This document shows positions 1 to 64,000 of a DNA stretch of 64,000 nucleotides, in pieces; position 1 is the stretch's first letter, and the number at the start of each line of letters is the position of its first letter. This DNA is from Quadrisphaera sp. RL12-1S (GTDB taxonomy: Bacteria > Actinomycetota > Actinomycetes > Actinomycetales > Quadrisphaeraceae): contig NZ_JACNME010000002.1 of assembly GCF_014270065.1 (NCBI RefSeq), positions 1 through 64,000 of the forward strand, read 5' to 3'. The position numbers and the translations under genes were made by a program. The notes beneath the pieces are model-generated. The model did not search any database and was not told where the DNA came from. It was given only the letters and a program-made list of their open reading frames with translations.

Positions 1-1868
1 GCCTCGTGGTGTCGCGGGGTGGGCACCGGTGGGCGACCACGGGACGTCTCGGCAGCCTGACCGGCGGCCTGGTCGGTGGGGTGGGGAGGGGGCTGTGCAG
101 TTGTGGGGCGGGGTCGTTCTCGTGGTGGGCAGGGTGGAGCGCTGCTCGGTGGGGTCCCAGAGGTGTCAGAGGTCCCGGCGGTGTCAGAGGTCTCGGTGGT
201 GTCGGCCAGCGGCGGGCTCGGGCTGCTCGGGCCCGGCGGCGGGTCTTCACCGCCTGGGCCGTCCCCTGGGCCGTCATCTGGACCGCTGCTCGGCCCGTCG
301 GGGCCGTCTGGGTCCTCTGGGCCCCCGGGATCCTCGGGGCTTTCGGGGCCGTCGGGGTCGTCGAGGTCGGCGAGGTCATCGGCCAGGACCACGATGTGCA
401 CCTCCGAGAGCCGGGCCCGCTGCTCAGGGGTGGGGATGGCCACCGGCTTGCGGGTGTCCGGGACCAGACCGCTCACCGGCGCCGGCGGCTGGACTCCACC
501 GCCGAGACCATCGGAGTCCTCGTCGCCGTCGTCGCCGTCCTCGTCGTCCTCGACCTCGTCGCCGTCCTCGTCGTCAGCGGCGTCGTTGTTGTTGTCGATG
601 GGGTGGGAGGTGAACAGGTCATCCGCACCGGTGGGCCCGCCGGTCCTTGCGCTGGGCGGGGCGGGCTCACCCACGACCTCGGCCAGGACCTGCGGGGTCA
701 GGCTGAAGTCACCGACGACCAAGCTCACCAGCACGTCCGCGCGCAGCTGCCCCAGCGACCGCTGCTCCTTCTCCTGGTCCTGCTGGGCCTGCTGGCCCTG
801 GTCGCCGGCAGCACCAGCATCAGCGCTGGGCTCGGCGTGGGTGTAGGTGTCTCCGTCCTTGGCGTTGGCGGCCACCTGCTGCAGCACCTGCCACACCCGC
901 GCCGCATCAGAAGCTTCCAGCGTGGCCACCACCTGCCGGCACCCCGGCACCGCAGAACGGCGCAGCACCACATCGCGCTCTTGGATCCCGGCGGCCATCG
1001 CCCGGGCCGCGTACCCGGGGTCAGCAGCCAACGCTGCTTCCTCCAGCACCCCTGCTAACCGGGCCCGGCTCAAGGTGGCCGCTGCGGCCACCGCCGCGGC
1101 CTCCACCTGCGCCCGGGCTGCCTGCCCGGCTGGGCCCTCAGGTAGGCGGCGGCAGACCTCGGCGAGCACGTCCAGCTGGGTGGGGGTCATCACTCCCCGG
1201 GTCAGTGCTTCCTCGGCTGCTGGGAGCTGGGTGAGCTGGCGGGCCAGGCCCACCAGTGCGGTGGCGGTGCGTCCGGCGATGCGCAGCACCGGGGCCAGTT
1301 CATCAGAGGCTGGGCGGCGGGTGTCCTTGGCTGCAGCGCGGGTGGGGTTCTCGGCGAGCTTGGCTGCGTCCAGGCCGTTGATGAGGTTCAGGTGCAGGGC
1401 GTGCAGGTAGGAGGTGCAGCGGGCGGAGGCGGCGACCACCTCGGTCCACTCCCGGCTGGACAGTCCCAGCCCCGTCACCGGCGCCTGCTCACCACGCCCA
1501 CCACCGGTCCCGCCGCCGGTCTCGCCGTCGCTGGCGTCGTCGTCGAGGCACCCTTCCCCGGCGGTGACGGCGGCCAGCAGCGCGTCCAGGGCCGCCATCT
1601 GGGCCGGGCCGGGCTCATCGGCCAGTGCGGCGGCGATGGCGGGGCGGATGCGGCGCCGCTCGGCGATGGAGCCGGTCAAGGGATCGCTCAGCAGCTGCTG
1701 GGTCCACCAGGGGCGGCTGAAGCGGACCGGACCCCCGCCGTCGCCCTCGGGGTCGGCGTCCAGGTCGGCGTCGGGGTCGGCGTCCAGGTCGAAGGTGTGC
1801 GCGTCCCCGGTGCCGGGCTGGTCGGCGTCATCGCCGACCGCCCAGTCCGGGGGTGCGCTGGTGGTCAT
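1..1868 (-). CDS. DUF222 (13E12 repeat) protein, 3' end outside window
   Basis: The frame is open from an ATG at 1868 to the window edge, giving about 622 codons without the C-terminus. The N-terminal half (roughly residues 90-330) is Ala/Leu/Arg-rich and helical, with the DUF222 pattern of repeated LAEVCRRLPEG- and ARVWQVLQQVAAN-like segments. It is followed by a very acidic stretch (Asp/Glu/Gly, about 385-420) and a Pro/Gly/Ser/Asp-rich linker running to the edge. Family members normally end in an HNH nuclease motif; none is reached here, so nuclease activity is only inferred. They are often multicopy in actinobacteria and their role is unknown. A TAACGT hexamer ends 7 nt before the ATG with no Shine-Dalgarno sequence, which suggests a leaderless transcript. 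Confidence 0.8.
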   Translation of the reverse strand, partial: MTTSAPPDWAVGDDADQPGTGDAHTFDLDADPDADLDADPEGDGGGPVRFSRPWWTQQLLSDPLTGSIAERRRIRPAIAAALADEPGPAQMAALDALLAAVTAGEGCLDDDASDGETGGGTGGGRGEQAPVTGLGLSSREWTEVVAASARCTSYLHALHLNLINGLDAAKLAENPTRAAAKDTRRPASDELAPVLRIAGRTATALVGLARQLTQLPAAEEALTRGVMTPTQLDVLAEVCRRLPEGPAGQAARAQVEAAAVAAAATLSRARLAGVLEEAALAADPGYAARAMAAGIQERDVVLRRSAVPGCRQVVATLEASDAARVWQVLQQVAANAKDGDTYTHAEPSADAGAAGDQGQQAQQDQEKEQRSLGQLRADVLVSLVVGDFSLTPQVLAEVVGEPAPPSARTGGPTGADDLFTSHPIDNNNDAADDEDGDEVEDDEDGDDGDEDSDGLGGGVQPPAPVSGLVPDTRKPVAIPTPEQRARLSEVHIVVLADDLADLDDPDGPESPEDPGGPEDPDGPDGPSSGPDDGPGDGPGGEDPPPGPSSPSPPLADTTETSDTAGTSDTSGTPPSSAPPCPPRERPRPTTAQPPPHPTDQAAGQAAETSRGRPPVPTPRHHE

Positions 1869-1875
1869 GGCGATG

Positions 1876-1881
1876 ACGTTA
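1876..1881 (-). promoter_or_regulatory. putative -10 element of the DUF222 gene (leaderless start)
   Basis: TAACGT on the minus strand fits TANNNT and is followed by 7 nt and then the ATG, placing transcription start at or next to the start codon. No convincing -35 was identified. Confidence 0.35.
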
Positions 1882-1955
1882 GGGGTCACCACCGACAGTC
1901 CGGTGGTCCTCGTCCCCGCAGGTCAAGACCGTGATCACAGTCTCACGGAACGTGA

Positions 1956-1979
1956 TGCTGAGGCCCGTGGGCCTCAGCA
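1956..1979 (-). terminator. perfect 11-bp hairpin downstream of the DHFR-like gene
   Basis: The arms TGCTGAGGCCC and GGGCCTCAGCA are perfect complements around 2 central bases. The hairpin lies 9 nt past the stop of the minus-strand reductase gene. There is no U-tract, as is usual for actinobacterial intrinsic terminators. Confidence 0.55.
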
Positions 1980-1988
1980 CCACCGATC

Positions 1989-2528
1989 TCAGGCGGGGCC
2001 GTAGACGAGGTGCGCCACGCCGTTCTCGAACGGCGTCGCCCGCTGCAGCGACAGCTCCACGCGGGCACCGTCGGCGAAGAGGCGCAGACCCTCGCCGAGG
2101 GCCAGCGGGTAGGTGAGCAGGTGCAGCTCGTCGACCAGCCGGTCCGCCAGCAGCGCACGCACCAGCTGCACGCTGCCGCTGACGTAGAGGTCGCCGGCCG
2201 CCTCGTCCTTGATGCGCTGGACGGCGTCCGCGGAGTACTCCACCGCCGTCGACGGGCCCCAGCCCAGGCCGTCCGGGCGCGAGGTCACCACGTGCTTGGG
2301 GGAGCCGTTGAAGAACGGGGCGCCCGGGTCCTCCTCGGCGGTCCGCGTCGACCACGCGGGCGCGAACATCTCGTAGGTCGTGCGCCCCAGGAGGATGTCG
2401 CTGCACCCGGCGGTGATGCTGCCGACCGCGGCCATCATCGGCTCGGTCCACGGGTAGGCGGCCGTCCAGGACGGCGTCTCCACCACCCCGTCCAGCGACA
2501 TGAACTCGTGCACCCTGATCCTGCCCAC
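1989..2528 (-). CDS. dihydrofolate reductase-family protein (RibD C-terminal-like)
   Basis: From the GTG at 2528 the product is 179 aa, the usual size of stand-alone DHFR/RibD-C proteins. It begins RIRVHEFMSLDGVVE, the typical first strand and loop of this fold, and contains LLGRTTYEMFAP, KHVVTSR, DLYVSGSVQLVRALLADRLVDEL and a late ALGEGLRLF segment, all family hallmarks. Such proteins are NAD(P)H-dependent reductases with unknown or broad substrates and should not be read as folA. An upstream extension to 2594 or 2642 is open, but it would overlap the next gene and is not family-like; GGAG lies about 9 nt before the 2528 start. A strong hairpin follows the stop. Confidence 0.85.
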   Translation of the reverse strand: MGRIRVHEFMSLDGVVETPSWTAAYPWTEPMMAAVGSITAGCSDILLGRTTYEMFAPAWSTRTAEEDPGAPFFNGSPKHVVTSRPDGLGWGPSTAVEYSADAVQRIKDEAAGDLYVSGSVQLVRALLADRLVDELHLLTYPLALGEGLRLFADGARVELSLQRATPFENGVAHLVYGPA

Positions 2529-2604
2529 GCTCGTGCTCCGTCCGTCCGGGAAGGCTGTCGTGCTGGTGGGACCGCCGCGGCGGCCGGGAGTCATCGGTCC
2601 GGCG

Positions 2605-2928
2605 TCAGAAGCCGAGGGTGAGGCCGTCGTCGTCGTCGCCACGGGCCGCGGCGCGGTCGGCGGCGACGCGGGCGCGGTACTCCTGGGCCAGCGACGGTGC
2701 GTGCTGGGACAGCCACAGCTCGAGCTGCTGGCGGCAGCCGTTCTTGCGGCACCACCGCTCCCACCGCTCGGGGGTGGCGTCCTCGTGCTCGAACGTCGAC
2801 AGGCGCCGGTCGCACAGGGACCTGCCCGTCAGGCGCGGGTCGGGCCAGTGCACGCGGCGGTCCGCGCCGTCACCGGCGCCCCAGGTCAGCCTGACGACCC
2901 GGTCGGCGGAGGGGCCCGTGGTGGTCAC
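2605..2928 (-). CDS. hypothetical protein, 107 aa
   Basis: I do not recognise this small protein. It starts MTTTGPSADRVVRLTWG, has a compact middle with WERWCRKNGCRQQLELWL (two Cys, several Trp and basic residues), and ends in an Arg/Ala helix followed by GDDDDGLTLGF. The charge pattern looks like a soluble folded protein of actinobacterial type rather than a shadow frame. It lies between the unknown 2949-3518 gene and the DHFR-like gene on the same strand, 20 bases from the former, so the three may be co-transcribed. No catalytic motif is visible. Confidence 0.6.
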   Translation of the reverse strand: MTTTGPSADRVVRLTWGAGDGADRRVHWPDPRLTGRSLCDRRLSTFEHEDATPERWERWCRKNGCRQQLELWLSQHAPSLAQEYRARVAADRAAARGDDDDGLTLGF

Positions 2929-2948
2929 CGGGCCATCTCAGCACGCGC

Positions 2949-3518
2949 TCAGCACAGGCAGGTGCCGCTGGCCGACCTCACCGTGAAGCAGTCGGGGCAG
3001 ATGCTCGGCGGGGCCGCCGGGAGGGGAGCCGCCTTCTTCGGCGCGGCGGCGCGGGTGGTGCTCGCACGCGGTGCGGCAGCGGCGCGCGGCGCCTTCGGCT
3101 CCCGGGGAGCGCTGGGTGCGCTGGGAGCGCGGGGGGTTCGGGAGGCCCCCGCGTGACGGGTGAGGCGCTCGACCACGTCGACCTCGTCCTGGGCGCCGGA
3201 CTCGACGGCGGCCTGGCCGCCGAAGTGCATCCACACCCGGCGGCGCGCGCCACCCCCGGTGTCGGTGCCGTCCACGAGGGTGGACTCGCGCACCACCAGC
3301 GCCCCCAGGTCGGGCTCGCCGCGACGCGCGCAGTCGGCGCTGATCACCTCGAGCGCCTTGCCGAGGCCGCGGGAGGTCACCGCACCGTCGGTGGCCTCGG
3401 AGGCCTCCGACGGAGGCACGACCCGCCCCTCCTCAGCGGCGGCCAGCAGGGCCTCGCGCAGCTGGGGGATGGCCTTGAACAACCGCGCGGGGAGGGCTTC
3501 GGATCCGAGCGACGTCAC
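2949..3518 (-). CDS. hypothetical protein with C-terminal Cys-rich tail, 189 aa
   Basis: I do not recognise the family. The first ~120 residues look folded (start VTSLGSEALPARLFKAIPQ, later ALEVISADCARRGEPDLGALVV and RRRVWMHFGGQAAVESGAQ). A Pro/Ala/Arg-rich linker follows. The last 17 residues hold CPDC and CLC, which could bind zinc as a short ribbon. The GTG at 3518 is the only start that keeps it clear of the diguanylate cyclase gene, whose stop is 17 bases upstream. Codon usage is like that of its neighbours. The Cys tail resembles small metal sites seen in nucleic-acid-associated proteins, but that is only a guess. Confidence 0.6.
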   Translation of the reverse strand: MTSLGSEALPARLFKAIPQLREALLAAAEEGRVVPPSEASEATDGAVTSRGLGKALEVISADCARRGEPDLGALVVRESTLVDGTDTGGGARRRVWMHFGGQAAVESGAQDEVDVVERLTRHAGASRTPRAPSAPSAPREPKAPRAAAAPRASTTRAAAPKKAAPLPAAPPSICPDCFTVRSASGTCLC

Positions 3519-3535
3519 GGACCCACTGTCGCACC

Positions 3536-4705
3536 TCAGACGGGCGCTGAGACACCCGCCGCGGGTGACTCCTCGGTGTACTCCTCGGTGGACTCCTCGG
3601 TGGACGGGGAGGGTCGCTCGTCCAGCGCGGCGTGCACCACCCGGTCGCGCCCGGCGGCCTTCGCCTCGTATAGGGCGCCGTCGGCCTGGTCGACCAGCGC
3701 GCTGACGAGCTCGCGCAGCTCCTCGTCGGAGGCCCGGGCACCGGGACCGATCCCGCCCGCGGGCACCCAGCACCGGTCCGTGCCGATGCTCACCGTGACC
3801 GGCGGCAGCCCCTCGACCCGCAGCCTGGCCACCGCGGCGCGGAGCCGCTCGCCGACGACGACGAGGTCGGAGTCGTCGTCGACGGCCGTGACCACGAGGA
3901 GCTCCTCCCCGCCCCACCGGGCGACGAGGTCGTGGGAGCGCAGCCCGTCGCGCACGCAGCCCGCGACCGCCTGCAGCACGCGGTCGCCGGTGCTGTGCCC
4001 CCAGGTGTCGTTGACGGCCTTGAAGTGGTCGACGTCCAGCAGCAGCACCGCCAGGGCGCAGCCGGGCCGCGCGGTGGACCGCACCAGGGGCGGGATGGCC
4101 TGCGCGGCTCCGTGCCGGTTGAGCAGCCCGGTGAGGGGGTCGGTGCGGGCGGCGGCCTCCGAGGTCGCACGAGCCCGTTCCAGGGCTCCCGCCAGCGCGG
4201 ACACCACCACCGCCGGGGTGGCGGTGAGGACCAGCACCACCGCGGCGACGAGCAGCAGGTACGGCGTCGCGAGGTCCAGCTGGGCCAGCAGCCCGACCGC
4301 CGTGGCCGAGGCCCCGGTCACGAGGCCGACGAGCTTCCAGCCCCGGTGGTGCACCGTGGCCACCGCCGCCACGAGCGGCAGGGTCGAGACGGACAGCCAG
4401 CGCCAGTGGACGTCGGGCACCAGCGTGCCGCACACGCCCACCAGCGCGATCGCGAGCACGACGGCGGCCGTGGCCTCGCGCGGGCGGGCGTCGCGGCGCG
4501 CCGCGAAGGCGAGCCCCAGGGCGGCCCACACCGCGGCCAGCACCAGCAGCTCACCGCGGCGGGCGCCGAAGGCGGGGGCGGCCGACGCGGGCAGGGTGGT
4601 CACAGCCACCAGCGCGGCGGCGTCCAGCAGCATCAGCACCGCCATGAGCGCCGTGCGCCACTCGACCACGGCGCGGAGCTGGTCCACGGCTCGGCTCCAC
4701 GTCAC
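3536..4705 (-). CDS. membrane-bound diguanylate cyclase (GGDEF)
   Basis: A 389-aa protein predicted to make cyclic-di-GMP from two GTP at the inner face of the membrane. The first ~175 residues hold about six hydrophobic segments forming a membrane sensor. The GGDEF domain covers about 185-355, with DPLTGLLNR, DVDHFKAVNDTWGH and the active-site variant GGEEL, which is compatible with activity. RSHD lies five residues before GGEEL and fits the RxxD inhibitory site, so product feedback is likely. The C-terminal tail repeats STEE/TEE motifs encoded by short direct DNA repeats. This is one of three cyclic-di-GMP proteins in the window. Confidence 0.93.
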   Translation of the reverse strand: MTWSRAVDQLRAVVEWRTALMAVLMLLDAAALVAVTTLPASAAPAFGARRGELLVLAAVWAALGLAFAARRDARPREATAAVVLAIALVGVCGTLVPDVHWRWLSVSTLPLVAAVATVHHRGWKLVGLVTGASATAVGLLAQLDLATPYLLLVAAVVLVLTATPAVVVSALAGALERARATSEAAARTDPLTGLLNRHGAAQAIPPLVRSTARPGCALAVLLLDVDHFKAVNDTWGHSTGDRVLQAVAGCVRDGLRSHDLVARWGGEELLVVTAVDDDSDLVVVGERLRAAVARLRVEGLPPVTVSIGTDRCWVPAGGIGPGARASDEELRELVSALVDQADGALYEAKAAGRDRVVHAALDERPSPSTEESTEEYTEESPAAGVSAPV

Positions 4706-4753
4706 GGCTCTCCATCGGTGGGCCGTCCTCGGGGGCTTGAGCCCCCGCGCGGG

Positions 4754-5701
4754 TCATCGCCCGATCGCCGCCGGGCGCTCTGGGTCGCGCGACCACTGGG
4801 ACCAGGAGCCCGGCCACAGCCGCGCCCCCGCCAGACCGAGGTGCTCCAGCACCAGCAGCCGGTGGCAGGCGGTCACGCCTGACCCGCAGGAGGAGACCAC
4901 GTCCTGCGGGCGGGAGCCGTCGACGACGACGCCGGCCGCCGCCAGCCGCTCGCGCAGCACGTCGTCGGGCAGCAGGCGACCGCGGGCGTCGACGTCGTCG
5001 CGCACGGGCAGGCCCACCGCCCCCGGCACGTGCCCCGCGCGGGGGTCGAGCGCGTCGGGTCCGCCCGCGAAGCGCTCCGCGGGGCGGCCGTCGAGCAGCA
5101 CGGCGCCCGGGTCGGCGGCGGCGCGGGCGGCGTCGTCGACGTCGGCGAGCAGCTGCGGTGGCCAGGCCGTGGGCACCGGCCCGGCCACGGGCAGCGGCGT
5201 GCGGGGAGGGCCGTCGCCGGTCTCCAGCGGCCGGCCGGCCTCGCGCCAGGCCAGCAGGCCGCCGTCCAGCAGCGCCGCGGGACGGCCCAGGGCGCGGAGC
5301 ATCCACACCAGGCGCGCGGCGATGACGCCGCCGGCGTCGTCGTAGGCGACCACCACACCGTCGTCGTCCCCGTCGTCCCCGTCGTCCCCGTCGTCCCCGT
5401 CGTCCTCGCCGGTGGGGAGCCCGAGCTCGGCGAGGGCGCGCAGGAACGCGTCCGGCGCGGGCAGGGGGTGGCGTCCCTCGGCGTCCGAGGGCGGCCCGGC
5501 GAGCACGCGGTCCACGTCCACCCGCACGGCGCCCGGCAGGTGGCCGGCGGCGAACGCCTCCGCCGGCGCCCGGCCGTCGGGGTACCAGCGGACGTCGGCG
5601 AGGGCGGCGCGACCGCCGGGGAGGTGGGCGTCGAGCCACGCGGCGTCGACGAACGGCGGGACGAGCGGGTGGACCGGGTGGAGCGGGGGAGCGGCGGGCA
5701 C
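4754..5701 (-). CDS. thiosulfate/3-mercaptopyruvate sulfurtransferase (rhodanese)
   Basis: About 315 aa from the GTG at 5701, the usual length of two-domain rhodaneses. The N-terminal domain has DVRWYPDGR and GHLPGAVRVDVD, the C-terminal domain LLDGRPAERFAG and GHVPGAVGLP, and the active-site loop CGSGVTA supplies the cysteine that carries the persulfide. It would transfer sulfur from thiosulfate or mercaptopyruvate to an acceptor such as cyanide. A longer in-frame start at 5782 would run up to the divergent gene and adds non-family sequence; AGGA precedes 5701. Oddity: a Gly-Asp-Asp run between the first-domain helices is encoded by four perfect 9-bp repeats. Confidence 0.9.
   Translation of the reverse strand: MPAAPPLHPVHPLVPPFVDAAWLDAHLPGGRAALADVRWYPDGRAPAEAFAAGHLPGAVRVDVDRVLAGPPSDAEGRHPLPAPDAFLRALAELGLPTGEDDGDDGDDGDDGDDDGVVVAYDDAGGVIAARLVWMLRALGRPAALLDGGLLAWREAGRPLETGDGPPRTPLPVAGPVPTAWPPQLLADVDDAARAAADPGAVLLDGRPAERFAGGPDALDPRAGHVPGAVGLPVRDDVDARGRLLPDDVLRERLAAAGVVVDGSRPQDVVSSCGSGVTACHRLLVLEHLGLAGARLWPGSWSQWSRDPERPAAIGR
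5368..5403. repeat. four perfect 9-bp tandem repeats inside the rhodanese gene
   Basis: CCCCGTCGT is repeated four times without change. It encodes the acidic (GDD)n run of the sulfurtransferase. Being a multiple of three, copy-number change would alter loop length without breaking the frame. Confidence 0.9.
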
Positions 5702-5783
5702 CGTCCGATCCTGCCCGTCGGCCCTCCCGGGTCGGCACCCCCGGCCGGTACGGTCTGGTCCTCCCTGTCGCCCGGAGGCCACC

Positions 5784-6683
5784 GTGTCGGACCCGACGTC
5801 CCGCTACCCCGAGCAGCCCGACCAGCGCCCGCAGCCGGAGCAGCCGCCCGCCTACGTGCCACCGCCGGGCTACGAGGAGTACGCACCGCGCCAGCAGGCC
5901 CCCCACACCGGTGACCAGCAGCCGTACCAGCAGCCGTACCAGCAGGGCTACCAGCAGGGCTACCAGCAGCAGCCGTACCAGCAGGGCTACCCGCCGCCGG
6001 GCGCACCCGCGCGGCCGACGTCCGTGGTCGCGGTGGTCGGGCTGGTGCTCGCGTTCCTGCTGAGCCCGGTCGGCGTCATCGTCTCCGCGATCGGCATCAG
6101 CGACACCCGCGGCGGCCGCAAGGCCGGGCGGGGGCTGGCGATCGCCGGCGTCGTCGTCGGGCTCGTCTTCACCGTGCTCTGGGTGGTGGTGATCATCGCC
6201 GCGACCCTCCTCCTGCAGCGGACCGCCGAGTCGGCCTCCGACGTCGCGTCGGCCCTGTCGACCGCCACCGAGCTGCCCAGCGGCCTCCCGTCGGACCTCC
6301 CGACCGACCTGCCGAGCGACCTCCCGAGCGACCTTCCGACCGACCTTCCGACCGACCTGCCCAGCGACCTCCCGAGCAGCCTCACGGACCTGCCGGGCGC
6401 CGAGGACGGCGCCGCCGACGTCACCGTGGACAGCTGCCGGGCGGTCTTCGGAGGTGCGGCCACTGGCCGGGTGACCATCACCAACAGCACCGACACCACT
6501 GCCTCGTACGTGGTGAACATGGACGCCCTCGACGCCAGCGGCCAGAAGGTCGGTGAGCTCTACGCCGTGCAGGGCTCGGTGGAGCCCGGCCAGAGCGCGC
6601 AGGCCGAGGCGTTCGGCTACGCGGACTCCGGGGCCGACATCGCCTCCTGCGAGGTCACCCAGGCCGCGCGCACCGCCGGCTGA
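5784..6683 (+). CDS. membrane protein, DUF4190-like with extracytoplasmic tail
   Basis: 299 aa from a GTG preceded by GGAGG. Residues 1-75 are a Gln/Tyr/Pro-rich cytoplasmic tail with repeated QQPYQQGY units. Two transmembrane segments follow (about 80-105 and 120-150) around GISDTRGGRKAGRGLAIAG, the DUF4190 signature. Next comes a low-complexity run of PSDLPTDL repeats and a globular C-terminal domain of about 95 residues with two Cys (VDSCRAVF and IASCEV), resembling FxLYD-type beta domains. It probably exposes a small beta domain outside the membrane; the role is unknown. It is divergent from the rhodanese, 82 bases away. Confidence 0.8.
   Translation: MSDPTSRYPEQPDQRPQPEQPPAYVPPPGYEEYAPRQQAPHTGDQQPYQQPYQQGYQQGYQQQPYQQGYPPPGAPARPTSVVAVVGLVLAFLLSPVGVIVSAIGISDTRGGRKAGRGLAIAGVVVGLVFTVLWVVVIIAATLLLQRTAESASDVASALSTATELPSGLPSDLPTDLPSDLPSDLPTDLPTDLPSDLPSSLTDLPGAEDGAADVTVDSCRAVFGGAATGRVTITNSTDTTASYVVNMDALDASGQKVGELYAVQGSVEPGQSAQAEAFGYADSGADIASCEVTQAARTAG
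6291..6395 (+). repeat. degenerate tandem repeats encoding (P-S/T-D-L)n
   Basis: The 12-base units CTCCCGAGCGAC and variants repeat about eight times and encode the SDLPTDLP linker between the membrane segments and the outer domain. Third-base differences show the array is partly decayed. Confidence 0.75.
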
Positions 6684-6879
6684 CGGCCGGGAGGGGCCCA
6701 CCTGCACGACGGTGCCGGTCAGCAGCACCGCACCGGCGCGCGTGGGCAGCCGTCCCACCGGACTCCGTCGACAGCGTCTCCCCACCGCGTGACGGCCGTC
6801 AGAGCGGTGTCGCGGTCTGGACGGAGCACGACGCCGCGACCGCCTCAAGCAGGACCCCGCGCGGTGCCGAAGCCGCGGC

Positions 6880-8961
6880 GTGGTGACTGGACTGACCGCG
6901 CGGCACGTCCACCCGAGCCTGCAGACTCGGCGTGCTCGGCGGGTGCTGGTGCTGGTGGCGTGCGCCGCCGTCGTCCTCGGGCCCCTGGTGCTCGTCGTGG
7001 TGGTCGGCGCGCTGCTCGTCCGGTCGTGGCGGGCCCGGCCGGAGCCCAGCCAGGTCGTCAGCCCGGTCGTCAGCCCGGTCATCAGCCCGGCCGTCAGCCC
7101 GGGACCGACGCAGAACTACACCGACCCCGACGTGGTGCCGCGGCGCGCCCGGCCGGGGCTGGCGCTGGCGGTGCGCACCGCCGTCGTCGTCGGACCCCTG
7201 GTCCTGGCCCTGGTGGTCGGGGCCGTCGCCGCGGTGGTCCTGCCTCCGGCACAGGTGGGGCTGCCCGTGTGGCTGTGGCTCGTCAGCGTGGTGGTGGTCA
7301 CCTCGGTGGTCCTGTTCGCCTGCTCGCGGCTGCTGCGCCGCCTGGCCCCGCTGTCGGCGCTGCTCCGCCTGAGCCTGGTGCTGCCCGACGACGTGCCCCA
7401 CCGCTTCGCGCTGGCGCGACGCCGATGGTCGCCCGAGGCCCTGGAGGGGTCCGAGCGCGGGGGCGAGGGCTCCGGCCAGCGGGTGCTGGCCCTGGTCGCG
7501 ACGCTGGCCGCCCACGACGGCAGGACCCGCGCCCACGCCGAACGGGTGCAGGCCTACGCCGCCCTCATCGGCCAGGAGATGGGCCTGTCCGCAGCCGACG
7601 TCGACAGGCTCAGCTGGGCCGCGCTGCTGCACGACGTCGGGAAGGTCCACGTCCCCGTGGAGGTCATCAACAAGGCCGGCCGCCCCAGCGAGGCCGAGTG
7701 GGCCCAGCTGCAGACCCACCCCCACCACGGCGGCGAGCTCGTCGAGCCGCTGCGCGGCTGGCTGGGGGACTGGCTGGACGGGGTCGAGCAGCACCACGAG
7801 CGCTTCGACGGCACGGGGTACCCCCGCGCGCTGGCGGGTGAGGACATCCACCTCGCCGCGCGGATCATCGCGGTCGCCGACACCTACGACGTCATCACCT
7901 CCGCGAGGTCGTACAAGAAGCCGATGTCGGCCGAGCAGGCCCGCGCGGAGATCACCCGGTGCGCCGGGGCCCAGTTCGACCCGGTGGTGGTGCGGGCGCT
8001 GCTCGGCGTCGGCATCGCCAAGCTGCGCCGCGTCGCCGGTCCGGCGACGCTCCTGGCCGCTCTGCCGGTGGTCGTCGCCGCCCCCGCCCAGGCCGCCCCC
8101 TCGGTGGGAGCTGCGCTGCAGGTCGCCGGTGGACACGCGGCGACGGCGGTCCTGGCCGCCGGGGTGGGGGTGACCGGAGGGGTGGCCACCGCCGACGTCA
8201 TCGCCGCGCCGCCGGGTGCGGCCGTGCTCGTGGTCCAGGAGGCCCCGGCCCCTCCCGCCGCCGTGAGAGACGCCGCCCCTCCTGGCGGGGAGGCCCGTCC
8301 TGGTGCGGAGGGGTCTGCTGGGGCCACGGGCACCACCACGCCGTCCGGACCGCCTGCGGCACCGGGTGCTCCATCGGGCGACCCGAGCGCGCTGCCCACG
8401 GCGGACGGGTCCGCAACGACCTCGACGGCCCCCGTGGACCTGCCGTCCCCGACACCCCCGCTCGATGCGGCCCCGGTCGCCTCCGACCCCCTGCTGCCTG
8501 CCGGTCCCTCGCGTCCCGCCAGCGGCCCCTCGTCACCAGCAGCAGTCACCCCGCCCTCGGTCGCGGCGCCGCGCGGGCCCTCCCGGCCGGTCCCGGCGCC
8601 GAGCGCGTCTCGCTCCGCGGGCGAGGGAAGGTCGAGGGGCCCCGCCGCCCCCACCGCTCCGGCGAGGAAGGCCGACGAGGCAGTTCAGAAGGCGACCCAG
8701 GAGGCTGCCCGCAAGGCGGCCGAGCAGGCCGCCAAGGACAGGGCGGACCAGGCGAAGGCCGCTGTCGACGCGGCGGACAAGGCGGACAAGGCGGCCAAGG
8801 CGGCCAAGCAGGCCGCCGAGTCAGCCGGCAGGCTCACCGGGGCGATGCCGGGTGGCCGGACGCTGGCCCCGTCGCCCGCCGCGCCGCCGGTGCCAGCCGC
8901 CCCGCCGCCAGGCCCCCGCGGCGGTGGGTCCGTCGCCGGCCCGGGCGGCAAGAACCGCTGA
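6880..8961 (+). CDS. membrane HD-GYP phosphodiesterase with long low-complexity tail
   Basis: 693 aa predicted to hydrolyse cyclic-di-GMP. Hydrophobic segments lie near residues 23-47, 98-120 and 127-150. The HD-GYP domain spans about 205-385: AHDGRTRAHAERV, LLHDVGKVHVP (HD dyad), THPHHGGE and HHERFDGTGYP (GYP loop), with further conserved ADTYDVITSARSYK. An Ala-rich hydrophobic stretch (about 388-450), a Pro/Ser/Ala linker and a Lys/Ala/Asp helix of about 55 residues (AKAAVDAADKADKAAK type) follow; this last part looks like a coiled coil or surface-binding helix. The tail of roughly 310 residues is unusual for the family. Two adjacent GTG codons (6880, 6883) are possible starts. Confidence 0.9.
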   Translation: MVTGLTARHVHPSLQTRRARRVLVLVACAAVVLGPLVLVVVVGALLVRSWRARPEPSQVVSPVVSPVISPAVSPGPTQNYTDPDVVPRRARPGLALAVRTAVVVGPLVLALVVGAVAAVVLPPAQVGLPVWLWLVSVVVVTSVVLFACSRLLRRLAPLSALLRLSLVLPDDVPHRFALARRRWSPEALEGSERGGEGSGQRVLALVATLAAHDGRTRAHAERVQAYAALIGQEMGLSAADVDRLSWAALLHDVGKVHVPVEVINKAGRPSEAEWAQLQTHPHHGGELVEPLRGWLGDWLDGVEQHHERFDGTGYPRALAGEDIHLAARIIAVADTYDVITSARSYKKPMSAEQARAEITRCAGAQFDPVVVRALLGVGIAKLRRVAGPATLLAALPVVVAAPAQAAPSVGAALQVAGGHAATAVLAAGVGVTGGVATADVIAAPPGAAVLVVQEAPAPPAAVRDAAPPGGEARPGAEGSAGATGTTTPSGPPAAPGAPSGDPSALPTADGSATTSTAPVDLPSPTPPLDAAPVASDPLLPAGPSRPASGPSSPAAVTPPSVAAPRGPSRPVPAPSASRSAGEGRSRGPAAPTAPARKADEAVQKATQEAARKAAEQAAKDRADQAKAAVDAADKADKAAKAAKQAAESAGRLTGAMPGGRTLAPSPAAPPVPAAPPPGPRGGGSVAGPGGKNR

Positions 8962-8989
8962 GCCAGCCGGCGCCGGCGACGCCGGAGGG

Positions 8990-10087
8990 TCAGCGGGTGC
9001 CCAGGAGCCCCGCCTCCCGCAGGTGGTGGAGCAGCACGTGCCCGTCCGGCCCGCGCAGCACCGGGACCACGAGCCCGTCGTCCTCGTCCGGCGCTGGCCC
9101 GTCCGCCGTCCCCGCCGCGTCCCCGCCGCCACCCCCGCCGACCTGGCGCAGGGCGATGGCCAGGACGTGCTGCGGGTGCGCGCGGGCGAAGTCACCGTAG
9201 ACCGCCGGGTCGTGCTCGCCGTCGTCACCGACGAGGAGCCACCGCACCCCGGGGAAGTCCGACCGCAGCCGCTCCAGGCTGCGCCTCTTGTGGGCGCGGC
9301 CGTCGCGGAAGACCCCCTCGGCGCTGGGGCTCCACTGGGTCAGCAGCAGCGGGCCGGCGGGGAAGCCGCAGCGCGACAGGAAGCGGGACAGCGGTCCGGT
9401 GAAGTTCCAGGGGCCGTTGCTCAGGTAGACCACCGGGCTGTCGTCACCGGCCTGGCCGGCGCGGGCAGCGGTGAGCAGGTCCGCCATGCCGTCGACCGGG
9501 AGCCGCCGGGCGAAGGCCTGGCTCAGGGTCGTCCACGCCGCCCGCAGCGGGTGCCGCAGACCCGTCAGGAGGGCGGTGTCGTCGATGTCGCAGACGATGC
9601 CCGTCGAGGCTCTCGGGTCGGCGACGTGCACCACCGCCTCCACCGGCAGGCGGTCGCCCACCTGGAGGGTCACGGCGTTCGGCCCCGGCTCGAGCTCCCA
9701 CGGCACGGTGGCGTCGACGAACCCGCCCGGGCCGCTGCGCACCCTGTGGGCCGCGCCAGCGCCGGGCGGTGCGACGTCCACGGTGACCCCTGACCGCTGC
9801 AGGGTCACCAGGCGCCGCCAGGCGGCGACGCCCCTGACCGCGCTCGGCTCCCGTCCCGGTGGGGCCAGCACCACGCGCGCCAGCAGCCTGACCCGCCCGT
9901 CGGCGCCGTACCCCGGGTACGGCAGGACGGCGCAGCTCCACCCGCGCCGCTGCAGGAGTGCGGCCAGCACGTCGCGGCGGGCTCGACCCAGGCGGAAGAG
10001 GACCCGTCCGGCCGGTGAGCCCGGAGCCGCTGCCGCCCGCCCGTCTCCGCTGGTGGTGCCGCTGCTGCCGGTGGTGCTGCCGAGCAC
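8990..10087 (-). CDS. App1-family phosphatase (phosphatidate phosphatase APP1 catalytic domain)
   Basis: 365 aa. The catalytic HAD-like domain is evident from VCDIDDT near residue 165, the aspartate nucleophile motif of the App1/DUF2183 family, with VVYLSNGPWNF, HKRRSLERLRSDFPGVRWLLVGDDGEHDPAVYGDFARAHP as the downstream motifs. The N-terminal ~150 residues form a beta-rich domain normal for bacterial members. Yeast App1 removes phosphate from phosphatidic acid; bacterial substrates are not established. A Gly/Asp/Ala-rich insertion lies near 320. The gene converges with the HD-GYP gene, 28 bases apart. Confidence 0.87.
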   Translation of the reverse strand: MLGSTTGSSGTTSGDGRAAAAPGSPAGRVLFRLGRARRDVLAALLQRRGWSCAVLPYPGYGADGRVRLLARVVLAPPGREPSAVRGVAAWRRLVTLQRSGVTVDVAPPGAGAAHRVRSGPGGFVDATVPWELEPGPNAVTLQVGDRLPVEAVVHVADPRASTGIVCDIDDTALLTGLRHPLRAAWTTLSQAFARRLPVDGMADLLTAARAGQAGDDSPVVYLSNGPWNFTGPLSRFLSRCGFPAGPLLLTQWSPSAEGVFRDGRAHKRRSLERLRSDFPGVRWLLVGDDGEHDPAVYGDFARAHPQHVLAIALRQVGGGGGGDAAGTADGPAPDEDDGLVVPVLRGPDGHVLLHHLREAGLLGTR

Positions 10088-10127
10088 GGTGACCGCCTAG
10101 GGGTGCCGAGGACGTGCCCGGAGGACG

Positions 10128-10433
10128 CTAGGGCCGCTCCGTCACCGGAGCGACTCGATCAGTGGTCGCGTCCTCGAGCAGGGCCTTCTCGTCGTCGGTC
10201 AGCGCCGTGGTGCGCAGGAGGTCGGCTGCGAGGTGCACGCCGCCGCTGTCCCGGTCCTCGCGGGCTCGGTGGTGGCTGGTGCGCGGGAGCTGCTCAGCGC
10301 GCTCGGCCGGTACCGTCACGCGGCCGGCGGCAGCCGTCCGCTCCACCAGGGTCCGCACGACGGCGTCGACGGTGTCCGAGGCGCTGCGCGCGCCGCCCGT
10401 CCTCCGTGACGAGCGAGGACGTGCGCGCCACAT
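10128..10433 (-). CDS. hypothetical protein, about 101 aa
   Basis: I do not recognise the family. From the ATG at 10433 it reads MWRARPRSSRRTGG, then a helical part DTVDAVVRTLVERTAAAGRV and a C-terminal helix LTDDEKALLEDATTDRV. The balanced composition and helix pattern of the last 85 residues favour a real small protein over a shadow frame. It is divergent from the hydrolase gene at 10450, with 16 bases between the two start codons. A downstream GTG could also serve as the start. Confidence 0.45.
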   Translation of the reverse strand: MWRARPRSSRRTGGARSASDTVDAVVRTLVERTAAAGRVTVPAERAEQLPRTSHHRAREDRDSGGVHLAADLLRTTALTDDEKALLEDATTDRVAPVTERP

Positions 10434-10449
10434 GGGGCAGGGTGGGCGG

Positions 10450-11754
10450 ATGGCTGCACCGGACCTGCGCACCGTCGAGCTGCACCTGCCCGGGCTGCGG
10501 GTGCTCGAGCACGAGCTCGACGTCCCGCTCGACCACTCAGCGCCCGACGGTCCCGCCGCCGCGTCGCTCACGCTGTTCGCCCGGGAGGTGTCCGCGGTCG
10601 GCAGCGGCCCCGACGGGCCGGCGCTGCTGTTCCTCCAGGGCGGTCCCGGCCAGGAGGCCACCCGCCCCGCCGGTGCTCCGCTGACGTCCGGCTGGATGGC
10701 GCGGGCGCTGCGCGACTTCCGCCTGGTGCTGCTCGACCAGCGCGGCACCGGCCGCTCCACGCCCGTCGGCGACCTGCCCGGCACGACCCCGCAGCAGCAG
10801 GCCGACCACCTCGCGCACTTTCGCGCCGACAGCATCGTCCGCGACGCCGAGGTCCTCCGCGAGGCCCTGGGCGTCGACCGCTGGAGCCTGCTCGGGCAGA
10901 GCTTCGGCGGGTTCTGCGCCCTCACCTACCTCTCCCTGGCGCCGCAGTCGCTGAGATCGGTGCACGTCACCGGCGGGCTCCCGCCCGTGGGCCTGCACCC
11001 CGACGAGGTCTACGCCGCCACGTGGGCGCAGATGCGCGCGCTCTCGGCCCGGTACCACGAGCGCTACCCGCACGACCTCGAGCGGCTGCGCCAGCTGCAC
11101 GCGCACCTTGTCGACCGCGACCTGAGGACGACGACGGGGGACCGCGTCACCTCCCGCACGCTGCGCGCCTCCGGCCACTCCCTGGGCATGAGCGACGGCG
11201 CCGACGCCCTGCACGCCCTGCTCGAGCGGCCCGCGGGTTCCCCGGCGTTCCGCGCGGACGCCGCCGACCCCCTCGGCCTGGCCCGCAACCCGCTCTACCT
11301 GCTCGTCCACGAGGCCTGCTACGCCGACGGGGCCACCACGGCGTGGTCGGCGGAGCGCACCCGGCCCGACGACTTCCGCGACCCCGCTGAGGGCGGTGAC
11401 CCGGCGCTGCTGTCCGGGGAGCACGTCGGTGACTGGCTGCTCGACCCCGAGCGCGGTGGCGTCGGGGCGCTGGCGCCGGTGGCCGGGGCGGCGCGCCTGC
11501 TGGCGGAGAGGGAGTGGCCCCGCCTGTACGACCCCTCGGTGCTGGACGGCGTCGCCCGCGGGTCCGACGGCGTCCCGGTGGCGGCGGCGATCTACGTGGA
11601 CGACCCGTACGTGCTCGTCGACCACTCCCGCGCCACCGCGTCGCTGCTCGGCGCTCGCACGTGGGTGACCGACGAGCTGCTCCACAACGGCCTGCGCTCC
11701 GACGGCGACCGCGTGCTCTCACGCCTCCTCGACATGACCGCCGGCCGCCTCTGA
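10450..11754 (+). CDS. proline iminopeptidase-like alpha/beta hydrolase (S33 family)
   Basis: 434 aa, typical for the longer actinobacterial S33 aminopeptidases. LFLQGGPGQEA forms the oxyanion region, LLDQRGTGRS is the hallmark of prolyl aminopeptidases, and LLGQSFGGFCAL holds the serine nucleophile. TWVTDELLHNGLRSDGDRV near the C-terminus supplies the likely histidine. It would release an N-terminal proline or similar residue from peptides; being without a signal peptide it acts in the cytoplasm. The GC-rich hairpin at 11790 ends its transcript. A second S33-like hydrolase lies at 56465. Confidence 0.88.
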   Translation: MAAPDLRTVELHLPGLRVLEHELDVPLDHSAPDGPAAASLTLFAREVSAVGSGPDGPALLFLQGGPGQEATRPAGAPLTSGWMARALRDFRLVLLDQRGTGRSTPVGDLPGTTPQQQADHLAHFRADSIVRDAEVLREALGVDRWSLLGQSFGGFCALTYLSLAPQSLRSVHVTGGLPPVGLHPDEVYAATWAQMRALSARYHERYPHDLERLRQLHAHLVDRDLRTTTGDRVTSRTLRASGHSLGMSDGADALHALLERPAGSPAFRADAADPLGLARNPLYLLVHEACYADGATTAWSAERTRPDDFRDPAEGGDPALLSGEHVGDWLLDPERGGVGALAPVAGAARLLAEREWPRLYDPSVLDGVARGSDGVPVAAAIYVDDPYVLVDHSRATASLLGARTWVTDELLHNGLRSDGDRVLSRLLDMTAGRL

Positions 11755-11789
11755 CCGCTCACGACGGGGCATGGTGGCGCGCAGGCGTG

Positions 11790-11832
11790 TGATCGTCGCG
11801 GAGGGGGGAGGGGTCCCCCTCCGCGACGATCA
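11790..11832. terminator. bidirectional terminator hairpin between convergent genes
   Basis: Perfect 17-bp arms (TGATCGTCGCGGAGGGG and its complement) flank a 9-nt loop. The element lies between the stops of the convergent hydrolase and glycosyltransferase genes, so it can serve both strands. There is no T-tract. Confidence 0.8.
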
Positions 11833-11867
11833 TGCGCGTGAGCGCCAGATCCGGCGCGGGTGCCGGG

Positions 11868-13202
11868 TCAGAGGGGAGCGCCCTCGCGGGGGAGCTCGAC
11901 GACCTGGTGCTGCTGCTCCACCACCTGCTCCTCGGCGGGGAGCATCTCGTCGAAGACGCGGAGCCTGTCGAAGCGCAGCGCGTGCTCACGGGCGCGCTGC
12001 TCCATCTCCAGGCGCTCCACCTCGCCCATGTCGAGCACGGCCCGGTCGAGCATCGCGGTGATCCCCGGCACGTCACCCGCCTCGATGATGAGCGCGGTGT
12101 CGCCGACGGCCTCGCCCGTGCCCCCGACCAGCGTGGTGATGACGGGCCCGCCGCCGGCCAGCATCTTCTCCGTCAGGGCGATGCCGAAGGTCTCCACGAA
12201 CTCCGGCACCGGCTTGGTGGGCAGCGCGTAGGCGGCGCACCCCCGCATGAGCAGCGGCTTCTCCGCGTCGGAGACGTCGGTGAGCAGGAGGATGCGCTCG
12301 TCGTCCCCGGGGACCTCGGCGATCTGCGCCCGCACCGTGTCGACGGCGTTGCCGGCGCCGGCGATGACGAGCTTCTTGGTGGCCTGCGTGCGCGATGCGC
12401 GGTAGGCGTTGATGAGGTCGTCCACGCCCTTGGCGCGGGTGATCCGCGAGAGGAACAGCACGTAGCCGTCGCGCTCGAGGCCCCGGGCGGCCAGCGCGGC
12501 GTCCACCGCGGACGGGTCGAGGTCGAGGAAGGCGGAGGTGTCGATCGGCGGGTAGCTGATGCGGACCCGCGCGGTGAGCTCCTCGGCGAAGCGGGTGCCG
12601 GTGCGGGCGTCGACCTGCTCGGCCCAGCGCACCACCTCCTCCTTGGTGAACTCCGACACCGCGAGCAGGTCGTCGTTCTGCAGGTAGGTGGACAGCACCA
12701 TCGCCGCGGCCCCCCACGCCCCGGTGCGCAGGGCGTTGGAGACCACGTTGGTGATGTCGGAGCCCACGGCCTTGGCCAGCGTGCGCACCTCGGGGGCGAA
12801 GCCCGCCACGCGCGCCCCGGCCACCGCCTGGACGACGACGTCGGTGTGCGGCGTCAGGTACATCGACAGCACCACGGTCGGCACGCCCTCGGCGAGCAGC
12901 TCCACCAGGCGCCCGGTCATCCCGGCGATGTACCGGCCGTCCGGCACGCGGTTGTCGCCGATCGGGTCCGGCCGCTCCACGGTGATGCCGGGCGAGTAGG
13001 GCAGCAGCGCGTCGAGGGGCTTGAGCGGCAGCCCCGCCGCCTGCAGCGCCTCGAGCGGCCAGGTGAGGATCCGCACGTCGTCGAACCCGCGCAGCAGCGC
13101 GGCCTCGGCGAGGTTGCGGGCCTCCCCGGAGTGGCCGCAGATGACCGGGTCGGCGCGGACCAGGATGACGAGACGGCGCTCGGGCTTGCTCATGCCGGTC
13201 AT
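11868..13202 (-). CDS. glycosyltransferase family 4 protein
   Basis: 444 aa of GT-B type. The C-terminal half carries the GT4 donor-binding pattern: YVLFLSRITRAKGVDDLINAY, KLVIAGAGNAVDTV and the nucleotide-sugar loop EFVETFGIALTEKMLAGGGPVITT, including the E-x7-E spacing. The N-terminal half has GHSGEARNLAEAALLRGF, the acceptor-side glycine loop. It moves a sugar from a nucleotide donor to an unknown acceptor. GAGGAGG lies 6-7 bases before the ATG at 13202. It follows a GH92 mannosidase gene in the same direction, so a mannose-related role is possible but unproven. Confidence 0.88.
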   Translation of the reverse strand: MTGMSKPERRLVILVRADPVICGHSGEARNLAEAALLRGFDDVRILTWPLEALQAAGLPLKPLDALLPYSPGITVERPDPIGDNRVPDGRYIAGMTGRLVELLAEGVPTVVLSMYLTPHTDVVVQAVAGARVAGFAPEVRTLAKAVGSDITNVVSNALRTGAWGAAAMVLSTYLQNDDLLAVSEFTKEEVVRWAEQVDARTGTRFAEELTARVRISYPPIDTSAFLDLDPSAVDAALAARGLERDGYVLFLSRITRAKGVDDLINAYRASRTQATKKLVIAGAGNAVDTVRAQIAEVPGDDERILLLTDVSDAEKPLLMRGCAAYALPTKPVPEFVETFGIALTEKMLAGGGPVITTLVGGTGEAVGDTALIIEAGDVPGITAMLDRAVLDMGEVERLEMEQRAREHALRFDRLRVFDEMLPAEEQVVEQQHQVVELPREGAPL

Positions 13203-13292
13203 GAGGTCCTCCTCGGGTGTGGGTGCTGCCGCGGCCGGGACCGGCCGCGGGGTGGAGCGGGTGGAGACGGTGGAGCGGGTGGGGCGCGAGGG

Positions 13293-15536
13293 TCAGCGGT
13301 GGCGCGCGGCCGGCGAGGGCGGCCGCACCGCGCGCCCGTAGCCGTTCGGTTCCTCACCGAGGTGGAGCACCAGCCGGCCGCCGCGGTGCACCCGCGCCAT
13401 CGACAGGTGCGGTCCGGGGAGCGGCTCGCCGTCGAGCGTCGCCGAGAGCAGGTGCTGCGGCCGGGTCTGCGCCGGGGAGCCGTCGAAGCCGTCGTCGGAG
13501 CTGATCGGCTGCTCGCGGTGCCCGACCGCCTCGACCACCAGCTCGCCGTCGGGCACGGCGAGCACGGAGCGCTCGAAGGCCGGCGCCGAGAGCAGGAACG
13601 TGTCGAGCCCGGCCACGGGGAACAGCCCCAGCGAGGCCCACACGTACCAGGAGGACAGGCCGCCGGAGTCGTCGTTGCCCGGCAGCCCGCCGCGGCCGGT
13701 GCCGAACTGGTGGGTGAGCGCCGCGTGCACCACCTGCGCGGTGCGGTCGGGCCGGCCGGCCCAGTGGTAGGCCCACGGGGCCTCCATGTCGGGCTCGTTG
13801 TTGAGGCCCTCGAACCGGTTGAGGGCATACCCGGCGGCCATCTCGGCGGCGTTCGGGCGCAGCCCGGGCTGGCGCACCGGCGGCGCCCCGAACCCGAAGA
13901 AGCCGTCCAGCATCTGCGTGAACGCCGCGTCCCCGCCGGCCAGCGCGATCCGGCCCGCCATGTCGTGCAGCAGCCGGAACGAGTAGTTCCACTTGCCGCC
14001 CTCGTAGAACTCCGAGTCGCGCAGGAGCCCGGTGGTGGTGTCGAAGGCGTTCACCCAGCGCAGCGAGCGCTCCGCCAGGTCCTCCGCGAGCCGGTGGTCT
14101 CCCACGGCCCGCGCCACCTGCGCGGTGCAGTGGTGGGCGAAGGCCAGGTCGAGGGTGTGGGAGATCGGGTGGACGACGCCGTTGTCGATGAACATCTCGC
14201 CGTAGCCGCGGCGCAGGTCGTCGTCCATGTGCACCAGCGCCCACGACCAGTCGATCGGGGCCAGGTCCACCGCGTGCGCGTCCGCCAGGGCCGTGTGCGC
14301 CAGCGCGCTGGCCTGCCGGAAGAACCGGTCCGCACCGCGCGCCATCCGGTAGCCGATGGGGAAGTTGCCCTCCTCCTCGCTGACCCTGATGAGCGACTCC
14401 AGCAGGTCCGCCGCGCGCCCGGGCGCGATCGCCGCGAGGAGCGGGACCTGGGTCTTGTAGATGTCCCACATCGTGGAGATGTCGAACGCGAACGGGCCGT
14501 CCGAGGGCCAGAACGGGCTCTCGTCATCCGCGATGCACGGCTTGATGAGCGAGTGGTAGGTCGCCGTCGCCAGGACGGTGCGGCGCGCGGGGGTGCCGCC
14601 CTCCACCGCCACCCGGCCCACGTGGTCGGCCCAGCGGGCGCGCGTGCGGTCGCGGACGGCGTCGAACACCGGCTCCCCGGGCGCCCCCGGCAGCCGCGAG
14701 GCCCGCTCGGCCTCGAGGTTGGCCCGCGCCTGCTCGACCCCGCGCAGCGAGAAGCCGATCCGCACCTCCACGGTCTGGCCGGCGCGGGCCGGACCCATGA
14801 AGAGCAGGCCGAACGGGCGCAGCGTGGTCTGGCGGATCCTGTCGAAGTCCAGCCGGGTGCCGCCCTCGATGAGGCGCCGGTCGTGCCAGAGCATCGGCCG
14901 CCACGGCGCCGAGTGGCGCGGCGGGCCCGACGGCCCCGGAACGTCGGTGTCCACCTCCAGCGCGAAGGACAGCGGCACGCCCTCCACCACGAGGGTGCCC
15001 TGCGCGCGGCCCTGCCCGAGGTTCTCCACCTGCGCCCGCAGCGGCACGGTCCGCCCGTGCTCGATGGCCAGGCCGCCGCAGGAGGCGTCGACGACGACGC
15101 GCGCCGAGCGGTGCGCGGGGAACGTGTACCGGTGCACGGCCGTCTTGGGGCCCACCGTCAGCTCGCAGCGGATGCCCGAGTCGAGCGTGGCGGCGTAGTA
15201 GCCGGCCTCGGCGACCTCCTCGGACAGGTCCCAGCTCTGCCCGAGGTCGTCCAGGGGCGCGACCATCGGCGTGACGCGCAGGTAGTTGTAGTACTTGCGG
15301 ATGGCGCCGGTGCCGGACTGCTGGAAGTGCGTGAAGCCGGACGCCTGGAGCGTGTCGAAGACCTCCTGCGGGAGCCCCTCGAGCGACTTGTCGTACTGGC
15401 CGTACCCGGTGGGGTACGCCCCCGAGTAGGCGCAGGCGCTGACCATGCCCAGCGGGCTCGTGGCGCCGGGGTGGGTGTTGCCCACCTGCGGCTTGGGCCA
15501 CCACCACGCAGCAGCGAGACCGCGCGGCGCCGGCAA
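13293..15536 (-). CDS. GH92 family alpha-mannosidase
   Basis: Glycoside hydrolase family 92 enzymes are calcium-dependent exo-alpha-mannosidases. Conserved parts are NTHPGATSPLGMVSACAYSG near the N-terminus, ISTMWDIYKTQVPLLA, EGGKWNYSFRLLHDMAG and the signature GNDDSGGLSSWYVWASLG (acidic catalytic/calcium region). The length (747 aa) is normal and there is no signal peptide. The first canonical start is TTG 15536, yet the conserved DPFVGT, which corresponds to the family's NPFIGT, lies upstream in the same frame, before which only GTT-CGC-GCC-ATC-CTC-AGC-GAG-ATC separates it from a TAG at 15591. True translation may begin at the ATC at 15581, directly behind a TAGGTT -10 element. Confidence 0.9.
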   Translation of the reverse strand: MPAPRGLAAAWWWPKPQVGNTHPGATSPLGMVSACAYSGAYPTGYGQYDKSLEGLPQEVFDTLQASGFTHFQQSGTGAIRKYYNYLRVTPMVAPLDDLGQSWDLSEEVAEAGYYAATLDSGIRCELTVGPKTAVHRYTFPAHRSARVVVDASCGGLAIEHGRTVPLRAQVENLGQGRAQGTLVVEGVPLSFALEVDTDVPGPSGPPRHSAPWRPMLWHDRRLIEGGTRLDFDRIRQTTLRPFGLLFMGPARAGQTVEVRIGFSLRGVEQARANLEAERASRLPGAPGEPVFDAVRDRTRARWADHVGRVAVEGGTPARRTVLATATYHSLIKPCIADDESPFWPSDGPFAFDISTMWDIYKTQVPLLAAIAPGRAADLLESLIRVSEEEGNFPIGYRMARGADRFFRQASALAHTALADAHAVDLAPIDWSWALVHMDDDLRRGYGEMFIDNGVVHPISHTLDLAFAHHCTAQVARAVGDHRLAEDLAERSLRWVNAFDTTTGLLRDSEFYEGGKWNYSFRLLHDMAGRIALAGGDAAFTQMLDGFFGFGAPPVRQPGLRPNAAEMAAGYALNRFEGLNNEPDMEAPWAYHWAGRPDRTAQVVHAALTHQFGTGRGGLPGNDDSGGLSSWYVWASLGLFPVAGLDTFLLSAPAFERSVLAVPDGELVVEAVGHREQPISSDDGFDGSPAQTRPQHLLSATLDGEPLPGPHLSMARVHRGGRLVLHLGEEPNGYGRAVRPPSPAARHR

Positions 15537-15587
15537 CCGGGTCGCTGCGGTCCCGACGAAGGGATCGATCTCGCTGAGGATGGCGCG

Positions 15588-15593
15588 AACCTA
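15588..15593 (-). promoter_or_regulatory. putative -10 element upstream of the GH92 gene
   Basis: TAGGTT on the minus strand is followed by 6 nt and ATC, the codon that would start a leaderless GH92 message containing DPFVGT. The same hexamer precedes the CAP-protein gene start at 40045. Confidence 0.35.
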
Positions 15594-15672
15594 GCGGCAT
15601 CCGCGGGTCGCGCGGGTTACCTCCACGTGAACTGTGGACAGGGACGCCGGCCGGCCCGTCGACCAGCCGTCC

Positions 15673-17448
15673 TCAGCCCGCGGGACCGCCGCGCAGGGTG
15701 AGGCTGATCTCGTCGGCGTCCACCACGTCCAGGGCGTGCGAGAGCGCCTCGGCGTCGAAGGAGCCCTCGTCGCGGGCGTCGAGCAGCGCGTCGCGCTGGG
15801 CGTGCAGCTGCGCCAGCCGGACCTGCCGGCGGGAGGCCTCCTCGGGGACCTGCGCGGCCCTGCCCGCGTCCACCACCAGCTGGAGCAGCGCCGCGCGCTG
15901 CTCCGCCACCTCCACCTCACCCCGCTCGCGGGTGGACCCGACCGCCAGCACCACCCGGCGCAGGGTCAGGCCCTGCAGCAGCAGCGACCCTGCGGCCACG
16001 AGGTAGGCCACCAGCACGAGCAGCTCGCGCTGCGGGGCGTCCTCGGGGAGGGTCTGCGCCGCGGCCACGGTCACCGCGCCGCGCATGCCCGCCCAGACCA
16101 CCACCACGCCCTCGCGCCAGCCCAGCGGCTCGTCGAGGAGGTAGTCGAGGTCGGCGCGCACCCGCCGCAGGCGGGTGCTGATCCTCGCCACGGCCTCCTC
16201 GGTGACCGGCCGCCGCTGCGCGGCGCGCCACGCCCCGCGCAGCCCTCCGCGCCGCAGGCCGCCCCGCACCCGTCCCGCCGGTCCGTCCAGCGCGCGGCGC
16301 GCGGTGATGGCGGCTGCCACCTGGGCCGGCGTGCGCTCCTCGAAGCGCTGGGCCACGGCGCTGAAGCGCTCGCGCGCCCGCTGCCGGTGGTCGCGGCGCC
16401 GGTGCGACAGCCCCAGCAGACCCGCCACGAACAGGGCGCGCACCGCCAGCACGGCCGCGAGCGCGGCTGCCGCCACCAGGGCCGCCGGGCCCAGGCCGAC
16501 CCGGCCCACGCCACCGCCCACCTCGGGGTCGGCGGCCACCGCCGCGAGCACCGCGGGCAGCTCCAGCCCCATGAGCAGGAACACCCCGCCCTCCAGCAGC
16601 AGCGACGCGGAGCGCCACGTCTGGGCGTCCGACAGCCGCGCCTGCGGTGGCAGCACGCGCGGGGCGTGGTGGTTGGTGACCAGTCCCGCCACCACGGCCG
16701 CCACGAGCCCCGAGCCGCCCAGGTGCTCCACCGGCAGGGAGGCGGCGAACGGCACCGCGAACGACAGCAGGGTGCCGGCGGCGGGGTCGTCCACGCGGCG
16801 GCGCACCGCCAGGTCGAGGTGGCCCACCACCAGGCCGACGACGACGGCGAGGGCCACCGCCCACGCGAAGTCGCCGACGGCGGAGCCGACGGACGGGCCG
16901 GGCGCCCCCGAGCCCGCGGCGGCTCCGGCCGCGGCGACGGCGACGGCGGTGCGCAGCAGCACCAGGGCCGTCGCGTCGTTGAGCAGCCCCTCGCCCTCCA
17001 GCAGCGCCACCGCCCGGGGAGAGGCGCCGAGCCCCTTGACGATGGAGGTGGCCACGGCGTCGGTGGGGGAGACCACGGCGCCCAGCGCCACGCCCCACCA
17101 GAAGCCCACCCCGAGCAGCCAGCTCAGCAGCGCGCCCACCGACACGGCGCTGACCAGCACGAGCACCACGGACAGCCCGGAGATCGCGGACGCGTCGCGC
17201 CGGAAGCCCATGGCGGGCAGCTGCACCGCCGCCGCGTAGAGCAGCGGCGGGAGGATGCCGGAGAGCACCAGCTCCGGCGCCACCTCCACCGACGGCACCC
17301 CCGGCAGCGCCGCCAGGGCCGCGCCGAGCGCCACGAGCAGCAGCGGCGCGGCCACGCGCAGCCGCGCGGACAGCACCGCCGACAGGCCCACCACCAGCAG
17401 CAGGCCGAGGACGACCACCTCGGGCTCCACCGGCAGCGTCACGAGCAC
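15673..17448 (-). CDS. CPA1-type Na+/H+ antiporter
   Basis: 591 aa with about 12 hydrophobic segments in the first ~420 residues and a cytoplasmic C-terminal region. VVSPTDAVAT and LEGEGLLNDATALVLLR match the conserved proton/sodium-binding ND motif of NhaP/NHE-type exchangers; HLGGSGLVAAVVAGLVTNHHAPR and VVWAGMRGAVTVAAAQTLP are further family motifs. It exchanges internal Na+ (or K+) for protons to control pH and salt. The C-terminal ~90 residues are charged helices, probably regulatory. GTG 17448 or GTG 17442 may be the start. It is divergent from the glycosyltransferase gene, 61 bases away. Confidence 0.93.
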   Translation of the reverse strand: MLVTLPVEPEVVVLGLLLVVGLSAVLSARLRVAAPLLLVALGAALAALPGVPSVEVAPELVLSGILPPLLYAAAVQLPAMGFRRDASAISGLSVVLVLVSAVSVGALLSWLLGVGFWWGVALGAVVSPTDAVATSIVKGLGASPRAVALLEGEGLLNDATALVLLRTAVAVAAAGAAAGSGAPGPSVGSAVGDFAWAVALAVVVGLVVGHLDLAVRRRVDDPAAGTLLSFAVPFAASLPVEHLGGSGLVAAVVAGLVTNHHAPRVLPPQARLSDAQTWRSASLLLEGGVFLLMGLELPAVLAAVAADPEVGGGVGRVGLGPAALVAAAALAAVLAVRALFVAGLLGLSHRRRDHRQRARERFSAVAQRFEERTPAQVAAAITARRALDGPAGRVRGGLRRGGLRGAWRAAQRRPVTEEAVARISTRLRRVRADLDYLLDEPLGWREGVVVVWAGMRGAVTVAAAQTLPEDAPQRELLVLVAYLVAAGSLLLQGLTLRRVVLAVGSTRERGEVEVAEQRAALLQLVVDAGRAAQVPEEASRRQVRLAQLHAQRDALLDARDEGSFDAEALSHALDVVDADEISLTLRGGPAG

Positions 17449-17509
17449 AGCAGCCTAGGCGCGCTCTGCGGCGGCGCACCCGGGCCGGTCCGGCTGGGAG
17501 GATCGGGCC

Positions 17510-19081
17510 GTGACCGCCCTCCTCCCCGACGCGCCGGTGCAGCGGGCGGCCGCCCGGCGAGCCCGCTGGCGCGCCCGCGCCGGCTGGCTGCCGGTGCTGC
17601 TGCCCGCGCTGCTGGCCGCCGCGCTGACCGCCTACCGGTACGACGCCAAGCCGCTGTGGCGCGACGAGGTCTACACGCTGAGCACCGCCGGGCGCGGGGT
17701 CGGCGACATGCTGGGCCTGCTGGCCGAGCGGGACGCCGGCCTGGTCGGCTACTACCTGCTCATGCACCCGTGGCTCGCGGTCAGCGAGGCCTCGTGGTGG
17801 ATCCGGCTGCCGGGCGCGGTGGCCACCGTGGTCCTCGTGGCGCTGGTGGCGGTGCTGGGGCGGCGCTTCGCGGGCCCCTGGGGCGCCCTTGTGGCCGGGA
17901 CGGTCACGGCGCTGGCACCGGCCCTGTACCTGCACGGCCAGGAGGCCCGCCCGTACCCGCTGGCCCTGACGTGCGTGGTGGTGGTGGTGCTCCTGCTGCT
18001 GCGCTCCACCCACCGCCCGCGCGCCTGGCTGTGGCCGGTGCTCGCGGTCACCGCGCTGCTCGCCGTCCTCCTGCACCCGCTGGTGACGCTGCCCTCGGTG
18101 GGGGCGGTGTTCTTCGCGGTCTGGTGCCGTCCGGGGCGGGCGCGCCGCTGGGCGCTGGTGGCGAGCGCGCTGCCCGCCGCCGCCGTGGGGGCGGGCCTGG
18201 TGGCCGCGGGGTCGCTGCAGGCCGTCGAGCGCCCGCCGGCGCCCGCCACGCTGCCGGAGTACTCCACCTTCTGGCGCCTCGCCAGCGACGTCCCCCAGCT
18301 GGGCTGGCCGGTGCTGGCGCTCGCGGTGGTGGGGGCGGTGCTGCTGCTGCGCCACCGAGCGGACGGGCAGCAGGAGCACGCGCTGGTGCTGGTGCTGTGG
18401 GCGCCGACGCCCCTGCTGGCGGTCAGCGCTCTGGGGCTCGTCGGCGGCTACTTCAACCAGCGCTACGCCAGCGCGGCCCTGCCCGCCGTCGCCGTGCTGG
18501 CGGCCGTCGCGCTGACCGCCATGCCCGCCGGCGCCCGGCGGCTGGCCGGCGGGCGCCGCTGGGCGGGCTGGGGCGCGGCGGGCGCCGTCGTCGTCCTCCT
18601 GGCCTGCCTGGTGCCGGCGGGGGTGCACTTCCGCCAGGCCGGCGCGGGCTTCGACGACCCGGCCGGCGCCGCCCGGCAGATCGCGGCGCAGGCCGAGCCC
18701 GGCGACGCGGTGGTCTACGTCGGCAACGTGGTCCGGCCCATGCTGGAGGCCTACTACCCGCCCGGGCTGGCCGGCAGCGCCCGCCTGTCCGACCCGCTGC
18801 TCGTGGCCTCGCCCGAGGCCAGCGACACCCTGGGCGGGCTGGAGGTGCGTCGCGTCGGGGACAAGGTCACCGCGCTGGCCCCGCACCGGCGGGTGTGGCT
18901 GGTCGGGTCGGTGGCCACCGCCACCGGAGACCTGGGCCGCACCACCGGCAACGCGCGCGCCGTCGCGCAGGGGCGCCGGATGGTCTCCCGCACCGACCAC
19001 CGGTGGCTGCGGGTGGAGCTGTGGGAGACCACCGGGGCCGGTGCCACCGCGGCCGCGGAGCCCTCGGGCGCGGCGCCGTGA
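17510..19081 (+). CDS. GT39-like membrane glycosyltransferase
   Basis: 523 aa with a dozen or so hydrophobic segments. After the first membrane helix comes KPLWRDEVYTLS, in which the Asp/Glu pair in the first outer loop is the typical catalytic site of GT-C enzymes that use lipid-linked sugars. LYLHGQEARPYPLALT is another motif common to actinobacterial members. The last ~100 residues form an extracytoplasmic domain. Donor and acceptor are unknown; transfer of a polyprenyl-linked mannose or arabinose to protein or cell-wall glycan is the family expectation. GGGAGG precedes the GTG. The stop overlaps the next start in GTGA, suggesting coupling with the methyltransferase. Confidence 0.85.
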   Translation: MTALLPDAPVQRAAARRARWRARAGWLPVLLPALLAAALTAYRYDAKPLWRDEVYTLSTAGRGVGDMLGLLAERDAGLVGYYLLMHPWLAVSEASWWIRLPGAVATVVLVALVAVLGRRFAGPWGALVAGTVTALAPALYLHGQEARPYPLALTCVVVVVLLLLRSTHRPRAWLWPVLAVTALLAVLLHPLVTLPSVGAVFFAVWCRPGRARRWALVASALPAAAVGAGLVAAGSLQAVERPPAPATLPEYSTFWRLASDVPQLGWPVLALAVVGAVLLLRHRADGQQEHALVLVLWAPTPLLAVSALGLVGGYFNQRYASAALPAVAVLAAVALTAMPAGARRLAGGRRWAGWGAAGAVVVLLACLVPAGVHFRQAGAGFDDPAGAARQIAAQAEPGDAVVYVGNVVRPMLEAYYPPGLAGSARLSDPLLVASPEASDTLGGLEVRRVGDKVTALAPHRRVWLVGSVATATGDLGRTTGNARAVAQGRRMVSRTDHRWLRVELWETTGAGATAAAEPSGAAP

Positions 19082-19101
19082 CGGAGCCGTACTCTTCTGC
19101 G

Positions 19102-19875
19102 ATGCCCTCCAGCGACCACCCGGCCGCTCAGCAGCCGGCTCAGCACCCGGCACCGTCCCCGTCGGCCCGGCCCGGCGCCGCGCCCGGCGAGCCGCGGCGG
19201 TACAACGCCAGCTACGACGAGCAGCCCGAGGTCTACGAGACGCTGCGCGCCGAGGGCCACATGACCCGGCGCCGCGTGCAGTACTTCGAGGAGGTGCTGC
19301 GCCGCGTGCCCGGCCGCGTGCTCGAGGTCGGCTCCGGCACCGGCACGCTGCTGCGCCGCCTGGCCGGCACCCACCCCGAGCGGCGCTTCACCGGGGTGGA
19401 GCCGCTGCCCAACTACGTCGACTTCGCCAACGGCCGCTCCCGGGACCTGGGGCTGGACAACGTGGTCTTCGAGGTCGGCACCGGCGAGGTGCTCCCGGCG
19501 GGGGTCGCCGACTCATCGGTGGACCTCATCATCAGCGTCGACGCGCTCCACCACGTGGAGGACCTCGACGCCGTCATCGCCGAGGCCTCCCGCGTCGCCG
19601 CTCCCGGCGCGCGGTGGCGGGCCATGGAGCCGAACCGGTTGCACCCCTACGTGTTCCTGTGGCACACCGTCACCGCGGGGGAGCGGACCTTCGACGCCGG
19701 AGACTTCCTGCGCCGCGCCCAGGCCGCCGGGTGGCGCCTGGTGGGCAAGGACCGGCTCTACATCTTCCCCAGCACCGTCCAGCAGGTGCCGGCCTGGGCC
19801 GAGCGCCTCGAGCGGCGCCTGGAGCGGGTGCCGTTCCTGTCCGGCGGACTGGCCCTGGACCTCGTCAAGGACTGA
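19102..19875 (+). CDS. class I SAM-dependent methyltransferase
   Basis: 257 aa from the ATG, or 265 aa if the GTG at 19078 that overlaps the previous stop is used. VLEVGSGTGTLLRRLAG is the SAM-binding glycine loop, RFTGVEPLPNYVDFA supplies the acidic residue that binds ribose, and SVDLIISVDALHHVEDLDAVIAEASRVAAPGARW is motif IV and beyond. It probably methylates a small molecule or glycolipid. The N-terminal 30 residues are Pro/Ala/Ser-rich and not family-like. Its coupling to a GT-C enzyme suggests a product of the same pathway, but no substrate can be read from the sequence. Confidence 0.87.
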   Translation: MPSSDHPAAQQPAQHPAPSPSARPGAAPGEPRRYNASYDEQPEVYETLRAEGHMTRRRVQYFEEVLRRVPGRVLEVGSGTGTLLRRLAGTHPERRFTGVEPLPNYVDFANGRSRDLGLDNVVFEVGTGEVLPAGVADSSVDLIISVDALHHVEDLDAVIAEASRVAAPGARWRAMEPNRLHPYVFLWHTVTAGERTFDAGDFLRRAQAAGWRLVGKDRLYIFPSTVQQVPAWAERLERRLERVPFLSGGLALDLVKD

Positions 19876-19909
19876 CGCGGCCCCGGCGCCGCCGGCTCAC
19901 AGCTCCGTC

Positions 19910-20275
19910 TCACAGCTCCGTGTGCTTGGCGGCGCTGCCGCGGGCGAGGTGCACGGGGTACTTCTCGGCGTTGGCGGCGAGCTTGGCCGTGAAGGCGCGC
20001 TCCACGTCCACGCCGAGGGAGTCCGCCAGCAGCAGCAGGTAGGCCAGGACGTCGGAGACCTCCTCCCCGGCGCGCTCGCGCAGCCGGGCGGCCTCCCCGT
20101 CGGCAGCGGTCGCGACGGCGGCGGCCTCCTCCTCGGTCAGCCACTGCAGCAGCTCGGCCACCTCCCCCACTTCGCCGACGAGGGCCAGGGCGAGGTTGCG
20201 CGGGGTGTTGAACCGCTGCCACTCGCGCTCGGCGGAGAAGTCGCGCAGCGCCTGCTGCAGCTCGCTCACGTGCAC
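19910..20275 (-). CDS. MazG-like nucleotide pyrophosphohydrolase
   Basis: 121 aa, the size of single-domain MazG/RS21-C6 enzymes that hydrolyse (d)NTPs to monophosphate and pyrophosphate and thereby clean modified nucleotides. LALALVGEVGEVAELLQWL gives the first metal-binding Glu pair and RAGEEVSDVLAYLLLLADSLGVD the second E-x3-D set; KYPVHLARGSAAKH is the usual C-terminal loop. The GTG at 20275 is chosen because GATAAT lies 6 nt upstream on this strand, giving a leaderless start; another GTG two codons later is possible. It converges with the methyltransferase gene, 34 bases apart. Confidence 0.92.
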   Translation of the reverse strand: MHVSELQQALRDFSAEREWQRFNTPRNLALALVGEVGEVAELLQWLTEEEAAAVATAADGEAARLRERAGEEVSDVLAYLLLLADSLGVDVERAFTAKLAANAEKYPVHLARGSAAKHTEL

Positions 20276-20281
20276 CGGGCC

Positions 20282-20287
20282 ATTATC
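20282..20287 (-). promoter_or_regulatory. putative -10 element of the MazG-like gene (leaderless)
   Basis: GATAAT on the minus strand lies 6 nt before the GTG at 20275. It is close to the TATAAT consensus and rare in this G+C-rich sequence. Confidence 0.4.
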
Positions 20288-20312
20288 GGGCCACCGCCGG
20301 GCCACCACCGGC

Positions 20313-21338
20313 TCAGATGCCCGAGCGGTCGCACACCGGGCCCTGCAGCGAGCCCTCGCACTCCACCACCCGCGCCGCCCACCGCACCCGGGCGGGGGCG
20401 GAGACGTCCACCCGCACGGGGCCGCCGTCACCGGTGAACCGCCGGAACGCCGGCGTGGTGGAGCAGTCGAGGCGCTGCTCGTCGCCGTCCACGGCCAGGC
20501 CCACCGTCGGGTCGGCGGCCAGCCCGCCACCGGCGGCCGCGCCCACGCCCGGCCCGGCGTCGGGGGAGCCCACGCAGGCCACCACCACCGCGTAGGTGGC
20601 GGCGTCCCGCGTGAGGAACACCGGCAGCCGCCCGCCACCGGCCTGCGCCTGCGCGGGCACCACCGGCCGGGCCGCCACGGCGTCCACCGCGTCGGAGGTG
20701 ACCTGCCGCGCGGTCCGCTCGTCCAGCCACAGGCCGTCGGCCAGCTGCGCGTACCCCTGCTCCACCAGCGGGCGCGTGTCGAAGCCCTCCGGCACGAGGG
20801 TGGCGCCCACCCCCTGGCCCTCCGCCAGCGAGATCCCGCGGGAGGCGGCCTGCGCGGCCGGGGTGCACCGCCCACCCAGCCGCGGGGGCTCCTCCGCGGC
20901 CCCGACGGACCCGGCGGCCCGCACCACCAGGCAGACCCCGCCGTCGGCGCCCTGCGCCACCCAGAAGAGCAGGCCCGGGGTGGCGGTGACGAGGTGCGCC
21001 GTGCCCGGCAGCACTCCCAGGCCCGCCGCGGCCTGCTGCGTGGGGAAGGCACCACCCGCGCCGTCCTCCCCGGCCTCGCGCAGCGCGGGGAACAGCTCCA
21101 GCGCCGAGGCCGAGCCGTCCAGCGGCGGCCCCTGCGCGTCCCGCGCCACGGCCTGGCGCACCAGTCCCGCGGTCACCAGGGCGACGACGGCGACGCCGGC
21201 CGCGAGGAGGCGGCGCCGCCGGCGCCGGGCCGCCGGACGGTCGGGACGCTCGGGCGGGCCGGGCCGGGCCGGGGGGTCGGCGTCGAGGTCCGTGTCGAGG
21301 TCGGTGTCGAGCGCCTCGACGTCGTCCACGACCGCCAT
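20313..21338 (-). CDS. membrane-anchored protein of unknown function (paralogue of 44810-45774)
   Basis: 341 aa from an ATG preceded by GTGAGG. An acidic cytoplasmic head, RRRRRR and one membrane helix (LLAAGVAVVALVTAGLV) are followed by an extracytoplasmic domain starting LDGSASALELFPAL. The outer domain has paired Cys (GGVCLVV/GGRCTPA and VVACVG/LDCSTTP/VECEGS/PVCDRSG), probably disulfides, and motifs FWVAQGADGGVCLVVRAAG and FRRFTGDGGPVRVDVSAP. I do not recognise the family. A frameshifted paralogue at 44810-45774 shares LDGSASA-EL, GTVCLVVR and FTGDGQPV. It lies at the end of the IclR-controlled divergent operon but need not share its function. Confidence 0.75.
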   Translation of the reverse strand: MAVVDDVEALDTDLDTDLDADPPARPGPPERPDRPAARRRRRRLLAAGVAVVALVTAGLVRQAVARDAQGPPLDGSASALELFPALREAGEDGAGGAFPTQQAAAGLGVLPGTAHLVTATPGLLFWVAQGADGGVCLVVRAAGSVGAAEEPPRLGGRCTPAAQAASRGISLAEGQGVGATLVPEGFDTRPLVEQGYAQLADGLWLDERTARQVTSDAVDAVAARPVVPAQAQAGGGRLPVFLTRDAATYAVVVACVGSPDAGPGVGAAAGGGLAADPTVGLAVDGDEQRLDCSTTPAFRRFTGDGGPVRVDVSAPARVRWAARVVECEGSLQGPVCDRSGI

Positions 21339-21340
21339 CC

Positions 21341-21424
21341 TCACCCCGCGCGGGTCGCCGTGCCGACCGGGGCGACGGTGGTCTTGCCGCACCCCATGAG
21401 GCCCACGAGGAAGACGGGCCTCAT
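21341..21424 (-). pseudogene. 27-codon Walker A micro-ORF or kinase remnant
   Basis: ATG 21424 overlaps the stop of the upstream dehydrogenase gene in ATGA, and the frame ends in TGA immediately before the ATG of the next gene. The peptide begins MRPVFLVGLMGCGKTTVAP, a beta strand plus a complete P-loop (GLMGCGKT) very like the N-terminus of shikimate or gluconate kinases, and then stops after eight further residues. No continuation is present in other frames of the next gene. It is either the remnant of a deleted sugar/shikimate-type kinase or a genuine micropeptide. Confidence 0.45.
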
Positions 21425-22326
21425 CGGCGGCCTCCCGCGAGGTCCTCCAGGACCTGGACGACGCCGCTGTGGTCCTCCTCGCCGCGCCCGGTCCAGCGCA
21501 TCGCGCCGAACAGCTGGTCCACCAGGGCCGTCACGGGCGTGGCGACCCCCGCTGCCCGGGCCTGCGCGAGGGCGAAGCCGAGGTCGTGGTGCTGGTTCGC
21601 GGACAGGCCGCCCGGGGTGAAGTCCCGGCTGAGCAGCTTCTCGCGCTTGACCTCCAGCGCCCGGCTGCCGGCCAGGCCGCTGCCCAGCACGTCGAGCAGG
21701 GCCTCCACGTCGAGCCCGGACCGCTCGGCGAGCACCACCGCCTCCCCGAGCACGGCGAGGGTGGTGGCGACGACGGCCTGGTTGCAGGCCTTCGCCACCT
21801 GCCCGGACCCGACCGGCCCGAGGTGGCGCACGACCGACCCGAGCACCCCGAGCAGCGGGAGGAGCCGGGCCACGGCGTCGTCGTCGCCCCCCACCATGAC
21901 CGAGAGCCGGCCGGTGGCCGCACCGACGTCACCGCCGCTGACGGGGGCGTCGACGACGGCGGCGCCGCGCTCGGCGACGCGCGCCGCCCAGGCGCGCAGG
22001 TCGGTCGGCGACGTGGTCCCCATGACGACGACGGTCAGGCCCGGGCGCAGCAGCGGCTCGACCACCTGCACCACCGGCGCCAGGCCCGGCAGCACCGTGA
22101 TCACGGTGTCGACGCCGGCGGAGGCGTCGCACGCCTCCTCGGCGGTGGCGTGCAGCGACCAGCCCTCGACGTCGAGCGGCTGCGCGGGGGAGCGGTTCCA
22201 GGCGCGCACGCGCACGCCGGCCTCGGCCAGGCGCCGCGACATCGGCCGGCCCATGAGGCCGAGCCCGAGGACGGCGACGGTCCTGCCGCGCAGGTCGCCG
22301 GGTGCGGCCGCGTCCGCGGGCGTCAC
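21421..22326 (-). CDS. NAD(P)-dependent beta-hydroxyacid dehydrogenase (6PGDH/HIBADH family)
   Basis: 301 aa, the usual length. TVAVLGLGLMGRPMSRRLAEAG is the Rossmann glycine loop, VVDAPVSGGDVGAATGRLSVMVGG the substrate-binding loop, and GSGQVAKACNQAVVATTL holds the catalytic lysine. Related enzymes oxidise 3-hydroxyisobutyrate, tartronate semialdehyde, glucarate-derived or L-threonate-type acids. The GTG start overlaps the stop of the upstream dehydrogenase in GTGA, so translation is coupled. Operon context (cyclase-family hydrolase, hydroxyacid dehydrogenase, IclR) points to breakdown of a sugar acid; the exact substrate is unknown. Confidence 0.9.
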   Translation of the reverse strand: MTPADAAAPGDLRGRTVAVLGLGLMGRPMSRRLAEAGVRVRAWNRSPAQPLDVEGWSLHATAEEACDASAGVDTVITVLPGLAPVVQVVEPLLRPGLTVVVMGTTSPTDLRAWAARVAERGAAVVDAPVSGGDVGAATGRLSVMVGGDDDAVARLLPLLGVLGSVVRHLGPVGSGQVAKACNQAVVATTLAVLGEAVVLAERSGLDVEALLDVLGSGLAGSRALEVKREKLLSRDFTPGGLSANQHHDLGFALAQARAAGVATPVTALVDQLFGAMRWTGRGEEDHSGVVQVLEDLAGGRR

Positions 22327-23375
22327 CGCGGGGCCCGCACGGCGACCGACCGGTCAGCGAGGAAGTCGGGGGTGCGGCCCTCGCGGACGGCGAGGATCGC
22401 CCGCACGCAGCTGTCCCCGTTGCTGCGGGCCATCTCCGTGGTCCACGCGATGGCGTGCGGGGTGAGCACCACGCGGGGCAGCTGCGTCAGCGGGTGGTCG
22501 GCCGGCAGCGGCTCCACCTCGAAGACGTCCAGTCCGGCGCCCCCGAGGTGACCGGAGCGGAGCGCCTCCACGAGCGCGTCGGTCTCGACGATGGGCCCGC
22601 GGGCGACGTTGACGACCACCGCGCCCCGGGGCAGCAGGGCGAGGCGGGCGGCGTCGAGCAGGTGGTGCGTCTCGGGCGTCAGCGCCGCCGTCACGACGAC
22701 GACGTCGGCGCGCCGCAGCCCGTCCTCGAGGTCGACGAGGGTCACGTCGAGGTCGCCGAGGGTGTGCGGCGGCCGGTGCGGGTCGAAGGCGAGGTTGGTG
22801 GTGCCGAAGGGGGCCAGCAGGCCGAAGAGCTCGCCCGCGACGTTGCCCAGGCCGATGGTCATGACGGTCAGGCCGGTCAGGCCGCGGCCCATGAGGGAGA
22901 GCCGGTCCGACCAGTCGCCGTGGCGCACGACGGCGTCCTTGGCGGCGACGTTCTGCAGCACCGACAGCACCAGCGTCAGCGCGGCGGTGGCCACGGCGCG
23001 GCGGGCGCCGTCGGGGGTGATGGTCACCGCGACGCCGGCGCGGGTGCAGGCCTCGACGTCCACGGCGTCCAGGCCCACGCCGAAGCGCGCCAGGTGCCGC
23101 GGGGGGTTCGGGCCCGAGACCGTCTCGGCGGTGATGCCGGGGGCGGCGAAGAGCACCGCGTCGTACCCGTCCACGTGGGCGGCGGTGAGCACGCCGTCGT
23201 CGGGCTCGAGGAAGGTCAGCTCCGCGCCGGCGGCCACCAGGGCGTCCAGGCCGATGTCGCCCCAGGAGGTCGGCAGGTCCGAGCCCGCTGGGGGGCGCAG
23301 GTCAGCGGACAGCCCCACCCGGAAGGTGCACGCCCGCGAGGCGGCGGCGGCCGAGGGGGAGGTCGTCGTCGTCAT
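22323..23375 (-). CDS. D-2-hydroxyacid dehydrogenase
   Basis: 350 aa. The NAD-binding domain has TVMTIGLGNVAGELFG, and the catalytic residues are visible as Arg in VVNVARGPIVETDAL, Glu in LDVFEVEPLPADHP and His in VVLTPHAIAW. RFGVGLDAVDVEACTRAGVAV is the typical substrate-binding loop. It reversibly reduces a 2-keto acid to a D-2-hydroxyacid. The ATG shares one base with the stop of the upstream cyclase gene (TGATG). It is the second gene of the divergent operon; a distinct family member lies in the facing operon at 29401. Confidence 0.92.
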   Translation of the reverse strand: MTTTTSPSAAAASRACTFRVGLSADLRPPAGSDLPTSWGDIGLDALVAAGAELTFLEPDDGVLTAAHVDGYDAVLFAAPGITAETVSGPNPPRHLARFGVGLDAVDVEACTRAGVAVTITPDGARRAVATAALTLVLSVLQNVAAKDAVVRHGDWSDRLSLMGRGLTGLTVMTIGLGNVAGELFGLLAPFGTTNLAFDPHRPPHTLGDLDVTLVDLEDGLRRADVVVVTAALTPETHHLLDAARLALLPRGAVVVNVARGPIVETDALVEALRSGHLGGAGLDVFEVEPLPADHPLTQLPRVVLTPHAIAWTTEMARSNGDSCVRAILAVREGRTPDFLADRSVAVRAPR

Positions 23376-24376
23376 CACAGCACCGCCAGGGGGTTGACCG
23401 GGGAGCCCGTGCCGCCGCGCACGACGAGCGGGGCCACGAGCAGGGCGAAGGTGCGCCGGCCGAGCTCGGCGCAGGCGTCGGCGAGGGCCTCGAGGTCGAG
23501 GTTGTCCAGCAGGGGCGTGCCGGTGGCCGTCAGGGACAGCGCGTGCACGGGGGAGTGGAGCTCGGCGACGGGGGAGGGGCGCACGTCCGTGTCGCCGTCG
23601 GAGCCGAGCAGCACCGCGCCGGCGTCCAGGAGCGGGCGGACGGCGTCGACGTGGAGGCCCGCGCTGGCGGCGCCGGAGTCCCAGGCGCCGAGGCGGCGCC
23701 GCCGGCGCGCGTGGCCGGTGTGGACGAGGACGGCGTCGCCGGGCTGCACCTCGACCCCGAGCGCGCGGGTGGCCCGCGCGACCTCGTCGGCGTGGACGGC
23801 GGTGCCCGGCTCGAGCCAGTCGACGCCGCGGACGGCGGGCAGGTCGAGGAGCACGCCGCGCAGCACGACGCCGTGGGCGAGGGCGTCGACGGAGGCCCAC
23901 GACGAGCCGGCGGCGCTCATCGCCGAGCGCGCCGGCACCCCGCCGTAGAGGCGGCCGCGGTAGCCGATGTGGCAGGCGGCGTCGAGGTGGGTGGTGGCCT
24001 TGCCGTGGTAGTCGATCCCGAGGAAGTCCTTGTGGCAGCTGGGCTCCGGCTCCTCGACGTCACCGAGGTCGGTCATGTGGTGCAGGGCCGGCTTGGCGTT
24101 GTCGGGGCCGGCGTGGGTGTCCAGCGGCCAGGCGAGGCTGATGGACCGCCCGGTCTGCGCGGCGGCCAGCGCTCGCAGCCGGGCGGCGTCGTCGACGCGG
24201 GCCAGGGCGCCGCGCGGGTCGTCGGTCCCGGCGCGGGAGGCGGCGAGGGCGTCGAAGAGCGCGTCGTACTCGGCCAGGGGGACCGGCGTGCGCGTGTGCT
24301 CGGTGTTCTGCAGCCACTGCTGCAGCTGCTGCTCCGGGGTCGGTCGCGGGGAGGGGCTGGGGTCGTCGTCGCTCAC
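23375..24376 (-). CDS. cyclase-family metal-dependent hydrolase (kynurenine formamidase-like)
   Basis: 333 aa from the GTG at 24376. The metal site of the cyclase family (PF04199) is recognisable as DYHGKATTHLDAACHIGYRGRLYGG, an H-x-T-H-x-D type motif, with PGDAVLVHTGH later. SHPVH-like LHSPVHALSLTATGTPLLDNLDLEALA closes the domain. Members hydrolyse amides or lactones, including kynurenine formamide and isatin; in a sugar-acid operon a lactonase or related hydrolysis is plausible but inferred. The N-terminal 30 residues are acidic and Pro-rich. It is the first gene of the operon divergent from iclR, with three operator repeats between. Confidence 0.88.
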   Translation of the reverse strand: MSDDDPSPSPRPTPEQQLQQWLQNTEHTRTPVPLAEYDALFDALAASRAGTDDPRGALARVDDAARLRALAAAQTGRSISLAWPLDTHAGPDNAKPALHHMTDLGDVEEPEPSCHKDFLGIDYHGKATTHLDAACHIGYRGRLYGGVPARSAMSAAGSSWASVDALAHGVVLRGVLLDLPAVRGVDWLEPGTAVHADEVARATRALGVEVQPGDAVLVHTGHARRRRRLGAWDSGAASAGLHVDAVRPLLDAGAVLLGSDGDTDVRPSPVAELHSPVHALSLTATGTPLLDNLDLEALADACAELGRRTFALLVAPLVVRGGTGSPVNPLAVL

Positions 24377-24417
24377 GCTGGCGTCCTCGTCGTCGGGGCT
24401 GACAGTCCTGTCACAGT

Positions 24418-24431
24418 ACCAACATGCTGGT
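24418..24431. promoter_or_regulatory. IclR operator site A
   Basis: ACCA-ACATGC-TGGT, an inverted repeat with a 6-bp spacer. It is centred 19 bp from site B and close to the start side of the cyclase operon. Confidence 0.55.
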
Positions 24432-24435
24432 CCAT

Positions 24436-24451
24436 GTCCAGCTCCTTGGAC
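24436..24451. promoter_or_regulatory. IclR operator site B
   Basis: GTCCA-GCTCCT-TGGAC, the same arm type and spacer length as sites C and E. Confidence 0.6.
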
Positions 24452-24453
24452 GG

Positions 24454-24483
24454 CTGACAGGGCGGGGGGCCGTCCAATATGCT
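24454..24483 (+). promoter_or_regulatory. putative iclR promoter
   Basis: CTGACA (24454-24459) and TATGCT (24478-24483) are 18 bp apart. The -10 lies inside operator C, so binding there should block transcription of iclR itself. Confidence 0.5.
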
Positions 24484-24489
24484 GGACGG
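24470..24489. promoter_or_regulatory. IclR operator site C
   Basis: CCGTCCA-ATATGC-TGGACGG, perfect 7-bp arms around 6 bp. It overlaps the predicted iclR -10 element, which suggests autorepression. Confidence 0.7.
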
Positions 24490-24536
24490 GCTGCGGTGGG
24501 GTGGTCCGCCGAGCACGCCCACCCGGAGGTCGCCCG

Positions 24537-25328
24537 ATGTCGGAGCAGGTCAACAGCCAGGGATCACCCGTCCCCGCCGTCGCGCGGGCCGCAGCACTGC
24601 TCGACGTGCTCGCCGCGGCCGGGGGCGCCCCCCTGTCGGTCAGCGAGCTCGCGCGGCAGCTGGGCCTGCCCAAGTCCTCCACGGCCAACCTGTGCCTGGC
24701 GCTGGAGTCGGAGCGGCTCGTGGTCCGCGGCGACACCGGCTACACCCTGGGCCGGCGCCTGGTGGAGCTCGGCGGCGCGTACCTGAGCACCGTCGACCAG
24801 GTGCGCGAGTTCTACGCCGCGTGCAAGCGCGCCCCGCTGATCTCGCGCCTGACCGCGCGCGTCGCGGTGCTGGAGGGGCTCGACGTCCTCTACCTCGCGC
24901 GGTACGACGGTGCGCAGCCGATCCGGCTCACGGCCAACATCGGTGACAGGTTCCCGGCGCACTGCACGGCCACGGGCAAGGTCCTCATGGCCGCCATGCC
25001 CCCGGCGGCCCTCGACGAGCGGCTGCGCGGGCGCACGCTCGCGGCGCTCACCGAGAGGTCCATCACCGACCACGCCCAGCTGCGCGCCGAGCTGGACCGG
25101 GTGCGCGAGCTGGGGTACGGCCTCGACGACGAGGAGACCACCCCGGGCGTGGTCTGCGTGGCCATCGCGGTGCCGGGCGCCCGCACGGACAGCGACACCT
25201 TCGCCATCAGCGCCACGACGGTGACCGCCGGCCTCGGGGGCGCCGACTCCGTCGACCTCGAGGCGGTCCGGGCCGACCTCGAGGTGATCGCCCAGTCCCT
25301 GGGCAACCCGCTGGTCGTCGCCCGCTGA
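24537..25328 (+). CDS. IclR-family transcriptional regulator
   Basis: 263 aa. The N-terminal winged helix covers about 12-70: VARAAALLDVLAAAGGAPLSVSELARQLGLPKSSTANLCLALE, with the recognition helix after PKSST. The effector domain follows, with ANIGDRFPAHCTATGKVLMAAM and YGLDDEETTPGVVCVAIAVPGA, typical of IclR proteins that bind small carboxylic or sugar acids. GGAGG lies 8-9 bases before the ATG. Inverted repeats of one type occur on both sides of the gene, so it probably controls the divergent cyclase/dehydrogenase operon, itself and the following transporter operon. Confidence 0.95.
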   Translation: MSEQVNSQGSPVPAVARAAALLDVLAAAGGAPLSVSELARQLGLPKSSTANLCLALESERLVVRGDTGYTLGRRLVELGGAYLSTVDQVREFYAACKRAPLISRLTARVAVLEGLDVLYLARYDGAQPIRLTANIGDRFPAHCTATGKVLMAAMPPAALDERLRGRTLAALTERSITDHAQLRAELDRVRELGYGLDDEETTPGVVCVAIAVPGARTDSDTFAISATTVTAGLGGADSVDLEAVRADLEVIAQSLGNPLVVAR

Positions 25329-25363
25329 GGGGGTGCGTCCCACTGCTCCCCGGCGTGATGACT

Positions 25364-25381
25364 TGCCAATCTGCTGAACGG
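25364..25381. promoter_or_regulatory. IclR operator site D (degenerate)
   Basis: TGCCAATCTGCTGAACGG matches the 18 bases around site C at 14 positions. It is centred 19 bp from site E, the same spacing as A to B, and overlaps a possible -35 (TTGCCA). Confidence 0.5.
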
Positions 25382-25400
25382 CGTCCATCATCGTGGACGC
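25381..25400. promoter_or_regulatory. IclR operator site E
   Basis: GCGTCCA-TCATCG-TGGACGC, perfect 7-bp arms around 6 bp, about 53 bases before the transporter ATPase start codon. Confidence 0.7.
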
Positions 25401-25452
25401 CGGGTGATGGAGCCCGGCCGCCGGTCACCGGCGCGACGTGCTGGAGGACTCC

Positions 25453-27012
25453 ATGGCCGAACCGCAGGAGGGCCGACTGCCCGGCGGCAGCGCGGCTCTG
25501 ACCCTCGGTGCGCCGCCCCTGGTGGCGGTGCGCGGCGCCAGCAAGCGCTTCGGCGCCACCCAGGCCCTGGGCGGTGTCGACCTCGACGTCCACGCCGGCT
25601 CCGTGGTGGCCCTCCTGGGGCAGAACGGCGCCGGCAAGTCGACCCTCATCAAGGCCCTGGCGGGCGTCTACACCCTCGACGAGGGCACCGCCGAGATCGT
25701 CGGGGAGCCGGTGGGCACCCCCGCCGCCGCGGCCCGCATCTCCTTCATCCACCAGGACCTCGGCCTGGTGGACGGCCTCACCGTCGCCGAGAACGTCGCC
25801 CTCGGGACGGGGTACCCGCGCCGTGGCCGGGCCGGTCGAGGCGGACCCTGGGCGCCGATCGACTGGCGCGCCGTCCGCCGCCGCGCCGACCGCGCCCTGG
25901 AGCTCATCGGCACCGAGGTCGACCCCCGCACCCAGGTGGCCGACCTGTCCCGCACCGAGCGCTCGCTCGTGGCCATCGGCCGCGCGCTGGTGGTCGACGC
26001 GAAGGTGCTCGTCCTGGACGAGCCGACCGCGAGCCTGCCCGTGGACGAGACCCACCGGCTGCTCTCGGTGGTGCGCGGACTGCGCGACGAGGGCCTGGGC
26101 ATCATCTACGTCACCCACCGCCTCGACGAGGTCTTCGCCATCGCCGACGAGGTGGTGGTCATGCGCGACGGCCGCGTGGTGGCCACCACGCCCCTGGCGC
26201 AGACCTCGCCCGAGGAGGTGGTCCGCCAGATCGTCGGGCGCAAGCCCGTCCCGCCGCCGCCCCCGGCGCCGCGGGAGTCCTCCGGCACCGCCCTGGAGCT
26301 CGACGCCGTGGTCGGCGAGCGCGTCGGCCCGGTGAGCATGTCCGTGCGCCGCGGCGAGGTGGTCGGCCTGGTGGGCCTGGCCGGTGCCGGGCACGTCGAG
26401 CTGGGCCGCACCGTCCTCGGCGACTCCACCTTCTACTCCGGCGCCATCCAGCTGGACGGCGAGCCGTACACCCCCACCGACGTCGCCACCGCGGTCCGCC
26501 GGGGCCTGGGGCTGGTCACCAGCGACCGCGCCGCCGAGGGCCTGGCCATGCCGCTGACCCTCACCGAGAACCTCCTGCCCAACCCGGCCCTCTCCGGTGA
26601 CAAGCCGTGGTCGTGGCGGCGCCAGGGCGCCGAGCGCCAGCGCGCCGCCGAGCTGGTCCGCACCTTCGGCGTCCGCCCGGACGACCCCGACCTGCCCGTC
26701 GGAGGCCTGTCCGGCGGCAACCAGCAGAAGATCATCCTCGGTCGCTGGCTGTCGACCGACGCCTCGGTCCTCGTGCTCGAGGAGCCCACCGCCGGCGTCG
26801 ACGTCGGGGCCAAGCACGAGATCTACACCCTCCTGGACGTCGCGCTCGAGCGCGGGCTCGCCGTCCTGCTCATCTCCACCGACTTCGAGGAGGTCGCCCA
26901 GGTGTCCCACCGAGCGCTCGTGTTCAAGGACGGCGAGATCGTCCGTGAGATCGGCCGGGAAGACCTCAGCGTCGCCACCCTGGTCGCCCTGGCCTCCGGA
27001 GCGCAGTCGTGA
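25453..27012 (+). CDS. sugar ABC transporter ATP-binding protein (RbsA/XylG type)
   Basis: 519 aa with two fused nucleotide-binding domains, as in ribose/xylose importers. Domain 1 has Walker A GQNGAGKST, signature-like DLSRTERSLVAIGRAL and Walker B VLVLDEPTAS with the following H-loop VTHRLDE. Domain 2 has a degenerate Walker A (GLAGAGHVELG), an intact signature LSGGNQQKIILGRW and VLVLEEPTAG; this asymmetry is normal for the family. GGAGG precedes the ATG. It powers uptake together with the permease and binding protein that follow. The operon is headed by IclR sites D and E. Confidence 0.95.
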   Translation: MAEPQEGRLPGGSAALTLGAPPLVAVRGASKRFGATQALGGVDLDVHAGSVVALLGQNGAGKSTLIKALAGVYTLDEGTAEIVGEPVGTPAAAARISFIHQDLGLVDGLTVAENVALGTGYPRRGRAGRGGPWAPIDWRAVRRRADRALELIGTEVDPRTQVADLSRTERSLVAIGRALVVDAKVLVLDEPTASLPVDETHRLLSVVRGLRDEGLGIIYVTHRLDEVFAIADEVVVMRDGRVVATTPLAQTSPEEVVRQIVGRKPVPPPPPAPRESSGTALELDAVVGERVGPVSMSVRRGEVVGLVGLAGAGHVELGRTVLGDSTFYSGAIQLDGEPYTPTDVATAVRRGLGLVTSDRAAEGLAMPLTLTENLLPNPALSGDKPWSWRRQGAERQRAAELVRTFGVRPDDPDLPVGGLSGGNQQKIILGRWLSTDASVLVLEEPTAGVDVGAKHEIYTLLDVALERGLAVLLISTDFEEVAQVSHRALVFKDGEIVREIGREDLSVATLVALASGAQS

Positions 27013-28166
27013 GCGCCGCCACCGAGGGCCGGTCCCCCCAGCAGCCCCCCCAGCAGCCCGCCGGCCAGGCCCCGGGGCGGTCGCCGCAGGCGGGGCCCCG
27101 CCCGGCCCGCCACCGCACCCCCCTGGTCGGCACCTGGGGCCTGCCGGTGCTCACCGTGCTGCTCTTCGCCGTGTTCGCCCTGGTCCTGCCCGACACCTTC
27201 CCCACCGCCACCAACCTGCGGGCCATCCTCACCAACCAGTCGATCCCGGCGCTGCTGGCGCTGGGCGCGATGATCCCCATCGTCACCGGCCGCTTCGACC
27301 TGTCGATCGGCTACGGCATCGGCCTGGCGCACGTGGTGACCATGTGGCTGCTGGTCAACACCGGCCTGTCCTGGCCGGTGGTCTTCCTGCTCGTCCTGGT
27401 CGGCGGCGTGGTCGTCGGCCTGGTCAACGGCCTGCTGGTGGAGGCCGCGCAGATCGACAGCTTCATCGCCACCCTCGGCACCGGCAGCGTGCTCTACGCC
27501 CTCACCGGCTGGATCACCGGCGGAGGCCGCATCGTGCCGGGCACGGCGGGCCTGCCGCCCGCGTTCACCGACCTCACCAACAGCTCCTTCCTCTTCCTGC
27601 CGGTGACGTTCTGGTACGTCGTCGTCCTGGGGGTGCTGCTGTGGGTGGCCCTGGAGCACCTGCCCATCGGCCGCTACCTCTACGTGGTGGGCGCCAACCC
27701 GCGCGCCGCCGCCCTGGTCGGCATCCGCAGCAGCCGCACCGTCGTCCTGGCCTTCGTCGGCTCGGCCGTGGTCACCGCGCTGGCCGGCGTGCTGCTGGCC
27801 GCCCAGCAGCAGATCGGCGACCCGAGCGCCGGCCAGTCGTACCTGCTGCCCGCCTTCGTCGGCGCGCTGCTCGGCTCGACCACCATCAAGCCCGGGCGGG
27901 CCAACGCGGTCGGCACCCTCGTGGCCGTCGCCGTGCTCGCCGTCGGCCTGTCGGGCCTGCAGCAGCTGGGCGCCGCGTTCTGGACCACGCCCCTGTTCAA
28001 CGGCCTGACCCTGCTGGCCGCCGTCGGCCTGGCCGGGTACGCCGCCCGCCGCCGCCAGCGGGCCGGTGCCGCAGCCGGCGCCGCCGGTCGCTCCAGCGGC
28101 GCCGCGCCCGGCTCCGCGTCCCCCGCCCCGTCGGGCCCGTCGGGTCCGTCGAGCCCGGCGAGCTGA
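27009..28166 (+). CDS. sugar ABC transporter permease (RbsC type)
   Basis: 385 aa with about nine to ten hydrophobic segments. LALGAMIPIVTGRFDLSIGYGIGLAHV and VNGLLVEAAQIDSFIATLGTGSVLYAL are the standard BPD_transp_2 motifs, and GANPRAAALVGIRSSRTVVLAFV is the cytoplasmic loop that contacts the ATPase. The GTG start overlaps the ATPase stop (GTGA). Both ends are extended by low-complexity Pro/Gln/Ser sequence. It probably works as a homodimer. Confidence 0.94.
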   Translation: MSAATEGRSPQQPPQQPAGQAPGRSPQAGPRPARHRTPLVGTWGLPVLTVLLFAVFALVLPDTFPTATNLRAILTNQSIPALLALGAMIPIVTGRFDLSIGYGIGLAHVVTMWLLVNTGLSWPVVFLLVLVGGVVVGLVNGLLVEAAQIDSFIATLGTGSVLYALTGWITGGGRIVPGTAGLPPAFTDLTNSSFLFLPVTFWYVVVLGVLLWVALEHLPIGRYLYVVGANPRAAALVGIRSSRTVVLAFVGSAVVTALAGVLLAAQQQIGDPSAGQSYLLPAFVGALLGSTTIKPGRANAVGTLVAVAVLAVGLSGLQQLGAAFWTTPLFNGLTLLAAVGLAGYAARRRQRAGAAAGAAGRSSGAAPGSASPAPSGPSGPSSPAS

Positions 28167-28219
28167 CCCACCACCCCGTCCCGCACGCACCCCGCTGCAC
28201 CGTCATCGAAGGAGACGAC

Positions 28220-29404
28220 ATGCGCACCAGCACCTCCCCCCGCTCCACCCCCTCCCTGGCGTCCCGCACCCGGCTGGCCTGGCGCCTGGCCGCCGTCGGC
28301 GGCGTGGCCGCCCTGGCGCTCACCGGCTGCTCGAAGGGCTCCGACCAGACGTCCGCCGCCGCCACCGCCACCGGGCAGGGCTCCTGCCCCGACGTCGTCG
28401 CCACCGCCCAGACCGCGGTCAAGGCAGCCACCGCCACCGACGCCCCCTGGGACGGCCCCACCACGGGTGCCACCGCGCAGTCGGGCAAGACCATCGCCTA
28501 CGTCGCCCAGACCATGACCAACCCCGGCGTCGCCGGGGTGGCCAAGGGCATCCAGGAGGCGGCCGCCAAGATCGGCTGGGACGTCCGCATCCTCGACGGC
28601 CAGGGGGACCAGGCCGGCATCCAGAACGCGTTCGGCCAGGCGCTCGCGCTGAACCCGGCGGGCATCGTCGTCGGCGGGTTCGACCCGAAGTCCACCCAGG
28701 CGCAGATGGACCAGGCGAAGGCCGCGAACATCCCCGTCATCGGCTGGCACGCCGTGGGCACCCCCGGGCCCAGCACCGACCCGGCCCTGTTCACCAACGT
28801 CACCACCAAGGTGGAGGACGTCGCCAAGATCAGCGCGCAGTACATCATCGCCCAGTCCAACGGCACGGCCGGCGTGGTCGTCTTCACCGACGACTCCATC
28901 CCCTTCGCCGCCGGCAAGGCGCAGATGATCGAGCAGGAGCTCGGCACCTGCAGCAGCGTCAAGGTGCTCAACAAGTCGAACATCCCGATCCCGGACGCCG
29001 GCACCCGCACGCCGCAGGAGTTCTCCTCCCTGGCCTCCCGCCTCGGGGACTCCTGGACCTACTCGGTGGCCATCAACGACCTGTACTTCGACAACGCCGC
29101 CACCCCGCTGCGCGCCGCCGGCAAGCAGGGCAACGGCGCCCCGTACAACGTCGGCGCCGGTGACGGCTCCGAGGCGGCCTTCCAGCGCATCGCCAGCGGC
29201 CAGTACCAGGCCGCCACCGTGCCCGAGCCGCTGAACCAGGAGGGCTGGCAGATCGTCGACGAGTTCAACCGCGCCTTCGCCGGCCAGCAGGCCAGCGGGT
29301 ACGTCCCGGCGATCCACATCACCGACAAGGACAACGTCGGCACCACCACCACGTGGGACCCGGCCGGGTACCGCGAGGCCTACGCGAAGATCTGGGGCAA
29401 GTGA
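28220..29404 (+). CDS. sugar ABC transporter substrate-binding lipoprotein
   Basis: 394 aa with a lipoprotein signal: a basic N-region, a hydrophobic core and LTGC, giving a lipid-anchored Cys at about residue 36. The mature protein has the periplasmic binding protein type 1 pattern: IAYVAQTMTNPGVAGVAKGIQEAAAKIGWDV, LNPAGIVVGGFD, IPVIGWHAVG and AAINDLYFDNAATPLR-type segments. GGAG precedes the ATG. The ligand is unknown; the adjoining dehydrogenases suggest a sugar acid or its parent sugar. Confidence 0.93.
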   Translation: MRTSTSPRSTPSLASRTRLAWRLAAVGGVAALALTGCSKGSDQTSAAATATGQGSCPDVVATAQTAVKAATATDAPWDGPTTGATAQSGKTIAYVAQTMTNPGVAGVAKGIQEAAAKIGWDVRILDGQGDQAGIQNAFGQALALNPAGIVVGGFDPKSTQAQMDQAKAANIPVIGWHAVGTPGPSTDPALFTNVTTKVEDVAKISAQYIIAQSNGTAGVVVFTDDSIPFAAGKAQMIEQELGTCSSVKVLNKSNIPIPDAGTRTPQEFSSLASRLGDSWTYSVAINDLYFDNAATPLRAAGKQGNGAPYNVGAGDGSEAAFQRIASGQYQAATVPEPLNQEGWQIVDEFNRAFAGQQASGYVPAIHITDKDNVGTTTTWDPAGYREAYAKIWGK

Positions 29405-30504
29405 GCCGCCCGCTGCAGGTCCTCGTCGCGGCGCCGCTGTCCTGCGACCCGACCCCCGTCGTCGAGGCCGCGCTGGCCGCGGCCTCGACGACGGGGGAGG
29501 GCGCCGACGGCGATGACCGCGAGGTGGTCCTGCACCACCGCCCCGACCTGCTGCCGCCGCAGCGCTGGGTGGCCGACCACCGCGGCCCCGACGGGTGGCG
29601 GCGCAGCGACGACGCCGAGCGCGAGTGGCAGGCGCTGCTCGCCGAGGCCGACGTGCTGCTGGGCGTGCCCGGCGACGGCCCCGCGGGCCTGGCCGACGCC
29701 GTCGCCCGCGCCCCCCGGCTCACCTGGGTGCAGGGCACCGCCGCCGGCGCCGGCGAGCAGCTCGTCGGCGCGGGTCTGCCCGCTGCGGACCTCGAGCGGC
29801 TCACCGTCACCAGCGCCGCGGGCGTGCACGCCCGACCGCTGGCCGAGTTCGCCCTCTTCGGGCTGCTGGCCATGGCCAAGGACGCCGACCGGCTCCGCGC
29901 CCACCAGGCCTCCCACCGCTGGGCGCCGCGCTGGCCGCTGCGTCCGCTCGCGGGCCAGCGGGTGCTGGTGCTCGGGCTGGGAGGCATCGGCCGCGAGCTC
30001 GCCCGGATGCTCGGCGCGCTCGGGGTGGAGGTGGTGGGCACCCGCCGCTCGACCGGAAGCGTGCCCGAGGGCGTGGCGCGGGTGGTGCAGGACGACGACG
30101 GCGACGCGGTCGAGGCCGAGCTGGCCGGGGCCGACGCCGTGGTCTCGTGCCTGCCGGGCACGGGGAGCACCCGCGGCTGGCTCGACGCGCGCCGCCTGGC
30201 GCTGCTGCCGCCGCACGCCGTGGTGGTCAACGTGGGCCGCGGCACCGTGGTCGACACCGGCGCGCTGCTCGCGGCGCTCGAGGCCGGCGCCCTGCGCGGC
30301 GCGGTCCTGGACGTCACCGACCCGGAGCCGCTGCCTGCGGACCACCCCCTGTGGGACCGCACGGACGTGGTGATCAGCCCGCACACCGCCGCCCTCGCCG
30401 TCGACGAGGACGACTCGATCGTCGCGCTGTTCGCCGACAACCTCGTCCGCCACCTGCGCGGCGAGCCGCTGCTCAACACCGTCTCGGCCGACCGCGGCTA
30501 CTGA
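29401..30504 (+). CDS. D-2-hydroxyacid dehydrogenase
   Basis: 367 aa from a GTG that overlaps the stop of the binding-protein gene (GTGA). VLVLGLGGIGRELARMLGALG is the NAD-binding loop, with Arg in VVNVGRGTVVDTGAL, acid in LDVTDPEPLPADHPLW and His in VVISPHTAAL. VTSAAGVHARPLAEFALFGLLAMAK matches the substrate loop of glyoxylate/2-ketogluconate-type reductases. It probably interconverts a 2-keto sugar acid and its hydroxyacid. It is co-transcribed with the importer. Confidence 0.92.
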   Translation: MSRPLQVLVAAPLSCDPTPVVEAALAAASTTGEGADGDDREVVLHHRPDLLPPQRWVADHRGPDGWRRSDDAEREWQALLAEADVLLGVPGDGPAGLADAVARAPRLTWVQGTAAGAGEQLVGAGLPAADLERLTVTSAAGVHARPLAEFALFGLLAMAKDADRLRAHQASHRWAPRWPLRPLAGQRVLVLGLGGIGRELARMLGALGVEVVGTRRSTGSVPEGVARVVQDDDGDAVEAELAGADAVVSCLPGTGSTRGWLDARRLALLPPHAVVVNVGRGTVVDTGALLAALEAGALRGAVLDVTDPEPLPADHPLWDRTDVVISPHTAALAVDEDDSIVALFADNLVRHLRGEPLLNTVSADRGY

Positions 30505-30541
30505 GCGGCTCCTGAGCGGCTCCTGAGAGGAGAGGCACCTG

Positions 30542-31339
30542 ATGACGTCCCACCCCCTGTTCGACATCTCCGGCACCACGGCGCTGGTCACCGGCTCCAG
30601 CCGGGGCATCGGCCTCGCGCTGGCCCACGGCCTGCTCGAGGCCGGGTGCACCGTGGTGCTCAACGCCCGCGACCCGCAGCGCCTGGAGGCCGCGCGCGAG
30701 CAGCTCGAGACCTCCGAGGCGGGCCGCCGGGCCGCCGACGCGGGCGGTCGCGTGCTGGCCGTGCCGTTCGACGGCACCGACGCCGGTGCCGTCCGCGAGG
30801 GCGTGGCCCGGGTGGAGGAGGAGGCCGGCCCGATCGGCGTCCTGGTCAACAACACGGGGATGCAGCACCGCCAGCCGCTGCTGGAGTTCCCGGACGAGAA
30901 GTGGCACCAGCTGCTGGCCACCAACCTCACCAGCGCCTTCTTCGTGGGGCGCGAGGTGGCCCGGCGCATGGCGCCGCGCGGCCGGGGCAAGATCATCAAC
31001 ATCGCCTCGCTGCAGTCGGAGGTGACGCGCCCCGGCATCACGCCGTACGCCGCCACCAAGGGCGGCCTGAAGATGCTCACCAAGGGCATGTGCGCCGACC
31101 TCGCCCCCTCCGGCATCTGCGTCAACGCCATCGGGCCGGGCTACTTCGACACCGAGCTGACGCAGGCCCTGGTGGCGGACGAGCAGTTCAGCGCCTGGGT
31201 GCGCGGACGCACGCCCGCCGGCCGGTGGGGCGACGTGAGGGACCTCGTGGGGGCCCTGCTGTTCCTGGCCAGCCCCGCCTCCGACTTCGTCAACGGCCAG
31301 GTCGTCTACGTGGACGGAGGCATGACGTGCGTGCTGTGA
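30542..31339 (+). CDS. short-chain dehydrogenase, gluconate 5-dehydrogenase-like
   Basis: 265 aa classical SDR. TALVTGSSRGIGLALAHGLLEAG is the cofactor loop, VLVNNTG the NNAG-type motif, and the catalytic Ser-Tyr-Lys set is in NIASLQ / YAATKGGLKMLTK. ICVNAIGPGYFDTELTQALV and the C-terminal FVNGQVVYVDGGMT match IdnO-type gluconate 5-dehydrogenases, which reduce 5-ketogluconate to gluconate. Specificity is inferred from overall similarity and from the next gene. A GAGAGGAG stretch precedes the ATG. The last codons overlap the next start. Confidence 0.9.
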   Translation: MTSHPLFDISGTTALVTGSSRGIGLALAHGLLEAGCTVVLNARDPQRLEAAREQLETSEAGRRAADAGGRVLAVPFDGTDAGAVREGVARVEEEAGPIGVLVNNTGMQHRQPLLEFPDEKWHQLLATNLTSAFFVGREVARRMAPRGRGKIINIASLQSEVTRPGITPYAATKGGLKMLTKGMCADLAPSGICVNAIGPGYFDTELTQALVADEQFSAWVRGRTPAGRWGDVRDLVGALLFLASPASDFVNGQVVYVDGGMTCVL

Positions 31340-32385
31340 CCACCCGCGCCGCGGGGGACCTGCGCGTCGAGGAGCTGCCCACCCCCGCCCCCGGCCACGG
31401 CCAGGTCGCGGTGCGCATCGCCTACGGCGGCATCTGCGGCTCCGACCTGCACTACTACCACCGCGGCGGGGTGGGCGACTTCCTCGTCCGGGAGCCCCTC
31501 GTGCTCGGCCACGAGGTCTCCGGCACCGTCGAGGCGCTCGGCGACGGCGTCACCGCGGGCGTGGACGCCCCGGCGGTCGGCACCGCGGTCACCGTGCACC
31601 CGGCCACCCCGTGCGGGCAGTGCCGCCAGTGCCGGGCGGGGCGCCCCAACACCTGCCCCCGCACCCGCTACCTCGGCAGCGCCGCGCACCTGCCGCACGT
31701 GCAGGGGGGCTTCACCGATGTGCTCGTGGTGCCCGCCGAGCAGGTGGTGGGCCTGCCCGAGCAGCTCTCCGCCGGTCACGGCCTGCAGCGCGCGGCGCTC
31801 GCGGAGCCGCTCGCGGTGGCTCTGCACGCGCTGCACCGCGCCGGCGACCTCGACGGCCGCCGGGTGCTGGTCACCGGCGCCGGCCCGATCGGCGCGCTCG
31901 TGGCCGCGGCGGCCCGGCACGCCGGCGCGGCCGAGGTGGTGGTCAGCGACCTGGTCGACGAGGCCCTGCAGGTCGCACTCGCCGTCGGGGCGACCCGGGT
32001 GGAGAGGGCCGACGCGCTGTCGGCCTCGCTGACCAGCGACGGGCCGCTCGACGTCGACGTCGCCATCGAGGCCTCGGGCGCCCCTCCGGCGCTCACCACC
32101 TGCGTCGAGCACGTCGTGCGCGGCGGGGTGGTGGTGCAGCTGGGGCTCCTGCCGCCCGGGTCCGTGCCCTTCCCCGGCAACCTCACCGTGACCCACGAGG
32201 TGGACGTGCGCGGCGCGTTCCGCTTCACCACGGAGATCCACGACGCCGTCGCGCTCCTGGCGGACGGACTCCCCGTCGACGCCGTGCTCACGCAGACCTA
32301 CCCCGTGGCCGACGCCAGGGCGGCGTTCGACCTCGCCGGGGACCGGACGCGCGCCAGCAAGGTGCTGCTCGACCTCACCGCCTGA
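31327..32385 (+). CDS. zinc-dependent alcohol dehydrogenase, L-idonate 5-dehydrogenase-like
   Basis: 352 aa from a GTG lying 13 bases inside the preceding gene. Catalytic zinc ligands are visible in GICGSDLHYYHRGG and LGHEVSG, and the structural zinc site as CGQCRQCRAGRPNTC. VLVTGAGPIGALVAAAARHAGAAEVVVSD is the NAD(P) loop. CGSDLHYYHRGGVGDFLVREPLVLGHEVSG is the form found in L-idonate 5-dehydrogenases. Together with the SDR it would convert L-idonate to 5-ketogluconate and then to gluconate. Confidence 0.88.
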   Translation: MRAVTTRAAGDLRVEELPTPAPGHGQVAVRIAYGGICGSDLHYYHRGGVGDFLVREPLVLGHEVSGTVEALGDGVTAGVDAPAVGTAVTVHPATPCGQCRQCRAGRPNTCPRTRYLGSAAHLPHVQGGFTDVLVVPAEQVVGLPEQLSAGHGLQRAALAEPLAVALHALHRAGDLDGRRVLVTGAGPIGALVAAAARHAGAAEVVVSDLVDEALQVALAVGATRVERADALSASLTSDGPLDVDVAIEASGAPPALTTCVEHVVRGGVVVQLGLLPPGSVPFPGNLTVTHEVDVRGAFRFTTEIHDAVALLADGLPVDAVLTQTYPVADARAAFDLAGDRTRASKVLLDLTA

Positions 32386-32404
32386 CCGACCCGCGGAGGC
32401 CGCT

Positions 32405-33394
32405 GTGGCGAGGGGCACCGACGACGAGCTGCAGCGGGAGCACCTGCTGCAGCTCGTCGCGCGCCGGTACTGGCTGGAGGGGCGCACGCAGCAGGAGGTC
32501 GCCGACGAGCTCTCCTTCAGCCGGGTCAGCGTCTCGCGCCTGCTCGACGAGGGCCGGCGCCGCGGGGTGGTGCGCATCACCGTCGGCGAGCCCGTCGACC
32601 GCGACCGCGAGCTGGAGCGCCTCCTGACCGCCCTGCTGCGCCGTCGGGGTGGCGGCCGCGCGCTGCGCACGTGCCGCGTGGTGCAGTCGCTCGGGCGCTC
32701 CCAGCAGGCCGACCAGCGCCTGGCGGGACGCGAGGCGGCCCGCGTGCTGGCGGGGGTGCTGGAGCCGGCGAGCCGGTTCGGCATCGCGTCGAGCCGCACG
32801 ATGGCGCCCGTCCTGGGCTTCACCGCGCTGCTGCCCCGCCCCGCGGTGGTGGTCGAGCTGCTCGGGTCGGGCAGGCCCGGGCGCCGCGGTGGCGGGGGAG
32901 CGGGGGTGGGGGCGGAGGCCGCCCACCTGCTGGGAGCCCGGCACGTCGACGTGCCGACGCCCTTCGTCCACCGCACCGCGGAGCGGGCCGCGGTGGCGCG
33001 CCGCCGCCACGTCGTCCAGGAGGCGCTCGAGGTGGGCTGCCGCGCTGACGTCGCGCTCTTCGGGGCCGGGTCCCTGCAGCGCTTCGACGGCACCGGGGCG
33101 CACGCCCCCGTGGCCGCCCAGGCCCTGGCCGAGGCGGCGCAGGACGGGGCCGTCGGTCACCTGCTGGGCTTCTTCGTGGACCGCGCCGGCCGTCACGTGC
33201 CCACCGGCGTGGACGCGCTGCGCGTGGGGATCGGGCTGGACCAGCTGCGCGGGGTGCCCCGCCGGGTGCTGCTGGCGCGCGGCCCGGAGCGGGCCGCCGT
33301 CATCGGGGGCGCGGTGGCCGCCGGCCTCGTGACGGACCTGGTCACGGACACCGCGGCGGCGGCGGCCGTGCTGGCCGCCGCCGCCCGGCCCTGA
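32405..33394 (+). CDS. SorC/DeoR-type sugar-binding transcriptional regulator
   Basis: 329 aa. An N-terminal helix-turn-helix (LVARRYWLEGRTQQEVADELSFSRVSVSRLLDEGRRRGVV) is typical of the SorC family. The sugar-binding domain follows, with LFGAGSLQRF and HLLGFFVDRAGRHVP, and the late GGAVAAGLV; such domains bind sugar phosphates. Gly-rich and Arg-rich insertions near 80 and 150 are unusual. GGAGG is 8-12 bases before the GTG. It is the last gene of the transporter/dehydrogenase operon and converges with the GntP gene, which it may also control. Confidence 0.85.
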   Translation: MARGTDDELQREHLLQLVARRYWLEGRTQQEVADELSFSRVSVSRLLDEGRRRGVVRITVGEPVDRDRELERLLTALLRRRGGGRALRTCRVVQSLGRSQQADQRLAGREAARVLAGVLEPASRFGIASSRTMAPVLGFTALLPRPAVVVELLGSGRPGRRGGGGAGVGAEAAHLLGARHVDVPTPFVHRTAERAAVARRRHVVQEALEVGCRADVALFGAGSLQRFDGTGAHAPVAAQALAEAAQDGAVGHLLGFFVDRAGRHVPTGVDALRVGIGLDQLRGVPRRVLLARGPERAAVIGGAVAAGLVTDLVTDTAAAAAVLAAAARP

Positions 33395-33398
33395 GGCC

Positions 33399-34901
33399 TC
33401 AGGCCGTCATGGGCACGGTGAACCACAGCACCGTGGTCAGCGCCATGCAGACCACACCCATGATCGTCACGCCGACGGTCCAGGTGCGCAGCATCGTCAT
33501 CTCGCTGATGGTGAAGTAGCGCGAGAGGACCCAGAAGCCGGCGTCGTTGACGTGCGAGAGGCACACCCCGCCCGCGCAGACGCCCACGGCGAGCAGCGCC
33601 ACGTGCGCCGCCCCCATCGAGCTGACGTCCACGGAGCCCGCGAGCAGCGTCGCCACGGTGGTGACGGCCGCCGTCGTCGTCCCCAGCGAGGCCCGCAGGA
33701 GCACCGACAGCAGGAAGCCGAACGCCACCAGCGGCAGCCCCGCAGACTGCAGGCCGTGCACCAGCGCCGGGCCGACGCCCGCCGCGGCGATGACGCCGCC
33801 GAGGGCGATGCCACCACCGGTGGACAGCACGATCTCGCCGACCGGGCGCAGGCCCACCCGTCCCACCTCGGACATGCCCGTGACGCGGCGCTGCTCGCGG
33901 GGGGTCAGCACCAGCCACGCCACCACGGTGGTCAGCGGGAGCGCCACCTCGGCGGTGCCGAGGAACTGCAGCACGTGGAGCACCCCGAGCGCCGAGGAGT
34001 CCCACAGCACGGAGGCGAGGGTCGCAACGAGGATGAGGACCACGGGGAGCACGAGGACGACGACGAGACGCCCCAGCAGGTGCGGCACCTGCCGCGTGGC
34101 CGGCGGGCGGTCGGTCGTGGTGAGGGACGGCGCCGGGCGGAGGGCGGTGGTGGCACCGGAGCCACCGGAGCCACCGGAGCCACCGGGGCGGGGCGCGGCG
34201 GCGCCGGAGCTCTCCGGGTCGTCCTCGTCGTCAGGGCTGATGAGCAGCCCGCGCGCCTCCAGGCGGCTGGCGGTGCGGTAGGCGCACCAGCAGCCGAGCG
34301 CAGCGCCGGGCAGCATCGTGGCCAGGCCGAACGCGATGAGCAGCCCGTCGTCGGCCCCGAGGGCGCTGGCCACGGCCACGGCGCCCGGGTGCGGCGGGAT
34401 GACGGAGTGCACCGCCAGCACGGCGACGGCCATCGGCACCGCCAGCACGGCGGCGTTGCGGTGCACCTGGCGGGCCACCGCGATGACCACCGGGGCCAGC
34501 AGGATGACGGCGGTGTCGAAGAAGATCGTGCTGCCCACCAGCAGGCCGGCCAGGCACACGGCCAGCACGGCGCGCCGGCCTCCGGTGATCTCCACGAGCT
34601 TGCGGCCGAGCAGCTCGCCGCCCCCGGACCGGGAGATGATCTCACCGATGATGCAGCCGAACCCGACGAGGACGAGCACGTGGGGAACGCTCTTGCCCAT
34701 CGCCGTGAGCAGCACGGCCACCAGGCCGTCCGTGGTCTTCCCGCCCGTGGTGCCGCTGACCAGGGGGATCCCGCACGCGAGTCCGAGGACGACGGCGACA
34801 CCGGCCATCGCCACGAACGGATGCACCTTCCACCGGACGATGAGCACGAGCAGGACGGCCACGCTGGCGGCGACGGCCAGCAGTGCGGTGGTGAACGACA
34901 T
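33399..34901 (-). CDS. GntP-family gluconate:H+ symporter
   Basis: 500 aa from the ATG at 34901, preceded by AAGGAG. Multiple hydrophobic segments cover the whole length. VLVLVGFGCIIGEIISRSGGGELLGRKLVEITGG, VHSVIPPHPGAVAVASALGAD and FGFLLSVLLRASLGTTTAAVTTVATL are GntP/GntT hallmarks. It imports gluconate, idonate or related acids with protons. A cytoplasmic loop (about 225-270) carries an acidic and Gly-Gly-Ser repeat insertion not normal for the family. It gives the cluster a second uptake route beside the ABC importer. Confidence 0.92.
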   Translation of the reverse strand: MSFTTALLAVAASVAVLLVLIVRWKVHPFVAMAGVAVVLGLACGIPLVSGTTGGKTTDGLVAVLLTAMGKSVPHVLVLVGFGCIIGEIISRSGGGELLGRKLVEITGGRRAVLAVCLAGLLVGSTIFFDTAVILLAPVVIAVARQVHRNAAVLAVPMAVAVLAVHSVIPPHPGAVAVASALGADDGLLIAFGLATMLPGAALGCWCAYRTASRLEARGLLISPDDEDDPESSGAAAPRPGGSGGSGGSGATTALRPAPSLTTTDRPPATRQVPHLLGRLVVVLVLPVVLILVATLASVLWDSSALGVLHVLQFLGTAEVALPLTTVVAWLVLTPREQRRVTGMSEVGRVGLRPVGEIVLSTGGGIALGGVIAAAGVGPALVHGLQSAGLPLVAFGFLLSVLLRASLGTTTAAVTTVATLLAGSVDVSSMGAAHVALLAVGVCAGGVCLSHVNDAGFWVLSRYFTISEMTMLRTWTVGVTIMGVVCMALTTVLWFTVPMTA

Positions 34902-35089
34902 GAGCGCTCCTTCGCGGTCAGTGGTGCCGGCAGTGAAGTGCGCGAGCGGCATCCAGCAGCGGGCCTGCGTCGGAAGCGCCCCGAAGACGCACAGGGGTTC
35001 GCCCTGAGCGCTCGTCCGGCGCAGGCGTCGACCGCTGCGCAGGCGCCGGTGCACGATCCTCAGGACCGCTCACCGACGAGAGGACCCTC

Positions 35090-35623
35090 ATGAGCACCGG
35101 TGCCGCAGCCCCCGCCGTCGTCCTGCACCACGTGTGCCTGGTGGTGGCCGACCTCGAGCGCACCCGCTCCTTCTACGTGGACGTGCTGGGCTGCGAGGAG
35201 GAGGTCCGGCCCACCGACTTCGTCTTCCGCGGCGCCTACTTCCGCCTCGGCCTGGCCGAGATCCACGTCGTGCAGGAGCACCGCGAGGGCCGGCTGGCCG
35301 AGAACTCCCCGCACTGGGAGCCCGACGAGCTGCGCACGGGCCTCGTCAACCACCTCGCGCTCCTGGTCGACTCGATCCCGCCGTACGTCCAGCGCCTGCG
35401 CGAGCGCGGCCAGGAGCGCGTGGGCGGGTACCGCGTGCGGGACGACTACGTGGAGCAGGTCTACATCGCCGACCCGGACGGCAACGTCATCGAGCTGCTG
35501 CAGCAGCACGACGAGGCGAGCGGGCGCCGACGCCGCCAGGAGATCTTCGACGACGGCACCGCGGTCCCCGTGGCCCCCGGCTACCCGGTGGTCGACCCGC
35601 GGGTGAAGCACGGCTGCTGCTGA
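35090..35623 (+). CDS. VOC-family (glyoxalase-like) protein
   Basis: 177 aa. LHHVCLVVADLERTRSFYVDVLG starts the first beta-alpha-beta module and NHLALLVDSIPPYVQRLRERG starts the second. The metal ligands fit His in LHHVCL, Glu in AEIHVVQE, His in VNHLAL and Glu in NVIELLQQ, so an active metal site is likely. Family members include glyoxalase I, methylmalonyl-CoA epimerase and dioxygenases; the substrate cannot be read. The 188 bases upstream hold two imperfect inverted repeats (arms TGCGTC/GACGCA and CCGGCGC/GCGCCGG), so regulation is possible. Confidence 0.87.
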   Translation: MSTGAAAPAVVLHHVCLVVADLERTRSFYVDVLGCEEEVRPTDFVFRGAYFRLGLAEIHVVQEHREGRLAENSPHWEPDELRTGLVNHLALLVDSIPPYVQRLRERGQERVGGYRVRDDYVEQVYIADPDGNVIELLQQHDEASGRRRRQEIFDDGTAVPVAPGYPVVDPRVKHGCC

Positions 35624-35683
35624 CCCGGCCTGCTCCGGCGAGGGACCTGTAACGACCACGGCCCTGCCGGACAGTCCCCGGGT

Positions 35684-36241
35684 GTGACCGAGGACGAGTT
35701 CGGCCAGCTCTTCGCCGACCACTACGGCGCGGTGCTCGGCTACGGCCTGCGCCGGGTCGACGCGGCGACCGCGCACGACGTGGCCGCCGAGGTCTTCGTC
35801 GTCGCCTGGCGCCGGCTCGCCGCACCGCCCGAGCACCCGCGGGGGTGGCTGCTCGCGGTCGCCCGGCGCGTGCTGGCCAACGAGCTGCGGCGGCGCCAGC
35901 GCCTGGACCGGCTGCACCAGCGCCTCGCCGACGCGCAGGGCGACCCGCCGGTCGTGGTCGGCGCGCCCGCGGACGACCGGCTCGCCGAAGCCCTCGCCCG
36001 GCTCAGCGCGCCGGACCGCGAGGTGCTGCGCCTCGTCGGCTGGGAGGAGCTGGACGCCGGGGAGGCCGCCGAGGTGCTCGGCTGCTCCCGCGCCGCGTTC
36101 CGGGTACGGCTCCACCGGGCCCGGCGCCGTCTGGAGGCGCAGCTGCGCGACCCCGCCCCCGGCGCACCTGGCCCGGGGACCGGACCTCCCCGGGCCCTGG
36201 CCACCCCTCGCCACCCCGTCCAGCAGAGGAGCCCGAGATGA
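35684..36241 (+). CDS. ECF sigma factor (sigma-70 family)
   Basis: 185 aa from a GTG. Region 2 reads FGQLFADHYGAVLGYGLRRVDAATAHDVAAEVFVVAWRRL, and region 4 reads LSAPDREVLRLVGWEELDAGEAAEVLGCSRAAFRVRLHRARRRL, a clear helix-turn-helix. The C-terminal 35 residues are Pro/Gly-rich. TGTAACGACC about 30 bases upstream may be an ECF -35, suggesting autoregulation. The stop overlaps the next start (ATGA), and that gene is the CU044_5270-type partner normally found with this group. Confidence 0.93.
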   Translation: MTEDEFGQLFADHYGAVLGYGLRRVDAATAHDVAAEVFVVAWRRLAAPPEHPRGWLLAVARRVLANELRRRQRLDRLHQRLADAQGDPPVVVGAPADDRLAEALARLSAPDREVLRLVGWEELDAGEAAEVLGCSRAAFRVRLHRARRRLEAQLRDPAPGAPGPGTGPPRALATPRHPVQQRSPR

Positions 36242-37356
36242 GCACGCCCGACGCGCGCGTCCTCCAGGCCCGGCAGGTGCTGCGCCACAGCAACCCCGTG
36301 CCCCCCGCCGCCCTGCGCGGGGCCGCTGCGGACCCCGCGGCGCAGGCCCTGCTGCGCGACATCACCTCCGGGCGGCGGGGGCCGCTGCTCACCGCTGCGC
36401 CCGCCGGGACCGGGGCCGCGCGGGCGACCGGGCCCGCGCGGCGGTGGGTGCTGGCCGGTGGGACCGTCGCCGCGCTCACCGCGGCGGGCGTGCTGGTGCG
36501 CCTGCCCAGCAGCGGCACCGCCGTGGCCGACGTCCCGCCGGTGCTGCCGTACGCGCTGCCGCAGGGCCAGCCGGCCGCGCCAGCGCTCGAGCGCATCGCA
36601 GCCGCCGCCGCGGCGCTGCCAGCACCCGACCACGCGCGGTTCGCGTACGTCCGCACCGACGGCTGGTACCTCAGCACCGCGGTGGCCGGCGGCACGTCCT
36701 CGTCAGCGCTGGCAGCCACCCAGTCCGAGACCTGGACGGCCCCGGACGGCAGCGGCCGCTCCCGCCAGGTGCGGGGTCCCGTGCAGGTGGCCCGGGCCGG
36801 CAGCCAGGAGACCCTCGACGCCGCCCTCGGCCCGCCGGACCGCGGCGGCGACGGCGTCAGCGAGCAGGTGTTCGGACAGGACGGCCTCGTCCTGTTCCCG
36901 CCGGTGGACGTCGCGACCCTCCCGTGGGACGACCCGCAGGCCTGGGCCGACGCCGTCCACCGCCACCACGGCACGGGCATCCCGGTGCCGGTGGACGTCG
37001 TCGAGGGGGTGGCGGCGCTCTTCGCGGAGCAGCCGCTCGACCCTGTCGACCGCGCACGGGTCTGGCGGCTGGTGGCCGGCCTGCCCGGAGCCACCGACCG
37101 GGGCCCCCTCGCCGACCGGCTCGGCCGCCCGGGGCGAGCGATCACGCTGGACGACGACGGCAGCGCGCACGGCCTGCCGCTGCAGCTGCTGCTCGTGGTC
37201 GACGAGGGGACGGGCGAGCTGCTCGAGGCCGACCAGGTGCTCACCACGGACCCGGGGGCGCTGGGCGTGCGGGTCCCCGCGGTCCAGGAGCTCACCGTGA
37301 TCGTGGCGTCGGGCTGGGTGGACGACGACGACGAGCGCCCGGCCGGTGCGGCGTGA
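36238..37356 (+). CDS. CU044_5270-family membrane protein, putative anti-sigma partner
   Basis: 372 aa. The cytoplasmic N-terminus (about 70 residues) is followed by one membrane helix (WVLAGGTVAALTAAGVLV) and a large outer domain with FAYVRTDGWYLSTAV, ETWTAPDGSGRSRQV, WDDPQAWADAVHRHH and RVWRLVAGLPG. This order and the coupling to an ECF sigma gene match the actinobacterial CU044_5270 family, thought to regulate the sigma factor. That function is inferred from context. No zinc-binding anti-sigma motif (HxxxCxxC) is present. Confidence 0.8.
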   Translation: MSTPDARVLQARQVLRHSNPVPPAALRGAAADPAAQALLRDITSGRRGPLLTAAPAGTGAARATGPARRWVLAGGTVAALTAAGVLVRLPSSGTAVADVPPVLPYALPQGQPAAPALERIAAAAAALPAPDHARFAYVRTDGWYLSTAVAGGTSSSALAATQSETWTAPDGSGRSRQVRGPVQVARAGSQETLDAALGPPDRGGDGVSEQVFGQDGLVLFPPVDVATLPWDDPQAWADAVHRHHGTGIPVPVDVVEGVAALFAEQPLDPVDRARVWRLVAGLPGATDRGPLADRLGRPGRAITLDDDGSAHGLPLQLLLVVDEGTGELLEADQVLTTDPGALGVRVPAVQELTVIVASGWVDDDDERPAGAA

Positions 37357-38021
37357 GGGGCGTCGCCGGGGTGCTCACGCCCAGCGCCGACGCCGTCGTC
37401 CTCCCCGAGCTGTCCCGGGCGGCGACCGCGCGGACCGCCGCGGTGACCGGGCTGGTGGCGGGGGTGGTCAGCTTCGCCGCCTACGACGCGCTGCCGGCCC
37501 CGTGGGACCGGCTCGGCGGCTCCGCCGGTCTGTGGTGCCTGCTCACCTGGTGGGCGGGCCGACGCGTCCGGCCGCCGTCGCTGCCCTGGGCAGCGCTGGC
37601 CGGGCTGGTCACCCAGCTGTGCCTGCTGGCCGGCTTCTACGGAGCGCTCGTGGTGCTCGCGGGACGCGGTGAGGACCCCCGTCGCGTGCTGGCCTGGGCG
37701 GTGCTGGCGCTCCTCGCCGGGCCCCTGTTCGGCGCGCTCGGGACCCTCCGCTGGGTCCGCGGCTGGCCGGCGTCGGCCTCGGCGGCGCTCGCGGGGGCTG
37801 CCGTGGCCCTGGAGCCGCTGGTCGGCGTGGCTGAGAGCACCGGCCCGGCCGACGAGGACCTGTGGTGGTGCGCCGCGGCCACGGTGACGGGGCTCGTGGT
37901 GGCCGCCGCCGGCGCACCGCGGGGCCGGTGGCTGCAGGCCGTGGCGCTCGCCGTCGTGGTGGTGGCCGTGGGCGCTGGCGCCGTGGCGGTCCTGGCCGGC
38001 CGGCAGCTCGGCCTGCTGTGA
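37353..38021 (+). CDS. polytopic membrane protein of unknown function
   Basis: 222 aa with about six or seven hydrophobic segments and short loops, starting at a GTG that overlaps the previous stop (GTGA). No transport or enzyme motif is visible; LAGPLFGALGTLRWVRGWP and DEDLWWCAA are the most distinctive parts. As the third coupled gene of the sigma operon it may take part in the same envelope response. I do not recognise the family with certainty. Confidence 0.75.
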   Translation: MRGVAGVLTPSADAVVLPELSRAATARTAAVTGLVAGVVSFAAYDALPAPWDRLGGSAGLWCLLTWWAGRRVRPPSLPWAALAGLVTQLCLLAGFYGALVVLAGRGEDPRRVLAWAVLALLAGPLFGALGTLRWVRGWPASASAALAGAAVALEPLVGVAESTGPADEDLWWCAAATVTGLVVAAAGAPRGRWLQAVALAVVVVAVGAGAVAVLAGRQLGLL

Positions 38022-38079
38022 CCTCACGAGTGGGGGCGCGGGCGTTGCCCGCCGGGTCCACCGGCGAGACGATCAGCCC

Positions 38080-38265
38080 GTGAGCGACGACCAGCCCCGT
38101 GACGTCGACGACGGCGCCGCGGCCCGGAGGGCGCGCTTCGGGACGCTGCCCGAGCACGCCGACCCCAGCACGTGGACCACGGCGCAGCCGGTCGAGCACG
38201 GCCCCGAGCCGGAGCCGGACCGCTTCGAGGAGCTGCGCCGCAACCTGCTGCTCGGCGGCGCCTGA
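38080..38265 (+). CDS. small conserved-type hypothetical protein, 61 aa
   Basis: Starts at GTG 38080 and reads MSDDQPRDVDDGAAARR, then FGTLPEHADPSTWTTAQP, and ends FEELRRNLLLGGA. The pattern of an acidic disordered head and a short C-terminal helix is common in actinobacterial small proteins. Codon usage fits coding sequence (third positions G/C). Function unknown. A long hairpin lies about 70 bases downstream. Confidence 0.6.
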   Translation: MSDDQPRDVDDGAAARRARFGTLPEHADPSTWTTAQPVEHGPEPEPDRFEELRRNLLLGGA

Positions 38266-38334
38266 GACCTCAGAGGATCTGGAGGAGCCGCTCACCAGGG
38301 TCGGATGCCGGCCCTCGGCGGTGGTGTTCCGCCG

Positions 38335-38398
38335 CCTCGGAGGATCGGCCCCTTGGGCGTGGTCGGCTGGTCACGCTGAAGGGGCACATCCTCCGAGG
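38335..38398. terminator. 64-nt three-step hairpin between convergent genes
   Basis: Outer arms CCTCGGAGGAT / ATCCTCCGAGG (11 bp), a 3-nt mismatch, middle arms CCCCTT / AAGGGG (6 bp) and inner arms GCGTG / CACGC (5 bp) stack on one axis. It lies between the 61-aa gene and the convergent CAP-domain gene, so termination on both strands is the simplest role. Its length is unusual for a terminator. Confidence 0.55.
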
Positions 38399-38530
38399 TG
38401 CCCGACCGCGGCGCCCGCGGCTGGCCGCGACCGGTTGCCGCGGGGATCCTCGACGCGCTCTCAGCCGCAGGTCAGCGCCACCTGCCGGGCCGCCCAGGCG
38501 GTGCGCCGCCACGGCGTCCGGCGGCAGGCC

Positions 38531-40045
38531 TCAGCGGGTGGGGGTCGCGCCGCCCACCACGAGCGCCTCGCCCACACCGTGCCCGGTGAGCCAGGCGGTG
38601 GTCGCGGTGCCCCAGCCGCTGGGGCGGACCAGCAGCACCACCTGGCCGGCGGCGCCGGAGACCAGCGCGTCGGCCAGGCGCGCGTCGTCACCGGAGGCCA
38701 CCAGCACGCGCTTCGTGGCGACGCCCCGGGCCACCGCGTGGTCGGCCACGGCGGCGGCGGTGCCGTAGCGGTCGTTCCCGGCGAGCCGCTCGTCGGCGCC
38801 GAGGGCCGTGGCCACGTCGGCGGGCACCGAGGTGGTCCCGCCGACCACCACCACGGTGCGCCCGCTGGTCGCGGCCGCCAGGGCCGTGGTCACGTCCGCG
38901 GCGCGCGGCGGGGCCAGCAGCACGGGCGCGCCGAGAGCCGCGGCGGTGCCGCCCACCGCCACGGCGTCGGCCAGCGACCCGCTGCCGCGCGCCACGTACG
39001 CCACCGAGCTGCCGGCGAGCTCCGGCCGGGCGGCCACGGCCAGGGCCGTGCCGTAGCGGTCGGCGCCGGCCACGCGGGTCACGGTCAGCCCGAGCGCCTG
39101 CAGGTCCGCCACCACGGCCGGGGAGACGCTGGCCTCCCCGCCGACCACCACCACCGAGCGGATGGACGGCGTGGCCCGCAGCAGGTCCGCCGCGGCCGGT
39201 GACAGCCCACCGGTGGTGGTGAGCAGCAGGGGGCCGCCGAGCTTCCGGGCCAGCGGCGCCGCCGGCACGCTGTCCACCAGCTTCTCCCCGGACACGACCA
39301 CCGCGGTCGTCGGCGCGCTGGCCACCTCCGCGGCCAGAGCGGCGCCGGTGCGGTAGCGGTCCTCGCCCTTGACCACCCGCGTGGGCACCGCCGGAGCCGG
39401 CGTCGCCGCAGGGGAGGACGAGGGGGAGGAGGACGGGGACGACGACGGCGTGGCGGTGCCCGCCCACGGGCCGGCGTAGTAGTCGCCGAAGACCACGGTG
39501 CCCCACATGCGGCCGGCGCGGTCGTAGGAGATGCCGTAGCCGACCGTGTCGAAGGCGCCGTTGTCGATGTTGGCGCGGTGGCCGGCGGAGTCCATCCACA
39601 TCTGCTGCATCTGCGGGCCCGAGCCGGAGTTGTAGGCGATGTTCTCCGCGGCGCCGCGCCACCCCCCGGGCATCGTCCTGGTGTAGTCGTAGGCGGGCTC
39701 AGCGGGGGAGTGGACCAGCGCGGAGCTGCCCGCACCGCCGTCGGCCTTGGCGGCCATCCGGTCCGACCACTTCTGCGCCACCGCGTCCAGCGCCGCGTCG
39801 CGGTGCAGGGCGTCCAGGCCCTTCGCAGTGCGCTCGGCGTCGGTGCCCTGCTGGATCGCGGCGATGGCCGCCTTCTGGGCCGGTGCCTGCGCAGCGCTGA
39901 CGTCCGCCAGCACCGCCGAGTGCGCGGGCGGCGCGGACAGGACGGCCCCTGCGGCCACGGCGCACAGCGCACCGGCCAGCACCACCACCGTCAGGCGCGT
40001 GGACCGGGGCCGGGGGTCCGACGGGGGCTCGGGGAAGACCTGCAC
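38531..40045 (-). CDS. secreted CAP/SCP-domain protein with cell wall-binding type 2 repeats
   Basis: 504 aa from the GTG at 40045. A signal peptide (STRLTVVVLAGALCAVAAGAVLSAPPAHSA) is followed by a CAP domain with HRDAALDAVAQKWSDRMAA, GWRGAAENIAYNS and MWMDSAGHRANI, the bacterial SCP/YkwD pattern. A Pro/Ser linker leads to three cell wall-binding repeats, each with a DRYGTA/DRYRTG motif and VVVVGG. It should sit outside the cell on the wall. TAGGTT ends 7 nt before the GTG, giving a leaderless start. A second protein built from the same repeats is at 55463. Confidence 0.9.
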   Translation of the reverse strand: MQVFPEPPSDPRPRSTRLTVVVLAGALCAVAAGAVLSAPPAHSAVLADVSAAQAPAQKAAIAAIQQGTDAERTAKGLDALHRDAALDAVAQKWSDRMAAKADGGAGSSALVHSPAEPAYDYTRTMPGGWRGAAENIAYNSGSGPQMQQMWMDSAGHRANIDNGAFDTVGYGISYDRAGRMWGTVVFGDYYAGPWAGTATPSSSPSSSPSSSPAATPAPAVPTRVVKGEDRYRTGAALAAEVASAPTTAVVVSGEKLVDSVPAAPLARKLGGPLLLTTTGGLSPAAADLLRATPSIRSVVVVGGEASVSPAVVADLQALGLTVTRVAGADRYGTALAVAARPELAGSSVAYVARGSGSLADAVAVGGTAAALGAPVLLAPPRAADVTTALAAATSGRTVVVVGGTTSVPADVATALGADERLAGNDRYGTAAAVADHAVARGVATKRVLVASGDDARLADALVSGAAGQVVLLVRPSGWGTATTAWLTGHGVGEALVVGGATPTR

Positions 40046-40052
40046 GTGCCGG

Positions 40053-40058
40053 AACCTA
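40053..40058 (-). promoter_or_regulatory. putative -10 element of the CAP-protein gene (leaderless)
   Basis: TAGGTT on the minus strand, 7 nt before the GTG at 40045, with no Shine-Dalgarno sequence between. Confidence 0.35.
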
Positions 40059-40131
40059 GGCCCGGCGGGGCCGCCCCGGGAGGCTTTTGGGATCACCGGC
40101 GGCCGCGGCCCGCCGTGGCGCGCCGTGACGC

Positions 40132-40161
40132 GCAGTGAGGGGAGGCGCAGTGAGGGGAGGC
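40132..40161. repeat. two tandem 15-bp repeats in the intergenic region
   Basis: GCAGTGAGGGGAGGC occurs twice without change, followed by a third start (GCAG). It lies upstream of both the CAP-protein gene (minus) and the MhuD-like gene (plus). Function unknown. Confidence 0.8.
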
Positions 40162-40240
40162 GCAGATCCGCTCCCCGGCCGGAGGGCCCCGGGCGACCGG
40201 GGCGATGATCGGACCCCCGCTCGCGCCAGGAGGTCCGCCC

Positions 40241-40549
40241 GTGTCCGTCGTCATCATCAACGCCCTCGACGTCCCCGACGGCGCCGGTCCCGAGGTGGAG
40301 CGGCGCTTCGCCGCGCGCCGGCACGCCGTGGACGGCGCCGAGGGCTTCGAGGGCTTCCAGCTGCTGCGCCCGGTGGCCGGGGAGAGCCGGTACTTCGTGG
40401 TGACGCAGTGGGCCAGCCGCGAGGCCTTCGAGGCCTGGCGCGACGGCAGCGCCCGGGTGGCCCACAGCGACGGCGACGGCGGACCCGCCCCGCGCCGCCC
40501 GGTGGCCACCGGCTCGGCGCTGCTGGAGTTCGAGGTGGTGGACCTGTGA
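40241..40549 (+). CDS. MhuD-like haem-degrading monooxygenase
   Basis: 102 aa of the antibiotic biosynthesis monooxygenase fold. The start at GTG 40241 (GGAGG 7-8 bases before) gives VSVVIINALDVPDGAGPEV, matching the mycobacterial MhuD N-terminus. The three residues essential in MhuD/IsdG enzymes fall at the same numbers: Asn7, Trp66 (in AFEAW) and His75 (in RVAHS). FQLLRPVAGESRYFVVTQW is also conserved. These enzymes open haem to release iron. No haem uptake gene is adjacent; the enzyme may serve general haem turnover. Confidence 0.9.
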   Translation: MSVVIINALDVPDGAGPEVERRFAARRHAVDGAEGFEGFQLLRPVAGESRYFVVTQWASREAFEAWRDGSARVAHSDGDGGPAPRRPVATGSALLEFEVVDL

Positions 40550-40671
40550 CGGGCCCGATCGGGCGAGAGCGCGCCACAGCTTGTTCAGCCTGGTCAAGGT
40601 GAGGTGAGAACGCGTCGATGCACCCTCACCGGTCGAGCGCTCGGGCGGTCAGCACCACGTTCGGAGCCGTC

Positions 40672-43056
40672 ATGACCGCCGTCGAGCCGCACGCAGACCT
40701 GGTCGGCCTGCTCGCAGACCACTCCTCAGACGTCGAGGGCGACCCCCGTGACGGCGGGGACGAGCTGCGGCGCCTGCTGCGCGAGCAGCGGCTGGTCAGC
40801 TGGTTCCAGCCGATCGTGGACCTGTCCACCGGGGCCGTCGTCGCGCACGAGGCCCTGGTGCGCGGTCCCCTCGACTCCCCGCTGCACCTGCCGGACGCCC
40901 TGTTCGGCACGGCCCGCCGCCACGGCCTGCTCTCCGAGCTGGACGCCGCCTGCCGCGCCGCCGCCTTCCGCGGCGCCGCGGTGCACGGCCTGGTGGAGCC
41001 GCTGTCGCTGTTCGTCAACGTGGAGCCGGAGGTGCTCGACAGCGCCCCGCTCGACGTGCTCCTGGAGATCGCCGCCAGCGCCCCCGGCCACCTGCGGGTG
41101 GTGGTGGAGCTGACCGAGCGGGCCCTCGCCAAGCGCCCGGCGGAGCTGCTGCGCACCGTGGAGCGGGTCCGCGAGGCCGGGTGGGCGGTGGCCCTGGACG
41201 ACGTCGGTGCCGAGGAGCTCTCGCTGGCGTTCATGCCGCTGCTGCGCCCCGACGTGGTGAAGCTGGACCTGCGCCTCGTGCAGGACGCGCCCGGCCCCGA
41301 CGTCGCGCAGGTGATGAACGCCGTCAACGCCTACGCCGAGGACAGCGGCGCCCTGGTGCTGGCCGAGGGCATCGAGCACGCCGACCACCTGCGCCTGGCG
41401 CAGGCGCTCGGCGCCGGGCTGGGCCAGGGCTGGCTCTTCGGCCGGCCCCAGGCGGTGCCCGCCGACCACCCGCCCACCGGGTCCCTGCAGCTGCCGCGCC
41501 GCGGCACGGGCGCCGGTCCGGACCCGCTGACCTCCAGCCCGTTCGCCCTCCTGCCCGAGGGCGTGGAGCTGCGTCGCGCGCCCAAGAAGCTGCTCGTGGA
41601 GCTCAGCAAGCAGCTGGAGCGGGAGGCGCTGCGCCAGGGAAGCACCTGCGTGGTGGCCTCCACCTTCCAGGAGGCGCGGCACTTCACGCCCGCCACCACC
41701 GGCCGCTACCGCGACCTCGCCGAGCGCACCGCCTTCGTGTGCGCCCTCGGGGAGGACCTGCCCGCCGAGCCGATGCCCGGCGTGCGCGGCGCCACCCTGT
41801 CCGCGGACGACCCGGTGCGCGGGGAGTGGGACGTGGTGGTGATCGCCCCGCACTTCGCCGCGGCGCTCCTGGCCCGCGACCTCGGCGACGACGGACCCGA
41901 CCCGGCCCGCCGCTTCGAGTACGCCCTCACCTACGAGCGCTCCACCGTGGCCGCCGCCGGGCGAGCGCTGCTCGCGCGGGTGGCGGCCCAGGACGAGGCG
42001 CGGCCCGTCGTCGTCCCCCAGCAGGCGGTGGTGCCGGCGGCCGAGGTGGGCGGCTCCCGCCGCGCCTCGCGCCCGGCGAGGCCGGGGGACGTCCCGAGCG
42101 GCCCCACCGGCAGCGGCGTCCTGGGCGGCGAGGTGACCGACGCGCTGCTGCGCCGTGCGCTGGCCGCCTCCACCAGCGGCGTCTGCATCGCCGAGCTGCG
42201 CCGCCCCGACCAGCCGCTGGTGTACGTCAACCCCGCCTTCGAGCGGCTGAGCGGCCTGCCCGCCGAGCAGGTGCTCGGCCGCAACTGCCGCTTCCTGCAG
42301 GGCCCGGAGACCGACCCGGGGGTGGTCGCCTCCATCCGCTCGGCCATCCGCGCCGGCCGCGAGTGGACCGGCGTGGTCCTCAACCACCGCGGCGCCGACC
42401 GCGAGCCGTGGTGGAACGAGATCCACCTGTCTCCGGTGCGCGACGACGACGGCGTGCTCGCGCAGTACATCGGCGTGCAGACCGACGTCACCGAGCACGT
42501 CCTCGCCCAGCGCGAGCTGGCCGCCGAGCGCGACCGCAGCGCCGCGCACCTGGCGCGCATCGAGCAGCTGGCGTTCACCGACCCGCTCACGGGCCTAGAC
42601 AACCGCCGCCGCTTCGAGACGCGCCTGGAGACCGCCCTGTGGGACGCCCGCGCCGGGGGCAGCGCGCTGGCGGTGGTGCTGCTGGACCTGGACGGGTTCA
42701 AGGCCGTCAACGACACCCACGGCCACGCCGCCGGTGACGAGCTGCTGGTGGCCCTGGCCGCCCGGCTGCGCCGGCGCCTGCGCCGCGCGGACCTGGTCTG
42801 CCGCCTCGGCGGGGACGAGTTCCTGCTGGCCCTGCCCGGTCTGGACCCGGTGGTCGCCGCCGAGCAGGTGGCCGCGGTGGTGGCCCAGGTCTGCCAGGAC
42901 GTCACCGAGCCGGTGCCCACAGGCTTCGGCGAGGTCGCCGTGGGCGTCAGCGCCGGGGTGGCGCTGCACCCGGCCGACGGTGACGCCGTCACCGCCCTCG
43001 TGCACGTGGCCGACCAGCGGATGTTCGCCCAGAAGCGGGCCCACCGCCGCCGCTGA
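40672..43056 (+). CDS. EAL-DICT-LOV-GGDEF cyclic-di-GMP photoreceptor enzyme
   Basis: 794 aa. The EAL domain (about 35-270) keeps the catalytic set: Glu60 in EALVRG, FVNVEP, VELTER, ALDDVGAE, VKLDLRLV, LAEGIEH and GQGW, so phosphodiesterase activity is likely. A DICT sensory domain follows (about 300-450; ELSKQLEREALRQGSTCVV). The PAS domain is of LOV type: GRNCRFLQ with the reactive Cys539, plus the flavin-contacting Asn in LNHRG and WWNEI and Gln in GVQTDVTE. The GGDEF domain (about 620-790) has DPLTGLDNR, DLDGFKAVNDTHGH, intact GGDEF at 713-717 and an RRAD I-site. Blue light probably controls cyclic-di-GMP. An upstream ATG at 40618 is possible. Confidence 0.93.
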   Translation: MTAVEPHADLVGLLADHSSDVEGDPRDGGDELRRLLREQRLVSWFQPIVDLSTGAVVAHEALVRGPLDSPLHLPDALFGTARRHGLLSELDAACRAAAFRGAAVHGLVEPLSLFVNVEPEVLDSAPLDVLLEIAASAPGHLRVVVELTERALAKRPAELLRTVERVREAGWAVALDDVGAEELSLAFMPLLRPDVVKLDLRLVQDAPGPDVAQVMNAVNAYAEDSGALVLAEGIEHADHLRLAQALGAGLGQGWLFGRPQAVPADHPPTGSLQLPRRGTGAGPDPLTSSPFALLPEGVELRRAPKKLLVELSKQLEREALRQGSTCVVASTFQEARHFTPATTGRYRDLAERTAFVCALGEDLPAEPMPGVRGATLSADDPVRGEWDVVVIAPHFAAALLARDLGDDGPDPARRFEYALTYERSTVAAAGRALLARVAAQDEARPVVVPQQAVVPAAEVGGSRRASRPARPGDVPSGPTGSGVLGGEVTDALLRRALAASTSGVCIAELRRPDQPLVYVNPAFERLSGLPAEQVLGRNCRFLQGPETDPGVVASIRSAIRAGREWTGVVLNHRGADREPWWNEIHLSPVRDDDGVLAQYIGVQTDVTEHVLAQRELAAERDRSAAHLARIEQLAFTDPLTGLDNRRRFETRLETALWDARAGGSALAVVLLDLDGFKAVNDTHGHAAGDELLVALAARLRRRLRRADLVCRLGGDEFLLALPGLDPVVAAEQVAAVVAQVCQDVTEPVPTGFGEVAVGVSAGVALHPADGDAVTALVHVADQRMFAQKRAHRRR

Positions 43057-43064
43057 CCGGCGGG

Positions 43065-43508
43065 TCAGGGTGCTGCGGTGGCGCCCCGGTCGAGGGCCTC
43101 GGTGGCGCGCCGCAGGAAGGCGAGCACCACCTCCCGCTCGTCGGGAGGCAGCTCGCGGCTGACCGCGTCGAGGCCGGCGATGGGGGCCGACCACGCGGCG
43201 TCGTTCGCCGCGCGGGCGCCCTCGTCGAGGACGACGAGCGTGCGCCGGCGGTCGGTGGGGTGCGGGTGCCGGTGCACATGGCCGGCGGCGGCGAGCCGGT
43301 CCACCAGCACCGTGGCCGAGGCGGTGCGGATGCCGAGCCGCTCGGACAGGTCAGCCACCCCCAGCGGGCCGTGGTTCCCGAGCAGGTAGAGCGCGGTGAC
43401 GTCGGTGGTGCCCAGGCCCTGCTGCCGCGAGACCCGCGCCAGCAGCTCGCGGCTGGCGTCGGTGAAGGCCTGCAGGGCCCGCGTCACGTCGTCCGGCTCG
43501 AAGTGCAC
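43065..43508 (-). CDS. MarR-family transcriptional regulator
   Basis: 147 aa. The winged helix is seen in TTDVTALYLLGNHGPLGVADLSERLGIRTASATVLVDRLAAAGHVHRHPHPTDRRRTLVVL, where DRR is the wing. MarR proteins bind palindromes as dimers and leave DNA when a phenolic or drug-like ligand binds. It starts at GTG 43508, directly beside a 35-bp palindrome shared with the divergent flavin monooxygenase gene, so it probably represses both. Confidence 0.94.
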   Translation of the reverse strand: MHFEPDDVTRALQAFTDASRELLARVSRQQGLGTTDVTALYLLGNHGPLGVADLSERLGIRTASATVLVDRLAAAGHVHRHPHPTDRRRTLVVLDEGARAANDAAWSAPIAGLDAVSRELPPDEREVVLAFLRRATEALDRGATAAP

Positions 43509-43521
43509 CGGTCACCCCTGT

Positions 43522-43556
43522 TCGCTAGATTGTCTATCTACTAGGCAGTCTAGCGA
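43522..43556. promoter_or_regulatory. MarR operator palindrome
   Basis: Outer arms TCGCTAGA and TCTAGCGA are perfect 8-bp complements. Inside, TG-x-CTA and TAG-x-CA continue the symmetry around a 5-bp centre at 43539. It fills most of the gap between the divergent MarR and monooxygenase genes. Confidence 0.8.
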
Positions 43557-43568
43557 CGAGGAGTGGCC

Positions 43569-44789
43569 GTGGCCATCTCGAAGGTCCTCATCAGCGGCGC
43601 CAGCATCGCCGGCCCGGCGCTGGCGCACTGGCTGGCCCGCGCCGGCACGTCGGTCACGGTGGTGGAGCGCGCACCCGAGCTGCGCGCGGGCGGCCACAAC
43701 GTGGACGTCCGCGGCGCCGGCCGCGAGGTGCTGCGCCGGATGGGCCTGGAGCAGCGCGTGCTCGCGCACACCACCGGCGAGGAGGGCACCCGCTTCCTCG
43801 ACGAGCGCGGCCGCGTGCTCGGGGAGTTCCCCGCCTCCACCTCCCAGACCGGCGGACCGACCGCCGAGGTGGAGGTGCTCCGGGGGCGCCTGAGCCGCCT
43901 GCTGGTGGACAGCTGCGACGGGCTGCCCGGTCGCGTCGAGTGGCGCTTCGGGGACCAGGTCGCCGAGGTCGACGACACCGGCGACGACACCGGCGGCGGG
44001 GTCGACGTCACCTTCGCCTCCGGCGCGCGCGAGCGCTTCGACGTCGTCGTCGTCGCGGAGGGCCTGCGCTCGCGCACCCGACGGCGCGTGTTCGGCGAGG
44101 GCCACGTCCGCGAGCTCGGCGCCTACTGCGCCTACCTCACCGTCCCCCGCGAGCCCGGCGACGACCGCTACTGGACCTGGCAGGTGCTCGGCCGGGGCCG
44201 CAGCGCCCACCTGCGCCCCGACGACGAGGGCACCACGCGGGGGCTGCTGACGTTCCTGTCCGACGTGCCGGGCCTGGACGAGCTCGAGCCCCGGGCCACG
44301 GCGCACGTGCTGCAGCGCCTCTACGCCGGCACCGGCCCCGTCGGCGAGCGGCTCACCGCCGCGCTCGACACCCAGCCGTACTACGTCGAGGCGCTCGGCC
44401 AGGCGGTGCTGCCGCGCTGGTCGAGGGGCCGGGTGGTGCTCGCCGGCGACGCCGCGCACTGCGCGTCGCCGATCTCGGGCATGTCCACCACGCTCGCCCT
44501 GGTCGGCGCCCACGTGCTGGCCGGTGAGCTGACGCGGCCGGGTGCCTCGCCCGCCGCGGCGCTGGACGCCTACGAGCGGGTCCTGCGGCCCCTGGTCGAC
44601 GCCGCGCAGAAGCTGCCGCCGGGCACCCCGCGGATCGGCAACCCGCGCCGCACCGCCGAGATCCGGGTGCTGGGCGCGCTGGTGGGGCTCGCCTCCAGCC
44701 GGGCCGTGCGACGCCTGAAGCTGGGGGAGAAGCTCATCGCGCCGCCGGCTGACGCCGTCGACCTGCCCGTCTACGCCCACCTGGCCTGA
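43569..44789 (+). CDS. FAD-dependent monooxygenase (aromatic hydroxylase type)
   Basis: 406 aa. VLISGASIAGPALAHWLARAGTSVTVVER is the dinucleotide loop, DVVVVAEGLRSRTRRRVFG the DG-type motif and VVLAGDAAHCASPISGMSTTLALVGAHVLAGEL the second FAD motif of class A flavoprotein monooxygenases. GTG 43569 has AGGAG 9 bases upstream; GTG 43563 is an alternative. Similar enzymes inactivate tetracyclines or rifampicin or hydroxylate aromatics. MarR control suggests detoxification of an aromatic compound. Confidence 0.9.
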   Translation: MAISKVLISGASIAGPALAHWLARAGTSVTVVERAPELRAGGHNVDVRGAGREVLRRMGLEQRVLAHTTGEEGTRFLDERGRVLGEFPASTSQTGGPTAEVEVLRGRLSRLLVDSCDGLPGRVEWRFGDQVAEVDDTGDDTGGGVDVTFASGARERFDVVVVAEGLRSRTRRRVFGEGHVRELGAYCAYLTVPREPGDDRYWTWQVLGRGRSAHLRPDDEGTTRGLLTFLSDVPGLDELEPRATAHVLQRLYAGTGPVGERLTAALDTQPYYVEALGQAVLPRWSRGRVVLAGDAAHCASPISGMSTTLALVGAHVLAGELTRPGASPAAALDAYERVLRPLVDAAQKLPPGTPRIGNPRRTAEIRVLGALVGLASSRAVRRLKLGEKLIAPPADAVDLPVYAHLA

Positions 44790-44809
44790 GGCGCGCCGAG
44801 GGACCGCTC

Positions 44810-45774
44810 TCAGCAGAGCGCCGCACCGGCGGGGCCGCCGGTGCAGGTCACCACCTCGGCGGCCCACACCAGGCCCTCGGGCGCCTGCAGGCCCACCTGC
44901 ACCGGCTGGCCGTCCCCGGTGAACGGCCGCACGAGCACGTCGTCGGGGCAGCGCTGCGCGGGGGCGTCCTCGCCGTCCAGGCTGAGGCGCACCGGCACGG
45001 GGCGCAGGCACGCCAGCACCACCGCGTACGGGCGCCCCGGGGCGGTGAGCAGCACGGGCAGCCACCCGGTGCCGCGGCGCACCGTCAGCGGCACCGCGGG
45101 CAGCCGGGTGGACGTGCCGAGCACCGCCGCCCGCACCACCCCGGACGCCGTCTCGGTGTCCACCCACAGCCCCGGCACCAGCTCGGCGTCACCGGCGGCC
45201 AGCACCTCTCGCGTGCTCGCCCCGGCGGGCAGCAGCGTCCCGCCCGGCCCGCCGCCCGGCGGCAGCGCGATCCCGGTCGCCGCGTCCGCAGCGGACGTGC
45301 ACAGCCCGCCGCGGCCCAGCACGTCCTCGGTCGGGCGCACCACCAGGCACACCGTGCCCGGGGTCGTCCCCAGCGCCACCCAGTACGACGCCGCGGGCGC
45401 CACCGCCAGCAGCCGCTCGGTCCCCCGCCGCACGCCCACGTCCTCCGCGAGGCCGTCGTCAGGGAGGGCCGTGCCGGCGCGGGCGGGCTCGTCGAGCACC
45501 GGGACAGCTCCTGGGCGCTCGCCGACCCGTCCAGCCGGGTGGGGCCGCGGTCCGCGGCGCGCCGCTGCGCCACCACGCCCACCCCCAGCGCCACCAGCAC
45601 GACGACGACGGCCGCGGCCACCACCCGCCGCCTGCGGCGCGGCGCGTCCGTCCCGGCGCGCACAGCAGGCCGTCGGCCGCCGCCGTCAGCGTCGTCGCGG
45701 TCGCCGTCGTCGTCGTCGCCGTCGAGGTCGAGCTCGTCACCACCCCCGGCGGACCCCCTCACCGCGGCCCCCAC
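44810..45774 (-). pseudogene. frameshifted membrane protein, paralogue of 20313-21338
   Basis: The reading starts at GTG 45774 with an acidic head, RRRRR and a membrane helix (VVAAAVVVVLVALGVGVV), then RLDGSASAQEL, matching LDGSASALEL of the paralogue. Directly after this the frame is lost. The next frame continues the homologous sequence (PVLDEPARAGT for PALREAGEDG) to the stop at 44810, with GTVCLVVRPTE, LVPGLWVDTETA and FTGDGQPVQV. Restoring the frame needs one added base near 45504-45509. Both parts keep coding-like composition, so the lesion is recent or a sequence error. Confidence 0.75.
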
Positions 45775-45899
45775 GACGGCACCGTCTCACGGCCGCAGCC
45801 GTCGGCACCCATGACGTCTTGTGCTCAGGGCGTAGCGCTGCGTCGCGTATGGTCACAAACTGTGCAGATGCGCGACGACGTGACGCCGGGCGGCTGCGG

Positions 45900-46307
45900 A
45901 TGACGACGGTGAACGTCGTCGACCTGCGGGCGCACGACGACCTCGACGGCCTGTCCGAGTTCGAGCTGCTGGACCTGTACCTGCGGGTGCGGCGCCTGCT
46001 GGCCGAGCGGCTCTCCAGGCACGAGGGGTCGGAGTCGCTGGAGATGTTCTTCTCCCGCATGGCCGAGGTGGTCGAGCCCGCCGCGCCGGCGCACCCGGTG
46101 CCCAAGGCCCGGATCTCGCCGCGCGAGCGGGAGGTGCTGCACTTCCTGGCTCAGCAGAAGACCAACGCCGAGATCGCCGCCACGCTGTTCATCAGCGAGA
46201 ACACGGTCAAGAACCACGTGTCGAGCATCCTCGCCAAGTACGAGGTGGGCACCCGGCACGGCGCGGTGATGGCCGCCATCCGCGAGGGCACCCTCACCGT
46301 CGACTGA
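45900..46307 (+). CDS. LuxR-type helix-turn-helix regulator, 135 aa
   Basis: Starts MTTVNVVDLRAHDDLDGLSEFELLDLYLRVRRLLAERL, a helical N-terminal region without a receiver domain. The C-terminal half is a GerE/LuxR DNA-binding domain: ISPREREVLHFLAQQKTNAEIAATLFISENTVKNHVSSILAKY. Lacking the phosphoacceptor domain, it may be controlled by abundance or by a partner. The upstream 125 bases hold TATGGT and a small CACA-AAC-TGTG repeat. It diverges from the frameshifted paralogue gene. Confidence 0.85.
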   Translation: MTTVNVVDLRAHDDLDGLSEFELLDLYLRVRRLLAERLSRHEGSESLEMFFSRMAEVVEPAAPAHPVPKARISPREREVLHFLAQQKTNAEIAATLFISENTVKNHVSSILAKYEVGTRHGAVMAAIREGTLTVD

Positions 46308-46339
46308 CCAGCAGGCGCTGCTGGGTGCGGAGGTGGTGC

Positions 46340-47167
46340 TCAGGGCGCCGGGACGACGACCTCCACTCGTGCCTCGGCGAGCGCACGGGCCATGTCAGCT
46401 GGGGGCGGGGCGTCCGAGACCAGGTAGTCGACGCCGCCCAGCTCTGCAACCTGCGCGAACATCCGGCGCCCGAACTTGGAGCTGTCCACCAGCATCGCCA
46501 CCTCGGTGGCGCGGTCCATCATCTCCCGCATCATCGCGGCCTCGGACAGGTTGGACCCGGAGTAGCCGCCCTCGAGAGACGCGGCGCCCACGGCGATGAG
46601 CGCCAGGTCGCACTGCACGTCCACCTCACCGCCCGTGAGGCCGCTGCGGAACACCACGGGTCCGACGGTGGTCTGCGAGCTGTGGCGCACCGTGCCGCCG
46701 AACAGGCACAGGTCACGCACCGCAGCCGGATTCAGCTCGGAGGAGAGCAGCAGGTTGTTGGTGGCGACGGTGAGGTCGCGGTGGTCGCGCAGCGCGCGCC
46801 CGACCGCAAGCACGGTGGTGCCGCCGTTCAGCATCACCGCCGACCCGTCGGCGACCAGGCCGGCCGCCAGCTCGCCGATGACGTCCTTCGCGCTCGCCTG
46901 CATGCGCCGCCGCACGTCGACGGCGGTCTCGATGCGCGGCACCGCCGACGGGCTCATCGCACCACCGTGCGTGCGGATGACCACGCCCTCGGTGCCGAGC
47001 TGGTCAAGGTCTCGGCGGATGGTGTCCAGGGACACCTGGAAGTGCTTGGCCAGCTGGGTCACGCTCACCTGGCCGTGCTCCGTGACGTAGGACGCCAGCT
47101 CGACCTTGCGACCTGCGGGGATCCGGCGAGGCCCTTGCGGAGATTCGACAGCGTTTGCAGCAGACAC
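46340..47167 (-). CDS. DeoR-family repressor of the sugar importer/aldolase operon
   Basis: About 275 aa. The DeoR helix-turn-helix is RKVELASYVTEHGQVSVTQLAKHFQVSLDTIRRDLDQLGTEGVVIRTHGGA, followed by the sugar-phosphate isomerase-like domain with VMLNGGTTVLAVGRAL, VATNNLLLSSEL, LALIAVGAASLEGGYSG and MLVDSSKFG. Such proteins repress catabolic operons until a phosphorylated intermediate binds. GTG 47167 is chosen because TACTTT lies 6 nt upstream (leaderless); TTG 47173 is the alternative. It is divergent from the ABC/aldolase/kinase operon. Confidence 0.93.
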   Translation of the reverse strand: MSAANAVESPQGPRRIPAGRKVELASYVTEHGQVSVTQLAKHFQVSLDTIRRDLDQLGTEGVVIRTHGGAMSPSAVPRIETAVDVRRRMQASAKDVIGELAAGLVADGSAVMLNGGTTVLAVGRALRDHRDLTVATNNLLLSSELNPAAVRDLCLFGGTVRHSSQTTVGPVVFRSGLTGGEVDVQCDLALIAVGAASLEGGYSGSNLSEAAMMREMMDRATEVAMLVDSSKFGRRMFAQVAELGGVDYLVSDAPPPADMARALAEARVEVVVPAP

Positions 47168-47174
47168 CTGCAAA
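47154..47174. promoter_or_regulatory. putative DeoR operator
   Basis: TTTGCAG and CTGCAAA, perfect 7-bp arms around 7 bp, overlap the start codon of the regulator gene. Further TTGCAA (47189-47194) and TTGCAG (47350-47355) copies lie in the same intergenic region. Confidence 0.55.
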
Positions 47175-47179
47175 AAGTA
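47174..47179 (-). promoter_or_regulatory. putative -10 element of the DeoR gene (leaderless)
   Basis: TACTTT on the minus strand, 6 nt before GTG 47167. A possible TAGACG -35 lies 18 bp upstream of it. Confidence 0.4.
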
Positions 47180-47322
47180 GCATGAAATTGCAAGAGTCGT
47201 CTAGGTTCCGACGAGCGCGTCCGCCACTGCTGGTGCTGCGCGAAGCCTTGGCCAGTGCGCTTCGTCGCGCGTCAAGGCTGGTTTGTTGACCTCGGGACGC
47301 GCAGGCTTCTGCGGCTCGCTGC

Positions 47323-47351
47323 TTGACCTTGCGTAAAAGCCGCACTAACTT
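47323..47351 (+). promoter_or_regulatory. putative promoter of the ABC/aldolase operon
   Basis: TTGACC and TAACTT are 17 bp apart, about 60 bases before the binding-protein start. A TTGCAG copy overlaps the -10, which fits repression by the DeoR protein. Confidence 0.5.
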
Positions 47352-47414
47352 GCAGCCATCCCGCTGGGAGAGCGCACTGAGGCGCAGCAAGCGGAAGCAG
47401 ATGGAGGACTACAC

Positions 47415-48707
47415 ATGGGCAAGGGTGCTCGGATGCGGCGCGCGCTCGCGGCGGCCGTTGGCGTCTCGGCGCTGGCGCTGGTCAGCGCGTGCGGCGGTGG
47501 CTCCAGCGCGGACACGGGGTCCGGCGGGAGCAGCGGCGGCGACGTGACGCTCGAGTTCTCGCAGTGGTGGGAGCCGGAGCTGCCGGCCGGGGAGCTGCGA
47601 GGTCTCATGGACGACTTCGAGGCCAAGAACCCCGGCATCAAGGTCAAGCTGCTCTCGGGGCCCTACGCGTCCACCAAGGAGCAGGTCACCGCCGGCGCCG
47701 CCTCGGGGACCATGAGCGACGTCGTCGGGCTCGACGGGGCCTGGGTCAACGAGTTCCACGACCAGAACGCCCTGGCCGACCTGTCGGGGCTCATGAAGGA
47801 CGCCGGCTACGACGACAGCCAGCTGGCGAGCCAGGTCAAGGTGGACGGGTCCACCTACATGATCCCCGTCGTGAACTTCGCCTACATGATGTTCACCAAC
47901 GACGACCTGCTGGCACAGGCGGGCGTCGCCGAGCCGCCGAGCACCCGCACGGAGTTCGCGGCTGACGCCAAGGCCATCACGGCCGGCGGCAAGGCGAGCG
48001 GCTGGATCCTTCCACTCTCGCTCGACGCCCCCAACGGCGTGCAGAACGACGTCATGTCGTGGAACTGGGCGTCCGGCGGGTCGATGCTCAAGGACGGCAA
48101 GCCCGACCTCACCAACGCCGACGTGACCAGCACCATCGACTACGTCAACGAGCTCAACAAGGCGGGGGTGCTCGCCCCGGGCACCGCCACCCTCAAGGAG
48201 CAGGACAAGGTCGAGGAGTTCACCAACGGCCGCGTCGGCATGATGATCGACTCCCTGGCGCACATCAACACCATCCGCAAGGACGCGCCGAACCTGAAGT
48301 TCACCGTCTCGGCCATTCCCGCCAAGGACGGCTACACCGGCAAGCGCGGTGTGCCGTACGCCTCGTGGGGCATCGGCGTCGCTGAGAACAGCAAGCACAA
48401 GGCGCAGGCCTTCAAGCTGGTCGAGTACCTCCTCAGCGCCGAGACCAACGGCAAGCTCGCCACCGCTGCGAACGCCTTCCCCGGCAACAAGACCGCCGTC
48501 CCGGACTACGTCAAGAACGACGCATCCTTCAAGCAGGCGTTCGACGTCTGGAGCGCGGGCACCCCCGCCAACGAGTTCGTGGGGCTGCCGGTGGCGGAGA
48601 CCCTCATGCGCGACCTCGGTGAGCAGCTGCAGCTCGAGCTGCAGGGCAGCCAGGACACGGCAACCACGCTCAAGAACGCGCAGGCGGCCTGGATGAAGGA
48701 GTTCTGA
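47415..48707 (+). CDS. ABC sugar-binding lipoprotein (MalE/CUT1 type)
   Basis: 430 aa with a lipoprotein signal (RRALAAAVGVSALALVSAC), anchoring Cys at about residue 26. The mature part shows the SBP_bac_1 pattern: TLEFSQWWEPELPAGELRGLMDDFEAKNPGIKVKLL, GLDGAWVNEFHDQNALADLS, YMIPVVNFAYMMFTNDDLL and GRVGMMIDSLAH. GGAGG lies 8-11 bases before the ATG. It delivers a sugar to the two permeases that follow. The ligand is unknown; the aldolase and kinase suggest a ketose or a sugar converted to one. Confidence 0.94.
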   Translation: MGKGARMRRALAAAVGVSALALVSACGGGSSADTGSGGSSGGDVTLEFSQWWEPELPAGELRGLMDDFEAKNPGIKVKLLSGPYASTKEQVTAGAASGTMSDVVGLDGAWVNEFHDQNALADLSGLMKDAGYDDSQLASQVKVDGSTYMIPVVNFAYMMFTNDDLLAQAGVAEPPSTRTEFAADAKAITAGGKASGWILPLSLDAPNGVQNDVMSWNWASGGSMLKDGKPDLTNADVTSTIDYVNELNKAGVLAPGTATLKEQDKVEEFTNGRVGMMIDSLAHINTIRKDAPNLKFTVSAIPAKDGYTGKRGVPYASWGIGVAENSKHKAQAFKLVEYLLSAETNGKLATAANAFPGNKTAVPDYVKNDASFKQAFDVWSAGTPANEFVGLPVAETLMRDLGEQLQLELQGSQDTATTLKNAQAAWMKEF

Positions 48708-48796
48708 GCCGGACCCCGACCGGCCAGCCCACCCCCTGGTCGCGCCCACTGCGGTGCGACCGGGGGCGGTCCACTACCGAACCAGGAGATCTCGTT

Positions 48797-49756
48797 GTGG
48801 CAACCCCCACCCTGCCGAGGGCGCTGGACCCGTCCGGTGCTGCCTCGGACCCGGCCGCGCCCCCGCCCGGCCACGCCGCCCGTGCCTGGCGCCGCAGGCT
48901 GACGCCGTACGGCTTCCTGTCCCCAACGCTGGTGCTCCTGGCGGTCCTCATGGCCACCCCGATCGCCATGGTGGTCTGGTACTCGCTGTTCAACCGCGTC
49001 ATCACCGCCCGCAGGTCGACCTTCATCGGCTTCGACAACTACGCCCAGGTCCTCACCGACCCGGTCTTCTACACCGCCGTCAAGAACACCGCAGTCTTCA
49101 CAGGGACGAGCGTGGTGGCCCACTTCGCCATCGGGCTGGCCTTCGCGCTCCTGCTCAACACCCCGCTGCTCAGCCAGCGGGTGCGAGCGGTGTTCCGCGT
49201 CTTCTACATCCTCCCGTGGCTCTTCACCATCGCCATCACCGCGGTGCTGTGGCGCATGCTGCTGAACCCCCACGGCGTGGTGAACTACCTGCTGGGCACC
49301 CTCGGCGCGACGGACGGGCGCACGGAGTGGCTCAGCTCGCCGCACACCGCGCTGTGGGCGGTGACCTTCATCAACATCTGGTCCGGCTACCCGTTCTTCA
49401 TGGTCTCGCTGCTCGCGGGCCTGCAGGGCATCTCGGCGGACCTCTACGAGGCCGCCCGCGTGGACGGCGCCGGACCCGTGCAGCGGTTCTTCAGCGTGAC
49501 GCTGCCGCAGCTGCAGCCGATCATCGTCTCGATGGCCCTGCTGGACGTCATCTGGACCACCCAGCAGTTCGCGCTGATCTGGATGACCACCGGCGGTGGT
49601 CCCGTCTCGGCCACCGAGGTGCTCAGCACCTACACGTACAAGCTGGCCTTCGCAGACTTCGACTTCGCGGTGGCCTCGGCGGCCGCCGTCGTCGTCTTCC
49701 TCTTGTCGATGGTGCTGGCTGTCCTGTACGTCCGACACCAGAAGGCGAGGGACTGA
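48797..49756 (+). CDS. ABC sugar permease (MalF type)
   Basis: 319 aa with six main hydrophobic segments after a Pro/Ala-rich cytoplasmic N-terminus. The loop that contacts the ATPase is ISADLYEAARVDGAGPVQRFFSVTLPQL, the EAA motif of CUT1 importers. AGGAG precedes the GTG. It pairs with the next permease; no ATPase gene is present, so a shared MsiK-type ATPase encoded elsewhere is expected, as is common in actinobacteria. Confidence 0.94.
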   Translation: MATPTLPRALDPSGAASDPAAPPPGHAARAWRRRLTPYGFLSPTLVLLAVLMATPIAMVVWYSLFNRVITARRSTFIGFDNYAQVLTDPVFYTAVKNTAVFTGTSVVAHFAIGLAFALLLNTPLLSQRVRAVFRVFYILPWLFTIAITAVLWRMLLNPHGVVNYLLGTLGATDGRTEWLSSPHTALWAVTFINIWSGYPFFMVSLLAGLQGISADLYEAARVDGAGPVQRFFSVTLPQLQPIIVSMALLDVIWTTQQFALIWMTTGGGPVSATEVLSTYTYKLAFADFDFAVASAAAVVVFLLSMVLAVLYVRHQKARD

Positions 49757-49758
49757 TC

Positions 49759-50631
49759 GTGACCACGACGATCCCCACGCGGCAGCTCCCCGCGGGGCTG
49801 AGGCGCCAGAGGGCGCTGCAGAAGACCGCCTTGGTCGTGGCGCTGTTGCTGGGCGCCTGCTTCGCGGCGCTCCCGGTGCTGTGGATGCTGTCGACCTCGT
49901 TCAAGGCCAACAGTGAGATCTTCGAGTTCCCGCCGCGGCTGGTGACCGAGAGCTTCTCGTTCCACGCCTATGCGACCATTCTCACCGACCCCGCGAAGGT
50001 GCGGTTCTTCGTCAACAGCTACGTCGTGGCGGGCGCCGTCACGGTGCTCACGCTCTTCGTCTCGGTGCTCGCGGCCTACGCGTTCAGCCGCTACGAGTTC
50101 CCCGGGAAGCGCGCCGTCAACGTGGTCATCATCAGCGTGCAGGCGGTACCGCCGATAACCCTGCTCATCCCGTACTTCGGTCTGGTGGTCGGCCTCGGCC
50201 TCTACAACACCTACCCGGGGCTGATCTTGACCTACATGGTGTTCACGCTGCCCTACGCGATCATCATGATGACGGGCTACTTCAATACCCTCCCGCGCGA
50301 GCTGGACGAAGCTGTGAAGGTCGATGGCGCCGGGCCGCTGACCGCTCTCTTCAAGATCCTCGTGCCCATCTCGGTGCCCGGCCTCGTCTCGGTGGGCGTG
50401 TACACCTTCATGATCGCCTGGAACGAGTACCTGTTCGCGCTGACGCTCACCCGCACCCCCGACATGCGGACCGTGCCGATCGGCATCCAGCTGCTCATGG
50501 GACAGCACTCCTACGAGTGGAACGAAATGATGGCGATGAGCGTCCTCGGGTGCGTCCCTGTGCTCGTCCTCTTCGCCTTCTTCCAGCGCTACTTCATGGG
50601 CGGCATGACCGCCGGCGCCGTCAAGGTCTGA
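49759..50631 (+). CDS. ABC sugar permease (MalG type)
   Basis: 290 aa with six hydrophobic segments. LPRELDEAVKVDGAGPLTALFKILVPISVPGL is the EAA loop, and LPVLWMLSTSFKANSEIFEFPPRLV and the C-terminal FFQRYFMGGMTAGAVKV are standard for the MalG half. The GTG follows the previous stop by two bases, so translation is probably coupled. Together with the preceding gene it forms the membrane channel. Confidence 0.95.
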   Translation: MTTTIPTRQLPAGLRRQRALQKTALVVALLLGACFAALPVLWMLSTSFKANSEIFEFPPRLVTESFSFHAYATILTDPAKVRFFVNSYVVAGAVTVLTLFVSVLAAYAFSRYEFPGKRAVNVVIISVQAVPPITLLIPYFGLVVGLGLYNTYPGLILTYMVFTLPYAIIMMTGYFNTLPRELDEAVKVDGAGPLTALFKILVPISVPGLVSVGVYTFMIAWNEYLFALTLTRTPDMRTVPIGIQLLMGQHSYEWNEMMAMSVLGCVPVLVLFAFFQRYFMGGMTAGAVKV

Positions 50632-50705
50632 CGAGCCCCTTACGCCACCCCCTTCCCAGACCCCCAACGACCCCCTGGTCGTCGAAGAGAACCGAGGAGA
50701 CCGCT

Positions 50706-51566
50706 GTGCTCATCAACGGGACCGACCTGCTGTCCGTGGCCAACAAGAACAACTTCGCCGTGCCGGCGTTCAACATCTCTGACTGGAACATGGCCCAGGG
50801 CGTCTTCGCCATCAGCGAGGAGAAGAAGGCGCCGGTCATCATCGCCATCCACCCCGACGAGCTGTCGCACACCGGTGACGAGCTCATGGCTGCCATCACC
50901 CAGCGCGCGCACCGCTCCTCGGTGCCGGTGACCATCCACTTCGACCACGGTGGCACCTACGAGCAGATCATCCACGCCATCCAGGCCGGCTTCACCTCGG
51001 TGATGTTCGACGGCTCCACCCTGCCGTTCGAGGAGAACGTCCGCCTCACCAGGCAGGCGGTCGACGCCGCGCACGCAGTGGGTGTCTCCGTGGAGGGGGA
51101 GCTGGGGACCATCGGCAAGACGGACTCCGAGGCCGAGGCGGGCACCGCCCAGATCATCTACACCGACCCCGAGGATGCGGTGTCGTTCGTCGCCCAGACC
51201 GGCGTGGACAGCCTCGCCATCGCCATCGGGACCTGCCACGGCATCTACCCCTCGTGGATGAAGGCCGAGCTCAAGCTCGACCTCTTGACGGAGATCAAGG
51301 GGAAGGTCGGCGTGCCGCTGGTCCTTCACGGCGGGTCGAACAACCCCGATGCCGAGATCGGGGAGTCGGTGCGACTCGGAGTCAACAAGATCAACATCTC
51401 TAGTGACATCAAGGTCGCCTACCACGCCAAGATGCGCGAGGTGCTGGCCGACGGCGGGCTGCGTGAGCCCAACTCCATCCAGCCGCCGTGCATCGCTGCC
51501 ATGAAGGTCACCGCGGCCCAGAAGATCGACCTCTTCGACGCCGCCGGCAAGGCCTCCCTGTACTGA
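50706..51566 (+). CDS. class II ketose-bisphosphate aldolase (GatY/KbaY/Fba type)
   Basis: 286 aa. Zinc and catalytic residues are visible: IHFDHGGTYEQIIHAIQAGFTSVMFDGS (Asp and His), the Glu of VEGELGTIGK, His in GTCHGIYPSWM and His in LVLHGGSNNPD. KINISSDIKVAYH is the phosphate-binding end. It cleaves a ketose 1,6-bisphosphate such as fructose- or tagatose-bisphosphate, or a monophosphate analogue, to dihydroxyacetone phosphate and an aldehyde. GTG 50706 has GAGGAG upstream. It follows the permeases and precedes the kinase that would make its substrate. Confidence 0.93.
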   Translation: MLINGTDLLSVANKNNFAVPAFNISDWNMAQGVFAISEEKKAPVIIAIHPDELSHTGDELMAAITQRAHRSSVPVTIHFDHGGTYEQIIHAIQAGFTSVMFDGSTLPFEENVRLTRQAVDAAHAVGVSVEGELGTIGKTDSEAEAGTAQIIYTDPEDAVSFVAQTGVDSLAIAIGTCHGIYPSWMKAELKLDLLTEIKGKVGVPLVLHGGSNNPDAEIGESVRLGVNKINISSDIKVAYHAKMREVLADGGLREPNSIQPPCIAAMKVTAAQKIDLFDAAGKASLY

Positions 51567-51606
51567 CCCGCCCCACCTGACCCGAGCACCTCGGCGGAGC
51601 CGCCTG

Positions 51607-52899
51607 ATGAGTCGCACCCCCCTCGACGAGGTCCCCCCGGTCGGAGACGCTCGCCGCGTGGTCCTCGGCCTCGGGGGGTGCCTCGACTACGAGGTCAGCT
51701 GGGACTCCAGCGTCCTGGCCGACCTCGTGGCCGAGCATCGGATCACCTCTGCCGACCTCGACGCCACCGCTGGACGCGCCTTCGCGGTGGTCACCGAGCG
51801 CGACCTGGTCTGCTCGATCCTCGGGTTCGTCCGGGCCGACAGCGGCGGCGAGCGCTTCGTGGACTCCTCAGCGGTCCTCGAGGCGTTCGCCGCCCGGAGC
51901 GAGCGGCGCACCACGGTCGGGGGGACCTGCGTGCGGGCCGCCCTCGCCATGGCAGTCCTCGGCGTTCCCAGCACGGTGCACCTGGTCTCGATCGACGACC
52001 AGGTCCGTAGCCTCATCCCGCCCAGCGTGCGTTGGATCTGCAGCGCTTCGGAGGACACCGTAGACCCGCACGTCATCATCCAGGTGCCGCCAGGAGCGAG
52101 CGTGCCGCTGGCGGACGGTGGCGTTGTCGCCGCCCGGCGGGCCAACCGGCAGATCTACGCCAATGACCCGCCCAACCGGTCGATGCTCCTCAGTCCCCGG
52201 CTGGGTGAGGAGCTCACGGGCGCACGCGTCTTCGGCGTCTCCAACTTCAACTCCATGCAGGACGAGGCCTTGCTGCGCTCCCGCCTGGACGACCTGCTCG
52301 CCCACATGACCTCGTTGCCCGCCGACGCACTCGTCCTCTTCGAGGACGCCGGGTACCACCGTCCGGCGCTGCGTCGGGTGGTGCACGAAAGGCTGCTCCC
52401 GTTCGTCGACGTGCTGAGCATGAACGAGGACGAGCTCCAGCAGCTGGTCGGCCACCCCGTCGACCTGCTCGACCCTCCCGCAGTGCTCGCCGCGCTGCGC
52501 CAGCTGTCCGCCGCGCTCCCTGAGCGCACCACGCTGGTGGTGCACACGGGGCACTGGGCCGCCGCTCACGGGAGGCATGCCGAGCGTCTCCGTCCGGCAC
52601 TGTCGACGGCGAACGCCCTCGCCGGCACCCGCTACCTGCGCGGTGACGAGTTCACCGCCGCAGACGTGGCCGCGGTGCGCGAGCTGCCTCGCCAACCGCG
52701 CGCCGCCGAGCTGGCCACAGCGCTGGAGGCGGCCTCCAGACCCTGCGGTAGAGCGATCAGCTGCGTGGCCGCGGCGCACCTCGACGCGGCCATGCCGACG
52801 ACGATCGGCCTCGGCGACACGTTCGTCGGCGGGCTCGCCATGTCCCTGGCCGATCTCGACCCCACCACACGCCCCAGCCCTCGGCCGAGGTGTGGCTGA
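51607..52899 (+). CDS. ADP-dependent glucokinase/phosphofructokinase-family sugar kinase
   Basis: 430 aa. The ribokinase-like fold is shown by the N-terminal VVLGLGGCLDYEV, GGTCVRAALAMAVLGVPSTVHLVSID, NEDELQQLVG and the catalytic MPTTIGLGDTFVGGLAMSL (Asp of GLGD as base). The overall length, NRQIYANDPPNRSMLLSPRLGEEL, and ALVLFEDAGYHRPA fit the ADP-dependent kinase family (PF04587) better than ATP-dependent PfkB proteins, which are about 310 aa. It would phosphorylate the imported sugar or sugar phosphate for the aldolase. Donor choice (ADP or ATP) cannot be settled by reading. Confidence 0.8.
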   Translation: MSRTPLDEVPPVGDARRVVLGLGGCLDYEVSWDSSVLADLVAEHRITSADLDATAGRAFAVVTERDLVCSILGFVRADSGGERFVDSSAVLEAFAARSERRTTVGGTCVRAALAMAVLGVPSTVHLVSIDDQVRSLIPPSVRWICSASEDTVDPHVIIQVPPGASVPLADGGVVAARRANRQIYANDPPNRSMLLSPRLGEELTGARVFGVSNFNSMQDEALLRSRLDDLLAHMTSLPADALVLFEDAGYHRPALRRVVHERLLPFVDVLSMNEDELQQLVGHPVDLLDPPAVLAALRQLSAALPERTTLVVHTGHWAAAHGRHAERLRPALSTANALAGTRYLRGDEFTAADVAAVRELPRQPRAAELATALEAASRPCGRAISCVAAAHLDAAMPTTIGLGDTFVGGLAMSLADLDPTTRPSPRPRCG

Positions 52900-53017
52900 G
52901 CAGCCACCGCAGGACGCCTCGGCGCGTCGTGGTCACTGAAGGTGATCACCTCCCTACCGTGTGACGCGACTGCGGGCGGACGTCCTCCCGCTGCCAGCAC
53001 TCACCCCGGGAGGCCGT

Positions 53018-54061
53018 GTGGCCAGACGCTCCAGCACGCCCGTCGCGCGGACCGTCGCGTTCACCGCCGCCACCACCGGCCTCGCGGCCGTGGTGGTGGC
53101 CCTGTCCGGCGCCGCCGGGGCGGCGCCGCCGGTGTCCGCCGCGTCGTCGACCTCCACCACCCGCCCGGTGGTCGCCGCGACCGCCACCGCCACTGCCACC
53201 GCGACCGCCGCGTCGTCGTCGTCAGCGGGTGTCCAGACCGCGCTGGGAGCCCTGGCCTCGGTGACCGTGAAGGGCCGCGCGCCCAAGACCGGCTACACCC
53301 GCGACCAGTTCGGCGCTGCCTGGGCCGACGTCGACAAGAACGGCTGCGACACGCGCGACGACGTGCTCAAGCGGGACCTCACGGCCGTCACCTTCGTGCC
53401 CGGCACCCGCAGCTGCGTGGTGGCCACCGGCACCCTGGCCGACCTGTACTCCGGCCGCACCATCGCCTTCAGGCGCGGCCCCAGCACCAGCGCCGCGGTG
53501 CAGATCGACCACGTGGTGCCGCTGTCGGACGCCTGGCAGAAGGGCGCGCAGAGCTGGACCGCGGCCCGCCGCACGGCGTTCGCCAACGACCCGCTCAACC
53601 TCCTCGCCGCCGACGGACCGCTCAACGGCGCCAAGGGAGACAGCGACGCCGCCACGTGGCTGCCGCCCAACACCGCGTTTCGCTGCGCGTACGTGGCGCG
53701 GCAGGTGGCCGTGAAGCTCAAGTACGGCGTGTGGATGACCGCGGCGGAGCGCGACGCCAGCAGGGCCGTCCTCACGACGTGCCCGAAGGAGCCGCTGCCC
53801 ACCAGCGCCGCCGCGCCCCGGCCCAGCTCCCCGACGGCCACCCCCAAGCCGACGACGACGGCGACGACGGCGACCGTCAAGCCCGCCGCGAAGCCCACCA
53901 GCACGCCGACCAGCAAGCCGACCAGCAAGCCGACCAGCAAGGTCAGCTACAAGAACTGCACCGCGGTGCGCGCCGCCGGCAAGGCGCCCATCCACCGCGG
54001 CGACCCCGGCTGGGACCCGAAGTTCGACCGCGACGGAGACGGCACCGGCTGCGACCGCTGA
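53018..54061 (+). CDS. secreted HNH-type nuclease with excalibur domain
   Basis: 347 aa from GTG 53018 (GGGAGG 7-12 bases upstream). A signal peptide covers about 1-40, then a Thr/Ala/Ser linker. The DUF1524/HNH core includes GYTRDQFGAAWADVDKNGCDTRDDVLKRDL, VQIDHVVPLSDAWQKGAQSW and NDPLNLLAADGPLNGAKGDSDAATWLPP (His-Asp-Asn metal site). After a Pro/Thr/Lys repeat linker (TSKP units) comes an excalibur calcium-binding domain with YKNCTAVRAAGKAPI and FDRDGDGTGCDR. It is exported and probably degrades extracellular DNA. Confidence 0.92.
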   Translation: MARRSSTPVARTVAFTAATTGLAAVVVALSGAAGAAPPVSAASSTSTTRPVVAATATATATATAASSSSAGVQTALGALASVTVKGRAPKTGYTRDQFGAAWADVDKNGCDTRDDVLKRDLTAVTFVPGTRSCVVATGTLADLYSGRTIAFRRGPSTSAAVQIDHVVPLSDAWQKGAQSWTAARRTAFANDPLNLLAADGPLNGAKGDSDAATWLPPNTAFRCAYVARQVAVKLKYGVWMTAAERDASRAVLTTCPKEPLPTSAAAPRPSSPTATPKPTTTATTATVKPAAKPTSTPTSKPTSKPTSKVSYKNCTAVRAAGKAPIHRGDPGWDPKFDRDGDGTGCDR

Positions 54062-54100
54062 CCGGGCGCCCGGGGTGGCCGGGGCGCAGGATGGTTGCTC

Positions 54101-55348
54101 ATGGCGACCACCGAGCGACCCGGCCACCCGAGCTCGACGACGCGCCGACCGTCGCTCCTGGCCCTCGCGCTCGTGACGGGCATCGGCCCGTTCGCCACCG
54201 ACACCTACCTCGCCGCGCTCCCGCAGGTCCGTGAGGCGCTCGCGACCAGCTCCACGGGCGCCCAGCTGACCATCACCGGCTTCATCGTGGGGCTGGCCGT
54301 CGGCCAGCTGGTGGCCGGGCCCGTCAGCGACGGGCGGGGGCGGCGCGGCGTCGTCGTCCTCAGCGCCACGGCCTTCACCCTGGTGTCGCTGCTGTGCGCC
54401 CTGGCGCCGAGCGCCCCGCTGCTCGTGCTCCTGCGCGTCCTGCAGGGACTCGTCGCCGGAGCGGGCGTGGCCGTGGGGCGGGCCGTGGTCAGCGACTCCC
54501 ACGAGGGACCGGCGGCTGCGAAGGCGTTCGGCACCCTGGCCGCGATCACCCTGCTGGCTCCGGTCGTCGCCCCGGCCGTCGGCGGGCTGGTCCTCGAGGT
54601 GGCCGACTGGCGGGCGGTCTTCGGTCTCATGGCCGCGCTGGGGGCGCTCATGCTCGGCGCGGCGCTGGTCGGCGTCCCGGAGACGCTGCCGCGCGAGCAC
54701 CGCCAGCGCGGCGGGGTCCGGGCGCTGGGCGCGCGCGTCAGCGACCTGGCTCACGACCGCGCCTTCGTCCACCCCGTCGCGGTGCAGTGCCTGGCCACGG
54801 CGGGCTTCTTCGTCTACATCGGCGGCTCGTCGATCGTGCTGCAGGGCGCCCTCGGGATCAGCAGCGGCACGTACTCCCTGGTGTTCGCCACCAACGCCGC
54901 CGCGATGGCGCTCACCAGCCTGGTCTTCCGCCTCACCGTGGTGCGCCTCGGCGCGAGGGCCCTGCGGCGCGCCGGCCTGCTGCTGTCGACGGCGGGTGCG
55001 CTCGTCCTGCTCGTCACCGCGGCAGCGGCCGCCCAGGGCGGCGGCTCCGCCGCCCTGGGCGCGGTGTGGCCGCTGCTCACCGTCGTCGTCGCCGGCATGG
55101 GGTTCACGCTGCCGGCGAGCACCGTGCTCGCGCAGGAGGCGGGCCGGCGCTCGGCGGGCACCGCCAGCTCGCTGCTCGGCGGCTCGGGCTTCCTCGTGGG
55201 GGCGGCCGTCACGCCGCTGACCGGGGTCGTCGGGGACGAGACCGTGCTCGCGATGGCCGCGCTCATGGTCCCCGGCTTCGTCGCGGCGACGGCCGTGGCG
55301 CTCACCGGCGGTCCGCTCCGGCGGGGCGCTCGCTGCGAGAGCACCTGA
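54101..55348 (+). CDS. Bcr/CflA-type MFS drug exporter
   Basis: 415 aa with twelve predicted membrane helices. GIGPFATDTYLAALPQV is the TM1 signature of the DHA1 Bcr/CflA subfamily, VAGPVSDGRGRRGVVV the loop 2-3 motif, LLRVLQGLVAGAGVAVGRAVVSD the TM4 motif and LAPVVAPAVGGLVLEVADWRAVF motif C. It exports drugs or metabolites such as bicyclomycin or sulfonamides with proton exchange. Start ATG 54101, with an in-frame TTG two codons earlier. Confidence 0.94.
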   Translation: MATTERPGHPSSTTRRPSLLALALVTGIGPFATDTYLAALPQVREALATSSTGAQLTITGFIVGLAVGQLVAGPVSDGRGRRGVVVLSATAFTLVSLLCALAPSAPLLVLLRVLQGLVAGAGVAVGRAVVSDSHEGPAAAKAFGTLAAITLLAPVVAPAVGGLVLEVADWRAVFGLMAALGALMLGAALVGVPETLPREHRQRGGVRALGARVSDLAHDRAFVHPVAVQCLATAGFFVYIGGSSIVLQGALGISSGTYSLVFATNAAAMALTSLVFRLTVVRLGARALRRAGLLLSTAGALVLLVTAAAAAQGGGSAALGAVWPLLTVVVAGMGFTLPASTVLAQEAGRRSAGTASSLLGGSGFLVGAAVTPLTGVVGDETVLAMAALMVPGFVAATAVALTGGPLRRGARCEST

Positions 55349-55462
55349 CCGGGACCCCCGGAGATCCTCCGAAGTCCCTGGGGGAGCGCGCGTCACCCTG
55401 CGGAGCGCGTCGCCTGCTGCGACCGTTGACCTCTCAGACCGGCATCAGGGGCGGGGGGTGGC

Positions 55463-56449
55463 GTGAGCAGGTCTCCGCGCGCGCGCACGCTCGCCGCCCT
55501 CTCCGCCGCGGCAGTGCTGCTGGCGGTGGGTGCCGCTCCCGCGCAGGCCGGCGGCAGCGCCCCCGGCAGCGACCGCTGGTGGGGCGCCGACAGGTTCGGC
55601 ACCGCCGCCTCCGTCAGCGACAACGCCTTCCCGGACCCGGCGGTCGACGTCGTCGTCGTCAACGGGGACAGCTACGCCGACGCCCTGGCCGCCGCCCCGC
55701 TGGCGGCCTCCCTCGGCGGTCCGGTGCTCACCGTCACGGCCACGGGCATCCCGTCGTCCACGCTCGCGGAGCTGCAGCAGGTCGGTCCCGGGGTGATCTG
55801 GGTGGTCGGTGGCCCGGCGGCGGTCAGCGACGACGTGGTGGCCCAGCTCCAGCGGCACGCGGCCTGGGGCGTGCACCGCCTCGCCGGCGACGACCGGTAC
55901 GCCACCGCCGCGGCGGTCGCCACCAGCGAGTTCACCGGGCAGAGCCACGAGGTCTTCATCGCCTCCGGCGAGGGCTACGCCGACGCGCTGTCCGCCGGGG
56001 CCGCCGCCGCCCACGACGGCGCCCCGCTGCTCCTCACCACCGGCGGCGCACTGCCGGACGCCACCCTCGCGGCCCTGCAGGCGCTCGACCCGCGGCGCAT
56101 CACCGTGGTCGGCGGGGGGTCGGTGGTGTCCTCCGACGTCACCGACGCCCTCGAGCAGCAGCACCCCGGCGAGGTCACGCGCATCGCCGGCAGCGACCGC
56201 TACGAGACGGCCGCCCGGGTGGCCGAGGCCGTCGACAAGACCGGCGACGAGGTGGTGCTGGCCAGCGGCGAGGACTTCCCCGACGCCCTCGCCGGCGCCG
56301 CCCTCGGCCTGCCCCTGCTGCTGTCCCGGCAGCAGTGCCTCCCGCGGGCCACCGCCGACGCGTACACCGCGCTGCGCACCACGTGGGTCGACGGCCTCGG
56401 CGGCACGAACGCGCTCAGCGACGCCGCGCTCGCCGGCACCACCTGCTGA
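55463..56449 (+). CDS. secreted protein of cell wall-binding type 2 repeats
   Basis: 328 aa: a signal peptide (TLAALSAAAVLLAVGAAPAQAG) and then three cell wall-binding repeats, each with a DRFGTA/DRYATA/DRYETA motif, a YADAL/FPDAL segment and VVGG. There is no catalytic domain. In clostridia and actinobacteria such triplets bind anionic wall polymers, so this may be a free wall-binding module. Two Cys near the C-terminus (QQCLPR and the terminal TTC) may pair. The same repeats form the C-terminal part of the CAP protein at 38531. Confidence 0.9.
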   Translation: MSRSPRARTLAALSAAAVLLAVGAAPAQAGGSAPGSDRWWGADRFGTAASVSDNAFPDPAVDVVVVNGDSYADALAAAPLAASLGGPVLTVTATGIPSSTLAELQQVGPGVIWVVGGPAAVSDDVVAQLQRHAAWGVHRLAGDDRYATAAAVATSEFTGQSHEVFIASGEGYADALSAGAAAAHDGAPLLLTTGGALPDATLAALQALDPRRITVVGGGSVVSSDVTDALEQQHPGEVTRIAGSDRYETAARVAEAVDKTGDEVVLASGEDFPDALAGAALGLPLLLSRQQCLPRATADAYTALRTTWVDGLGGTNALSDAALAGTTC

Positions 56450-56464
56450 TCCCATGCTGGGGGC

Positions 56465-57718
56465 GTGCGCCGCCCCGGGGTCGAGAGGTCCGCCCGCCAC
56501 CTGATCGCCCGCGGCGGAGCCGTCCTCCACCGCCCCGTGCACCCCGGCGGCGGCCCGACGTTCCCCCTCACCCACCTGCGCGGCACCCCGCCGGCCCGGC
56601 GGCGCGGACTGCCGGTGCTCGTGGTCCCCGGTGGGCCCGGCCTGGCCTCCGCCGTCCCGTACCGCACCTGGCGGCGGCGCGCCGCAGCCCTCGGCATCGA
56701 CGCGCTCATGATCGAGCACCGCGGCGTCGGCCTGTCCCGCCGTGACGCCGCGGGCCGCGACCTCCCGGTGTCCGCGGTGACGGTGGAGTCCGTGGTGGAC
56801 GACCTGGTCGCGGTGCTGGACGACGACGACGTCGAGCGCGCCGTGCTCTACGGCGCGTCCTACGGCACGTACGTCGCGCAGGCGTTCGCGGTGCGCCACC
56901 CCGACCGCGTGGCGGCGCTCGTGCTCGACTCGCCGATGCTGTCGGTGGTGGACGACGTCGCCGCGGTCCGCGCGCACCGCCGCCGCCTGCTCTGGGACGG
57001 GGAGGACCCCGCGCTGGCCGGTGTGGCCGCCGCGGTGCGCGAGCTGGGCTCGGGCGCGGCGGGGCGCGACCGCCAGCAGCAGGCGGAGATGGCGCGGGAG
57101 CTCACCGCCGTCGTCACCCTCGTCCACGAGTTCGCCGGGCCCGCCGCCCTCGAACGGCTGCTGAGGGCCCGCGCGCGGGGCCGGCTGCGGTGGCTGTGGT
57201 CCCGGCTGGCGGACCTCGGGGCGTCCGAGGCGTCGGAGTCTGTGCAGCGTTTCGTCATGGAGCCGGACCTCGTGGCCGGCATCGCCTACGGCCAGCTCGG
57301 CTTCGGGCAGCCGCCGGACGGCGGGCCTCTCGACCCGCAGCTCATCCACGCCGAGGCCGCCACCCACCAGCCGGCGTTCGCCGGTGAGCCGTTCGACCTG
57401 GTGGCGGGCCTGCGCCGGGCGGCGTTCCCGGTGGTGGTGGTCTCGGGGGAGCGCGACCTCACCACCCCGCGCCCGGTGGCGGAGCGGGTGGTCTCCCTGG
57501 CGCCGCAGGGCCTGCTCGTGGCGCTGCCGGCGACCGGCCACAGCGCCCTGGAGGTGCACCGGGAGGCCTCGCTCTTCGTGGCCCGCGCGGTGGCCGACGG
57601 AGACCTCGACCGCCTGCGCGACCCGGTCTCCCTGCGCCACCTGCACCGCCTGCCCCGACGGGGCCTGTCACCCCTGGCCGGCGCCGCCCTGCGCGCCCTC
57701 GTGAGCGTGACCTCGTGA
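56465..57718 (+). CDS. alpha/beta hydrolase, proline iminopeptidase-like
   Basis: 417 aa. VLVVPGGPGLASAVPYRTW is the oxyanion region, MIEHRGVGLSR the family loop, VLYGASYGTYVAQAFAVRHP the serine nucleophile and the pair VVVSGERDLTTP / ALPATGHSALE the Asp and His of the triad. It is related to tripeptidyl/prolyl aminopeptidases and shares the architecture of the hydrolase at 10450. No signal peptide. The GTG lies 15 bases after the previous stop, but a shared function with the wall-binding protein is not evident. Confidence 0.88.
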   Translation: MRRPGVERSARHLIARGGAVLHRPVHPGGGPTFPLTHLRGTPPARRRGLPVLVVPGGPGLASAVPYRTWRRRAAALGIDALMIEHRGVGLSRRDAAGRDLPVSAVTVESVVDDLVAVLDDDDVERAVLYGASYGTYVAQAFAVRHPDRVAALVLDSPMLSVVDDVAAVRAHRRRLLWDGEDPALAGVAAAVRELGSGAAGRDRQQQAEMARELTAVVTLVHEFAGPAALERLLRARARGRLRWLWSRLADLGASEASESVQRFVMEPDLVAGIAYGQLGFGQPPDGGPLDPQLIHAEAATHQPAFAGEPFDLVAGLRRAAFPVVVVSGERDLTTPRPVAERVVSLAPQGLLVALPATGHSALEVHREASLFVARAVADGDLDRLRDPVSLRHLHRLPRRGLSPLAGAALRALVSVTS

Positions 57719-57817
57719 CTTCCTGACGCGCGGCGTGCCGCCGGGGGCGGGAGCGCAGCCCCCAGGAACCAGCCGCAGCCGCAGCGGGGCCGCACGTCGC
57801 CTCGGTGGCGGACCTCG

Positions 57818-57831
57818 CGAACGGGTGTTCT
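57818..57831. promoter_or_regulatory. possible LexA-like box
   Basis: CGAAC-GGGT-GTTCT matches the actinobacterial SOS pattern CGAAC-N4-GTTCG at nine of ten fixed positions and lies about 43 bases before the deaminase start. One mismatch and the lack of a mapped promoter keep this weak. Confidence 0.3.
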
Positions 57832-57873
57832 GCTGGCCGACGGGGAACCACCCCGCCCACCGCAGGAGGACAC

Positions 57874-58368
57874 GTGTCAGAGCAGGCTCCGCAGGACCAG
57901 CACGCCGACCGGGCCGTCGAGCTCGCGCTCGCCAACGTGGAGGCCGGCGGCAAGCCGTTCGCGACCGTCGTCGTCGACCGCTCCAGCGGTGAGGTGCTCG
58001 CCGAGGCGACCAACCAGGTCGCCCAGTCCGGTGACCTCACCGCGCACGCGGAGATCACGGCCATCCGCCAGCTCGCCGAGCGGGGCCGGACCGGGCTGGA
58101 GGGCTGCGACGTCTACGTCACGGCCTACCCCTGCCCGATGTGCCTGGGCGCGCTGTACTACGCCCAGCCCGAGCGGGTGGTCTACGTGGCCACGCGCGAG
58201 CAGGAGGACCGCCACTACGAGGACGGCAACCGCTACACCACCCTCGCCACCTTCTACGACGAGTACGCCAAGCCCGTCGCCGAGCGCTCCCTGCCCGCGG
58301 TGCAGGCCCAGCACCCCGACCCGGAGTCGCCGTTCCGCGCGTGGAAGCAGGCGCACCCCGAGGCGTAG
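57874..58368 (+). CDS. nucleoside/guanine deaminase (CMP/dCMP deaminase fold)
   Basis: 164 aa. The zinc site is TAHAEITAIR (His-Ala-Glu) and YPCPMCLGALYY (PCxxC), with Glu as proton shuttle. Length, NQVAQSGDLTAHAE and the C-terminal segment (PVAERSLPAVQAQHPDPESPFRAWK) resemble guanine deaminases and related nucleoside deaminases more than TadA. It would deaminate guanine or a nucleoside in purine salvage. GGAGGA lies 4-9 bases before GTG 57874. Confidence 0.92.
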   Translation: MSEQAPQDQHADRAVELALANVEAGGKPFATVVVDRSSGEVLAEATNQVAQSGDLTAHAEITAIRQLAERGRTGLEGCDVYVTAYPCPMCLGALYYAQPERVVYVATREQEDRHYEDGNRYTTLATFYDEYAKPVAERSLPAVQAQHPDPESPFRAWKQAHPEA

Positions 58369-58386
58369 CCGCGCGGCGCCGCGAGG

Positions 58387-59682
58387 TCAGCGGCGGCGGC
58401 CGCCGCTCTTCCTCGCCGGGCGCGGGCGGCTCGGCCGCCCGGCCCAGGCGCTGAACGAGCGCAGCGACCCGGACCCCGGGCGCCGCAGCCACGGCCAGGG
58501 GTGCAGGGCCACCACGTCCAGCTGCGCCGAGCGGCGCTTGAACCCCGGCACGTACGCCCAGGTCGTCGCGAGCGGTCGGCCCGCCAGCTCGGTGACCGGG
58601 TCACCGAGGTGCACCTCCAGGGGGCGGGCCTCGCCGATGTCCGCCAGCGCCTCGGTGAGGAACACCAGGCGCTTGCCCGACAGCCGCAGCGAGCGCAGCA
58701 GCGGCTCGTCGAGGACGAAGACCGCCGGCAGGTCCGGGTGGGCCGACAGCGCCGGGTCGGCGTCCCCGAGGGACTCCGCCGTCAGCCACACCGCCTCGGG
58801 CTCCCCGGTCAGCACCGGGTGCTCCGGGCCGCCGTCGGTCTGGCCCTCGTCGACCTGGCCCCCGCCGAGGGTGTCGGGCCCGTCGACCTTCGGGCCCGAC
58901 TGCGCCTCCGGCCAGTCCTGCACCGGGCAGGCCTCGCGCAGCGCGCAGCCCGCGCACAGCTGCGGAGCCCGCTTCTCCACCTGCCAGCGGCTGAACCCGT
59001 AGACCCGGCCGGTGCCGGTGCCGATCGCCCACTGCCAGCCCAGGCGGTTGGCCGCCCGCGAGCCGTCGAGCAGGTTGCGGAACATCTCGTCCTCGCCCCT
59101 GCGCCAGTCGGCGCCGGCGCGCACCGCCCACTGCGAGGCCAGCCACATGCGGGTCTGGTTGACCAGCCAGCCGTTCTCGCGCAGCTCGGTGGTGGTGGCG
59201 TCCATGCACGCCATCTGCCGCGGCCACGGGTCCTCGGGGCTGACCGGGGGAGCCGGCGGGGCGCTGCCCGGCGCGGGCACGGGGGCCTCGAAGCGCAGCG
59301 GCGCCCCGTTGGCGGCTCCGACCCGGGCGTACACGTGGCGCGAGTACTCCTGCCACAGGAGCTCGTCGCGGAACTTGTCGCGGTCCCGAGAGGGAGCGCT
59401 GCCGGCGGCGTCCCACACGGCGGGCAGCGTCAGCAGCCCGTGCCGGATGTAGGGCGACAGGCGGGACGCGCCGCGGCTGGACTCGGGCAGCACGTTGCTG
59501 CGCCGGGCGGCGTAGCCGGTGAGGTCCAGGGTGGCCAGGGCGGTGTCCGCCGCCGTCTGGCCCCCGCGCACCGGCGAGGCGCGCACCTCGTCGCTGGACA
59601 GGTGGCCGAGGTGCTCGCGCACCCAGGCCACCACCTGCGCCCGGTCCTCGCTGCGGTCGGCTCGGGGGGTGGGCAGGCGCAC
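58387..59682 (-). CDS. photolyase/cryptochrome-like FAD-binding protein with permuted domains
   Basis: 431 aa from GTG 59682 (GAGGG 7 bases upstream; GTG 59703 also possible). The FAD domain comes first, about 35-245: GGQTAADTALATLDLTGYA, SRGASRLSPYIRHGLL, FRDELLWQEYSRHVY, LRENGWLVNQTRMWLASQWAV and LGWQWAIGTGTG are the photolyase FAD-binding motifs. A Cys cluster follows (CAGCALREAC). The last ~150 residues contain VWLTAESLGDADPAL, VFVLDEPLLRSLRLSGKRLVFLTEALADIG, which resembles the alpha/beta domain that starts normal photolyases. DNA repair or light sensing is inferred only. Confidence 0.82.
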   Translation of the reverse strand: MRLPTPRADRSEDRAQVVAWVREHLGHLSSDEVRASPVRGGQTAADTALATLDLTGYAARRSNVLPESSRGASRLSPYIRHGLLTLPAVWDAAGSAPSRDRDKFRDELLWQEYSRHVYARVGAANGAPLRFEAPVPAPGSAPPAPPVSPEDPWPRQMACMDATTTELRENGWLVNQTRMWLASQWAVRAGADWRRGEDEMFRNLLDGSRAANRLGWQWAIGTGTGRVYGFSRWQVEKRAPQLCAGCALREACPVQDWPEAQSGPKVDGPDTLGGGQVDEGQTDGGPEHPVLTGEPEAVWLTAESLGDADPALSAHPDLPAVFVLDEPLLRSLRLSGKRLVFLTEALADIGEARPLEVHLGDPVTELAGRPLATTWAYVPGFKRRSAQLDVVALHPWPWLRRPGSGSLRSFSAWAGRPSRPRPARKSGGRRR

Positions 59683-59733
59683 CGCCTCACCCTCGCCGAT
59701 CACCCATCCGACGGCGACCCGGCGCTGCGCGGG

Positions 59734-60873
59734 TCAGCTGCGGTGCGCCCGCCGCGCCTCGCCGTAGGAGGCCCACACGCCGTGCCCGGCCACGGCCAGG
59801 TGCGCCGCCCGCGAGCGGCGCCGCGGCCCCACCAGGGTGAACTCCGTGGCGGTCCGCACCTGGTCGCTCCAGCGCAGCTTGGCCTGGTTGGGCCCGCACG
59901 ACAGGTCGAACACGCGGTGCCCCGCGGCGCGGGCGTCCTCCACGGCCACCGACTGCAGGTGCGTCACCGCCGAGTACGGCCACCCGCGCTCGGCCACGCC
60001 GGAGATCGAGCTGTAGCTGGCGGTGTCGGTGTGCAGCACCAGCAGCGCCGCCTCCACCACCCCCTCCAGGCGCAGCTCGTAGACGCTGACGGCCTTGCGC
60101 CGCGCCATCCGGCCCACCACGTCGTGCAGCAGGTCGAGCACCCGGGTGTCCTCCAGCACGTCCGCGTGCACGGGCCGCCCGTCGCGCAGCCCGGCGCGCG
60201 AGCCGTGCAGCGAGGCCAGCCGGCCCAGGGCCGCGCCCACCTCGGCGGGGTCGGTGGTGCGGGTCACCGCCCAGCCGTCCGCGCCGAGGTCGCGGGTCAG
60301 CCGGTTGCGGGCGCGCCGGAACGACTCCTTGAGGTTGCGGCGCCCGGCGAAGACGTCCTCCACGGTGAGGTCCAGCCAGACGTTGGCCCGCAAGCGGCGC
60401 TGCAGCACGGTGAAGGACCAGTCCGGCAGCCACTCCGGCTCCAGCCACGGCGCGGCGGACCCACCGCCCAGCAGCAGGTGCGCCCAGTCCCAGCTCGCCT
60501 GCTCCTCGCACAGCCGGGCGACCACGGCGCGGGTGGCGTCCCGCTCCAGCCCGGCGGCGGTCAGCAGCCCGGGCAGCTCGTACGGACCCACCCACACCGC
60601 CCCGGTGCCCACCGGCTGCAGGGCGCGCGCCAGCCCGCGCGCCACCGAGCGCACGTACAGGGGCGCCACGCCCACCAGCCGCTCGCCCGAGCGCACCTCC
60701 ACCACGAACGGCTCGTCGCGGGTGCCGTCGGCGAAGCGCTCCAGCCAGGGCAGCGCCCAGTCCGGCCCGGTGAAGGGGTTGGCGGTCCCGGAGGTCTCGT
60801 GCAGCGACTGCCACTGCTCCGCGAGGTCACGGAGGGCGGGCAGGTCGCGGTGCACCGTCGTCTGCAGCTCCAC
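59734..60873 (-). CDS. GNAT-type acetyltransferase of the CelD/FemAB-like group
   Basis: 379 aa from GTG 60873. NPFTGPDWALPWLERFA near the N-terminus and NLKESFRRARNRLTRDLGADGWAV in the middle are typical of Acetyltransf_6 (BioF2/CelD-like) proteins, with VYELRLEGVVEAALLVLHTDTASYSSISGVAERGWPYSAVTHLQSVAVEDARAAGHRVFDLSCG as the acyl-CoA-binding GNAT half and KLRWSDQ at the end. Such proteins are linked to exopolysaccharide and cell-surface synthesis. Divergent from the flavin monooxygenase gene by about 100 bases. Confidence 0.88.
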   Translation of the reverse strand: MELQTTVHRDLPALRDLAEQWQSLHETSGTANPFTGPDWALPWLERFADGTRDEPFVVEVRSGERLVGVAPLYVRSVARGLARALQPVGTGAVWVGPYELPGLLTAAGLERDATRAVVARLCEEQASWDWAHLLLGGGSAAPWLEPEWLPDWSFTVLQRRLRANVWLDLTVEDVFAGRRNLKESFRRARNRLTRDLGADGWAVTRTTDPAEVGAALGRLASLHGSRAGLRDGRPVHADVLEDTRVLDLLHDVVGRMARRKAVSVYELRLEGVVEAALLVLHTDTASYSSISGVAERGWPYSAVTHLQSVAVEDARAAGHRVFDLSCGPNQAKLRWSDQVRTATEFTLVGPRRRSRAAHLAVAGHGVWASYGEARRAHRS

Positions 60874-60972
60874 GGTCCAGGCATCGGGTCCCCGCCCGCG
60901 CCGCTGGAGCCGCACGCGTCCTGCCGGGTGACGCCTCCGTCGTCGTCGTCCACCGGACGGCCCGGTGTGCCG

Positions 60973-62550
60973 ATGGGCATCTCCGTGAGGGTCGCTGTCG
61001 TGGGAGCCGGTCCGTCCGGCCTGTCCACCGCCGCCGTGCTGACGGCGTGCGGGCACGACGTGGTCGTCTTCGAGGCCGCACCGGACGTCGGCGGCGTGTG
61101 GAGCACCACCCGCGCCTACCCCGGGGTGTCCACCCAGGACGACCGCACCTCCTACGCCTTCTCCGACACCCCCATGCCGGCCGACCACCCCGAGCACCCG
61201 AGTGGCGACCAGGTCCGCGCCTACCTGCACGAGTACGCGCGCAGCAAGGGGCTGCTGGACCGCATCCACCTGCGCACGCGCGTGGAGGCCGCCGAGCCCA
61301 CCGCCGACGGCGAGGGCTGGCTGGTGCGCACCACCGGCCCCGGCCCCGGCACCGCCGCGGAGATGACGACGACGACGCACGCCGTCGACTGGCTCGTCAT
61401 GGCCAGCGGCGTCTTCTCCACCCCCCACGTGCCCGACTGGCCGGGCCGTGACGCGTTCGAGGCGGCCGGCGGCCGGGTCGTCGAGCCCACCCGGCTCGGT
61501 GACGGCGCTGCGCTCGCGGGACAGCGGGTGGTGGTGGTCGGCTGGGGCAAGACCGCGTGCGACGTCGCGGCGGCCAGCGCCGCCACGGCGGCCTCCACCA
61601 CGGTGCTGGCCCGGGCCCTGCGCTGGAAGGTGCCCAAGCGCTTGGCCGCCGGCCTCACGTTCCGCCACCTGCTGCTGACGCGGGCCGGGGAGCACCTGCT
61701 GGACCCCCGCCACGACCGCCCGGCGCTGCGCGCGCTGGCGCTGGCCGACGCCCCGCTGCGGCGGGCGACGGCCTGGCTGCTGGCCCGGCACGTGGCCCGG
61801 CGCTGCGGGCTGCGCGAGCTGGGCCTGCTGCCCGCGGTGTCGCTGCCGCACTCCGACAGCCTCGTCACCGACGGCTTCTTCGAGGCGGTGCGCGCCGGGC
61901 GGGTCGCGGTGCGCCGCGAGGTGTCGGTGCGGGCGCTGGCCGCCGTCGGGGACGAGCCGGGGGTGGTGCTGTCCGACGGGCGGTGGCTGCCCGCCGACGT
62001 GGTGGTGGCGGCGACGGGCTTCGAGCAGGACCTGTCGCTGCTGGCACCCGAGGTCCGTGCGGCGCTCCTCGACGACGACGGCGTCATGGCCCTCGACCGG
62101 CGCGTCCTGCCGCTGCGCGTGCCGCGGCTGGCGTTCGCCGGGTGGGGCAACACCTACCGCAGCCCGCTGACCGCCGAGGTCGGGGCGGTGTGGCTGGCCG
62201 CCCACCTGGCCGGGGAGCTGCGCCCGCGCCGGCGCGCCGACGTGGAGCGCCGCGCCGACCGCTACCACCTCACCCACGCCCGCGCCGCCGCCCACGGCGA
62301 GCCGCAGCTGCCGAGCGGCTCGTTCGGCGCCCTCGACGACCTCCTGGCGGACCTCGGGATGCCGCTGCCGCGCCGGGTGCGGTGGCGTCAGTGGACCCGG
62401 CCGCTGACCCCGGACACGTACGCCCACCTGCTGCCCGCGCTGCAGCGCCGGCTGGTGGCCCGCGGGCTGCTCGACGCGTCCGTGCCGCGGCCTCGCGAGG
62501 CGCACGAGGCGACGGCCAGTGCCAGGACGGGCCGCTCCGTCAGGTCGTGA
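60973..62550 (+). CDS. flavin-containing monooxygenase (FMO/Baeyer-Villiger-like)
   Basis: 525 aa. VAVVGAGPSGLSTAAVLTACGHDVVVFEAAPDVGGVW is the FAD loop and its extension, and QRVVVVGWGKTACDVAAASA the NADP loop. The intermediate motif FSTPHVPDWPG is FMO-like, and VVVAATGFEQDLSLL is the ATG motif. It inserts oxygen into a heteroatom or ketone substrate with NADPH. ATG 60973 or GTG 60967 starts the frame. The C-terminal ~60 residues extend beyond typical FMOs. Confidence 0.9.
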   Translation: MGISVRVAVVGAGPSGLSTAAVLTACGHDVVVFEAAPDVGGVWSTTRAYPGVSTQDDRTSYAFSDTPMPADHPEHPSGDQVRAYLHEYARSKGLLDRIHLRTRVEAAEPTADGEGWLVRTTGPGPGTAAEMTTTTHAVDWLVMASGVFSTPHVPDWPGRDAFEAAGGRVVEPTRLGDGAALAGQRVVVVGWGKTACDVAAASAATAASTTVLARALRWKVPKRLAAGLTFRHLLLTRAGEHLLDPRHDRPALRALALADAPLRRATAWLLARHVARRCGLRELGLLPAVSLPHSDSLVTDGFFEAVRAGRVAVRREVSVRALAAVGDEPGVVLSDGRWLPADVVVAATGFEQDLSLLAPEVRAALLDDDGVMALDRRVLPLRVPRLAFAGWGNTYRSPLTAEVGAVWLAAHLAGELRPRRRADVERRADRYHLTHARAAAHGEPQLPSGSFGALDDLLADLGMPLPRRVRWRQWTRPLTPDTYAHLLPALQRRLVARGLLDASVPRPREAHEATASARTGRSVRS

Positions 62551-62588
62551 CACGGCGACGGCGCCTCACAGGGGACGCCGCCGAGGGC

Positions 62589-63596
62589 TCACCAGGCGCG
62601 AACGCGGCTCGGGCGGAGGTCGACGACTTCTGGCGCCGGCACCGGCGCGGGGCGCGCCGTCTCGATGAGCACGGCCGCGGTCGCGGGGTCGGCCACGGGC
62701 GTGCCCAGCTCCAGGGCGCGGGTGGCCTTGCGGGTGCCGGAGTGCACGTCGTCGGTGACGAGCAGCCTCGTGCGCCGTGAGACGGCACTGGTCACGCGCA
62801 GGCCGCGCTGGCGGCAGCGGGCCTCCAGCAGGGCGCGCACGTCCGGGTCACCGCCGGTGAAGACGACGGCGTCGCCGGCAGTCAACGCCGGCAGCGACGG
62901 CAGAGCTGCGAGCCGTGGCGCCGCCGTCGTCGTCGTCCTCGGTGTTGTCGGTGTTGTCGGTGCTGCGGGTGCGGCCACGGCTCCGCGCCGGCGCAGCACG
63001 GGCGGGTGCGGCGGGGGAGCGACGGCGGGCCAGGCGGTGGTGGTCGCGCGGCGCAGGAGCCCGGTGTGCGCGCCCGGTCCCGCGGAGCGCAGGTAGCAGG
63101 TGAGCAGCTCGGCGGTGGCGCGCGCGTCACCGAGGGCGGAGTGGGCGCCGGTGAGCCGGACGCCGGCGGCGGCGCAGCAGTCGGCCAGCTTGCGCTTGAG
63201 CAGGTGCGGCAGGTGGCGGCGGCTCTCCGCGAGGGTGCACAGCTGGGCCACGTCGGGCATGAGCACGCCCGCGCGCTCCATCTCGGCGCGCAGGAACGGC
63301 ACGTCGAAGGCGGTGTTGTGCGCCACCAGCACGCGCCCGGCGAGCACCTCCACCAGGGCCGCGACGACGTCCGCGAAGCGCGGGGCGGAGCGCACGTCGG
63401 CGGGGCGGATGCCGTGCACCTGGGTGGCGCCGACGCCCGCCCGGCCGGGGTGGACGAGCGTGGACCACTCCGCGCCGGCCACGCCGTCGGGGGAGACGTG
63501 GACCACCGCCACCTCCACGACGCGCTCGGTGCGCGGGGAGAAGCCGGTGGTCTCGAGGTCGAGCACTGCGAAGCCTGCTGTGCCGGGGAAGTGCAC
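62589..63596 (-). CDS. DnaQ-family 3'-5' exonuclease fused to a BRCT domain
   Basis: 335 aa. The exonuclease domain (about 5-165) has FAVLDLETTGFSPRTERVVEVAVV (Exo I, Asp and Glu), VLVAHNTAFDVPFLRAEM (Exo II Asp) and LTGAHSALGDARATAELL (Exo III His and Asp), so the DEDDh set is complete. A Pro/Thr-rich linker (about 175-230) leads to a BRCT domain with DAVVFTGGDPDVRALLEARCRQRGLRVTSAVSRRTRLLVTDD and HSGTRKATRALELGTPVAD. This fusion occurs in actinobacteria and suggests a DNA repair role distinct from replicative proofreading. Confidence 0.93.
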   Translation of the reverse strand: MHFPGTAGFAVLDLETTGFSPRTERVVEVAVVHVSPDGVAGAEWSTLVHPGRAGVGATQVHGIRPADVRSAPRFADVVAALVEVLAGRVLVAHNTAFDVPFLRAEMERAGVLMPDVAQLCTLAESRRHLPHLLKRKLADCCAAAGVRLTGAHSALGDARATAELLTCYLRSAGPGAHTGLLRRATTTAWPAVAPPPHPPVLRRRGAVAAPAAPTTPTTPRTTTTAAPRLAALPSLPALTAGDAVVFTGGDPDVRALLEARCRQRGLRVTSAVSRRTRLLVTDDVHSGTRKATRALELGTPVADPATAAVLIETARPAPVPAPEVVDLRPSRVRAW

Positions 63597-63655
63597 CCCG
63601 TCACGCTACGTGCTCTCCTGACCCTCCCGGACCAGCGGCGTGACGGCTCCGGTGC

Positions 63656-64000
63656 TCAGGTGAAGAGGCAGAAGGGGTGCCCGTCGGGATCACGCAGGAC
63701 GCGGACGTCGTCCTGCGGCTGGAACGGGTCCAGCACCGCGCCCACCTCCAGGGCCCAGGTGACGGCGGCGTCGAGGTCGTCGACGTGGACGTCGAGGTGC
63801 GCGGTCGCGTGCTGCGCGCTCGGCTCGCTGGGCCAGGTCGGGCGGGTGAAGCGCGCGTCGTGCTCGAAGCTCAGCACGGGCCCGAGGTCCGGGCTGGCGG
63901 GACGGACCTGCGCCCAGCCGGGCTCGTCCGCGGTCACCGGACTGCCCAGCAGCCGGGAGTAGAAGGCCGCCAGCCGCTGCGCGTCGGAGGCGGCCAGCGT
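63656..64000 (-). CDS. VOC-family protein, 5' end outside window
   Basis: The frame enters from the right edge as TLAASDAQRLAAFYSRLLGSPVTADEPGW, the first beta-alpha-beta module of a glyoxalase/bleomycin-resistance-like protein. The second module is AHLDVHVDDLDAAVTWALEVGAVLD and the end is VLRDPDGHPFCLFT. This subtype often has Cys near the C-terminus and no clear enzyme activity. The first codons are missing, so the length and metal site cannot be judged. It is convergent with nothing and lies 59 bases upstream of the exonuclease gene on the same strand. Confidence 0.85.
   Translation of the reverse strand, partial: TLAASDAQRLAAFYSRLLGSPVTADEPGWAQVRPASPDLGPVLSFEHDARFTRPTWPSEPSAQHATAHLDVHVDDLDAAVTWALEVGAVLDPFQPQDDVRVLRDPDGHPFCLFT

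Follow-up and report, generated by a model that had tools for sequence, protein, structure and literature searches.

Proteins that join a LOV domain to GGDEF or EAL domains form a well-known class, and in the part of one census drawn on here about 18% of bacterial LOV proteins carry GGDEF or GGDEF together with EAL (PMC4844311). Among the closest described systems are the LadC proteins. A portion of the LadC paper (PMC10396304) describes LOV-activated diguanylate cyclases in two clusters, one with a 35-residue and the other with a 21-residue linker, reports light activation of all four proteins tested (about 15-fold for the short linker and more than 10,000-fold for the long linker) and gives a linker of 21 residues for the LOV-GGDEF-EAL pieces tested earlier. 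A section of a review (PMC8846402) describes SL2 of Synechococcus elongatus as a LOV-GGDEF-EAL protein with light-activated hydrolysis and counts DICT as one of the domains that have no discernible purpose. In extracts from two further papers, a role for DICT in the light response figures only as a prediction (PMC8612252), and in a DICT-HD-GYP protein of Microcystis DICT is the neighbour of a domain of the cyclic-di-GMP phosphodiesterase type (PMC7063779).

The gene described here lies on the forward strand of a 64,000-nucleotide window, the whole stretch of Quadrisphaera sp. RL12-1S DNA that was analysed, and encodes EAL, DICT, LOV and GGDEF domains in that order. Like MsLadC (8C05), the protein has LOV followed by GGDEF, a 35-residue linker, the LOV flavin residues and both GGDEF and RxxD motifs; however, the 321-residue MsLadC chain ends upstream of LOV, where the Quadrisphaera protein has EAL-DICT and a tether. 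It shares LOV, GGDEF and EAL in one chain with SL2 and other LOV-GGDEF-EAL proteins, but its EAL domain is at the opposite end, DICT is added and the linker has 35 residues rather than 21. As in the Microcystis protein, DICT adjoins a phosphodiesterase-type domain, which here is EAL instead of HD-GYP, and the pair is fused to what is, judged by its sequence, a real LOV photoreceptor domain. Actinobacterial proteins with only EAL and DICT have the same core (34–66% identity) without LOV or GGDEF. In the open-licence papers searched we found no description of this variant, in which a long-linker LadC carries EAL-DICT and one clade is putatively rewired. The long-linker switch has been published for proteobacterial LadC proteins that consist of the LOV-GGDEF part only; here it would be actinobacterial and fused to its putative chemical opponent. 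This makes it testable whether one chain raises the messenger in response to light and lowers it in response to another signal, and what DICT senses. As a tightly switched module that comes in natural variants, it may also be of use for optogenetics.

Domain order and the protein family

The gene is an open frame of 794 amino acids plus stop. With an in-frame ATG at 40618 the protein would be 18 residues longer (812 in total), which leaves the start codon uncertain. In the predicted structure residues 1–25 have pLDDT values below 50. Profile search gives Pfam matches to EAL (31–259, 139 bits), DICT (PF10069; 303–403, 47.2 bits against a curated cut-off of 23.8), PAS_9 (510–608, 65.4 bits) and GGDEF (634–793, 138.6 bits), each above its curated cut-off and in the order that the first-pass annotation had proposed for this single chain. 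A promoter and terminator scan of 40400–43300 found none, and none was expected. The features, all on the + strand, are as follows.

40672–43056, +: EAL-DICT-LOV-GGDEF gene, whole
40762–41448, +: EAL domain (residues 31–259), Pfam PF00563, catalytic and metal-binding residues retained
41197–41223, +: EAL loop 6, DDVGAEELS (176–184), from alignment to solved EAL domains and family counts
41536–41982, +: DICT domain, family-conserved extent 289–437 (Pfam match 303–403), from Pfam and family conservation
41983–42138, +: DICT-LOV tether (438–489), disordered and of variable length, from pLDDT and the spread of length and identity
42139–42489, +: LOV domain (490–606), from Pfam, PDB and NCBIfam matches and residues
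42286–42288, +: codon of Cys539, the predicted flavin-adduct cysteine, Cys in 88 of 88 rows
42484–42588, +: LOV-GGDEF linker, 35 residues from Asp605 (DVT) to Leu639 (DxLT), counted as in the LadC paper (PMC10396304)
42571–43050, +: GGDEF domain (634–793) with GGDEF motif at 713–717, from Pfam and residues
42781–42792, +: I-site RRAD (704–707), RxxD in 83 of 88 rows

The same annotation had remarked on the reversed order, with EAL N-terminal and GGDEF C-terminal. The order holds, but it is the rule of a family and not peculiar to this protein. A scan of GTDB genomes with patterns taken from the query gave 127 pattern matches and 88 confirmed places; the best 80 of the 88 represent 78 loci, with hosts in Geodermatophilaceae, Kineosporiaceae, Cellulomonas, Nocardioides and their kin. 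The alignment of 88 rows includes the query and comprises 86 distinct sequences (L043/L082 and L062/L088 are identical pairs). A set of 79 proteins used below consists of its 83 rows of span 35 minus L018, whose frame breaks before GGDEF, and the partial L103, L077 and L051. Of 394 genomes sampled evenly across the class, 22 match at E ≤ 1e-60; the match covers EAL-DICT-LOV-GGDEF or LOV-GGDEF in 11 of these and EAL-DICT only in the other 11 (counted by hand). The nearest relatives of the protein are from Quadrisphaera: all six genomes of this genus in a sample of 19 relatives match, five extending to at least residue 785 and one (G558) ending at 640. By sequence, then, the EAL-DICT-LOV-GGDEF order is that of a conserved actinobacterial family, and because it is common to many relatives we regard it as a putative light switch that the family has conserved rather than as an accidental combination.

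Some members of the collection stand apart. L187 (G533 C5) is an EAL-LOV-GGDEF protein with a linker of 21; the stretch scanned gives no Pfam match to DICT, so the EAL-first order also occurs without this domain. L018, L077 and L087 are homologues with a broken frame. L001, at 89% identity, is labelled Streptomyces sp. NP160 and groups with Quadrisphaera in the tree, and its organism name looks wrong.

The LOV-GGDEF module

Because a PAS_9 label does not by itself tell LOV from haem PAS, residues and matches in PDB and NCBIfam are the basis of the LOV call. The full signature claimed at first pass is present, with GRNCRFLQ at 536–543 containing Cys539, and with Asn571, Asn582 and Gln603; these four residues and Asn538 are kept in all 88 aligned rows. 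At E ≤ 0.001 the 124-residue LOV segment finds 150 distinct PDB sequences (best E 1.6e-33, well beyond chance expectation), and of the best matches (9vf7, 6hmj and 6rhg) the first two are titled LOV structures. Among the 60 of the 150 matches listed, those with names are proteins of the LOV or flavin-photoreceptor kind (including phototropins, aureochromes and blue-light kinases), and the others are unnamed sensors or kinases. Among the NCBIfam matches are YtvA and a family of LOV histidine kinases, both scoring below their full-length cut-offs, as expected where only one domain is in common. The PAS domain is thus a LOV domain by sequence, with flavin binding predicted. We reject haem PAS identity on the flavin-contact residues and the LOV-type matches.

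The family hosts are, to our knowledge, not phototrophs, which might favour a LOV domain that serves as a flavin redox sensor or some other non-light sensor. RmcA of Pseudomonas aeruginosa offers a precedent, since part of a review links its LOV-like domain with effects of light as well as of phenazine redox (PMC8846402). The adduct cysteine, however, is absent from the RmcA domain and kept in every one of the 88 rows here, as is the active-site Gln, and we regard a non-light sensor as very improbable.

The GGDEF domain has the metal-binding Asp (D672), GGDEF at 713–717 and RRAD at 704–707, five residues upstream, a spacing we take to be that of an I-site; the earlier claim of catalytic residues together with an I-site therefore stands. 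A GGDEF-type motif occurs in 76 of 88 rows (GGDEF in 71, SGDEF in 2, and AGDEF, GGEEF and GGDEL in 1 each), the GGDEL being that of L001, the closest relative, and an RxxD I-site in 83 of 88.

The linker from the Asp of D(I/V)(T/S) to the Leu of DxLT is 35 residues long in 82 of 88 rows. Five rows have 21, and L018, the remaining row, leaves frame before GGDEF. By sequence these two lengths are those of the two published LadC classes. In the query's own genome, all five of the other PAS-GGDEF linkers with a readable motif have 21 residues, and in a wider set nine of ten non-LOV linkers have 21 and one has 35. Since the controls are mostly 21, a linker of 35 is not the default length, although it is not exclusive to LOV. 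With its 35-residue linker and intact GGDEF motif the Quadrisphaera protein fits the long-linker LadC class, and light activation is predicted.

Comparison with solved structures points to the same class. When LOV-GGDEF is searched against PDB sequences, 8C05 (MsLadC) is the sole match at E ≤ 1e-40 (E 7.4e-46), and its linker aligns gap-free. The same entry ranks first in a fold search with the full model (E 2.5e-22), with a local overlay (TM to target 0.44, rmsd 23.9), such as a difference between the caged form in the crystal and the stretched model would produce. In the predicted structure, a single chain without FMN (mean pLDDT 80.4, pTM 0.54), one continuous helix at 607–634 joins LOV to GGDEF. 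Linker position 15 is Glu in 79 of 79 proteins and maps by alignment to Glu132 of MsLadC, a destabilising linker residue according to the portion of the LadC paper cited above (PMC10396304). The a* Asn/Asn/Lys of the MsLadC linker are absent, the query having Gln, Arg and Leu at the positions aligned with them, and the published caging residues thus appear to be matched only in part.

The EAL-DICT module and its tether

The query has all nine EAL residues whose roles in metal binding, substrate binding and catalysis are known from RocR and related work (E60, N116, E146, E149, D176, D177, K197, E232 and Q252). No row with a letter at the site (84–86 rows) departs from them, and they are also kept in seven of seven LOV-less paralogues and, depending on the site, in 15–17 of the 17 EAL-DICT-only rows. 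For this comparison of paralogues the LG35, G and solo columns were used and four partial rows were skipped; the 17 solo rows include L067 and L074, judged to be cut by contig ends. Loop 6 is different. It reads DDVGAEELS in the query against DDFGTGYSS or DDFGTGFSS in the aligned solved EAL domains, and the family as a whole departs from the canonical DDFG(T/A)GYSS with the form DDVGA(D/E)xxS, in which Val takes the place of Phe in all 86 rows that have a letter there and Asp or Glu that of the second loop Gly in 85 of 86.

This loop is held to be required for EAL activity in the part of the literature cited here (PMC5845226). The first-pass annotation was right that the catalytic residues are kept, in the query and throughout the family, but phosphodiesterase activity is less sure than it implied, and because of the atypical loop we do not class the EAL domain as a proven phosphodiesterase. 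On sequence grounds the chance that it is an active enzyme appears better than even. The same loop is what favours a different reading, in which the EAL domain would be a cyclic-di-GMP-binding effector or a weak enzyme and the whole protein a light-activated cyclase that carries its own product sensor. We consider this rather unlikely, since an effector need not keep all nine residues and here they are all kept, also in the paralogues and, depending on the site, in most or all of the EAL-DICT-only rows.

DICT is as well conserved as EAL, with a mean pairwise identity of 0.77 for each among members with an active GGDEF site. Its model has a mean pLDDT of 82.9, and Foldseek against the PDB gives nothing at E ≤ 0.001. 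The top ten rows are the TrmB sugar-binding domain 2f5t (E 1.4e-3), phospholipases D, polyphosphate kinases, Zucchini and SauUSI, all of which we take to belong to the phospholipase-D superfamily, with rows 11–13 outside it. Against PDB sequences the best E for DICT is 0.082, a profile search gives weak and partial TrmB matches only, hhalign against one TrmB-family match and then against three TrmB-like proteins gave nothing, and a search of open-licence papers for the TrmB and phospholipase-D link found none. The model thus gives a weak hint, and a hint only, of a phospholipase-D-like fold.

EAL-DICT also occurs by itself, in 15 open reading frames of 436–513 amino acids without LOV-GGDEF, none cut by a contig end, and is therefore a stand-alone module. 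Between DICT and LOV the predicted structure is disordered (pLDDT below 50 at 442–467 and 469–489). Across the 79 proteins the distance between fixed points on either side of this tether ranges from 37 to 68 residues, with 20 different lengths, and mean identity in the tether is 0.21, whereas the LOV-GGDEF spacing takes one value in 79 of 79.

Because the LOV-GGDEF connection is rigid and of fixed spacing and the EAL-DICT tether is loose, we suggest that the cyclase is the first target of light, with EAL-DICT answering to a signal of its own. The protein is probably a dimeric blue-light receptor of two modules, a light-activated LOV-GGDEF of the long-linker LadC type and a tethered EAL unit governed by DICT. 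In the dark the GGDEF domains would be held back. Blue light would lead to a flavin-Cys539 adduct and a rearrangement of the LOV dimer, the 35-residue linker would become a coiled coil, and the GGDEF domains of the two chains would pair and make cyclic-di-GMP, with feedback on synthesis through the RRAD I-site. EAL-DICT, on its flexible tether of about 50 residues, would be a phosphodiesterase-type unit ruled by the signal of DICT and would set the baseline that light-driven synthesis has to overcome. That light shifts the balance between making and breaking cyclic-di-GMP, as was first suggested, is a reasonable inference; light-activated synthesis with a semi-independent EAL-DICT is the simplest prediction.

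The Blastococcus clade and genomic setting

One group of relatives argues against the simple version in which light turns on a cyclase. In ten Blastococcus rows (nine distinct: L042, L047, L048, L053, L041, L043, L045, L054 and L058) GGDEF is replaced by TRDSF, ARDSF, SHDSF or GRDAF and the metal-binding Asp672 by Ala or Ser, while the LOV and EAL residues are intact in all and the RxxD I-site is kept in ten of ten. Mean identity within this group, one identical pair included, is 0.91 for EAL, 0.92 for DICT, 0.87 for LOV and 0.68 for GGDEF. In a quick tree of EAL-DICT regions (107 of 109 rows, identical ones removed; its 11 LG35deg rows are the nine Blastococcus proteins plus L018 and L040) the nine form one clade with support 100, and seven LOV-less EAL-DICT-GGDEF proteins of Blastococcus form another with support 98; many deep joins are weak or have long branches. 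The LOV-less proteins are also without a GGDEF motif, and five of them share a locus with a LOV form (L022, L024, L037, L061 and L066, each a second open reading frame about 8–9 kb into the locus), the other two being L073 and L075.

Since LOV is kept in the nine proteins after loss of the GGDEF site, light would have to be used there for something besides synthesis, and most simply it may control EAL or cyclic-di-GMP binding. How a photoreceptor keeps its job once its enzyme is dead is a question that this clade poses. Extended to the whole family, it raises the possibility that light mainly controls EAL, as light-activated breakdown of the SL2 kind, with GGDEF regulatory or GTP-sensing, and the conservation of the EAL residues fits this as well. 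Nevertheless we think it unlikely, because EAL-DICT is joined to LOV through the disordered, variable tether, the LOV-GGDEF spacing is fixed at the LadC length, most members have an intact GGDEF motif and EAL loop 6 is atypical. For the Quadrisphaera protein we prefer a light-activated cyclase with a separately governed EAL-DICT unit. A more speculative version, which we offer tentatively and with considerable doubt, casts the proteins as two-input balancers of cyclic-di-GMP, in which light would run the LadC-type LOV cyclase and DICT, perhaps ligand-binding and phospholipase-D-like, would set the tethered EAL. The Blastococcus clade would then be rewired, light gating a pseudo-cyclase that has kept its I-site, senses cyclic-di-GMP and controls EAL, so that a light-ON synthesiser would have become a light-controlled degrader or receptor.

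The surroundings of the gene differ among the homologous loci. Matches to nine neighbouring genes are mostly confined to the close, Quadrisphaera-like loci L001, L002, L003 and L018, so there is no conserved neighbourhood from which to read function. The adjoining gene, at 38531–40597 on the − strand, appears by eye to encode a secreted CAP-type protein with cell-wall-binding repeats, and similar genes are found only in close loci. The query's own genome has 54 GGDEF, 31 EAL, two PilZ, two flagellin-N and one DICT match; motility is a possible target, and nothing links it to the EAL-DICT-LOV-GGDEF gene. There are four LOV-like matches at E ≤ 1e-6 in this genome, among them L142. L143 and L144 (on C4 and C11) are further LOV proteins with GRNCRFL, and their C-terminal parts look by eye like SpoIIE-type phosphatases.
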